A DNA stretch of 36,780 nt from Treponema sp. (GTDB lineage: Bacteria > Spirochaetota > Spirochaetia > Treponematales > Breznakiellaceae): positions 1-36,780 of the forward strand of contig JAIRWM010000055.1 of assembly GCA_031268975.1 (NCBI GenBank), given 5' to 3'. The position numbers and the translations under genes are program-made. The notes beneath the pieces are model-generated. The model made no database searches and was not told the DNA's origin. It saw only the letters and a list, made by a program, of their open reading frames with translations. This document shows, one piece after another, positions 1 through 36,780 of this stretch. Within the stretch, counting starts at the first letter, position 1. Every line of letters begins with the position of its first letter.

Positions 1-1
1 C

Positions 2-920
2 ACCACCGTGGGCGATAACTTCGCCAACGCTATGTTCGGCGCCTGCACCGGCGCCGCGTTTACGATGAACGGCGTCTTTAACCTGCCACAGAACATCACC
101 ACCGTGGGCGATGGCTTCGGCGGTATTTTCTCCGGATGCTCCGGCGCCGCGTTCACGATGAACGGCGTCTTTAACCTGCCACAGAACATCACCACCGTGG
201 GCGATAACTTCGCCAACGCTATGTTCTCCGACTGCTCCGGCGCCGCATTTACAATGAACGGCGTCTTTAACCTGCCACAGAGTATCGCCACCGTGGGCGA
301 TGGCTTCGCCGGCAGTATGTTCTACGGCTGCTCCGGCGCCGCGTTTAGGATGAACACTGTCTTTAACTTGCCACAAGGTATCGCCACTGTTGGCACTGAA
401 TTCGCCGGCAGTATGTTCGGCTACTGCTCGGGCGCCGGGTTTACGATGAACAGCGTCTTTAACCTGCCACAGAGCATCGCCACCGTAGGCGATAACTTCG
501 CCAGCGCTATGTTCAACGCTTGCTCCGGCGCCGCGTTTACGATGAACAGCGTCTTTAACCTGCCACAGAGCATCACCACTGCGGGCGATAACTTCGCCGC
601 CGCTATGTTCGTCTACTGCTCGGGCGCCGGGTTTACGATGAACAGCGTCTTTAACCTGCCACAGAGCATCACCACCGCGGGTTATAACTTCGCCGACAGT
701 ATGTTCAGCAACTGCTACGGCGCCGCGTTTACGATGAACGGCGTCTTTAACCTGCCACAGAGCATTGCTTCCGTAGGCTATAACTTCGCCTACCATATGT
801 TCTGGGGCTGCTCCGGCGCCGGGTTTACGATGAACAGCGTCTTTAACCTGCCACAGGGCATCACCACTGCGGGTACTGGCTTCGCCGACCATATGTTCGG
901 CTACTGCTCCTCGGGCGCCG
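2..920 (+). repeat. 96-bp in-frame tandem repeats inside the surface protein gene
   Basis: The segment coding for VFNLPQ recurs nine times (near 80, 173, 269, 365, 461 and onward at 96-bp steps; the first step is 93 bp). Ten MF-x-x-C units are visible, and the array runs off the left edge. Long stretches are identical between copies at third codon positions too, which indicates recent duplication or gene conversion. Confidence 0.9.
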
Positions 921-1138
921 CGTTCCAAGTCAATGAGGACTTTAAATTCCCACCGAGTAGTTCCTCGTGGACAGATGCGTACCGAGGCACATTCATTCTG
1001 TGGGGCAGTACGGCTCAGACCAGGACCGCGGCAAGCATCATTAACGGCAATGTCCCGCCGGGGGACGACAGGGATACCTTCGGCATCTCTTCAGTATGGA
1101 GCGACTATTCCTTGTTACACGCGAACTGGCAACAGTAA
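2..1138 (+). CDS. Repeat-built surface protein (DUF285/BspA-like solenoid), 5' end missing
   Basis: The reading frame is open from the first bases, so the window cuts the gene; the GTG at 8 is a repeat-internal valine and not a start. The visible ~379 residues hold ten copies of a unit of about 32 residues (96 bp; one copy is 31). Each has a framework like GAAFTMNxVFNLPQxI, then T-V-G-D-x-F-A-x-x-M-F-x-x-C. Every unit carries one cysteine. The framework is almost identical at DNA level, while residues beside 'MF' and the cysteine vary. A non-repeat C-terminal part of about 70 residues, rich in Trp, Ser and Asp, ends the protein. The M-F-x-x-C-S spacing recalls DUF285/BspA-type leucine-rich-repeat-like surface proteins; that family assignment is inference. 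The signal peptide, if any, lies outside the window. It converges with the motility operon across a repeat-rich gap. Confidence 0.75.
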   Translation, partial: TTVGDNFANAMFGACTGAAFTMNGVFNLPQNITTVGDGFGGIFSGCSGAAFTMNGVFNLPQNITTVGDNFANAMFSDCSGAAFTMNGVFNLPQSIATVGDGFAGSMFYGCSGAAFRMNTVFNLPQGIATVGTEFAGSMFGYCSGAGFTMNSVFNLPQSIATVGDNFASAMFNACSGAAFTMNSVFNLPQSITTAGDNFAAAMFVYCSGAGFTMNSVFNLPQSITTAGYNFADSMFSNCYGAAFTMNGVFNLPQSIASVGYNFAYHMFWGCSGAGFTMNSVFNLPQGITTAGTGFADHMFGYCSSGAAFQVNEDFKFPPSSSSWTDAYRGTFILWGSTAQTRTAASIINGNVPPGDDRDTFGISSVWSDYSLLHANWQQ

Positions 1139-1149
1139 CGCCGTAACAG

Positions 1150-1261
1150 GCCCCCGGATGGCCGCGCCGCGAAGGCTCCGTCCGGGGGCAGCGGGAGACG
1201 GGCTTCGACCGGCTCCCGCGCAGGGGGGCGCGGCGGTGCCGTGATAGTTACGCGGCACCGC
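1150..1261. terminator. Three consecutive stem-loops after the surface protein gene
   Basis: Stem 1 pairs GCCCCCGGA (1150-1158) with TCCGGGGGC (1181-1189) and extends inward by a G-T wobble and two GC pairs. Stem 2 pairs GCGGGAG (1191-1197) with CTCCCGC (1213-1219). Stem 3 pairs GCGGTGCC (1233-1240) with GGCACCGC (1254-1261). They begin 12 bases after the stop codon. None is followed by a T-run, so intrinsic termination is uncertain; they could protect the 3' end of the mRNA. Confidence 0.5.
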
Positions 1262-1350
1262 CCTGGAAACGCGCCCCACGAACCCAAAAAAATGCAACCA
1301 CCACTGACCACACGAACGACACGAACAAACGGTATGCGAACCAGAACACG

Positions 1351-1410
1351 GCGAAGATACCGCGCCCGAGAGAATATAACAGGCGCACACAGAGCAACGG
1401 CGAAGGCGGG
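1351..1410 (+). repeat. 60-bp direct repeat, copy 1
   Basis: This matches 1738-1797 at 58 of 60 bases (offset 387). The copy begins GCGAAGATACCGCGCC and ends CGAAGGCGGG. It sits just before the 100-bp tandem array. Confidence 0.88.
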
Positions 1411-1421
1411 CGGCCCTTCAT

Positions 1422-1690
1422 CCTTAACCTCAACAGCGGCCAACGCTGGGCCTACACCGCACTGATATTACCGGAAGCCGCGCTCAATGTTTCGCACGCG
1501 GTTGTTTGGCGGGCCTTTTGGCCTTAGCTGTAACAGTGGCCATTGCCGGGCCTACGCCGTGCTGACATTACTGAGAGCCGCGCTCAATGTTTCGCGCGCG
1601 GTTGTTTGGCGGGCCTTTCAGCCTTAGCTGTAACAGTGGCCATTACCGGAGAAACGCGCTCAATGTTTCGCGCGCGGTTATTAGGCGCAC
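1422..1690 (+). repeat. 100-bp tandem repeat array, about 2.7 copies
   Basis: Copies start at 1422, 1522 and 1622, each with CCTTA followed by AACAG(C/T)GGCCA. The motif CGCTCAATGTTTCGC falls at 1479, 1579 and 1655, so the first step is exactly 100 bp. The third copy has lost 24 bp internally (removing GGGCCTACGCCGTGC and flanking bases) and fades after about 1690. Confidence 0.85.
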
Positions 1691-1737
1691 CGGGAATGGC
1701 ATGCGCCCCAGAGTACACCCTCCGTAACCCGGCTACA

Positions 1738-1797
1738 GCGAAGATACCGCGCCTGAGAGGATATAACAGGCGCACACAGAGCAACGGCGAAGGCGGG
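1738..1797 (+). repeat. 60-bp direct repeat, copy 2
   Basis: This is the second copy of 1351-1410 with two substitutions. Together the two copies bracket the 100-bp tandem array, like direct repeats around an inserted or duplicated segment. It abuts the palindrome that starts at 1798. Confidence 0.88.
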
Positions 1798-1843
1798 TGT
1801 CGGCAGGAACGGCACGGGCAAGCCCGTGCCGTTCCTGCCGACA
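1798..1843. repeat. Perfect 22-bp inverted repeat with 2-base loop
   Basis: Arm 1798-1819 (starting TGTCGGCAGGAACGG) is the exact reverse complement of 1822-1843, with only AA between. It lies 83 bp beyond the stop codon of the last operon gene and 660 bp beyond the surface protein gene. It could act as a bidirectional terminator or as a repeat-element end, but no T-run follows on either strand. Confidence 0.85.
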
Positions 1844-1864
1844 AGCCCCGCCAGTTTCTGCATT

Positions 1865-1899
1865 TGTGCGCCTGTCCCAGGCACGGGCGCGGTATCTTC
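1865..1899 (-). repeat. Degenerate inverted third copy of the 60-bp repeat
   Basis: Bases 1865-1875 (TGTGCGCCTGT) and 1883-1899 (CGGGCGCGGTATCTTCG) are the reverse complement of two blocks in the 60-bp repeat, in matching order and nearly matching spacing (35 versus 37 bases). With copy 2 at 1738-1797 this makes an imperfect inverted pair around the palindrome. Confidence 0.6.
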
Positions 1900-1926
1900 G
1901 TGCTATTGACGGGGCTCTGCGTTACC

Positions 1927-2718
1927 CTACCCGCCCATGGCAATGTACAGCCGGGCTTCCGTTACGCTGATGCCCAGACGGACCGCGATAAGATCCTCGG
2001 AAAACCCCGCCCGGTGCAGTTCGGAAACCCGTTCCCGCAGCGGGGGCGGTTTGGGGCTGACCGGGTGCGGTGATGTGATAAACCGGGGCGCGGCTTGCGC
2101 CGGGGTATCCGCCTGTGCCGGCTGGGGCGCTGTCTGCGCGGCCGGGGGCGCTGTCTGTGCCGGCGTACCCGGCTGTGGCGGGGTTTTCGGGGGCGGGGGT
2201 TTCCGGGCGGGGCGCCGCATTTGGGCGCGGTAGGCGCCGGCGGCGCCGGAAGCCGCCGCGGGCGCCGGGGGGGCTTCCCGTACTTCCAGGCTGTCAAGCA
2301 GCGGGCTTTTCTTTTTCCGGCCGGAACGCGGCGGGGTTTTCCGGCCCGGCGCGGCGGGGGCGGGAGAAGCCCCTCCCCGGCGGGCCGCGGATTGCGGGCT
2401 GTCGGGCGCTGTCTGCGGGGCAAGGGCGGCGAAGGCCGCCGCTTCGCCGTTTCTGCGGTCAAGTTCCCGCGTGTAGACGGAAACGCGCTTTTCCGCCGTG
2501 TCACAAAGCCGGCGAAGCTCTCCTATCTTTTCCTCAAGGAGCATAAGGCTCTGTTCGGTTTTTTCGTCTATATCCGCCTCAAGAAGACGTATCTCTTCGC
2601 GAAGGGTCTGCCGTATATAATCGGTGTCCGTCCGCCGCCTGATATACGCTTTAAGGCGAAAAAAGGCGATAAACCACAGCAGAAGACCGCAGGCAAGGAA
2701 GAAAAAAGTCCAGTTCAT
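1927..2718 (-). CDS. SwrB-like membrane-anchored protein with C-terminal helix-turn-helix-like tail
   Basis: A 263-residue protein at the end of the motility operon. Residues 3-20 form one membrane segment, followed by a charged stretch (RLKAYIRRR). Residues about 35-95 look like a coiled coil, about 98-226 are a Pro/Ala-rich linker, and 227-263 form a compact tail (RVSELHRAGFSEDLIAVRLG) that reads like the DUF6115-type tail of Bacillus SwrB. SwrB is encoded just after sigD and activates basal-body assembly and export; here the gene comes two genes after fapA, and so soon after the sigma gene. Architecture and context support the comparison but sequence identity was not tested. The ribosome site is weak, and the start follows the preceding gene by 12 bases, suggesting coupling. 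The linker makes the gene locally very GC-rich. Confidence 0.6.
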   Translation of the reverse strand: MNWTFFFLACGLLLWFIAFFRLKAYIRRRTDTDYIRQTLREEIRLLEADIDEKTEQSLMLLEEKIGELRRLCDTAEKRVSVYTRELDRRNGEAAAFAALAPQTAPDSPQSAARRGGASPAPAAPGRKTPPRSGRKKKSPLLDSLEVREAPPAPAAASGAAGAYRAQMRRPARKPPPPKTPPQPGTPAQTAPPAAQTAPQPAQADTPAQAAPRFITSPHPVSPKPPPLRERVSELHRAGFSEDLIAVRLGISVTEARLYIAMGG

Positions 2719-2730
2719 GGGGCCCGGTTC

Positions 2731-3057
2731 TTAAAGGGAAACATCGATATTTCTGCCCAAATCGGGATCCCGGATAAAGCCGCCGGTTTTTTCTTCCGGT
2801 TCTTCTTCTTTTTCCCCGGCTTTTTTCCGTGCTTCACGTTCCTGTCTTCCGCCGTCTCTGTCACCGACTCCCTCGGCGCCCTCGCCTTCACCCTGGGCCT
2901 CGTTTACGGAGTTTATTTTTTCCTCGGTAAGCTTCTGGCTTTGAGCCTGCTGAAGGGCCTGTTGGAGGGCCATTCCTTCCTTTTGCGCGGATTCCTGTTT
3001 TCCTACCTTGTCCACCTGGGTAAACAGGGTTTGCAGGTCAATTGGTGATATAGCCAT
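2731..3057 (-). CDS. Small charged protein of unknown function in the motility operon
   Basis: A 108-residue protein I cannot name. The ATG at 3055-3057 is preferred because AAGAAAGGA lies five bases before it; an in-frame ATG eight codons upstream (3081) has a poorer site. The N-terminus (MAISPIDLQTLFTQVDKVG) is ordered-looking and amphipathic. The middle is glutamine-rich and helical, and the second half is highly charged (Glu, Lys, Gly), probably disordered. There is no signal peptide or membrane segment. The gene overlaps the 3' end of fapA by 20 bases, indicating translational coupling. Position between fapA and the SwrB-like gene suggests a cytoplasmic motility accessory role, but nothing in the sequence shows the activity. 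Confidence 0.65.
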   Translation of the reverse strand: MAISPIDLQTLFTQVDKVGKQESAQKEGMALQQALQQAQSQKLTEEKINSVNEAQGEGEGAEGVGDRDGGRQEREARKKAGEKEEEPEEKTGGFIRDPDLGRNIDVSL

Positions 3058-4999
3058 CCGGTCCTTTCTTCGCTTCGTCATCGGGCTCTTCGTATTTTGT
3101 CACCCGCACAAGTCCGTTCTCAAGGATAAAAGTAACCGCCCTGTATTCATTCCGCACATCTTCTTTCGCGTCGCGGATAAGTATTTTTACGCCGGGGTAC
3201 ACTTTCGCGGAAGCGGAAATTCTCCCCCTTGTTTTAAGGTTATTGAGGAATCCCTGTATTTTTTCCGCTTCTTTCCTGTTTTTCCTGAGGTCGCCGGACA
3301 GTTCCTGCCGTTTGTCCATAAGCTCGGTAAGGTACGCTTCTTTGTCTTCGGGAAGGCTTTTTCGCTGCTTTTTTATATTGATAAGGGTCTGTACGTTAAG
3401 CTGGATTTCCTCAAGCTGTTTTTCCATTGCCGTTTTCTGGGTTTCAAGACTTTCCATCTGGGCCTTGCTCTTTGGGTCAAAGCCTACTTCGCAGATTGTT
3501 TCCGTGCCGCTTGTGGGGCTGCCAAGGCTTTTGGCATTGATCTCTTCCGTGGCGCGCAGCCGGCCGCCGACAATGTGGGCCCGTTTTCCCTGACAGATAA
3601 TCCGTTTAAAGGCGTCTACCTGGGAATTAATAATGCCATCGGAAACCACGACCATGTTTCCGGCTTCAACCTGGGCGTTTTCAATGAACCGCGCCCATAT
3701 TGAACGGCCGGCCCTGACCATGCCGTTGCTCTTGCCGGTAATGCCCTGGTGGACAATAACATCCCCCTCGGCGTCAAGTTCCGCCTTTTCCACGGTACCG
3801 TCAACTTCGATATTTCCCGCGGCCTTGACGGAAAAGCCGTCTTCCACATTTCCGGTGATAATAACCGTTCCCAGAAAGATAATGTTTCCGGTTTTAAGGT
3901 TCACATTGCCCTTTACGGTATACACCGGCTCGACGTTGATCTTTCCCCCGGCGATTACCACCTGCCCGTTCATATCGGCGATTATTGAATTGCCGTCGTC
4001 CCCGACATGAACGTTTTTTCCCAGCGGCATGGCGATTTCCCGGCCGTTTTTGGCGGGAATAACCTTGCCGGTAACGGCGCGGCCGACGGTTCCATTTTCG
4101 GAGGGAACCCGCACCGCCAAAGGCTGGTTTTCGACCACATTCTGTATAATGTTAAGATCCTTAAAGTCTACCCTGCCGTTGGAACCTTCCCTGAGCTTTA
4201 CCTTGCTTTGATCGGTTTCAAAATTGTACTGGATATAGGAATCCCGCCCGTTTACCGGCCGTGTTCCTTCCGCCGCCAGAAACGGCTCTTTAAAAACGGG
4301 CCTGTCCACAAAACGCGCCAGCGCCTGTTCATCAACTCCAAAAAGCACCCTGTTGTTCCGCAGAAACGAAAGGTATGCTTCAAGAGGCATGTCGCAGCCT
4401 CCCTCACCCGGCGGAGTTACAATAATGTACGCCTTCATTTCATCAGCGGTAATGTCTACCGTTATCATGGAATCGTTGGCCGGCATCCGCCGGAAATCGC
4501 CTATGCGGACATAATTCCCCGCCGCTTCCCTGGTAATTCCGGCGATGCGGTTTTCATCGTAATCCGATACTCCCCGGCCGGCCACAAGCTGGATAACCTG
4601 GGATTCGGCTGCCTTCTTTCCCCTGCCTTCGGGAGGAATTACCTTGAGGTAAGCGCCGTCGTTAAGCATCTGTACATAGGCGTCGCCGTCCCGGTCAAGT
4701 ATGGCTTTCGCGGCGGTGGCCGCCTCTTCCTCCGCGGCCTGCTGTTCCTGTTCAATGGTTTTTTCCGTTACCCGCTCATAGGCCCGGATTTTCCAGTTCT
4801 TCGCGCCGGTTCCCATAAAACCGGAAAAGCCCTTGACGACAACTTCGTACTCAATATGCCGGACCGGAAGGTTAAGAAGAGTAGCCGCTTCGGACACGGC
4901 GTCTTCAAGCGCGGCGCCTTCCGCCTCGATGGTGTGAACCGCCCTATCCCGCTCCAGTCTTTCCTTCATCGCGTGCTGAAGCTGGATAAAATCGACCAT
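3038..4999 (-). CDS. fapA: FapA, flagellar assembly protein A (DUF342 family)
   Basis: A 653-residue polymer-binding/assembly family protein. Residues about 20-75 form a Jag-N-like domain (GFSGFMGTGAKNWKIRAYE is its typical end). Residues about 100-500 are the FapA/DUF342 core, whose second half (roughly 340-490) is a run of short Gly/Asn-Val-containing turns (GNVNLKTGNIIFLGTVIITG) of a right-handed beta-helix. About 510-590 is a coiled coil, and 600-640 contains KVYPGVKILI, typical of the family C-terminus. FapA homologues affect flagellation and polar protein placement in Vibrio; the molecular role in spirochaetes is not established. The ATG sits one base after the stop codon of the sigma gene, so translation is probably coupled; its own ribosome site is weak. 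Confidence 0.9.
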   Translation of the reverse strand: MVDFIQLQHAMKERLERDRAVHTIEAEGAALEDAVSEAATLLNLPVRHIEYEVVVKGFSGFMGTGAKNWKIRAYERVTEKTIEQEQQAAEEEAATAAKAILDRDGDAYVQMLNDGAYLKVIPPEGRGKKAAESQVIQLVAGRGVSDYDENRIAGITREAAGNYVRIGDFRRMPANDSMITVDITADEMKAYIIVTPPGEGGCDMPLEAYLSFLRNNRVLFGVDEQALARFVDRPVFKEPFLAAEGTRPVNGRDSYIQYNFETDQSKVKLREGSNGRVDFKDLNIIQNVVENQPLAVRVPSENGTVGRAVTGKVIPAKNGREIAMPLGKNVHVGDDGNSIIADMNGQVVIAGGKINVEPVYTVKGNVNLKTGNIIFLGTVIITGNVEDGFSVKAAGNIEVDGTVEKAELDAEGDVIVHQGITGKSNGMVRAGRSIWARFIENAQVEAGNMVVVSDGIINSQVDAFKRIICQGKRAHIVGGRLRATEEINAKSLGSPTSGTETICEVGFDPKSKAQMESLETQKTAMEKQLEEIQLNVQTLINIKKQRKSLPEDKEAYLTELMDKRQELSGDLRKNRKEAEKIQGFLNNLKTRGRISASAKVYPGVKILIRDAKEDVRNEYRAVTFILENGLVRVTKYEEPDDEAKKGPDGYITN

Positions 5000-5000
5000 G

Positions 5001-5804
5001 TTACACTATGCCTTTCCGTATGTTGGTAAGCTTTGAACGAAGCCGGAGTATGGCTTTTGTATGAAGCTGGGATACCCGCGACTCCGTTACTTCCAGAACC
5101 TGGCCTATTTCCCTGAGGGTAAGATCTTCGTAATAGTAAAGGACAAGTATTTTCTTTTCTTTGTCGGGAAGTTCGCTAATGGCGTCGGAGATTATCCGGC
5201 GCATTTCTTCTTTTTCCACTATTACGTCGGGATTAAGGCTCGAAGGCGATTCTATGCTGTCGCCGATGGACACCTTGTCGCTTTCATCGCCGGAAAACCA
5301 TACGTCGTTCAGGGAAAGAATCGAAGTGCCGGAAATTTTCATCATGGTTTTGACAAATTCCCCCTCGTCCATTCCCAGAGACTGGGCTATTTCCTGATCC
5401 GACGCTGTGCGTCCCAACTGGGCTTCCAGCGTCCCGATTGCCTCTTCAACTTCCCTGGTTTTCTGCCTGATGGACCGGGGAACCCAGTCTATTGAACGAA
5501 GCTCGTCAAAAATCGCCCCCCGTATACGGGTTACCGCGTAGGTTTTAAATTTTACGTTTTTTTCCGGATCAAATTTATCTATGGCGTCGAGAAGTCCAAA
5601 AACCCCAAAACCCACCAGATCGTCAAATTCGATGTTGTGGGGCATACCGACGGCAACTTTGCCGGCGACATACTTTACCAGCGGAGCGTATTGTTTGATA
5701 AAAGCTTCCCGAATTTTAGGATCTCTGCTTTTGCGATATTCGACCCAAAATTCTTCTTCGGTTTCTTCTGCCGGCTTATCCACATCGTTCCCCAAAAGCC
5801 CCAT
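5001..5804 (-). CDS. fliA: RNA polymerase sigma factor of the FliA/WhiG (sigma28) family
   Basis: A 267-residue alternative sigma factor for late flagellar genes such as filament and chemotaxis genes. Region 2 spans about residues 36-106 (DDLVGFGVFGLLDAIDKFDP, then FKTYAVTRIRGAIFDELRS) and is followed by DWVPRSIRQK, a signature of the sigma28 branch. Region 3 is about 115-190, and region 4 about 204-260 with the helix-turn-helix LTLREIGQVLEVTESRVSQL. Length is usual for the family. AAAGGA lies six bases before the ATG. In treponemes this gene has been called whiG or fliA. No anti-sigma gene (flgM) is visible in the window. The upstream promoters found in this operon look sigma70-type, so this factor probably acts elsewhere. 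Confidence 0.95.
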   Translation of the reverse strand: MGLLGNDVDKPAEETEEEFWVEYRKSRDPKIREAFIKQYAPLVKYVAGKVAVGMPHNIEFDDLVGFGVFGLLDAIDKFDPEKNVKFKTYAVTRIRGAIFDELRSIDWVPRSIRQKTREVEEAIGTLEAQLGRTASDQEIAQSLGMDEGEFVKTMMKISGTSILSLNDVWFSGDESDKVSIGDSIESPSSLNPDVIVEKEEMRRIISDAISELPDKEKKILVLYYYEDLTLREIGQVLEVTESRVSQLHTKAILRLRSKLTNIRKGIV

Positions 5805-5807
5805 AAA

Positions 5808-6518
5808 TTATCCTTTATCGTCCTTTTTTAATACTGTCTTTATGGCCTGGGCCAGTTCCTTGGGATCAAAATCACCCTTGAAATTCCGGTCCGCCGAAGC
5901 CCCCAAAGCCGGTTTTTTCGGTTCCGGCACGTCGAAAACCACCGTTTCCGGCGACCCGGAATCGGGCAAAAACGCCTCCGAAAGAGTATTAAAATCCGGC
6001 ATAAGGTCAACTTCGCCGGAATCCGCCGCCGCTTTCGCCCCGGCGGGTAGAGGCCGCGCCAGGGTTCCCCCGTCCGAAACGCTTGCTGTGAAAGGCCCGG
6101 CCCCATTATAGCCGTCTTCATCATCCTGATCCAGAGCTTCACCGGAGGGTACGGCGGAAAGGCCGTTTTCGTCCGGCTCGCCCGGGCCCTGTCCGGGAAG
6201 CCGGGTGACAAATCCGTCTATGCTGTCCACGGCGTCGACATTGCCTGAGGGAAAGGCCCCTTCGGGAGGCCCGGAACCCACCGAAATGTTAACCCTGGAA
6301 CCGGGAGCGTCAAACAGGTCGTCAGGCCCGGAAAGAAGCTCCGGAATAAACTGCCCCAGCAGCCAAAACACAAGACAGGACAGGATAAAGAAAAGAACGC
6401 CAAACCCGGCGGCCCGGAAAAAGAGAGACACAAACCCCGCGCCGGATAAAATACCCAGCAAAAGGGAGAGGATAAAAGCCGCCGCGGCGACGCCTCCGCT
6501 CACCTTGAAATTAAACAT
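5808..6518 (-). CDS. Membrane protein of unknown function between flhG and the sigma gene
   Basis: A 236-residue protein with two hydrophobic helices at about residues 9-31 and 36-58, then a long acidic, Gly/Pro/Asp-rich tail that is probably disordered. The last 25 residues (NFKGDFDPKELAQAIKTVL) form an amphipathic helix that may be a docking motif. I do not recognise the family. It sits 3 bases upstream of the sigma gene and 24 bases after flhG, within the motility operon. GGAGGGG precedes the ATG by about ten bases. The layout, a membrane hairpin plus flexible tail with a terminal helix, suggests a membrane-anchored adaptor; this is inference only. Confidence 0.7.
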   Translation of the reverse strand: MFNFKVSGGVAAAAFILSLLLGILSGAGFVSLFFRAAGFGVLFFILSCLVFWLLGQFIPELLSGPDDLFDAPGSRVNISVGSGPPEGAFPSGNVDAVDSIDGFVTRLPGQGPGEPDENGLSAVPSGEALDQDDEDGYNGAGPFTASVSDGGTLARPLPAGAKAAADSGEVDLMPDFNTLSEAFLPDSGSPETVVFDVPEPKKPALGASADRNFKGDFDPKELAQAIKTVLKKDDKG

Positions 6519-6542
6519 CCGCTGTATTCCCCTCCGGATCTG

Positions 6543-7418
6543 TCAATGAAAAAGCCTTTTAAACATTTTCCCGAATCCTCCGCTGCCTTTTGGATCGGTC
6601 TTGTCCATCCTCCCCACAATATGCTGAATACACTGCGACGCCCTGCATTTGGGGTCCACTACCATAAACGGTTTCTGCCTGAGAACGCTTCTGGAAACCG
6701 CTTCGTCGTCGTAAATAAAACCAAGATACTCCACCTTGAGATTAAGAAACTGGCCGGTAATACTTATCATTTTATCCGCTACTTTTTTTGCTTCCAGCGC
6801 ATGCTTTACCCGGTTCACAACAAGTTTAAGCCCCATATTGAGGCTGTTGATTTCCGTGGCGATAATTTTGATAATCCCGTAGGCGTCTGTAATGGCGGTG
6901 GGTTCCGGGGTGGTAACAATAACCGCGTCGTCGGCCGCCGCGACAAAGTCGAGCACATTGCTTGAAACCCCCGCGGAAGTATCTATGATGATAATGTCCG
7001 CGGCGGACAGGGTTTCCAGCTCTTCTATAAAATACTGCCGTTCCGCGTCGTTGAGGTTGGCGATTTTCGAAAAGCCCGAAGCCCCGGCGACGATGGAAAT
7101 CCCGTATTCCGTATCGATCATGATTTCCCGCATGGTTTTTTGTTTGCGGATTACATGGTACAGGTTGAATTTGGGGATCATGTTGAGCATGACGTTCACA
7201 TTGGCCAGCCCCAAATCCGCGTCCATGACAACCACTTTTTTTCCCATGCGGGCATAGGCAAGGGCCATGTTCACCGACACGTTTGTTTTGCCGACCCCGC
7301 CCTTGCCGCTGGTGACGGTAATTATCCTGGCTTTTTTGCCTTCTTTTCCGGAAGGCCTTTCAAGGCCGCCGCTTTTCCGGCGCATCATTTCCCTGAGCTT
7401 TTCCGCCTGGTCTTCCAT
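6543..7418 (-). CDS. flhG: FlhG (FleN/YlxH), MinD-like ATPase controlling flagellar number
   Basis: A 291-residue ParA/MinD-family ATPase. Residues 3-9 read DQAEKLR, the N-terminal DQAxxLR motif by which FlhG stimulates the GTPase of FlhF. The deviant Walker A motif is SGKGGVGKTN at about 37-46. DADLGLANVNVML and IIIDTSAG follow in the order expected for switch I and II. A basic amphipathic C-terminus (GFGKMFKRLF) fits membrane binding. FlhG restricts the number of flagella by antagonising FlhF. It is encoded 13 bases after flhF, as usual. AAGGAAGGG precedes the ATG. Nothing is missing. Confidence 0.95.
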   Translation of the reverse strand: MEDQAEKLREMMRRKSGGLERPSGKEGKKARIITVTSGKGGVGKTNVSVNMALAYARMGKKVVVMDADLGLANVNVMLNMIPKFNLYHVIRKQKTMREIMIDTEYGISIVAGASGFSKIANLNDAERQYFIEELETLSAADIIIIDTSAGVSSNVLDFVAAADDAVIVTTPEPTAITDAYGIIKIIATEINSLNMGLKLVVNRVKHALEAKKVADKMISITGQFLNLKVEYLGFIYDDEAVSRSVLRQKPFMVVDPKCRASQCIQHIVGRMDKTDPKGSGGFGKMFKRLFH

Positions 7419-7431
7419 CTGCCCTTCCTTG

Positions 7432-8775
7432 TTATTTTTTTCCGCTTCCTGCGGGAGAATTTTCAGTTCCGGAATCGGGAAAACGTTCGTTTACCGAATC
7501 GGGAAAACGCTTTGAAAGCCGTTCACGGTCGACGGTAAAGCCTTCCAGGTTGAGCAGGAAACGCATAACCGTAGCCCGCTCTATATCGGAAGGAACCGTC
7601 TGACCTGTTGTTATAAAGGAAACGCTTTTCCCTTCTTCCCAAAGCGCACTTATGACGTTTCCGACACGGCCTGTTTCATCGAGCTTTGTAAGTATTATCG
7701 ATTTGTACTTAAAAGGAGCAAACTGTTTAATAATTTCCTTGATGTCGCTTGATTTTGTGGACACGTCAATGCACAGGTATTCCTCCACCCTTGGACCGCA
7801 GGCATCAAGAACCGCCCGCATTTCTCCAAGCTCGGCGTAATTACGGGGGCTTTTGCCTATCGTGTCCACCAGTATATAGTCCACATCCTGACGGTACAGG
7901 GCAATAGCCGTCCTTAGGCCTTCGTAATTTTCCGCCGACGAAACGGGGATTTCCATAATTTCCCCGTATTTTTCAATCTGTTGCTTTCCGCCGATGCGGT
8001 AATTGTCCAGGGTGATAAGCCGCACCGCCTTTTGCCAGTTTCCGTCAACACGTTCACCGTAGAGGGCGGCGAGCTTGGCTATGGTTGTGGTTTTCCCGAC
8101 CCCGGTAGCGCCTATAAGAACGATAATCCGGGGCTTCCTTCGGGGAAGAAGCTTCGCCTGCCGCGCTTCGTCCGGCGGAGATTCCCTTGCGGGGCTTTTG
8201 CCGGCATCGTTTTTTTCCCGGTAAATGGAAATGGTTTCCCCTATCCAGGCGGCTACGGTACGCTGTACCCCTTCGTAGTCGTCAAGATCTTCAAGGGCAA
8301 ATTCCCTGCGTACCTTTTCAATCATCATCTGTATATAGGCCGGGGAAAAATCGTTACAGGCCAAATCTTCCTTAAGCCGTTCAAGGGCGGGATGATCGCG
8401 GCTTTCCGGGACTGTCTGAGCGTCCAGCCGGGTTTCCACCTTTTCCGTTAATTTTCTCACTTCCGAGAGGATGGTAATCAGCGTGGGATCGTTTTTCCCC
8501 GCCGCGGCCAGAACTTTCCGCTTTTCCTCTTCCAGGTTAAACGTCCCCCTGGCGCGGGACACGTCTTCTGTGGTCATCGTTCCGTATCCGGCCACAGTCG
8601 GGCTGTAAGCGCCGTAAGTTCCCGTCATTTCCACTTCTTCATGGCTTCCTATACCGAGTATCCCTCCCTTCCGGACGGTTTTTTGAATCAACACTTTGGC
8701 CCGCTCTCCGTATTTACTGCGGATTTTTTCAAGGCATTCGGAGGGAGTAAGGGCCTGTTCCGTAAAATACGCCAT
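7432..8775 (-). CDS. flhF: FlhF, SRP-type GTPase for flagellar placement
   Basis: A 447-residue GTPase of the SRP54/FtsY group that recruits early basal-body parts to the pole. Residues 1-50 form the N-terminal FlhF part (MAYFTEQALTPSECLEKIRS, then VRKGGILGIGSHEEVEMTGT); 60-215 is a variable helical linker; the NG domain starts near 215. GATGVGKTTT (222-231) is G1. DNYRIGGKQQIEKYGEIM (257-274) is the insertion-box region. DTIGKSPRN (304-312) is G3, with Ile where most homologues have Ala (DTAG). TKLDETGRVGN (363-373) is G4. The C-terminal 30 residues contain a short duplication (RFPDS repeated) matched by a 24-bp direct repeat in the DNA. AAGGAG precedes the ATG. It is followed by flhG. Confidence 0.95.
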   Translation of the reverse strand: MAYFTEQALTPSECLEKIRSKYGERAKVLIQKTVRKGGILGIGSHEEVEMTGTYGAYSPTVAGYGTMTTEDVSRARGTFNLEEEKRKVLAAAGKNDPTLITILSEVRKLTEKVETRLDAQTVPESRDHPALERLKEDLACNDFSPAYIQMMIEKVRREFALEDLDDYEGVQRTVAAWIGETISIYREKNDAGKSPARESPPDEARQAKLLPRRKPRIIVLIGATGVGKTTTIAKLAALYGERVDGNWQKAVRLITLDNYRIGGKQQIEKYGEIMEIPVSSAENYEGLRTAIALYRQDVDYILVDTIGKSPRNYAELGEMRAVLDACGPRVEEYLCIDVSTKSSDIKEIIKQFAPFKYKSIILTKLDETGRVGNVISALWEEGKSVSFITTGQTVPSDIERATVMRFLLNLEGFTVDRERLSKRFPDSVNERFPDSGTENSPAGSGKK

Positions 8776-8784
8776 ATATTCTCC

Positions 8785-10884
8785 TTATGCCGCGTTCTCT
8801 ACTTTTATTTCGCCCACAGCCTCGACGGTGATATCGTTTACGATTTCCGGTACTGAAAGGACGGCAAGTTCCGGCAGTTCCCGGAATGTGGAAGATTTGA
8901 CAAGGAACCGGGCGGCTTCGGAACAAAGCACTACCGGAAGCCAGCCGTTTTCCCGTACCGCCATAACGGCGCGGGAAAGGGCCTTTATCCAGGCGTTTTG
9001 CAGATCCGGCGCCAGCGCGGAAATAATCCCCGAATTTGTTTCCACTTTGCTGTCGATGATCTTTTGTTCAAGCGAATGTTCCACGGTAAGCACCCGCAGC
9101 ACTTTTTCGCTGTCGGAATACTGCAGACAAAGCTGTCTGCCCAGCGCCTGCCGGGCCTTTTCCGTAAGAAACTGTACATCCCGGGTAACGGGGCCATAAT
9201 CCGCCAAAGCTTCGAGAATTGCCGTCATATTCCGTATGGACACCTGTTCCCGAAGCAGGTTCTGTACAACCTTCTGCACTTCTCCCAGGGAAAGGCTCTT
9301 CTGGGCCTCTTCCACAACGGCCGGATAATCTTTTTTAAGCGCTTCCAGGATTTCGGCGGTTTCCTGACGGCCCAGAATTTCCGCCGCGTGACGCCGTATA
9401 ATTTCCGTCAAATGCGTCGCGATAATCGACGGCGGATCAACAACGGTATAACCGGCCCGCTCCGCTTCGTCCCGCCGGTCTTCTCCTACCCATACCGCGG
9501 GAAGCCCGAAAGCGGGCTCCCTGGTTTTTTCGCCGGAAATTTCTTCTTTTACGTTTCCGGGATTGATGCACATATAGTAGCCCATTCGTATCTTGCCCCT
9601 GCCGACATCCACTCCCTTTATTTTCAGGCAGTACTCGGACGGCTCAAGGCGCATATTGTCGATAATCCGTATCATGGGGATCACAAGGCCAAAATCCAGG
9701 GCGGATTCCCGGCGTATCCGCTGTACCCGTTCAAGCAGTTCCGCCCCCTTGTCCTTGTCCACCAGCGGGATAAGGCCGTAGCCCAGTTCCAGCGACAGCG
9801 AATCGAGCGGAACTATCGGGGACATTTCGGCGGCTTTTTCTTTTGGTTTTTCCTTTTCGCGGGCCCGTTCCATATCCGCCTCGAATTCCCGTTTTTTCTT
9901 CCGGCCAAGCCTGAACGCCACGACGCCCAAAAGCAGGGACATGGGAACAAGCACATACCAGGGAAAACCGGGCAGCAGGGCAAAACCCAGCAGCACCGCC
10001 GCGCCTATCCAGTAAATTCTGGCGTCCTGGGAGAATTCGCGGCTGACGTCTTCGCCCAGGGTTCCTTCGGACACGGACCGGGTTACGATAATGCCCGTCG
10101 CCGTGGAAACCAGCAGCGCCGGAACCTGGGAAATAAGTCCGTCGCCTATGGAAAATTTGATATACGTCCCGATGGCGGTACTTATGTCTTCGTTGTGAAT
10201 GGCCGTCCCTATGATAATGCCGCCCAGTATATTGACCACGGTGATAAGTATGCCGACTTTGACATTGCCGGAAATAAACTTGCTGGACCCGTCCATGGCC
10301 CCGTAAAAGTTTACCTCTTTCTGGAGATCGTCTTTCCTCGCGATGGATTCTTCTTCGGTGATGGCCCCGGCGTTAAACGCCGCCTCAATGGCCATTTGTT
10401 TCCCCGGAAGCGCGTCCAGGGTAAAACGGGCGGCTACTTCGGAAATCCGTGTGGAACCTTTTGTAATAACCACGGCCTGAACGGCGATAATGACGATGAA
10501 GATCACAAAGCCCACAACGAGGCCCTCCGTCCCGCCTGACCCCACAACAAACGAGGAAAAAGCCTGTATCATCCGGCCGTTAAACGCTTCGCCCTGGGTA
10601 AGGATAAGCCGGGTGGAAGAAACATTCAGGGCCAGGCCGAAAACCGTCGAAACCAGCAGCACTGTCGGGAACGAAGAAAAGTCCGTGGCCTTTTTTGTAT
10701 ACAGGACGATAAGAAGAATAAGCAGCGCCAGGACAAGGTTCATCGCCATAAGCGCGTCCAGCAGCATCGTCGGCAGGGGGACTATCAGCATAATGATCAC
10801 GGCAATCACGGCGCTGGCTATGGCAAGATCGCTCTTGCTGCCAAAAAGTGAAGTGGTTCCCAAAAGGGATCTTGCGTCAGCCAT
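8785..10884 (-). CDS. flhA: FlhA, export gate protein
   Basis: A 699-residue inner-membrane protein of the flagellar type III export apparatus. The N-terminal half (to about residue 330) carries some eight membrane segments and the conserved FHIPEP cytoplasmic loop (ITKGSTRISEVAARFTLDAL, then PGKQMAIEAAFNAGAI). The C-terminal half is the soluble domain that binds chaperone-substrate complexes (IRIIDNMRLEPSEY, TVVDPPSIIATHLTEIIRRH). Length is typical. GAGAGG lies before the ATG, and the gene starts 14 bases after flhB. It forms the proton-driven gate with FlhB and FliPQR encoded upstream in the same operon. Confidence 0.97.
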   Translation of the reverse strand: MADARSLLGTTSLFGSKSDLAIASAVIAVIIMLIVPLPTMLLDALMAMNLVLALLILLIVLYTKKATDFSSFPTVLLVSTVFGLALNVSSTRLILTQGEAFNGRMIQAFSSFVVGSGGTEGLVVGFVIFIVIIAVQAVVITKGSTRISEVAARFTLDALPGKQMAIEAAFNAGAITEEESIARKDDLQKEVNFYGAMDGSSKFISGNVKVGILITVVNILGGIIIGTAIHNEDISTAIGTYIKFSIGDGLISQVPALLVSTATGIIVTRSVSEGTLGEDVSREFSQDARIYWIGAAVLLGFALLPGFPWYVLVPMSLLLGVVAFRLGRKKKREFEADMERAREKEKPKEKAAEMSPIVPLDSLSLELGYGLIPLVDKDKGAELLERVQRIRRESALDFGLVIPMIRIIDNMRLEPSEYCLKIKGVDVGRGKIRMGYYMCINPGNVKEEISGEKTREPAFGLPAVWVGEDRRDEAERAGYTVVDPPSIIATHLTEIIRRHAAEILGRQETAEILEALKKDYPAVVEEAQKSLSLGEVQKVVQNLLREQVSIRNMTAILEALADYGPVTRDVQFLTEKARQALGRQLCLQYSDSEKVLRVLTVEHSLEQKIIDSKVETNSGIISALAPDLQNAWIKALSRAVMAVRENGWLPVVLCSEAARFLVKSSTFRELPELAVLSVPEIVNDITVEAVGEIKVENAA

Positions 10885-10898
10885 ATTTCATCCTCTCT

Positions 10899-12095
10899 TT
10901 ATGCCCGCAGGCCGTCCGCGGCCCGCCGTTCCTCGTCAATACGCCTGACCTTCGCCAGTATAGCGGCGATGGTTTCCCAATACATGATGGGGACGCTTCG
11001 GCCCACATCCACTTCGGCATACAGGGCCCGGGCAAGCGGCCTGTTTTCCACAATGGGAACTTCATTCTCCTTGGCGATTTCCCTTATTCTAAACGCCAGA
11101 TCGTCGGCGCCCTTGGCGGTAAGCTGGGGCGCGTTCATTGTATCATCGTCGAATTCCAGCGCGACGGCAAAATGCGTCGGATTGGTGATTACCACGTCGG
11201 CCTTCGCGACATTTACCGCCATGTTCCGGCTCATAAATTCCCTCATGCGCCGCTGGATGCGGGAGCGAATCTGGGGATCCCCTTCGTACATTTTCCGTTC
11301 TTCTTTTACTTCTTCCTTTGTCATTTTGAGCGATTCCCGGTACTGCCAGCGCTGGAAAAAAATATCCGGAACGGAAAGCAAAAGCAGCAGCAGCGCGGAA
11401 ATGATCATCAGGCGTATCGCAAGACCGGACACGGTTACAAGGCCAAGCCAAATCCCCGCGGTCCGGAGGCTTGTAAGCTTTTCGATATTTGAACGTATCA
11501 GAATAAACGCCGTTACCCCGATTATTCCCATTTTGATTATGGATTTTACGAAGTTGAACAGTCCTTCCATCGAAAAGAGTGTCTTTTGGAAGTACCGGCC
11601 AAAGTGAGGCACAATTTTTGAAAAGTTGGGCGAAAGCGGCTTTGTCGCGAAAAGAAACCCTGTCTGTACCACATTGGAAAAAATGGCGGCGGCAAACGCG
11701 ACAAGAACAATGGGCAGGGCAAGCCTTGCCACATACGAGAAAAATACCCCGGCGACAAGCCTGTCGCGAACCGGGTCAAGCTCGTTTACTCTAAGGAAGA
11801 AAAAACGTATCATTCCCACGCAGGTCCTCAGAATATAACCGGATAAAAACAGTATCGTTACCGCCGGTAAAAGCAGCCCCAGCGCACCGACAAATTCCTG
11901 GCTTTTCGCGACCCGTCCTTCTTCCCTGGCTTTGCGTATCTTGTACTCGGACGGCTCTTCGGTACGGCCTTCGTCCTCGGCGGCAAACCACTGTAAATCC
12001 ATTACCGGCATACGACGTTTACGCCCTGGCAGATACACCGGCAGGCCGGCGAAACGGCAGAGCGGCGTTTTTACCGACAAAAAACACAGGTTCAC
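10899..12095 (-). CDS. flhB: FlhB, export specificity switch protein
   Basis: A 398-residue export component with four membrane segments (roughly 65-260) and a cytoplasmic domain containing the autocleavage motif NPTH at 305-308 (VVITNPTHFAVALEF). Cleavage there switches export from hook to filament substrates together with FliK. The chosen GTG (12093-12095) overlaps the fliR stop codon by four bases (GTGA), and AGGAGG lies six to seven bases before it, so the start is well supported. This adds about 31 residues before the conserved DLQWFAAEDEGRTEEPS, which begins near the N-terminus in other FlhB proteins. A later ATG (near 12002) would give the usual length but has no visible ribosome site. 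Confidence 0.96.
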   Translation of the reverse strand: MNLCFLSVKTPLCRFAGLPVYLPGRKRRMPVMDLQWFAAEDEGRTEEPSEYKIRKAREEGRVAKSQEFVGALGLLLPAVTILFLSGYILRTCVGMIRFFFLRVNELDPVRDRLVAGVFFSYVARLALPIVLVAFAAAIFSNVVQTGFLFATKPLSPNFSKIVPHFGRYFQKTLFSMEGLFNFVKSIIKMGIIGVTAFILIRSNIEKLTSLRTAGIWLGLVTVSGLAIRLMIISALLLLLLSVPDIFFQRWQYRESLKMTKEEVKEERKMYEGDPQIRSRIQRRMREFMSRNMAVNVAKADVVITNPTHFAVALEFDDDTMNAPQLTAKGADDLAFRIREIAKENEVPIVENRPLARALYAEVDVGRSVPIMYWETIAAILAKVRRIDEERRAADGLRA

Positions 12096-12895
12096 GCGCC
12101 GCCTCCTATTATCCGCCCTATGCGTATGTAAAGATCCTGAACCGCGGAAAAGCCCGTGTCGACGACATTGCCGAATGTTTCCACCATAAAGGGCATGGTT
12201 GCCAGAATCAAAATAAACGCGACGGTTATCGAAACGGGAAAACCTTCGGCAAGAATGTTGATCTGGGGAGCGGCTTTGGAGATAAGGCCCGTCGACAGGG
12301 ATGTTAAAAAAAGCGTCCCCAAAATGGGAAGGGAAATGACCATTGCGTCCAGAAAGAGCCGGGAAAGGCCGGAAAGCAGCATGCCCAGGGCTGTTTCTCT
12401 GCCCTGGACCAGCGAAAGTATGTTTAAAGACTGTACGGAACGCCAGAAACCGCTCTGAAAAAGATGGGTAAAGCCGTTCAGCGTAAGAAACACCAGCATG
12501 GCCACAAGGTTAAGATACTGGCCCATAAGGGGATTTTCTATCTGCGACAGGGGATCGACGGCTTCCGCCATGCTGAACCCCATTTGCAGGGAAAAGAATT
12601 GACCGGCGGCCGCGAAAGTGGAAAAAACGATCGTTACAAAAAAGCCCATAATAATGCCGATAATCGCCTCGCCGATTAAAAGAAAAACAAAGCTTATCGA
12701 AAAAAGCTCAATACCGGCGGCGCTAACCGCCCCCGCTGAAGGAAAGGCCGCGTAAGCGGCGAACCCGGCAAGGGCTACGCGGGAAACCTGGGGATTTGCC
12801 TCCGACGAAAGCAGCGGAGAAGTTTCAATCAGCGCCAGCGCCCGGACCGCCAGGAGAAGAAATAGAGGGGCAAAGGCAAGCATTTCCGAAATCAA
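12092..12895 (-). CDS. fliR: FliR, export gate protein
   Basis: A 267-residue inner-membrane protein with about six hydrophobic segments. Typical stretches include GEAIIGIIMGFFVTIVFSTF and QMGFSMAEAVDP in the middle and a hydrophobic C-terminus. With FliP and FliQ it forms the helical core of the export gate in the MS ring. The TTG at 12893-12895 is taken as start because AAGGAG lies six bases before it; the next in-frame ATG (12881-12883) would be about 18 bases from that site. It begins 21 bases after fliQ and overlaps flhB by four. Confidence 0.95.
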   Translation of the reverse strand: MISEMLAFAPLFLLLAVRALALIETSPLLSSEANPQVSRVALAGFAAYAAFPSAGAVSAAGIELFSISFVFLLIGEAIIGIIMGFFVTIVFSTFAAAGQFFSLQMGFSMAEAVDPLSQIENPLMGQYLNLVAMLVFLTLNGFTHLFQSGFWRSVQSLNILSLVQGRETALGMLLSGLSRLFLDAMVISLPILGTLFLTSLSTGLISKAAPQINILAEGFPVSITVAFILILATMPFMVETFGNVVDTGFSAVQDLYIRIGRIIGGGA

Positions 12896-12916
12896 ACAAA
12901 ACTCCTTACAAAACCG

Positions 12917-13183
12917 CTACCGCATATCCGGAATCATCCGGAAAAGCCGCACGGTATAGTCGCCAAGGGAACTGAACATCCAGCCGCCAAGAAAACCCAG
13001 CACAAGCAGTATCGCTATCATCTTGGGGACAAACGTAAGCGTCTGCTCCTGGATGGATGTAGTAGCCTGAAGTATGGCAATTACAAGACCGACCACCAGC
13101 GCCGTTAAAAGCATCGGGGCGGCCAAAAAGAGCACCTGTAAAATTCCTTCCCGTAAAAGGGACGTCGCTTCTCCCAGTGTCAC
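12917..13183 (-). CDS. fliQ: FliQ, export gate protein
   Basis: An 88-residue protein with two membrane helices (about 17-38 and 52-75), the standard size and layout of FliQ (LREGILQVLFLAAPML, then GLVIAILQATTSIQEQTLTF). Several copies join FliP and FliR in the export gate. The start is GTG (13181-13183) with GAGGTG four bases before it; that ribosome site overlaps the fliP stop region, eight bases upstream, so translation is probably coupled. Confidence 0.96.
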   Translation of the reverse strand: MTLGEATSLLREGILQVLFLAAPMLLTALVVGLVIAILQATTSIQEQTLTFVPKMIAILLVLGFLGGWMFSSLGDYTVRLFRMIPDMR

Positions 13184-13191
13184 GCTTCACC

Positions 13192-14013
13192 TCACAAAAA
13201 CGAACGGACCAGCTGTTCCGTTAAAAGTCCCCAGCCGTCGACCAAAATAAAAAGGATAAGCTTAAACGGCATGGAAATCATCACCGGCGGCAGCATAATC
13301 ATGCCCATGGACATGAGAGCGCTTGCCACTACCATATCTATTATGATAAACGGGATGAACAGCAATATTCCTATTTTGAACGCCACCGTCAACTCGCTTA
13401 AAATAAACGCCGGGACAAGCACGTATGTCGGCACGTCGGCCAGGTTTTGCGGCCGGTCAAGGCCCCGCATCGCCATAAAAAGCCGTATGTTTTCGTAGTT
13501 GCTTCCCATCTGGCTGTACATAAAAATCCGCAGGGGACCTTCCGCTTCACGGTAAGCCTGTTCCACATTTATTTCACCGTCTGCCATGGGCCGGAACGAA
13601 TTGGTGTAAATGGTCTGGAATGTCGGCCACATGATAAATATGGTCAGAAAAAGGCTTATCCCCATAAGCACCTGGTTCGAAGGAACCTGCTGTAAAGACA
13701 GCGCCCTCTTTACAAAATCAAGCACAATGGAAACGCGGAGGAAGCTTGTCATAAGAATGATGATACTCGGCGCCAGTGACAGCACGGTAAGCAGCAGCAG
13801 TAACTGAACGGAAAACGCTACTTCGCTGCCGTTGGCCGGATTGCGGATCGAAAGATCGATAAACGGGATAATTCCGTCTTCCGCGGGAACGGGAAGCGCC
13901 GTCGTACCCTGCGCGGCGCCGGGAGGGAACGCAGTCTGCGCTTCCGAAAAAGACGGTACGCCGAGAAGAAACAGCGCCAAAAGGCCAAAGGCCGGGATTT
14001 TTCCGAAGCTCAT
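13192..14013 (-). CDS. fliP: FliP, export gate protein
   Basis: A 273-residue export gate protein. The ATG at 14011-14013 is chosen because it starts a good signal peptide (MSFGKIPAFGLLALFLLG to about residue 25), lies one base after the fliO stop codon, and has AAGAGG seven bases before it. The frame is open 29 codons further upstream but that part lies within fliO. Conserved FliP stretches follow: LLLLTVLSLAPSIIILMTSF, ALSLQQVPSNQVLMGISLFL and the C-terminal SMGMIMLPPVMISMPFKLI. Membrane helices and length agree with the family. Confidence 0.96.
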   Translation of the reverse strand: MSFGKIPAFGLLALFLLGVPSFSEAQTAFPPGAAQGTTALPVPAEDGIIPFIDLSIRNPANGSEVAFSVQLLLLLTVLSLAPSIIILMTSFLRVSIVLDFVKRALSLQQVPSNQVLMGISLFLTIFIMWPTFQTIYTNSFRPMADGEINVEQAYREAEGPLRIFMYSQMGSNYENIRLFMAMRGLDRPQNLADVPTYVLVPAFILSELTVAFKIGILLFIPFIIIDMVVASALMSMGMIMLPPVMISMPFKLILFILVDGWGLLTEQLVRSFL

Positions 14014-14014
14014 C

Positions 14015-14638
14015 CTAAAACCTCTTGAAACGCTCGCGGCGTTTACGCATATTTTCAATCCGGTCTTCCCTGTCCGTCCGGGATCCCGAAAAACGGCCAA
14101 GCAGTGCCTTAAAACCGGAAATGGGATTTATCTCTTCAGCGATCTTCCCGGAAGATTCAAGAAGCATGGTGTCAATAAGTTCCCTGTCGTTTATGTCCGC
14201 AATATGGCGTATTCCCCCTTCGCCGGATCCGACAAGCCATGCCTTGTCTCCGAGAGACACAACATGAACAAAGCGGCCGCTGCCCAGGTGGGTGGAAGCA
14301 AGTACCTTTATATGGGGATTTTGTTCCACCCTCGGATGTGAAAGGCGGCGGAGAAAAAACATAACCAGATAAATGATGCCGGCGACAAGGGCAAGTACCA
14401 GCACCATACGCAGAACCGCCGGAAAAGAAGGCCCGGCCGCCGCGGCGGGGCTGTCTTCAATGAGATACCCGCGTTCGGCGGCCCGCTGCGGGGGTTCGGC
14501 GCCGGCGTCCAGAGGAAGGCCTCGCTCCGTCACGGCCCCGTCAGGGAGCCCTGTTTCCGTTCCTTGAGAATAGCTGAATTGTGGGCTGAGCAGCGCCGCG
14601 GCCAGTACAGCCAGCGCCGCGAAAAAAAATCGGTTCAG
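14015..14638 (-). CDS. fliO: FliO (treponemal FliZ), export apparatus protein with probable CTG start
   Basis: From the CTG at 14636-14638 the frame encodes 207 residues beginning with a signal peptide (LNRFFFAALAVLAAALL, then SPQFSYSQ). No ATG, GTG or TTG occurs between this CTG and the in-frame TAA five codons before it, while GGGAGGGG sits just upstream at normal spacing. The first conventional start, GTG 14531-14533, would drop the signal peptide and has a poor ribosome site. The mature part has a membrane helix (VLRMVLVLALVAGIIYLVMFF) and a FliO domain (HIKVLASTHLGSGRFVHVVS, then GDKAWLVGSG), and ends in a basic tail. FliO helps assemble the FliP ring. It lies between fliY and fliP, 1 base before fliP, with a 100-base gap upstream that holds a hairpin. 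Confidence 0.85.
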   Translation of the reverse strand: MNRFFFAALAVLAAALLSPQFSYSQGTETGLPDGAVTERGLPLDAGAEPPQRAAERGYLIEDSPAAAAGPSFPAVLRMVLVLALVAGIIYLVMFFLRRLSHPRVEQNPHIKVLASTHLGSGRFVHVVSLGDKAWLVGSGEGGIRHIADINDRELIDTMLLESSGKIAEEINPISGFKALLGRFSGSRTDREDRIENMRKRRERFKRF

Positions 14639-14648
14639 TTTTCCCCTC
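14636..14648 (-). promoter_or_regulatory. Ribosome binding site and CTG start of fliO
   Basis: On the minus strand GGGAGGGG is followed by AAAA and CTG. An in-frame TAA lies five codons before the CTG, so a start here is needed if the signal peptide is made. CTG starts are rare but documented in bacteria. Confidence 0.6.
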
Positions 14649-14697
14649 CCAAGTTAAACTGTCCGGCCACTTTTAATTTATGTGGCTAGAATCTCCC

Positions 14698-14744
14698 GGA
14701 TAAACCGCCGGAGCCGGATTCCCTCCCCGGGGAACGGTTTATCC
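14698..14744 (-). promoter_or_regulatory. Hairpin spanning the fliY stop codon
   Basis: GGATAAACCG (14698-14707) pairs perfectly with CGGTTTATCC (14735-14744). The fliY stop codon (14739-14741) lies in one arm, with a GC-rich 27-base loop. It lies within a 100-base gap in an otherwise tightly packed operon. It could stop part of the transcription, protect upstream mRNA or slow ribosomes; no T-run follows on the minus strand. Confidence 0.55.
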
Positions 14745-15869
14745 CATGTCATTCATACGCTCCATCGGCGATACAATTTCGGTCACCCGGACGCCAAAGT
14801 TTTCGTCAATGACCACTACCTCACCTTTGGCGATAAGTTTGTGGTTTACCAAAATATCTACCGGTTCACCGGCAAGTTTATCAAGCTCAATAATCGTACC
14901 TTCGCCCATGCCCAGTATTTCTTTGATAAGCTTTCTGGTACGGCCCAGTTCTACGGTCATTTCCATGAACACGTCCATGATAAGACCGATATTCCCCTGT
15001 TCCTGGGCTGTCGGCTGGGGAATAAGGCTTGAGAATTGTACCGGCTGTACGCTGGCCGCGTTCATGGGCATACCCATTGCCATGTTCTGCGGCATCATTC
15101 CGGGCATCGCGCCCATGCCCTGCATGCCCATGTTCGGCGCGGCGCCCAGACCGGGCATCGCCCCCATATCCATGCCGGCAAAACTTTGCCCGGCCGAAGG
15201 AGGCGGAGAAGAAGCGCCGCCGAGGGCGCGGGAAATGTCGGAGGAAACCTGGGGGCCGTACACTTCCCAGACCTGGTGGCTTCTGCCGTCGCCCAGAGTA
15301 AGCTGATAGGTCGCGCACATAAACGTTCCGCCGGGAAGGGCCGCTACGGCCTTGGGGACGTTCGCCGCTTCCGGAGATATCGAAGAAATTGATTTATTGC
15401 CGGTTTTGTCGGTCAGGGCGGTAATTTGAGACCCGACAATCTGCGAAACAACTTCGCCGAGCACCGACATTGCCATTTCGTCAAGGGTGATGTTTTCTTC
15501 CTTGTTCATCAGGCTCGCTATGGCTTTTGCTGTTTCTTCCGGAAAGATAAAACCGTGTTCACCGGGAAACCCGGAGTTAAAGTCGGCCTTGACGGCGGTT
15601 ACCATATCGGGGAGCATGCCAAGCAGGTCGTCCCTGGTCATGGCAACGACATTGGGACCCCGGAAACTGACGTCTTTGCCGGTCATCATCGACAGGTTTG
15701 AAGACTGGGCGTCTACGGTACCGGACAGAAAACCCTGCATCGCCCTGCGCTCGTCTTCCGATCCTCCCGAAACCGCCGCGGAGGCGGCAGAGGGAGAACC
15801 AAGAGCGGAAGAATCCACACCCGCCAACAATGCGTCTATTTCATCCTGCGAAAGTGCGCCATCACTCAT
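14739..15869 (-). CDS. fliY: FliY, switch protein with CheC-like and FliN domains
   Basis: A 376-residue C-ring protein. Residues 6-17 (LSQDEIDALLAG) match the N-terminal peptide of FliM that binds CheY-P. Residues about 38-215 resemble the CheC-like domain of Bacillus FliY. Residues about 218-290 are a linker in which 13 methionines fall within about 40 residues, with Gly, Ala, Pro. Residues 293-376 are a clear FliN domain (IIELDKLAGEPVDILVNHKL and GEVVVIDENFGVRVTEI). In the CheC-like part the catalytic pattern E-x-x-N seems to read E-x-x-S (E139, S142), so phosphatase activity is doubtful; that alignment was done by eye. The ATG overlaps the fliM stop by four bases (ATGA). Confidence 0.93.
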   Translation of the reverse strand: MSDGALSQDEIDALLAGVDSSALGSPSAASAAVSGGSEDERRAMQGFLSGTVDAQSSNLSMMTGKDVSFRGPNVVAMTRDDLLGMLPDMVTAVKADFNSGFPGEHGFIFPEETAKAIASLMNKEENITLDEMAMSVLGEVVSQIVGSQITALTDKTGNKSISSISPEAANVPKAVAALPGGTFMCATYQLTLGDGRSHQVWEVYGPQVSSDISRALGGASSPPPSAGQSFAGMDMGAMPGLGAAPNMGMQGMGAMPGMMPQNMAMGMPMNAASVQPVQFSSLIPQPTAQEQGNIGLIMDVFMEMTVELGRTRKLIKEILGMGEGTIIELDKLAGEPVDILVNHKLIAKGEVVVIDENFGVRVTEIVSPMERMNDMG

Positions 15870-16894
15870 ACATCCTCCCCTTCAGACGCAAGCTCTTCGA
15901 ATTCTTCCTGTTCAAGCTCAGCGATCTTTTTTACTACCTGCACGGCCATTTTTTTGCCGACAACACCCGGCCTGCACAAAAACTTTCGTTTGTTCCCGAT
16001 GTTGAGGGAATAGGGGTCTCCTACCTGCACACTGTAAAGCCTCACCACGTCTCCCACCCGGAGTGAAAGTACATCCCGGACGGGAACCTGTATTTTCCCT
16101 ATTTCGGCTACTACATTAACATCGACCGTTGAAAGCTTGTCCTTTAGCACATTAAGATTTTCCGTCGTCGTCCCCCGGCGCACCGAGGAATACCAGAACT
16201 GGGCGGAAAGCTTGCCGATTATGGGTTCTATGGTCAGGTACGGAATACAGAAGTTCATCATCCCTTCCACGTCCCCTACTTTTGTTTCAAGGGTAACAAG
16301 CACGACCATTTCCGTCGGCGGTACAATCTGGGCAAACTGGGGATTCGTGTCTATCTGGCCGAGCCTGGGGCGGAGGTCTATAACCTGTGACCAGGCTTCC
16401 CGCATATTTCCAAGGATACGCACGATAATCCCTTCCATAACGGCGCCTTCAATGTCGGTAAGTTCGTGCTGGGCCTTTGTTCCTTCGCCGGTCCCTCCAA
16501 AAAGACGGTCAATTATGGAAAAGGTAACCGCCGGGTCAATTTCGAGGATCGCGTTGCCCTTAAGCGGATCCATGTTGATGATAGCGAGGGTTGTGGGGGT
16601 CGGTATGGAACGGATAAATTCTTCGTAGGTAAGCTGATCGACGGACGCAACGTGGACATGAACCATGGAACGCAGATTGGCCGAAAGACTTGTCGTAGTA
16701 AGACGGGCAAAGGTTTCGTGCATTATCGAGACCGTGCGTATCTGTTCTTTGGAGAATTTGTCGGGCCGCTTGAAATCGTAAATTTTGATTTTCCGGGTAT
16801 CCGCGGCCGGACGAAAATCCTCCGGCTCGGTATCTCCGGCGTTTATCGCAGTAAGCAGCTGATCAATTTCATCCTGGGACAGAACTTCTGTCAA
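15866..16894 (-). CDS. fliM: FliM, flagellar motor switch protein
   Basis: A 342-residue C-ring protein. Residues 5-14 (LSQDEIDQLL) form the CheY-P binding peptide. The middle domain (roughly 45-235) contains MHETFARLTTTSLSANLRSM and IDRLFGGTGEG, including the GGxG motif that contacts FliG. The C-terminal domain (about 250-330) is FliN-like (VVAEIGKIQVPVRDVLSLRV, then GDVVRLY). The start is TTG (16892-16894), supported by GAGAGG five bases before; the nearest ATG upstream is out of frame. It overlaps fliY by four bases. Upstream is a 93-base gap after fliL. Confidence 0.96.
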   Translation of the reverse strand: MTEVLSQDEIDQLLTAINAGDTEPEDFRPAADTRKIKIYDFKRPDKFSKEQIRTVSIMHETFARLTTTSLSANLRSMVHVHVASVDQLTYEEFIRSIPTPTTLAIINMDPLKGNAILEIDPAVTFSIIDRLFGGTGEGTKAQHELTDIEGAVMEGIIVRILGNMREAWSQVIDLRPRLGQIDTNPQFAQIVPPTEMVVLVTLETKVGDVEGMMNFCIPYLTIEPIIGKLSAQFWYSSVRRGTTTENLNVLKDKLSTVDVNVVAEIGKIQVPVRDVLSLRVGDVVRLYSVQVGDPYSLNIGNKRKFLCRPGVVGKKMAVQVVKKIAELEQEEFEELASEGEDV

Positions 16895-16987
16895 ACTCGC
16901 CTCTCTCCATTGTAAGTCCGCGCCGCTGCTGCGCCGCGCGCGCGGGAGATTATCCGAACAAGCTTTTGAACGCTTTCGGACAACACC

Positions 16988-17539
16988 CTACGATTCCATC
17001 ACATCCAGTTTGTTAAAAAGGATATTCCTGGCTTTTGCCGTATCCAAATACCGGGTGTTAAGAATTTCCCGTATTTCCACCTTGAGCTCTTCTTCGTGTT
17101 CGGGCCGCAGATCGTCGGCGTATTTGCTGGCAAAATAATTCCGGGTAAAGTCCCTAAGCTGGTTTACCCGGGCCGTCAACTCTGTCGCCGCCGCGTTGTT
17201 GTTGAGGTCGTATTCAATAAGCATTTCCACCACAACAGTGTGGTTCCGATCCCTGGTGCGGGTATTCAACTGCCCGATAAGGGTAAACGCGGCGTACTGC
17301 GGACGGGTTCCTATAAATTCCGCGGTCGGATTGAGTACTGTCTGCGATTCCCCGCGGCCGTTAAGAATATTGTACGTTATGGCCGCCACGGTTACGATAA
17401 AGACAAGAGCCCCCAGACCTATGGCCACAAACTTGAGTAAATTCGGCAAGAGCCCCGAAATGCCACCGGTCTTTTTCGCTGGACCGCCTGCTCCGGAAAC
17501 ATCGTCTCCGCCAAGATCCAAGCCGTCATCATCACCCAT
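16988..17539 (-). CDS. fliL: FliL, stator-associated basal body protein
   Basis: A 183-residue protein with an acidic N-terminus, one membrane helix (about residues 36-57, FVAIGLGALVFIVTVAAITY) and a periplasmic stomatin-like domain. That domain includes VVEMLIEYDLNNNAA and RVNQLRDFTRNYFASKYADD, and ends in the usual KLDVMES. FliL surrounds stator units and supports torque, and in spirochaetes it also affects filament orientation. The ATG at 17537-17539 has GGGGGG seven bases before it; an in-frame TTG five codons upstream is less likely. A sigma70-type promoter sits about 55 bases upstream, so fliL probably begins a second transcription unit. Confidence 0.92.
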   Translation of the reverse strand: MGDDDGLDLGGDDVSGAGGPAKKTGGISGLLPNLLKFVAIGLGALVFIVTVAAITYNILNGRGESQTVLNPTAEFIGTRPQYAAFTLIGQLNTRTRDRNHTVVVEMLIEYDLNNNAAATELTARVNQLRDFTRNYFASKYADDLRPEHEEELKVEIREILNTRYLDTAKARNILFNKLDVMES

Positions 17540-17593
17540 TCTGGTACCCCCCAAATCCCAGAGATTCTTTCAAATACAGAAAGAACCTCTTCG

Positions 17594-17622
17594 ATTATAC
17601 ACAACTGTATAAATTTATGCAA
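17594..17622 (-). promoter_or_regulatory. Sigma70-type promoter before fliL
   Basis: On the minus strand TTGCAT (17617-17622) and TATAAT (17594-17599, complement) are separated by exactly 17 bases. The predicted start of transcription near 17587 gives a leader of about 48 bases to the fliL ATG. It lies in the 221-base gap between motB and fliL, the widest gap in the operon. A TTGACA lies further upstream but at unsuitable spacing. Confidence 0.8.
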
Positions 17623-17760
17623 GTGGGCTGTTTCAAAAATGTCAAATTTTGTAACAATCCACCCTGTTATATGTTACTTTTCGGTAAAAACGCGGTAATT
17701 AGTTAGGGCAGCGCCGATTAACTTGCGGCTAAGCGTTATCCTGTCCGCGTTGTTGACCGC

Positions 17761-18486
17761 TTACAGGTGCGCTTCGTCAAGAATAACGATATCCACCCGC
17801 CGGTTATTCATCCGGCCTTCCGGAGTGTCGTCGCTGGAGACAGGCATGGTCGCGGCAAACCCGGCTACCTGGAAACGGTTCTCGTCTACTCCCAGGTCCG
17901 CGAGGTAATGCAGTACGGCGATGGAACGGGCCGAGGAAAGTTCCCAGTTTGAAGGCCAGACGGCGGTATCCGTGTCGGTGCCGTCGGTATGTCCCTCGAT
18001 ACGGAAGCGGCGGCCCCGAAGCTGCTGGGAACCGAGAAGCGTTCCCAGCCTGAGCAGGATATCCCGCGAATCTTCGTAATTAATTACGGCACTGGCCGGG
18101 GCAAAGAACAAATCCGACGCAAGGCTTATAACAACCCCCCGTTCATCGTGGGTAATCCTGACCTTGTTGGATTTTATTTCCGGCTCGAAAAGGCTCATTG
18201 CCCGGCGGAGGGAAGAGCCCAGGCTGCGGCCCTGCTCCATCGAAGGAAGCGCCATGATCGTGTTGCCCAGGTCGGCGCTTTTCCCCTGGCTGAGCGTATG
18301 GCCGCCGGTCTGGGGGCCCATTCCTATGGCGTTAAAGGCGGAGATCATCTGCTGAAGCTGCGTCGGGTCCGACTCGTCGGGATTAAAAAGGGCGACAAAG
18401 AAGCAGAGCATAAGCGTAACCATATCCGAATATGTTACAAGCCATTCACTGCTTGCGCTTCCCGCTTCTCTTTTTTTCCTTGCCAC
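17761..18486 (-). CDS. motB: MotB, stator protein
   Basis: A 241-residue inner-membrane protein. The membrane segment is residues 16-35 (LVTYSDMVTLMLCFFVALF), with Asp21 as the proton-carrying residue. A plug/linker region follows. The OmpA-like peptidoglycan-binding domain is residues about 120-238, with FRIEGHTDGTDTDTAVWPSN, LSSARSIAVLHYLADLGV and NRRVDIVIL. The start is GTG (18484-18486) with AGAAGG close upstream. It follows motA by 66 bases that contain a strong hairpin. The usual size and motifs suggest a working ion channel with MotA; Asp21 in a MotB-type context implies protons, though sodium cannot be excluded. Confidence 0.95.
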   Translation of the reverse strand: MARKKREAGSASSEWLVTYSDMVTLMLCFFVALFNPDESDPTQLQQMISAFNAIGMGPQTGGHTLSQGKSADLGNTIMALPSMEQGRSLGSSLRRAMSLFEPEIKSNKVRITHDERGVVISLASDLFFAPASAVINYEDSRDILLRLGTLLGSQQLRGRRFRIEGHTDGTDTDTAVWPSNWELSSARSIAVLHYLADLGVDENRFQVAGFAATMPVSSDDTPEGRMNNRRVDIVILDEAHL

Positions 18487-18516
18487 TATCCTTCTCCCAT
18501 CGTCTGTTTTTCATGG

Positions 18517-18547
18517 ACGGTTCCGAAATCCAGGATTCAGGAACCGT
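18517..18547 (-). promoter_or_regulatory. Hairpin between motA and motB
   Basis: ACGGTTCC (18517-18524) pairs with GGAACCGT (18540-18547), and inside that AATC pairs with GATT around a three-base loop, with small mismatches between. It lies in the 66-base gap after the motA stop. No T-run follows on the minus strand. It may stabilise motA mRNA or lower motB translation. Confidence 0.55.
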
Positions 18548-18552
18548 ACCCG

Positions 18553-19335
18553 TCAATCTTTTACGATCTCGGCCTCGACAGCCTTGCGGTCACCGGGATC
18601 GAGGTACGAAAGGAGCTTCATGGCAAGAATCCTGGGATTGTCACCGGCCTGTATCGAAAGAACCCCTTCAATCTGCATTTCCTTTACCTTTGTTTCCGAC
18701 GCGTCCTGATTTTTTAACTTACCGGCCATGGGGATCATAATAAGGTTGGCCATCATGGAACCGTACAGGGTCGTAATAAGCGCGACCGCCATGTTGGGGC
18801 CCAGGGCACTTTTGTCTTCCAGGTTTTTAAGCATGCCGATAAGGCCGATAACCGTTCCCAACATCCCAAGGCCCGGCGCCAGGGTGGCCCACATATTGAC
18901 TGCGGATATTTTGTCCGCGTGGCGTCCCTGAATTTGGCTAAGCTCGGTTTCCATTAGCGTGCGGATAACTTCCGCGTCGGTACCGTCAACGACAAGGCGC
19001 AGACCCTTCTTCATAAACTCGTCTTCAAGATCCTCAAGTTCTTCTTCCAGGGCCAAAAGCCCTTCGCGCCGGGCTTTTTCCGACATGGCCATAAGCCGGG
19101 TAATAATGCCCCGTTCATCGTAATTTGGGATTTTAAACCCAAGTCCCAGCGTGCCAAAAATTCCCAGGGCGGTACCGATGCCGCCAAAGGTAAAAAGGGC
19201 GAAATAAGAACCCAAAACGACTATTAAAACCGACGGAATATCAACAAAGGTCAAAAGACCGCTGCCGCCGGTAATAATACCGAGCCCGACCATTCCCAAA
19301 CAGCCTACTAAACCGATTATGGTTGATAAATCCAT
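18553..19335 (-). CDS. motA: MotA, stator protein
   Basis: A 260-residue membrane protein with four hydrophobic segments (about 3-24, 30-52, 150-172, 184-206). The cytoplasmic loop has EKARREGLLALEEELEDLED. The third and fourth segments carry the conserved VNMWATLAPGLGMLGTVIGL with the functional proline, and GPNMAVALITTLYGSMMANL. MotA surrounds MotB and drives rotation by pushing on FliG. The ATG has GGAG nearby, and the gene starts six bases after flbD. Length is normal. Confidence 0.96.
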   Translation of the reverse strand: MDLSTIIGLVGCLGMVGLGIITGGSGLLTFVDIPSVLIVVLGSYFALFTFGGIGTALGIFGTLGLGFKIPNYDERGIITRLMAMSEKARREGLLALEEELEDLEDEFMKKGLRLVVDGTDAEVIRTLMETELSQIQGRHADKISAVNMWATLAPGLGMLGTVIGLIGMLKNLEDKSALGPNMAVALITTLYGSMMANLIMIPMAGKLKNQDASETKVKEMQIEGVLSIQAGDNPRILAMKLLSYLDPGDRKAVEAEIVKD

Positions 19336-19341
19336 AGACTC

Positions 19342-19539
19342 CTACTCCTCGTTTTTGAAGGCCCCTATTTGCCGGCGATATTCCACAATCCGCTCAATAA
19401 TGCCGTCCACATCTTCTTTGACAACCACATATTTTCCCGAAAGCATAAGCAGCGTTGTATCGGGATGAACTTCGATTGACTCAATCTGATGGGGATTTAT
19501 GTAATATTCTTTCCCGTTCAACCGGGTAACTTTTATCAT
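19342..19539 (-). CDS. flbD: FlbD (SwrD-like) small flagellar protein
   Basis: A 65-residue protein of the FlbD/SwrD family (MIKVTRLNGKEYYINPHQIE, then LSGKYVVVKEDVDGIIERIV). The ATG at 19537-19539 is chosen on family length; a TTG five codons earlier is possible, and neither has a clear ribosome site. In Bacillus SwrD raises motor torque, probably through MotAB stators, which fits its place directly before motA. It is a different protein from the transcription factor FlbD of Caulobacter. A five-codon minicistron with a strong ribosome site lies just upstream. Confidence 0.9.
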   Translation of the reverse strand: MIKVTRLNGKEYYINPHQIESIEVHPDTTLLMLSGKYVVVKEDVDGIIERIVEYRRQIGAFKNEE

Positions 19540-19576
19540 ACCAGCGCGCGGCAAGCGAGAGAGCGCCGCACGGCGG

Positions 19577-19607
19577 TTACCGCGCAGCGCTCATCCGCCC
19601 CTCCTTA
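19577..19607 (-). promoter_or_regulatory. Five-codon minicistron with strong ribosome site before flbD
   Basis: Directly after the flgE stop codon, TAAGGAGGGGCGG leads into ATG at 19592-19594 and an open frame M-S-A-A-R ending in TAA at 19577-19579. The mRNA there can form an outer stem (GAGCGC with GCGCTC) around an inner stem (GCGG with CCGC). flbD itself starts 37 bases beyond the stop and has no clear site of its own. Confidence 0.5.
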
Positions 19608-21008
19608 TTACCGTTTCAGCGTGAGCAGTTCCTGAAGGAGCTGATCCGCCGTTTGTATGGTTCTGGAGTTTGCCTGAAAACCCCGCTGAGTTACTATCAT
19701 GTCGACGAACTGGTCGGCGAGGTCAACGTTGGACATTTCCAGGGAACCCGACATAATTTTTCCTTTTCCGGCTACACGGGCGGTTCCAATGTTGGCTATA
19801 CCCGAGTTGTTCGATACCACAAAGGTATTTTCTCCGGCTTTTTCAAGGCCGCCCTGGTTGGCAAAACTTGCCATCGCCACCTGGCCCAGGGTACGGTTTG
19901 TTCCGTTGGAAAAAACGCCGGTAATGATCCCGTTCTGGTCTATTTTGAAATTGTCAAGATACCCAAGCGTATACCCGTCCTGCTCAACCGCCTTTGTGGA
20001 GCTGGCGCTGGAGTATTGGGTAATATTCCGGGTGTATCCGCCGACTTCGCCGAGGTTAAGGGTAAATTCCTGCCTGACCGGAGCGCCGTCGTCGCCGGGC
20101 GTAGTACCCAGAACATCGTAGGCTACGTTCATAATGACCGCCCCTTCGCCCCCGGATATGTTTCCCGCTCCGTCGGTGGCGGAAAGCAGCAGGCCGTCGT
20201 TGCCGAAGGTAACGTTAAACACATTGGGGCCGCCTGTCGCCGGCGCGGCGTCACCGAGGCCTATGGCCGCGTTGGCCGGCGGATCGCTTTGCGGATCCAC
20301 CGTAACCGTGGCGTTCCAACTGTTGTTGACTCCCGGCACACGGGTAAATTCAACCTGTAACACATGGTCCTGTCCAAAACTGTCAAAAACTTCGATCGAA
20401 GACACCCATGTACCTTCCCGTACCTGTAGAGCGCTGGGATCTTCGGGGATCTCCGGGATACGTTTGTCGATGTTACAGGCAAAGTTAACATTGGTTGTCG
20501 CCCTGGCGGGATCCTTCGCGCCCACGGGAATAACAAGGTCTTCCACGTCCCGGGAAACGTCCAGGAACTGTACCCCGTCCAGATCCTGGGCCATCCAGCC
20601 CTGTACCCTCATCCCGTTCGCGGGGTTTACCAGCGTTCCCTGGTTGTCCAGGTCAAAGGCGCCGGCGCGGGTATAAAAACTGCTTCCGCCCGATTTAAGA
20701 ACAAAAAAGCCCGTTCCGCTGATTGCCAGATCCGTCTGCTTGTTCGTAGCCTGAAGGGAGCCCTGAAGGTGAATGGTATCAATGGAGGCGATGCTCATGC
20801 CAAGGCCGACTTCTTTGGGGTTAATGCCGCCAAGGTCTTCGGTAGGCCGGGCCGCGCCCGCCATTTGCTGATACAGCATATCGTGAAAATTAACACGGCC
20901 TTTTTTGAAGCCGGTTGTATTGACGTTGGAAATGTTGTTTCCGACTACGTCCATTCTGGTCTGATGATTCTGGAGTCCGGAAACGCCGGAATATAACGAT
21001 CGCATCAT
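19608..21008 (-). CDS. flgE: FlgE, hook protein with spirochaete crosslinking residues
   Basis: A 466-residue hook subunit. The N-terminal MMRSLYSGVSGLQNHQTRMD and VVGNNISNVNTTGFKKGRVN are the FlgE/rod-hook signature. The C-terminus (LEMSNVDLADQFVDMIVTQR, then GFQANSRTIQTADQLLQELL) completes the coiled-coil core; a Gly/Asn-rich variable domain lies between. Counting from the first Met, Lys165 (in PVGAK) and Cys178 (in NVNFAC) fall at the positions that form the lysinoalanine crosslink in Treponema denticola FlgE, which locks hook subunits together. ATGATG begins the gene, with GGAGAG about seven bases before. It follows flgD by 12 bases. Confidence 0.96.
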   Translation of the reverse strand: MMRSLYSGVSGLQNHQTRMDVVGNNISNVNTTGFKKGRVNFHDMLYQQMAGAARPTEDLGGINPKEVGLGMSIASIDTIHLQGSLQATNKQTDLAISGTGFFVLKSGGSSFYTRAGAFDLDNQGTLVNPANGMRVQGWMAQDLDGVQFLDVSRDVEDLVIPVGAKDPARATTNVNFACNIDKRIPEIPEDPSALQVREGTWVSSIEVFDSFGQDHVLQVEFTRVPGVNNSWNATVTVDPQSDPPANAAIGLGDAAPATGGPNVFNVTFGNDGLLLSATDGAGNISGGEGAVIMNVAYDVLGTTPGDDGAPVRQEFTLNLGEVGGYTRNITQYSSASSTKAVEQDGYTLGYLDNFKIDQNGIITGVFSNGTNRTLGQVAMASFANQGGLEKAGENTFVVSNNSGIANIGTARVAGKGKIMSGSLEMSNVDLADQFVDMIVTQRGFQANSRTIQTADQLLQELLTLKR

Positions 21009-21020
21009 GATTGTACTCTC

Positions 21021-21515
21021 CTACTCAAAAACTACGCTGACCTGATCCCAGTCGTAATACGTGCCGTTGACCATAACCTGTGGATTGGCTCCCCTTGTTA
21101 CCGCCCGGACTACGCCCTGAACGACCTGTTCTCCGTCTACAAGTTCAACCTGTTTGCCCAGCGCGGAAGCGGCTTCGGTGCCGGAAATGACATCCGCAAT
21201 CCGGCCAAAGTCCTGACCGAGTCTGGCAAAACCTTCCGACATGGCGGTCATCTGTTCAAGGCTTGAAAACTGGGCCATTTGGGCGATAAATTCCTTGTCT
21301 TCCATAGGCGCCATAGGATCCTGGTAGGCAAGCTGCTTCATTAAAAGCTGCAAAAAATCGTCTTTACCCAAAGCCTGTTTGGGCGCCTTACCGGCCACTT
21401 CCCTGAAGGTTTCGACATTTATTTCGCTTACTTCGCGCTTCCGGCGATCCAGTTCATCTGAACTTAAAAGATACTCTGGTTTTTGCGGATTCGCGCCTAT
21501 CGCTTCCATATCCAT
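21021..21515 (-). CDS. flgD: FlgD, hook cap protein
   Basis: A 164-residue hook scaffolding protein. The conserved N-terminal half has LGKDDFLQLLMKQLAYQDPM and MEDKEFIAQMAQFSSLEQMT. The rest (GKQVELVDGEQVVQGVVRAV) contains only a short Tudor-like portion, so this is the compact form without the FlgD immunoglobulin-like domain. FlgD caps the growing hook and is removed after completion. GGAG precedes the ATG by seven to eight bases. It lies between fliK and flgE, nine bases after fliK. Confidence 0.95.
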   Translation of the reverse strand: MDMEAIGANPQKPEYLLSSDELDRRKREVSEINVETFREVAGKAPKQALGKDDFLQLLMKQLAYQDPMAPMEDKEFIAQMAQFSSLEQMTAMSEGFARLGQDFGRIADVISGTEAASALGKQVELVDGEQVVQGVVRAVTRGANPQVMVNGTYYDWDQVSVVFE

Positions 21516-21524
21516 TCTTTTCTC

Positions 21525-22856
21525 CTATACGAGCAAGTTTACCGTGGAAAATCCACCGCCCAATCCGGAAATCGCGATCTGCGATCCTGAAACGGAATCG
21601 TAATTTGACGCGGCAAAACGTTCAGAAAAAAACGGCACGGCCTGTTCTTCTCTCCGGTTTCCACCGTTTCCTGAACCAAGAGCGGTATCAAGGGACGCAT
21701 CGGCAAAGCCTGAATCCCTGAAGGCCTGTTCCAGCGTATGGATTTCCTTTTCAAAGGCCCGCAGAGCTTCTTCGTTTTCAACAAAGATATGCCCCGTTAC
21801 CTTGTTTTCGGCCATTTCAAGGTGTATCTTAACCTTCCCCAGGGTTTCCGGCTTGAGGGAAAGCCGTATCGTTCCCTCCCCTCCGTCCCGGAGCACTATC
21901 GCCGCCTGTTTTACAATATTCGGGGAAAGGTCGCCGGTAAGCTGTTCCGCCAGCAGCTTTTCAAAGCCGCCCGCTTCCCCGGCCTCCGCCTGCTGCGAAC
22001 CGAAGCTTTCCCCGGCAAAAGCTCTTCCGCCTGAGGCCCGTAGCTCGACAGTGAATTCCCGCCCGCCCGCCCGCAGCGCTTCGACGGTTTCTGCTTCCGG
22101 TGAAACCTGGCGGAGGCCGGTAACCTCGACGGCAGCGGCAAAACGGTCTTTCCGTTTATCCCTGGTTTTTGTCTCCGGGGAACGGATCTCCGCGGGCTTT
22201 TCCTGCTTTTTCTCCGGGAAAACCGGTGAAAAAACAGGCTTTTCCAGGGAAACGGAAATGTCTACGGCCCCTTTTCCCGGTTTTTTGTCCGCCCCGACCC
22301 CGGCGGCTTTTTCTTCGTGGGCAAAATCCCGGATTCCGGCGGCGTCTTCCGGCCTGGGACCGGCCGCTACGGACGGTTCCGGGGTATCCGGTTCCGCGGC
22401 GTTTCCGGCAAGGGTCCGTATTTGGGAAAGTTCTTCGTGGGCTGTCTTTTTTTCGGGTTTCTCCGCTTTTCCCTGTTTTTTGGGATCGATAAGCTCTTCC
22501 GCGCCCCGTTTTTCAACCGTTCCGTGGGCGGGAACACCGGCTAAAACCGGCTTTTTTGCCGCGCTTTTTTTGTTTTCGCCCAAGCCCCGAAGCTCACCGG
22601 AAAGAGCGGAATTTTCCGCCTCCCGCGGCTGCGGGTTTTGAGCCTGTACATTCTGGTTTTTCCGAAGCAGTCCCGCGAGCAGCCTGCCAAAAAGTCCCGT
22701 GGGTTCCGTCTTGCCGGCTTTTTTTGAATCGCCTTCTTTAACCGCCCGGGAATTTTCAGGCTGGATATGTTCCATCCCGGAACCTCCGTCAAACGTGTTC
22801 TGACGCGAAGGTTCCACTCTGGACACATCGGAAATCTGGGGGGATATATCTAACAT
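21525..22856 (-). CDS. fliK: FliK (treponemal Tap1), hook-length control protein
   Basis: A 443-residue protein. The long N-terminal part (1 to about 310) is low complexity, rich in Lys, Glu, Ala, Pro, as expected for a secreted flexible ruler. The C-terminal part (about 325-400) is the FliK Flg_hook domain: RDGGEGTIRLSLKPETLGKV, KIHLEMAENKVTGHIFVENE and EKEIHTLEQAF. That domain contacts FlhB to switch export. Location directly before flgD and flgE is the treponemal order in which the gene was named tap1. A GAGG site lies about nine bases before the ATG. It follows flbB by 49 bases. Confidence 0.93.
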   Translation of the reverse strand: MLDISPQISDVSRVEPSRQNTFDGGSGMEHIQPENSRAVKEGDSKKAGKTEPTGLFGRLLAGLLRKNQNVQAQNPQPREAENSALSGELRGLGENKKSAAKKPVLAGVPAHGTVEKRGAEELIDPKKQGKAEKPEKKTAHEELSQIRTLAGNAAEPDTPEPSVAAGPRPEDAAGIRDFAHEEKAAGVGADKKPGKGAVDISVSLEKPVFSPVFPEKKQEKPAEIRSPETKTRDKRKDRFAAAVEVTGLRQVSPEAETVEALRAGGREFTVELRASGGRAFAGESFGSQQAEAGEAGGFEKLLAEQLTGDLSPNIVKQAAIVLRDGGEGTIRLSLKPETLGKVKIHLEMAENKVTGHIFVENEEALRAFEKEIHTLEQAFRDSGFADASLDTALGSGNGGNRREEQAVPFFSERFAASNYDSVSGSQIAISGLGGGFSTVNLLV

Positions 22857-22905
22857 CTCCGCCCGGCCTCCTCTGTTTTTGTCTCTCCGGAGGCCGGACG
22901 CGGCC

Positions 22906-23505
22906 TTATTGGGGCCTGCCTACCATCTTTCGCTGAAGCTCCGCCGCCCGCTGGGGCGGAAGAAGGCTCATCCAGTATGGTACAAGGGAACCGGTTCCGT
23001 CCCTTTGGGCTATTTCGTCAGTCTTCCGGAGTACGTCGATGGCCTGCTGGTCGTTCATTTCGGCAATAATCGCCACCGCTCGCTCCGGCGGCATACCGTA
23101 AAGCTGTTGAGCAACACCTTCAACGTTCCTGCTTACAGTGTCGGCAGCTTCAAGCCCATCGTTGATTGATTTCTGCTGATCGTCCAGAGCGGCCTGCTGT
23201 TGGGCGATATCCTGGGCCATTTGCTCAATTTCGTCCTGCTTTGCCTTAATCTCCGCTTCCCGTTTATCCATTTCAAGATCCCGCAGGGCGCCCGCCTCAA
23301 GCCGGACGGCAAGCCGCTCGGCGTCAAGGTTGATAAACTCATCCGGCGCCAAATCGCTCTGGGTGCGGGCTTCGCGGTTGATAAGCCTGTAGAAGGGCGC
23401 CAGCGTTGTTTTCGCGTCAATAACAGTAAGATAATCAAGCCACAGTATGCCGCCTGCCGCCAGCACGAAGATAAGTATCAATAAAACAATTATTCTTCCT
23501 ACCAA
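22906..23505 (-). CDS. flbB: FlbB, spirochaete periplasmic collar scaffold protein
   Basis: A 199-residue protein. The TTG at 23503-23505 is chosen because GGGAGG lies five bases before it and because the promoter found here would exclude a start at the upstream TTG (23566-23568). Residues 4-25 form a membrane helix (IIVLLILIFVLAAGGILWLD), about 62-125 a coiled coil, and 130-197 a MgtE-N-like helical domain (MPPERAVAIIAEMNDQQAID). This is the architecture of Borrelia FlbB and of MotE; FlbB is the base of the spirochaete collar and organises stators. Its place just before fliK matches the Borrelia order flbB-flbC/fliK-flgD-flgE. The gene appears to be the first of the operon. Confidence 0.85.
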   Translation of the reverse strand: MVGRIIVLLILIFVLAAGGILWLDYLTVIDAKTTLAPFYRLINREARTQSDLAPDEFINLDAERLAVRLEAGALRDLEMDKREAEIKAKQDEIEQMAQDIAQQQAALDDQQKSINDGLEAADTVSRNVEGVAQQLYGMPPERAVAIIAEMNDQQAIDVLRKTDEIAQRDGTGSLVPYWMSLLPPQRAAELQRKMVGRPQ

Positions 23506-23523
23506 AACGTCCTCCCGTTTCTT

Positions 23524-23553
23524 ATTATCTGCCTTACTGTAAATATCGGTCAA
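23524..23553 (-). promoter_or_regulatory. Sigma70-type promoter at the head of the motility operon
   Basis: On the minus strand TTGACC (23548-23553) and GATAAT (23524-23529) are separated by 18 bases. Transcription would begin near 23517, only about 12 bases before the flbB TTG, with GGGAGG in between. It overlaps no coding sequence if flbB starts at 23505. Treponeme and Borrelia motility operons are known to use sigma70-type promoters. Confidence 0.72.
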
Positions 23554-23592
23554 GCTGGGCCGGAACAAAAGAGCCCGGAACCCACCGCCGCG

Positions 23593-24726
23593 CTATGAGC
23601 CCAAAAGCTCAATCTTTGCCTTGATATAATCGAGCCGGTCCTGATTAAGAACCGCCCGGCGCTGCCTTGTCCCCTTGAGCCGGGTGATTTTGTAATTTCC
23701 CCGGCTGATAAATTTTTTTTCGTTTCCTTCGGTAAACCAGTACACCAGGGATATGCTGTCGTTGTCCAGTTCCAGCGCGGTTATCCCCTTCCTGCTGATG
23801 GCGCTCCCGGAGTTGAAAAGGCAGGGAACCGGCAGATCGTCGCCGTACAGGCTTTGACGGAGTACATCTCTGCGTTCAGATCGTTTCAGCTTGCCCAAAT
23901 CTTCCCGCAGGGCGGCAACGTCGCTTTTTATTTGGGACTTTTCCGTTCCGGCGGCGGCCGGATAATCCCTGCAAAACCGTTCTATCTCGTACTTGATATA
24001 ATCGAAACGGCCCAGCGATTCAAAAAGCGCCCTGTGAGTGTGTCCTATAACGGAAATACAGTTGTGCTTTATCGCGAAATCGTAAGCCTGTTTTTCCACA
24101 AAAAAACGCCGGTGGGGGTTCCGGGCCGCGGAAATATTCCGTATGCCGAACGGTTTAAGAACATAGCGGATTCCGTTCCGCACAAGATTGTTGTAATCGG
24201 TATACACCCTGGAAGACTGATGTCCATGATACACATACAGGGGAAGATGGGACGTCTCTACGCGGACGGCGTTGTACAGTCTGTACGGATAGTTTTTTTC
24301 AAAAACAAGATCTTCGTCATGATTTCCTATGGTTTTACAGAGCCTTTTCCTCGACGCGAAGCTGTCAAAAACATCGAACAGTCTTGTCCATTGGGATCTG
24401 ATGGCGGAAAAGGGATAACGGAGCACTTCTTCTATATCGCCGTTAAGCACAAGATGCCAGCCCTGGGTAAGGTAATGGCCCTCCAGCATATCGATAAGAA
24501 GCCTGCCGTTCTGGGCCAAATCGTCCCGGGGGCCGCAGCCCATGTGAAGATCGCTTATGACAACAAGCTTTTCGGCGCTGTATCTGTCTACGGCACGTTC
24601 CGGGGCGGCGGCCCGCTCCGCGGTTCCGGCGGGAGTTTCCGGCTCTGTACGCTGTATCCCGGTTAAATCCAAAAACGCCATGTTATACTTCGGATCAATC
24701 ATGTCCGAAAAAAACGTATTGGCCAC
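23593..24726 (-). CDS. Calcineurin-like metallophosphoesterase
   Basis: A 377-residue hydrolase with the full metal-binding motif set: ISDLHMG (57-63, D59, H61), NGDIEEV (96-102, D98), GNHDED (134-139, N135, H136), HGH (167-169) and GHTHRA (228-233). No signal peptide is seen, so it is probably cytoplasmic. Residues about 240-290 carry an inserted helical region; the C-terminal part (LFNSGSAISRKGITALELDN) closes the fold. The substrate cannot be read from the sequence; cyclic nucleotides, nucleotides or RNA ends are possible. The GTG start overlaps the last base of the upstream DHH gene's stop codon, and GGAGG is four bases before it, so the two genes form a coupled pair. Confidence 0.9.
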   Translation of the reverse strand: MANTFFSDMIDPKYNMAFLDLTGIQRTEPETPAGTAERAAAPERAVDRYSAEKLVVISDLHMGCGPRDDLAQNGRLLIDMLEGHYLTQGWHLVLNGDIEEVLRYPFSAIRSQWTRLFDVFDSFASRKRLCKTIGNHDEDLVFEKNYPYRLYNAVRVETSHLPLYVYHGHQSSRVYTDYNNLVRNGIRYVLKPFGIRNISAARNPHRRFFVEKQAYDFAIKHNCISVIGHTHRALFESLGRFDYIKYEIERFCRDYPAAAGTEKSQIKSDVAALREDLGKLKRSERRDVLRQSLYGDDLPVPCLFNSGSAISRKGITALELDNDSISLVYWFTEGNEKKFISRGNYKITRLKGTRQRRAVLNQDRLDYIKAKIELLGS

Positions 24727-26036
24727 TATTCCTCCGCGGTCTCCCTGCTCATTTTTGTTTTGAGATAATCCGACCGGCTTACAATGCCCGCAAGCCCGCC
24801 GTCCTTTACAATGGGAAGATGTCCGATATGATGCCTGAAAAAAAGCCGCTCTATTTCCCGCATGGTAACTTCCGGAGGAGCGCTGACCACATCGCGAATC
24901 ATGTACGCCCGCGCCGGGGAACTCATCTGGGAATTTTTCCGGCCTTTCATAATTTCCCTGAGGGTTAAAAAACCTTTTAATTCCCCGGCGTCATCAAGCA
25001 CGGGAAGCCCGGTATGGTTTACCATTTCCATATATTTTGAAACGTCAAGAAGGCTTTGGTTTTCGTTTACCGAGAATACTTCCCGGCTCATTATGTCCGC
25101 CGCCCGGAGAGCCGGAACAAGCGAAGTGTCCAGGTATCCCAGCAATTCGTCGTAGAACCGCTGTCCGTCCCGGGTGCTTATTTTTGCCGACGCCGCCGCC
25201 TGGTGGCCCCCGCCCCCGTACGGCGAAAGAATTTCGTGCAGGTCGATGCGGGATCTCCGGCTGCGGGCGATAACAAGAACCGTATTGTTTCGCGGTATGG
25301 AAAAAACGGCAAAATAGGCGTCCGGGTTTTTCACATCGGTGATTTTTTCAATAACCGCGGCAAGACCGGATACCTGTCTGTCAAGTTCAAGGTAACTGAC
25401 AAGCACTTCGTTACCCTGAATGGTAACCGGCCGGGCGGCAAGCAGCAGCTGATTTAAAATCTGTATCTGATCATCCTCTTTAATTGTCTCCAGGGACGAT
25501 TTGACCAGTTTAAGTGAAGCGCCCATTTCAAGCAGCCATGCCGCGACTTTAAGATCCAGCGGCTTTACATTTTCGTAAACAAGGCAGCCGGTATCCGCGT
25601 AAATACCCGCCAGGGCAATGGTCGCTTCTTCACTTTTCAGGGTTATTCCCTGTTCCATGACCATCCCGCCAAGCCCCGATGTATTGGCCCCCCAGGGAAA
25701 CCCCACAAGGCGGGCGTCCAGTATATCGCACTTTTCCGAAGAATGGTGATCGTAAATGGTGACGGCCGGATCGGAACCGCGTATGTATCCCAAATATTCC
25801 CGTATTCTGCCGGAATTCGAGGTATCCACAATGATAATGTTTTCAATCTTGTGCCCCGCAAGATCTTTCGGGTTTATAAAACCAAAATGATCCTCAAAAA
25901 GATTGTACAGGGTATACGCGGCGGGATGAATAAGCCTGCTCCGCACCAAAGTATGATCGGGGAACAGCTTCTTCACCATGATAAGGGATCCAAGACAGTC
26001 CAGGTCCATGTTTGTATGGCCGAAGGCTATATTCAC
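24726..26036 (-). CDS. DHH-DHHA1 phosphoesterase with two CBS domains
   Basis: A 436-residue protein from the GTG at 26034-26036 (the frame is open further but would run into rdgB). The DHH domain has GHTNMDLDCLGS (6-17), VDTSNSGR (70-77) and the name-giving DHH at 96-98; the DHHA1 domain has GGGGH at 274-278. CBS1 is about 313-365 and CBS2 about 378-432, a pair that usually senses adenine nucleotides. This matches the N-terminal half of the long bacterial A-adding enzymes (DHH-CBS-polyA polymerase), but the nucleotidyltransferase domain is absent. Activity is likely on short RNA or a cyclic dinucleotide product; the exact substrate is unknown. There is no clear ribosome site before the GTG. 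Confidence 0.88.
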   Translation of the reverse strand: MNIAFGHTNMDLDCLGSLIMVKKLFPDHTLVRSRLIHPAAYTLYNLFEDHFGFINPKDLAGHKIENIIIVDTSNSGRIREYLGYIRGSDPAVTIYDHHSSEKCDILDARLVGFPWGANTSGLGGMVMEQGITLKSEEATIALAGIYADTGCLVYENVKPLDLKVAAWLLEMGASLKLVKSSLETIKEDDQIQILNQLLLAARPVTIQGNEVLVSYLELDRQVSGLAAVIEKITDVKNPDAYFAVFSIPRNNTVLVIARSRRSRIDLHEILSPYGGGGHQAAASAKISTRDGQRFYDELLGYLDTSLVPALRAADIMSREVFSVNENQSLLDVSKYMEMVNHTGLPVLDDAGELKGFLTLREIMKGRKNSQMSSPARAYMIRDVVSAPPEVTMREIERLFFRHHIGHLPIVKDGGLAGIVSRSDYLKTKMSRETAEE

Positions 26037-26044
26037 GAAAACAG

Positions 26045-26074
26045 TATACAGCCAAGACCGGATAACAGTATAGT
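26045..26074 (+). promoter_or_regulatory. Probable sigma70-type promoter of rdgB, very close to the start codon
   Basis: TATACA (26045-26050) and TATAGT (26069-26074) are separated by 18 bases. Only nine bases lie between the -10 element and the rdgB ATG, which has no ribosome site. A TATACT on the opposite strand (26043-26048) lies six bases before the GTG of the DHH gene, so the 47-base gap may hold two divergent promoters. Confidence 0.45.
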
Positions 26075-26083
26075 GACAGAACC

Positions 26084-26803
26084 ATGAACATTTGGCTGGC
26101 ATCGGGGAATGTCCATAAAAAGAGGGAACTTGCCGTCATTCTGGCAGGTCACCAGGTGATCATTCCCGCGGACAGGGGCATTACGGACTTTGCCCCGGAT
26201 GAAAACGGAACCGGTTTTGCCGAAAACGCCCTTATCAAGGCAAGGGCCCTGTACGCCCATCCTGCGTTTTGCCGGGCAGACGGCGCGGTACTCGCGGACG
26301 ATTCCGGCCTGTGCGTAGACATCCTTGACGGCAGGCCGGGAATTTTTTCCGCCCGTTACGGATCCGATGGAAAGAAAAAAATCGGCGCGGCGGAGCGGAA
26401 CGCCCTGCTTTTGGAAGAAGTGAACGCCGCGATAGCGGGCGGAAAAACCATACCGGGCGGGAGGCGCAGATCCTGCCGTTTTGTATGCGCCATGGCGCTT
26501 TTTTTCGATCCGTACCGTTTTTGCGTTGTCCAGGAAACCCTGGAAGGGGAACTTGTCCCGGATATGGGCGCCGCACGGGGTTCCGGGGGTTTCGGCTACG
26601 ACCCCATTGTCTTTCTGCCGGAAAGAGGCCGCACCGTGGCGGAATTATCCGAAACTGAAAAAAACGCCGTAAGCCACCGGGGCAGGGCGGGAAGGGCAAT
26701 TTCGAAGCTGCTGGCGTTCCAGAGAAAGAACACGGTCATGTTAAAACACCGGGGGACTGTACCGGCAGGGCTCCTGCATTTACTTTTATCTTCCGAAGGA
26801 TAA
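26084..26803 (+). CDS. rdgB: RdgB/HAM1, inosine/xanthosine triphosphate pyrophosphatase
   Basis: A 239-residue house-cleaning enzyme that hydrolyses ITP, dITP and XTP to monophosphates. Family motifs are in order: LASGNVHKKREL (5-16), GTGFAENALIKARA (45-58), LADDSGLCVDILDGRPGIFS (70-89), SGGFGYDPIVF (166-176) and SHRGRA (200-205). The catalytic Asp of DDSG is present. About 25 residues follow the normal end (VMLKHRGTVPAGLLHLLLSS), making it longer than the usual roughly 200. No ribosome site precedes the ATG, but the N-terminal motif fixes the start. It diverges from the DHH gene. Confidence 0.93.
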   Translation: MNIWLASGNVHKKRELAVILAGHQVIIPADRGITDFAPDENGTGFAENALIKARALYAHPAFCRADGAVLADDSGLCVDILDGRPGIFSARYGSDGKKKIGAAERNALLLEEVNAAIAGGKTIPGGRRRSCRFVCAMALFFDPYRFCVVQETLEGELVPDMGAARGSGGFGYDPIVFLPERGRTVAELSETEKNAVSHRGRAGRAISKLLAFQRKNTVMLKHRGTVPAGLLHLLLSSEG

Positions 26804-26835
26804 AATAAGACTATCTGATTCTCTTGCCCGCGGCA

Positions 26836-26865
26836 TTGCGAAAAAGGCCCATAAAGGCGTACAAT
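26836..26865 (+). promoter_or_regulatory. Probable sigma70-type promoter of the GPH transporter gene
   Basis: TTGCGA (26836-26841) and TACAAT (26860-26865) are separated by 18 bases. Transcription would begin near 26872, 13 bases before the ATG, with GGAGGG between. Confidence 0.5.
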
Positions 26866-26884
26866 CGTCGTACCGGAGGGCATA

Positions 26885-28246
26885 ATGGACGGCAAAAAAC
26901 TGACTGTAGGGCAAAAACTGGGTTTTGGGATTTTTGACTTTGGGGGGAACATGCTGTTCACCCTTATGGGTTTCTGGTGCCTGAAGTACCTGACCGATGT
27001 TGCCGGGCTTGGCGCCTTTCTTGCCGGAGCGGCGGTGATGATCGGGAAGGGCTGGGACGCGGTAACCGACCCGATGATGGGCTTTATTTCCGACAGAACC
27101 ATCACCCCGCTGGGAAGGCGGCGTCCGTACCTGCTTGCCGGCGCTGTGCCGATGATGATGACGCTGTGGCTGTTTTTTACTTCTCCGGCAATTTCCAGTC
27201 AAATTATGATGATGCTCTGGGCAACCGGGACGTTAATGCTGGTCAACACCGCCTCAACGATCCTCAATATCCCCTATTCCTCGCTGACCCCGGAACTTAC
27301 CGACGACTACAATGAACGGACAAGCCTTAACGGCTACCGTTTCGGCTGCGCCGTATTCGGCACCCTTGTCGGCGCGGCGGCGATTGAACCGCTTGTGGGA
27401 TCATTTGGGGGCGGCGGCCGGGGCTGGTCAATGATGGGCCTTACGCTGGGGGCGGCGATGATGTTCGTTACCCTGCTTACCTTTTTCGGAACAAAAGAAA
27501 AAAAGCATACCCGTGAAGATATTCCCACAGAGCGTTTCTTTAACACCTACAAGGCGGTTTTTACCAACAGACCATATGTGATCCTGTTTCTGACCTATGC
27601 CCTCCATGTGACGGCGATTACTTTTTTACAGAGCATTCTGCTCTACTATGTGGAATACCTGTATCCCAACACCCTTGAGCTGTTCGGCCTTAACCTTACC
27701 ACGATTTCCATGATGGCCCTGCTGCTGACAGCAATGGTGTTTATCCCTGTTTCAGTCGCCGTTTCAAAAAAAATCGGAAAAAAGAAAACATACCAAATCT
27801 GTTTTATCATTATCGGGTCGGCCTGTGTTATTGTCGCTGCCGCCGGACACTTGCTGCCGACTTCCCTTTTCCTGCTGCTGCTTGCCTACGCGGGGGTGGG
27901 TGTAGGTTTCAGCTATGTGGCGCCTTTCGCCATGGTGCCCGATACGGTGGAATTTGACGCGGTTAAAACGGGCGAACGGAAAGAAGGCGCATACTACGGC
28001 ATGTGGACATTTATTTCCAAAACCGGCGCCGCCCTGTCAATGCTGATCTCAGGTCTTATCCTGAAGCTTGGCGGCTACGCGGCGAATCAGGTACAGGGGC
28101 CCCCGGCCCGGCTGGCGATTAGGCTTATCATCGGGCCCATCCCGGCGCTGATTTTTCTCGCCGCCCTGATACTGATGCAGTCTTATCCGCTGGACGAAAA
28201 GACGTACCGCAAACTTATGGGCCAGCAGGAGCCGGCCGGCCGTTAA
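26885..28246 (+). CDS. GPH-family (MelB-like) sugar:cation symporter
   Basis: A 453-residue permease of the major facilitator superfamily, glycoside-pentoside-hexuronide group, with about twelve membrane segments. The diagnostic stretch GKGWDAVTDPMMGFISDRT (about 53-71), followed by GRRRPYLLAG, is the MelB loop 2-3 signature, and TPELTDDYNERTSLNGYRF is the second conserved loop. The central cytoplasmic loop (KEKKHTREDIPTERFFNTYK) separates the two halves. The sugar and coupling ion cannot be told from sequence. GGAGGG lies four bases before the ATG. Its stop codon overlaps that of the convergent protease gene by four bases, with no terminator between. Confidence 0.9.
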   Translation: MDGKKLTVGQKLGFGIFDFGGNMLFTLMGFWCLKYLTDVAGLGAFLAGAAVMIGKGWDAVTDPMMGFISDRTITPLGRRRPYLLAGAVPMMMTLWLFFTSPAISSQIMMMLWATGTLMLVNTASTILNIPYSSLTPELTDDYNERTSLNGYRFGCAVFGTLVGAAAIEPLVGSFGGGGRGWSMMGLTLGAAMMFVTLLTFFGTKEKKHTREDIPTERFFNTYKAVFTNRPYVILFLTYALHVTAITFLQSILLYYVEYLYPNTLELFGLNLTTISMMALLLTAMVFIPVSVAVSKKIGKKKTYQICFIIIGSACVIVAAAGHLLPTSLFLLLLAYAGVGVGFSYVAPFAMVPDTVEFDAVKTGERKEGAYYGMWTFISKTGAALSMLISGLILKLGGYAANQVQGPPARLAIRLIIGPIPALIFLAALILMQSYPLDEKTYRKLMGQQEPAGR

Positions 28247-31200
28247 ACCGGCAGAACCTTCGGCTCGACTCCCAGGGCCGCGGCCGCCTTTTCCGCCGCG
28301 GCCTTTCCCGCGATAATCACCTGTCTGCCGGACTCTTCGGCAGGCGCCCGGCGGGACAACGCGCCGGCGGCCGCGGCAAGCCGCCTGGCCGCGGCGGCGG
28401 TGTCTTCCTCTTTCAGGGCGACAATTTCCTTGAGCCGGGTAAATCTGTGCAGGGGAGTAATACCGTATAAATACCGGAGAAAATCGGTAAAGCCGTCGTC
28501 CGACGGAGTACGGGGAGTTGTTTCCCTGGAGAAGGTTCCGATAATTGATTTTTCAAGACTGTCTTCGCCGGCATTGAGCTTGCTGCGCTTTAAAAGAATT
28601 TCAGGAATGGTTTTAAGGGATCGGAGCGGATCCGGATCGCGGTACGTAACGATGGAAAAAACGCCTTCCAGGCTGTCCGGCCGTGCGAAAGCCCCGTAGG
28701 CCCCTCCTTTCATTCTGATGGATTCCCACAGCGCCCCGGTGGAAAGTTCATGGGAAAAAACCAGTTCCACGGCCTGTTCCCGCGATCCATACGGCGCCGC
28801 GGGCAAAGACATTGCGGCAAAACCGGTTTGAATGGACGGCGACAGCCATACTTCCACGGGCGAATCTCCGCCACCTCCGGCATACGGAAGGAACGACGCA
28901 ATTTCCCGGCAAAGGGGATTCGCCGGCCGGGGCGCCCCAAAACCTCTGAGCGGGGAAGCCGCTTCGAGGGCACAGGGCAGAGTTTCCGCGTGGGAAGTCA
29001 GGTTGACCATAACCCCGGAACGGGAGGCAAGGGCGTCCCGTATGGAAGAAAGCCTCCGGCTTGTTTCGCCAATATCCGCGGCGGCCAGTTCGTGGGAAAA
29101 AGGCAGCTGGCTCAGTCCGTTCCACACTTCATCGACAGCCCGGGAACGGGAGCGGGAAAAGCCGGAACGGCCCGCCGCGTAACTGTGTCCGGCCGGGGCC
29201 AGGCTTGAGTCACAGTCGTTTTTCATTTCAACAACCAGATCTTTAAGGCGGCGGAGATCGGAAAAATCGGCTTCGGTAACAAGACGCAGGGCTATATCCA
29301 GGGAATCCCGGAACTTTTCATCAAGGGCCTTGATCCGGTACACAATCCAGTCCCGGCCAAGAAGACCGGGGCTGGCGACAGAGGTCTCCGCCCCGCCGCA
29401 CATGCCTTTCTGCCGGGGCGCGGAAGAGCCGGTTTCGAGCATCGCGTAAACCCCTCCCGCTGTCCGGGCAAGCAGGCTCGACACTTCACCGTAATCCATG
29501 CCGGGAAGCCCCATTGAGACCACCGCCCTGGAAAAAAACGGCAGCCAGGGGTAATCTTCCGGTAAAAGCACGTCAACAGGAAACGCCAGTTCTGCGTAAC
29601 TTATCCCGTTGGTAAAAACCGGATGAACCATGCAGGGGACCTCCCCCGCCCCGCCAATGGAACGGAATTCCCTCGGTATTGTTTCGGGTTTCGGGAAGAG
29701 ATCTTTTCTTGAAAGATGAGGAATTGCCGCCAGAGCCTGCGGGCTTTCACCCTCACTTTGAATTTTTTCAAGGGCGTCCGCTTTTTCCTTTAAGGCGTTT
29801 TTTTCCCCGGATGTCATGGATTTCTCTTTTTCCGCCAAAACAGTACGCAGTTCTTTTTCTTTTTTTGAAAGATACTCGTCGTCCGGTTCAACGGCGACAA
29901 GGGCGCGGTGGGGATTGCTGAGAAGATATTTTTCAATAAGACCTTCAAAGTAACGGCTGTTTTCCGCAAGACGCTGTTTTAATACATCAAAACCCGGAAT
30001 AAAGAGCAGCGTTTTCCAGGGGTTTGTTCCGTTAAGCCAGCCGGCCAGGGACCGGCGGAGATGAACAAGCGAATACGGCCCGTGGGAACGGCGGATTTCC
30101 CGGTGGGAAAATTCCATTGAAAACATCGCCGCCTCTATTTCGCTTTTCGGGATTCCTTCTTTTACAAGGCGGGCAAGTTCACTGTAGACAAGCTCTTCCG
30201 TTTGTTGATATTTCCGCGGATCCCATGTTCCGTTTTTCCGCTCCGCGCCGACCCCCCGCAGTCCCGCGCAAAAAATTGTTTCCCGAAGCTCCCCGTCAAA
30301 ACCGGAAGGCGGCGCAAGGTCTTCTCCCAGGCCTGATTCAATAAGGGCGCGGGTCAGAGGCGAACCGTCGTGCCCCAGAAGAATTTCCGCAAGGCATCCC
30401 AGGGCGATCGTTTGTTCCGAATCGGCCGAATCGGAACAAAGCCAGGAGACAAACGCTTGGGGCTTTGTATCTTCTCCGCTTCCCGGGCAGCTTACCCGGA
30501 CAAAACGGCTTTTTTCCCAGGGACTTGTCCGCGCCACAGGGGGAAGCGGCTTTCCAGCGGGAAGGCCGGCAAGACAAACACGATCAAGAAATTCCATTTG
30601 TCTTTCCGCCGGAATGTCTCCGGACAAAAAGATTTTACAGTTTCCCGGTGAATACCGGCTGCGGTGAAATTCCACAAGGGCTTCCCGGCTTAACTCCGGG
30701 ATGCAGTCCGGGTCGCCGCCTGAGTCAAACGCATAGGGAGTGCCGGGCATAACGGCTTTAACCGACCACAGTCCGGCAAAAGCGTCCATGGACGAATAGG
30801 CGCCTTTCATTTCGTTGTACACGACACCGGAATACTGAAGCCCTTCACCGGTCATTTCAAGCCGCCATCCTTCCTGCATAAAGGTCCATTCGGAAATCAG
30901 CGGCCTGAATACCGCGTCGCCGTAAACAGACATAAGGTTAAAGTAATCTTTTTCGTTTACCGAGCTTGCCGGATATACGGTCTTGTCGGGAAATGTCCAC
31001 GCGTTGAGAAATGTTTGAAGGCTGCCCTGGGCAAGAACGATAAACGCATCCTTGAGCGGATAGTGCTTTGAACCGCAGAGTACCGAGTGTTCCAGAATAT
31101 GGGCCGCGCCTGAAGAGTCTTCCGGGGGAGTGGCAAACGCAAACGCGAAAAGATTTTCGCTTGAATCATTGCACACGTGAAAAAGTTCCGCGCCGGTTTT

Positions 31201-31290
31201 ATGCCTGGCCCAGACGCCCTTCGCGTCAAGCTCGGTCAAATCCGGAAGCTCAAGAATTTCAAAGTTATGTATGACTTCGCCTTTTTTCAC
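28243..31290 (-). CDS. M16C (PreP/presequence-protease-like) zinc metallopeptidase
   Basis: A 1015-residue inverzincin-type peptidase. The zinc motif HILEH is at 64-68 (AAHILEHSVLCGSKHYPLKD), with Glu160 in NEMKG as the distal ligand. FLNAWTFPDKTVYPASS (95-111) is typical of the PreP/Cym1 branch. The size fits four M16 half-domains in a closed chamber that degrades small peptides. There is no signal peptide, so it is probably cytoplasmic. The GTG start (31288-31290) has AAGGAG five bases before it, and that site overlaps the stop codon region of the fliG1-like gene nine bases upstream, so the two are likely cotranscribed. Confidence 0.95.
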   Translation of the reverse strand: MKKGEVIHNFEILELPDLTELDAKGVWARHKTGAELFHVCNDSSENLFAFAFATPPEDSSGAAHILEHSVLCGSKHYPLKDAFIVLAQGSLQTFLNAWTFPDKTVYPASSVNEKDYFNLMSVYGDAVFRPLISEWTFMQEGWRLEMTGEGLQYSGVVYNEMKGAYSSMDAFAGLWSVKAVMPGTPYAFDSGGDPDCIPELSREALVEFHRSRYSPGNCKIFLSGDIPAERQMEFLDRVCLAGLPAGKPLPPVARTSPWEKSRFVRVSCPGSGEDTKPQAFVSWLCSDSADSEQTIALGCLAEILLGHDGSPLTRALIESGLGEDLAPPSGFDGELRETIFCAGLRGVGAERKNGTWDPRKYQQTEELVYSELARLVKEGIPKSEIEAAMFSMEFSHREIRRSHGPYSLVHLRRSLAGWLNGTNPWKTLLFIPGFDVLKQRLAENSRYFEGLIEKYLLSNPHRALVAVEPDDEYLSKKEKELRTVLAEKEKSMTSGEKNALKEKADALEKIQSEGESPQALAAIPHLSRKDLFPKPETIPREFRSIGGAGEVPCMVHPVFTNGISYAELAFPVDVLLPEDYPWLPFFSRAVVSMGLPGMDYGEVSSLLARTAGGVYAMLETGSSAPRQKGMCGGAETSVASPGLLGRDWIVYRIKALDEKFRDSLDIALRLVTEADFSDLRRLKDLVVEMKNDCDSSLAPAGHSYAAGRSGFSRSRSRAVDEVWNGLSQLPFSHELAAADIGETSRRLSSIRDALASRSGVMVNLTSHAETLPCALEAASPLRGFGAPRPANPLCREIASFLPYAGGGGDSPVEVWLSPSIQTGFAAMSLPAAPYGSREQAVELVFSHELSTGALWESIRMKGGAYGAFARPDSLEGVFSIVTYRDPDPLRSLKTIPEILLKRSKLNAGEDSLEKSIIGTFSRETTPRTPSDDGFTDFLRYLYGITPLHRFTRLKEIVALKEEDTAAAARRLAAAAGALSRRAPAEESGRQVIIAGKAAAEKAAAALGVEPKVLPV

Positions 31291-31299
31291 AAGCGCTCC

Positions 31300-32439
31300 T
31301 TATCGTCCGGCAGACAAATATCCACCGGGAATTATATCTTTATCATCCAGCATAAGAATTGTTCCTTCTTCCCTGCTTTTTCTAAACCACGCCAGAAACG
31401 CCCCCGCCGTTTCTTCCACATCCCGCCGGAGAACAGGGCCGGTAATTCCCTCTTCTTCAAGCACGTCGTTCCGCCGCGTCCGGGAAAGGTTGGAAAGAAT
31501 TTTTTCCCGGAACGCCGTCCTTTGGCTGTCCGCCGGCAGGCCGCCGTCCGCTGCGGGGGACGCTTGAGCGGAAATTGTCCTGCTCTTGAGCAGCAGGACA
31601 ATTTCCCGGTTCTCCAGGGAAGAAAGTTTTTTCTGAAGGGGAAGATCGGCGGCATAGACAATATCATCCAGGGTATAAATACGATCTTTAAGATTTTTTC
31701 CCAGATCCGGATCCTCGTTTTCAAGCTCTTTGAGAATTTCTTCGCCAAAGCTTGTATCCGCCGATTTGAGAATCGCCGCCAGGGCGCTCATCCCGTCAAA
31801 GCCGCCGCCGTCACGACTGCCTCCGATATGCCGGGCTTTTTCTTTCAGGGCGGCGGCAACCTGTTCCAGAACTTCCGGAGCGACAGGCTGCTGGCGGGCA
31901 ATGCGGCGCACAATGTCAAGCTTTTTTTCGCCCGAAACACCGGCAAGGGCCGCCGCGGAAAGCCGGGGAGGAAGCCGGGAAAAAACCAGAGCGGCGGCGG
32001 ACGCCGGTTCTTCCCGGAACAACAAGGCAAGCTGTTCCCCGGAAAAATCCTCAAGAAAATCGAAAGGATCGGCCTTTGCGCCGGGAACCGCGCGAAGCAG
32101 AACTTCTTCGCCCTTTTCGGGGCCGTAAGCGGCGTACAAAAGCCGCCGCGCCTCTTCCACGCCGCCTGTTACCCCGCCGGAATAGCCGTACGGGGCCGAC
32201 AGCAGGGAACGAAATTCCTCCAGAACCGCCGCGCCTTCTTCGCCCCCGATAGACACGACAGAGGTAATTTCCTTTGATATAGCCCCGACCTGATCCTCGT
32301 CAAGCCGTGAAAGAATTTCCGCGGCCCGTTCGCTCCCGATTAAGATAAGGAACTTGGCGACCCTGCGGTACCTGGAATCTTCTTTGGGTTTGTCCCGGGA
32401 ACCTTTGGTTTTAATGAAGCCGTTTTTTCCCTCTCCCAT
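31300..32439 (-). CDS. fliG1: FliG1-like motor switch paralogue
   Basis: A 379-residue protein with FliG architecture. The N-terminal domain (about 23-115) has YRRVAKFLILIGSERAAEIL. The middle domain (about 125-200) has FREEPASAAALVFSRLPPRL, where the EHPQ motif of ordinary FliG has become E-P (E144, P145). The C-terminal domain (about 245-365) has IYTLDDIVYAADLPLQKKLS. Lys285 and the cluster LSRTRRNDVLEEE (318-330) keep the charged torque-helix residues, but about 20 extra residues (AQASPAADGGLPAD and flanks) lie between them. Spirochaetes carry two FliGs; the divergent FliG1 of Borrelia acts at one pole. It is not in the main operon. The ATG lacks a ribosome site and sits at the predicted transcription start. 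Confidence 0.85.
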   Translation of the reverse strand: MGEGKNGFIKTKGSRDKPKEDSRYRRVAKFLILIGSERAAEILSRLDEDQVGAISKEITSVVSIGGEEGAAVLEEFRSLLSAPYGYSGGVTGGVEEARRLLYAAYGPEKGEEVLLRAVPGAKADPFDFLEDFSGEQLALLFREEPASAAALVFSRLPPRLSAAALAGVSGEKKLDIVRRIARQQPVAPEVLEQVAAALKEKARHIGGSRDGGGFDGMSALAAILKSADTSFGEEILKELENEDPDLGKNLKDRIYTLDDIVYAADLPLQKKLSSLENREIVLLLKSRTISAQASPAADGGLPADSQRTAFREKILSNLSRTRRNDVLEEEGITGPVLRRDVEETAGAFLAWFRKSREEGTILMLDDKDIIPGGYLSAGR

Positions 32440-32445
32440 GGGGTT

Positions 32446-32474
32446 ATCATAGGGGAACGGCGCGGTTTTTTCAA
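32446..32474 (-). promoter_or_regulatory. Sigma70-type promoter of fliG1, leaderless geometry
   Basis: On the minus strand TTGAAA (32469-32474) and TATGAT (32446-32451) are separated by exactly 17 bases. Six bases separate the -10 element from the ATG at 32437-32439, so the predicted transcript begins at or next to the A of ATG. Confidence 0.75.
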
Positions 32475-32513
32475 TAGAGAAGGTACGCGCCCCTTTTGCG
32501 CCTCTCCGATACG

Positions 32514-32559
32514 TGACAGCGTAAGAGCACAGGCGGAAAACAGGAAGCGCCCGCTGTCA
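32514..32559 (-). terminator. Stem-loop overlapping the end of the HD-GYP gene
   Basis: TGACAGCG (32514-32521) pairs with CGCTGTCA (32552-32559), and an inner GGCG pairs with CGCC. It covers the stop codon (32557-32559) of the HD-GYP gene and precedes the fliG1 promoter. There is no T-run, so termination is only a possibility. Confidence 0.35.
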
Positions 32560-33693
32560 GGCTGTCGCCGGCAGGGGGTTGGGTAACGCGCCGCCTTTTT
32601 CCCCGGTCTGCAGGTCCGCGTTGCAGTGTTCCGCGATGAGGGAAAACTGGGGCGCCAGTTCCTTAAACAGATCTACCAGAACCGGATCAAAATGTTTCTC
32701 CCTGCCTTCGATGATTATACGTTCCGCTTCCTGGGTACTGAGGGGCTGCTTGTAGGGCCGCACGGCAATCAACGCGTCGTATACATCGGCGACAGCCATG
32801 AGCCGCCCCTGGAGGGGAATGATGGAATTCCGTAATCCCCTGGGGTATCCCGATCCGTCCCATTTTTCGTGGTGGGTTCCGGCGAAAATTTTCGCGTGAT
32901 ACAGAAAATCGTTGTCGGAATTTGTTTTCATGATAACCTCGATGGCCGTCTCTCCTATGGCGGCGTGCTTCTTCATCGCTTCAAATTCTTCGGGGGTGAG
33001 TTTTCCCGGCTTGTTGAGGATAGCGTCGCTGATGGCGATTTTGCCCACGTCGTGGAGCTGCGCCGAGGGAACAAGGAATTCCAGATTCCAGGCGGAAACT
33101 TCCTCCCAGTAAATTCTTTCGGAAAGGAGCTTGTCCACAAGGAGTTTCAGATAACGCTGGGTACGTTCTATGTGGCCGCCGGTAACATCGTCCCGGAATT
33201 CAACCATTTCCGTTACGGTGTTCAATATTGAATTTTGAAGTTCCACCACCTGCCGGGTGCGTTTCTGTACCATTTGCTGTAAATTGTCGTTGTAGTCCTC
33301 CAGTTCCTTCTGCTGGTTCCGTATGAGCAGATGGTTTTCGATGCGCTTGAGGAGCAGCGGCGGCGAGAAAGGTTTTGAAATATAATCCGTGGCACCCAGA
33401 TTCAAGCCTTCAAGTTCGCTTCCGGGATCGCTGCGCGCGGTAAGAAAAACTACGGGGATGTCAGCAGTTTTCTTTTCCTCCTTGAGCTTTTTAAGCGCCT
33501 GGTAACCGTCCATTTCAGGCATTTCAATATCCAGAAGAATCAGGTCGGGCGTCACCTTTTCCAGCATCTCAAAAAGTTTGGCTCCCGACGGCATGGAAAA
33601 AATATTGTAATGATCCTTCAATATTGTTTTCCCCGTCGTAAGATTTGCCATGTTGTCGTCAACCAAAAAAATTATTTTCCGTCCGGTGTTCAT
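32557..33693 (-). CDS. Response regulator with HD-GYP domain (probable cyclic-di-GMP phosphodiesterase)
   Basis: A 378-residue two-domain protein. The receiver domain (1-120) has the acidic pocket DD at 12-13, the phosphoacceptor Asp55 (LLDIEMPEMDG), the conserved Thr at about 85 (FLTAR) and Lys107 (SKPFSP). A coiled coil (125-155) links it to the HD-GYP domain (about 150-350), which has GGHIERTQ (172-179), LHDVGK (213-218 with H214-D215), THHEKWDGSGYPRGL (273-287) and VADVYDAL (301-308). The HD and GYP residues needed for hydrolysing cyclic-di-GMP are present. The tail ALPNPLPATA looks like an extension onto non-coding sequence. AGAGAGG precedes the ATG. It follows the hybrid kinase gene by 21 bases, so the two are probably partners. 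Confidence 0.93.
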   Translation of the reverse strand: MNTGRKIIFLVDDNMANLTTGKTILKDHYNIFSMPSGAKLFEMLEKVTPDLILLDIEMPEMDGYQALKKLKEEKKTADIPVVFLTARSDPGSELEGLNLGATDYISKPFSPPLLLKRIENHLLIRNQQKELEDYNDNLQQMVQKRTRQVVELQNSILNTVTEMVEFRDDVTGGHIERTQRYLKLLVDKLLSERIYWEEVSAWNLEFLVPSAQLHDVGKIAISDAILNKPGKLTPEEFEAMKKHAAIGETAIEVIMKTNSDNDFLYHAKIFAGTHHEKWDGSGYPRGLRNSIIPLQGRLMAVADVYDALIAVRPYKQPLSTQEAERIIIEGREKHFDPVLVDLFKELAPQFSLIAEHCNADLQTGEKGGALPNPLPATA

Positions 33694-33714
33694 ATGTAAC
33701 CTCTCTTTTCTCTA

Positions 33715-36570
33715 TTACGCTTCGCAGAACAGTTCAACTGTACATCCCGCCGCAAGACGCCTGGTGATTTCCTCAAATTCCGATTTGTCTATCTGTTCCC
33801 GCAGCCACGGTACCAGTTCCGTATCCGATTCGTAGACGCACTGCTCAAGTTCTTCCATGGCGCTGTCAAGTTCGCTCATGTCGTAATTTTCCGCGGCGCT
33901 CACGAGCCTTTCCAGCAGCGCCGGATCCGGAGCGGCCCTGTGGGGCTTGTCCAGGTTCTCTTCCAGAATATCAAGCAGCCCCGAAAGCCCGGCGATAAAA
34001 GCTTCGACGGCCAGGATAAAGGGATCATTTTTTTCCCTGACAAGATCGACATTCCCCGCCTTGGCGGCATGTTCCAGCTCTTCGGCCTTTTGCCCTATAT
34101 CCTCAGCCGATATGCCCCGGCTTGATCCTTTAATCCCGTGAACGGTAATGGCGTAATCGGCAAGGTGAGAGGTGTTCCGGGCCGCCAGAAGGAGGGCGGG
34201 GGTATGAATCACATAGGAATGCAGGGATTCCATGTAGGCTTTTCCGTCGCCGCCAAAGCGTTCCAGCCCCTTCTCCCCGTCAAGGCCCGCTACGGGAGTG
34301 GCCCGTATCAGTTCGGCAAGGCGGCGCTCAAGCTCATTGCCGGCGGCTTCCACTTCGTCGTTTTGGTTTCCTTCGGAAAGGCGGCTTTCGGTGTCAAGGC
34401 CAAGTTCCTTCTCCAGCTTTTTATCCCGTACCCAGCGGTTAATCGCGTCGTTAAGCTTTATGATGTCAATGGGCTTGGTAAGGAAATCCTGGAAGCCGTT
34501 GTTGAGGAAGAACTTGTCGTTACCCATAATCGCGTTGGCGGTAAGGGCGATAATGGGTATGTTCCTGGCATAGTCGCTGTCTATTTCGTTTCGGATAATC
34601 CGTACCGCCTCGACGCCGTCCATGCCGGGCATCATGTGATCCATGAAGATGGCGTTGTACCGGGGCTCAGCTTTTTTTACGGCGTTTATCGCGCTCTGTC
34701 CGCTTGCGGCGCAGTCAACGGTCATGCCGTAGGGCTTCATGATGCCGCGGGCAAGGTCAAGGTTGGTGGCGACATCGTCAACAACCAAAACCCTGGCATA
34801 GGGAATGCGGGTTCTTACCATCTGTTTGTTCCTGTCCTGCCGGGCCATGATGTACTTGAATCCCGTGAGGTTTTCGGCCAGGTCCTTTCCGATAACGGCG
34901 TCGCTGATAAAACCCTGGAGAATCCGCACGTTAAAAGCAGTTCCTTTACCGTATTCGCTTTCCACGGAAATGGTTCCGCCCATCATCTCGACCATTCGTT
35001 TGGTGATGGCAAGCCCCAGACCCGTTCCTTCGATATGGCGGTTGCTTTTGACATCCACCTGGTTGTAATCGCCAAAGAGCCTGCCCATGTCTTCTTCCCG
35101 TATGCCCATGCCGGTGTCGGAAACGACGCAGTTCATCCAGACATTGTCGCCATCCCGTTCGCAGCGTATGCCGAGGGTCACCGTCCCTTCTTTGGTGTAC
35201 TTAAAGGCGTTGGAAAGAAGGTTGTTGAATATTTGTTTTATCCTCAGTTCATCGCCAAAAAGACGGGCCGGCAGGTTTTCATCTATATCAAGCTTGAACG
35301 TTATGGGCTTGCTCCCTATGCGTACAATGTTAAGAACCACCGTATCGTTGACAAGACTGGGTATGTCGTAATTTACCGGGACCAGTTCAAATTTCCCCGA
35401 TTCGATTTTGGATATGTCAAGAATGTCGTTGATAAGTCCAAGGAGCGTTACGCCTGAACCGTAAATCTTTTCGATGTTTCCCCTGGTTTCCGCGGGGCAT
35501 ACGGTTCCCTCTTCCCCTTCCGGTTCTTTACCCAGTTCAAGTTCTGCAAAACCGATAATCGCGTTAAGGGGCGTGCGCATCTCGTGGCTCATGTTGGCAA
35601 GAAAATTGCTCTTTGCTTCGGACGCGGATTCGGCCACCAGGGCAAACTCTTTCATTTTCGTGAACGGCCGGGCGATAAAGCTGGCGGCGATAAAAGCCAC
35701 GATGATGCCCAGGCCAAGGAACACCGCGCCTGAAACCATAAACGCCTGGGTTACCTGGACAAGGGGGCTTTCGGAGAGGGGGCTTACCACACCCAGCGAC
35801 CAGCCGTCTGTGCCGGCGATGGGCCGGTACGCGCAGATCCGGTTGACCCCGGCGTAGTCGTATTCATCCGTTCCTGTCTCTCCCTTTGTCATGCGGGAAA
35901 AAACCTGCGCCATGTTGCGGTATTCGGCGCCGGTTTCCGCCTGGATGATGTAGTTGCGCCGCCCGTAGACCAGGTGGGGCCTGACGTTGGCTATCATCAC
36001 GCCTTCGTGATCAAGGGCAAAAATGTTTCCCGATTCCCATATGCGGAACTGGGCCAGTACGTCGCTTATTACCGTTCCGGGGAGGCTGGCCACAATGGTT
36101 CTCCCGTCGGGAAGGGGCAGCCAGAAACGCATGATAAAGTCCCCGTGGTTATTGTACTGGGTGGTGCTCATCACCGTTTCGCCGCCGAGCGCCCTGCGGG
36201 CGTTGTTGTTTTCAAGCAGCCGGTAATCGGGTTTCTTGACGCCGTAACTTACGATATTGCCGTCCGGGTCTATTATGCCCATGTCCAGATAACCCTGCTC
36301 CTCCGCTTCCGAAAGCAGAACTTCCGCGATGCGCGCATCATCCAGGCCCCGGCATTTTTCCGCGGCGACACGCAGTTCGGTACGCAGGTGGGCGACCTTC
36401 TCGGAAATAAGCTGCTCGGCTATGGTAGCCGACACGCCCATGTCATTTTCAATGGTTTTTACAAGATTGCGGCGGGTCAGGGTAATACCGATAACCATGC
36501 TGGCCGCTGCCATCCCGGCGATGATCGCCGAGATAATCAGGATAATCCTGGTACGAATGGATAGGGACAT
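33715..36570 (-). CDS. Hybrid sensor histidine kinase with Cache-type sensor, receiver and HPt domains
   Basis: A 951-residue membrane kinase. Helices at about 8-30 and 277-299 flank a periplasmic Cache-like sensor (MGIIDPDGNIVSYGVKKPDY, ALDHEGVMIANVRPHLVYGR, RPIAGTDGWSLGVVSPL). HisKA has His329 in NMSHEMRTPLN. The ATPase domain (about 435-555) has N450, DTGMGI and GTGLGL boxes. The receiver (about 592-715) has Asp644 (FMDHMMPGMDG) and Lys699. The HPt domain (about 770-865) has His811 (TVHGIKGSSRG). A helical tail of some 85 residues follows. All phosphorelay residues are present, so signal could pass H329-D644-H811 and on to Asp55 of the HD-GYP protein. AAGGAGAG precedes the ATG. The ligand is unknown. 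Confidence 0.94.
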   Translation of the reverse strand: MSLSIRTRIILIISAIIAGMAAASMVIGITLTRRNLVKTIENDMGVSATIAEQLISEKVAHLRTELRVAAEKCRGLDDARIAEVLLSEAEEQGYLDMGIIDPDGNIVSYGVKKPDYRLLENNNARRALGGETVMSTTQYNNHGDFIMRFWLPLPDGRTIVASLPGTVISDVLAQFRIWESGNIFALDHEGVMIANVRPHLVYGRRNYIIQAETGAEYRNMAQVFSRMTKGETGTDEYDYAGVNRICAYRPIAGTDGWSLGVVSPLSESPLVQVTQAFMVSGAVFLGLGIIVAFIAASFIARPFTKMKEFALVAESASEAKSNFLANMSHEMRTPLNAIIGFAELELGKEPEGEEGTVCPAETRGNIEKIYGSGVTLLGLINDILDISKIESGKFELVPVNYDIPSLVNDTVVLNIVRIGSKPITFKLDIDENLPARLFGDELRIKQIFNNLLSNAFKYTKEGTVTLGIRCERDGDNVWMNCVVSDTGMGIREEDMGRLFGDYNQVDVKSNRHIEGTGLGLAITKRMVEMMGGTISVESEYGKGTAFNVRILQGFISDAVIGKDLAENLTGFKYIMARQDRNKQMVRTRIPYARVLVVDDVATNLDLARGIMKPYGMTVDCAASGQSAINAVKKAEPRYNAIFMDHMMPGMDGVEAVRIIRNEIDSDYARNIPIIALTANAIMGNDKFFLNNGFQDFLTKPIDIIKLNDAINRWVRDKKLEKELGLDTESRLSEGNQNDEVEAAGNELERRLAELIRATPVAGLDGEKGLERFGGDGKAYMESLHSYVIHTPALLLAARNTSHLADYAITVHGIKGSSRGISAEDIGQKAEELEHAAKAGNVDLVREKNDPFILAVEAFIAGLSGLLDILEENLDKPHRAAPDPALLERLVSAAENYDMSELDSAMEELEQCVYESDTELVPWLREQIDKSEFEEITRRLAAGCTVELFCEA

Positions 36571-36780
36571 CTTTCTCTCCTTACTTTATTACATACACCC
36601 GGCCGTTCAGGAAGCGCGGACGTTCGTCCGGGGTTACTTTTCGGACAGCCTCAAATGGCAAAAATCCCGCGTGATGCCTGGGCTTGTGCAAAATTCACTT
36701 AGCCTCACTGTATAGCGTGCCGAACGGACGAACTACACCTAAAAGAAGTAGAAAAAACTGCCCTAGCGGCGGGCGAGCGT
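36571..36780. other. Right-edge region upstream of the hybrid kinase gene
   Basis: No gene is recognisable. A small stem CGGAC/GTCCG lies at 36617-36630 around GTTC. I looked for a promoter reading left into the kinase gene and found only weak candidates (for example a TATGTAAT-like element without a fitting -35). An unseen gene may begin beyond the edge. Confidence 0.5.

Follow-up and report, generated by a model that had tools for sequence, protein, structure and literature searches.

The window, by which we mean the whole 36,780-nucleotide stretch of DNA that was analysed, carries the flagellar gene order fliN/Y-fliO-fliP-fliQ-fliR-flhB, in which fliO adjoins fliP in the export-gate operon. 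Read from a CTG codon that lies 100 bases from the stop of the fliN/fliY-type gene, fliO encodes a protein of 207 residues with the N-terminus (f)MNRFFFAALAVLAAALLSPQFSYSQ. The product was identified as FliO by both PF04347 (E 5.8e-12, 46 bits with a cut-off of 22) and TIGR03500 (E 2e-15, 56.6 bits with a cut-off of 55.25). The features of the locus are the following.

13192..14013, minus strand: fliP, with an ATG start just past the fliO stop; PF00813 (E 4.5e-75) and TIGR01103
14015..14638, minus strand: fliO coding sequence, 207 codons plus TAG when read from CTG, the frame being open after the in-frame TAA
14015-14017, minus strand: TAG stop of fliO
14531..14533, minus strand: GTG, the first conventional in-frame start codon, rejected as the start
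14564..14638, minus strand: N-terminal signal peptide-like stretch LNRFFFAALAVLAAALLSPQFSYSQ, recognized by its sequence and by a hydrophobic N-terminus kept across relatives
14636..14638, minus strand: CTG start codon, the only in-frame NTG at Shine-Dalgarno (SD) distance
14636..14661, minus strand: predicted leader hairpin, with the 5' arm CAGTTT (14661-14656), the 3' arm AAACTG (14641-14636, containing the start codon) and the SD in the loop
14643..14650, minus strand: SD GGGAGGGG, 4 nt 5' of the CTG
14650..14652, minus strand: TTG within the conserved ACTTGGG, which in the window is not in frame with fliO
14654..14656, minus strand: in-frame TAA, which excludes any start farther upstream
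14739..15869, minus strand: fliN/fliY-type gene upstream of fliO, with an ATG start; PF01052, TIGR02480 and NF005995 (the last just under its cut-off)

The gene at 14739-15869 is FliY-like: ahead of the FliN C-terminal domain it has a weak match to a CheX-type phosphatase domain (PF13690, slightly below its cut-off). The starts of flhB, fliR, fliQ, fliP, fliN/Y, fliM, fliL and motB are all ATG, GTG or TTG, and the ATG of fliP has an SD of its own.

After the in-frame TAA, the minus strand reads CTT GGG AGG GGA AAA CTG AAC CGA TTT, and no ATG, GTG or TTG occurs in frame between this TAA and GTG 14533. The original prediction had named the CTG as the only plausible start after the TAA and had placed a signal peptide ahead of the first conventional start. 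Both statements hold, given the SD GGGAGGGG 4 nt upstream of the CTG and the fact that a start at GTG 14533 would delete the signal peptide. In relatives, the hydrophobic N-terminus of FliO ending in (S/A)Q is retained, and the fliO sequences align with that of the window from the CTG codon onward.

Of 200 genomes from the window's family that we searched for FliO, 169 have it; we inspected the start regions of 150 family loci, 139 of which had a clear SD together with an NTG codon. Among these 139 leaders the start codon was CTG in 137 and TTG in 2, so that the predicted CTG start is borne out and the ATG for which relatives were to be checked is not what they carry at this codon. CTG-started fliO was present in 47 of the 48 genera represented, in four single-contig genomes (L007, L023, L024 and L117) and also in other families of the class. 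The family loci outside the 139 are in some cases unclear or cut, or have other starts (g9, g11, g23 in part, g27 and g33). When the exact core motif of 20 to 21 bases was sought in 84,980 species genomes, 63 stretches were returned, all from spirochaete records that are mostly metagenome-assembled Treponema or Spirochaetaceae, and in 62 of the 63 the frame that begins at the CTG encodes an N-terminus that is hydrophobic and signal-like. The comparison thus strongly supports the assignment of the fliO start to the CTG, and we hold it with high confidence.

The sole exact match to the core motif without a FliO-like frame (L250, 6712-6731, minus strand; 44 codons) is either a chance occurrence or a broken copy. 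Five draft genomes (G081, G121, G131, G189 and G165) gave two fliO matches each, from mixed bins or true second copies; in G131 the leader is present at both.

Could translation begin at another codon, such as the TTG just 5' of the SD, GTG 14533 or a different codon downstream? Gene callers would favor the TTG of ACTTGGG, which lies in frame 15 bases 5' of the CTG in 67 leaders. Relatives with one extra A have this TTG in frame; in the window, and in some 30 leaders that have one A fewer, it is not, and no SD precedes it. The distance between the conserved TTG and the CTG differs by one base between groups of leaders (30 versus 63), and this variation indicates that the frame is kept from the CTG onward and not upstream of it. 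In close pairs, differences downstream of the CTG fall at third codon positions in 363 cases versus 229 at position 1 and 184 at position 2. In 54 of the 139 family loci, no in-frame conventional start exists between the upstream stop and the CTG. The downstream candidates, GTG 14533 among them, lack an SD and would truncate the signal peptide. Taken together, a start at any of these codons is very improbable. The prospect that the CTG is a sequencing or assembly error in place of a standard start is more remote still: although the window comes from a draft genome of 213 contigs, the identical codon recurs at 137 loci in independently made assemblies, including four single-contig genomes, which refutes it.

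An altered initiator tRNA as the basis of CTG tolerance was considered and rejected. Relatives have the usual GGG-CTCATAA-CCC stem-loop, which argues against a general tolerance of CUG. The only initiator-tRNA stem-loop match in the window's genome is not a tRNA according to ARAGORN, and the initiator tRNA gene is probably missing from this draft assembly.

The region around the start codon is conserved as a leader of the pattern CAGTTT-n-ACTTGGGAGGGGAAAAACTGAA, the commonest form in the family being TCAGTTTGTACTTGGGAGGGGAAAAACTGAA. Its SD is near-invariant (1.7-2.0 bits per position over the last 7 bases); information content stays high across the SD, A run and CTGAA, falls to background more than about 22 bases before the SD end, and is at background outside the leader. 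The predicted folding energy is -7.3 kcal/mol in the window and -7.2 to -8.1 kcal/mol in relatives, and values for the family leader lie between -6 and -8 kcal/mol. When 30 relatives were searched with a covariance model of the family leader (R1), fliO alone came up at E < 0.1; five loci gave no Rfam match up to E = 1, and a pattern search of the window's genome found no second leader-like copy within 3 mismatches. These comparisons indicate that the leader is conserved and specific to fliO. Within the family, the arms are nearly invariant and two-sided changes in them are not convincing; because of this near-invariance the structure is not proved there, and the test between families alone is informative. 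The CTG is kept in several genera that lack the 5' arm (g13, g17, g22, g25, g28 and g69), so CTG and hairpin are separable.

For class Spirochaetia, additional loci were surveyed, twenty of them from families that lie outside the order and others from within it. CTG-started fliO occurs in f2, part of f5, f17, f24, f25, f26, f30, f34 and f35; TTG starts in f4, f7, f23, f31, f32 and others; GTG starts in f15, f20 and single f3 and f5 loci; and ATG starts in f9, f21, f22, part of f5 and most of f3. By sequence comparison, fliO commonly starts at a codon other than ATG in this class, and most of its other families have the SD GGGAGGGG at fliO. The predicted stems differ between families while their pairing appears to be kept: CAGTTT/AAACTG in f35, CAGGT/ACCTG with CTG in f25, CAGTATAA/TTATACTG with CTG in f17, CAACGT/ACGTTG with TTG in f32, TAAAGTGT/ACACTTTG with TTG in f23, TTAATATTCA/TGAATATTAG with GTG in f15 and ACTTCAT/ATGAAGT with ATG in f9. 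Loop lengths between the arms run from 7 up to about 21. Such pairing was slight or absent in f4 and f5 (both of the same order), f31, f34 and f36.

For the pairing tests, one locus per family was used and families were treated as independent. When arms were swapped among 18 families, a family's own arms paired at a mean of -7.81 kcal/mol versus -4.71 kcal/mol for swapped arms (z -6.6, p <= 1e-5), with the own arm ranking first in 7 of the 18. Adjacent 5' segments paired better than distal ones (p 0.004; p 2e-7 among the genera of the family). A test of helix length through the start codon gave a weak result (10/18 versus 31/108, p 0.03), and the pairing claim rests on the energy-based tests. 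These data suggest that a fliO leader hairpin is likely to extend across the class.

Several further observations concern start sites in individual families. The f3 (Treponemataceae) loci L286-L331 have the SD GGGTGGGG, versus GGGAGGGG in the rest of the class, and GGGTGGGG would pair with a neighboring part of the anti-SD. In some Treponemataceae loci of f3 (L317, L318, L321 and L299) no NTG is found at the fliO start, and ACG is the sole near-cognate codon at SD distance. Starts of L042, L300, L292, L298, L319, L320 and L330 are ambiguous, reading ATT-ACG, and those of L275 and L276, from one f5 genus that likewise has no NTG there, read ATC-ACG; the ACG, ATT and ATC codons align with the GTG, TTG or ATG of relatives. 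Natural ACG or AUU starts of fliO are possible in such loci. In L347 (f36), fliO has ATC (GGGAGGGGACAG ATC AAA CGC) where relatives have NTG. Start-codon strength and SD strength are not generally traded off in a simple way: ATG is found together with the strong SD in f5 and in f21, and weak codons occur with GGGTGGGG in f3.

How might such a leader work? CUG accounts for 0.024% of bacterial starts and is about 0.86% as efficient as AUG in Escherichia coli (PMC11497404), and AUG was found replaced by CUG in 2 of 61,358 cases (Sci Rep 2017, PMC5622118). That so rare and inefficient a codon was kept over many genera suggests that selection has favored a weak start. In the mechanism we propose, fliO would be translated from the CUG, and the unusually long SD GGGAGGGG, displayed in the loop of the short leader hairpin, would recruit the ribosome. 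The start codon, held in the 3' arm of the stem, would need to be released before the initiator tRNA could pair with it. A weak codon within a stem combined with a strong SD would give low and possibly switchable synthesis of FliO, at a rate separate from those of fliP, with its ATG start, and of the genes that follow. A regulator might act on the leader, CsrA being a candidate. FliO is described as acting as a chaperone when FliP and FliR assemble, without itself being a subunit of the pore (PNAS 2025, PMC12403147, citing earlier work), and a low or gated supply would be the simplest reading of such a role.

We assign a probability of roughly 0.65 to this explanation as a whole, namely, that the CUG start and the SD-loop hairpin act as a brake on FliO output. 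Comparison gives good support to the start site, the conservation of the CTG and the hairpin; what we infer is that FliO output is low, that this is why the CTG was retained, and that a regulator may act on the leader. The original prediction that the CTG could keep FliO low relative to FliP fits the published efficiency of CUG and the ATG of fliP with its own SD. The weak codon may, however, be compensated by the very strong SD, so that net FliO output need not be low, and we lean only slightly toward a throttle or gate as the function of the leader. A broader version can be put forward tentatively and strikes us as rather doubtful: a class-wide RNA element of Spirochaetia with the start codon in a hairpin and the SD in its loop, driving fliO from non-AUG codons (CUG, UUG, GUG and apparently AUC, AUU or ACG) as a regulated switch that would time the building of the export gate.

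In known CsrA sites, a stem overlapping the SD carries GGA in its loop. The predicted fliO hairpin likewise places GGA in the loop over the SD GGGAGGGG, and csrA is encoded in the window's genome. CsrA sites contain GGA motifs (PMC4894983), and post-transcriptional control of spirochaete flagella has been described (PMC3757020). The CTG and leader could accordingly be the target of a protein or small RNA, for example a CsrA site, with the weak codon merely setting a baseline. This seems unlikely to us: the loop reads ..CTTGGGAGGGGA.. and does not provide the ANGGA context, each genome has a single fliO-type element, a second site was not seen on inspection of the leaders, and the f3 SD GGGTGGGG loses one GGA. 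The DNA at the leader is also near-palindromic, with promoter-like boxes close upstream in some genomes, as might be expected if the inverted repeat were a DNA operator or part of a promoter and the conservation of the CTG a by-product. Against this, the spacing between the arms varies from one leader to another, arm sequences change between families with pairing retained, and the CTG persists where the repeat is absent, all of which make a DNA element improbable. A promoter with its transcript start at the hairpin looked plausible by eye but was dropped as a candidate, since -10 boxes (TANNNT) were not above control (35 versus 27 of 92).

CUG is among the rarest and weakest of bacterial starts, and its retention in dozens of genera of these gut spirochaetes, inside a small hairpin that includes the SD, suggests a built-in brake on FliO output. 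CUG-started fliO offers a clean natural case in which to study the purpose of weak starts, and in which to test how FliO dosage governs FliP ring assembly. There is a practical consequence as well, in that standard gene calling, limited to ATG, GTG and TTG, will misplace the FliO N-terminus in many spirochaetes, either by including residues derived from the TTG or by leaving out the signal peptide.

The retained CTG start of fliO is surprising, and neither it nor the leader hairpin was reported in the literature searched, which left most subscription papers outside its scope. The survey of the FliO family PF04347/TIGR03500 (PMC12403147) deals with the same protein family and the same gene order before fliP; it points out that some FliO proteins have wrongly assigned starts, and its passages on this subject report no CTG start or leader element. 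Non-AUG starts with stronger SDs (PMC5622118) resemble fliO in combining a weak start codon with a strong SD, but that study did not treat CUG genes, and the fliO CUG is kept across a family. CsrA-controlled leaders, such as that of a flagellin mRNA (PMC4894983), resemble that of fliO in that a hairpin loop carrying GGA overlaps a flagellar gene's SD; in fliO the loop context differs, the start codon itself lies in the stem, and CsrA binding is putative.

A parallel may also be drawn with a gene of the translation machinery. The infC gene, which encodes IF3, has a conserved AUU start and is controlled by its own product. As in infC, a conserved non-canonical start has long been retained in one gene, and the retention of such a codon among relatives is what we found for fliO. 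The infC start may allow control of initiation. It is named among non-canonical starts in PMC13009471. Unlike infC with its AUU, fliO uses CUG, its product is an export-gate membrane protein, and it has a predicted hairpin with the SD in its loop.
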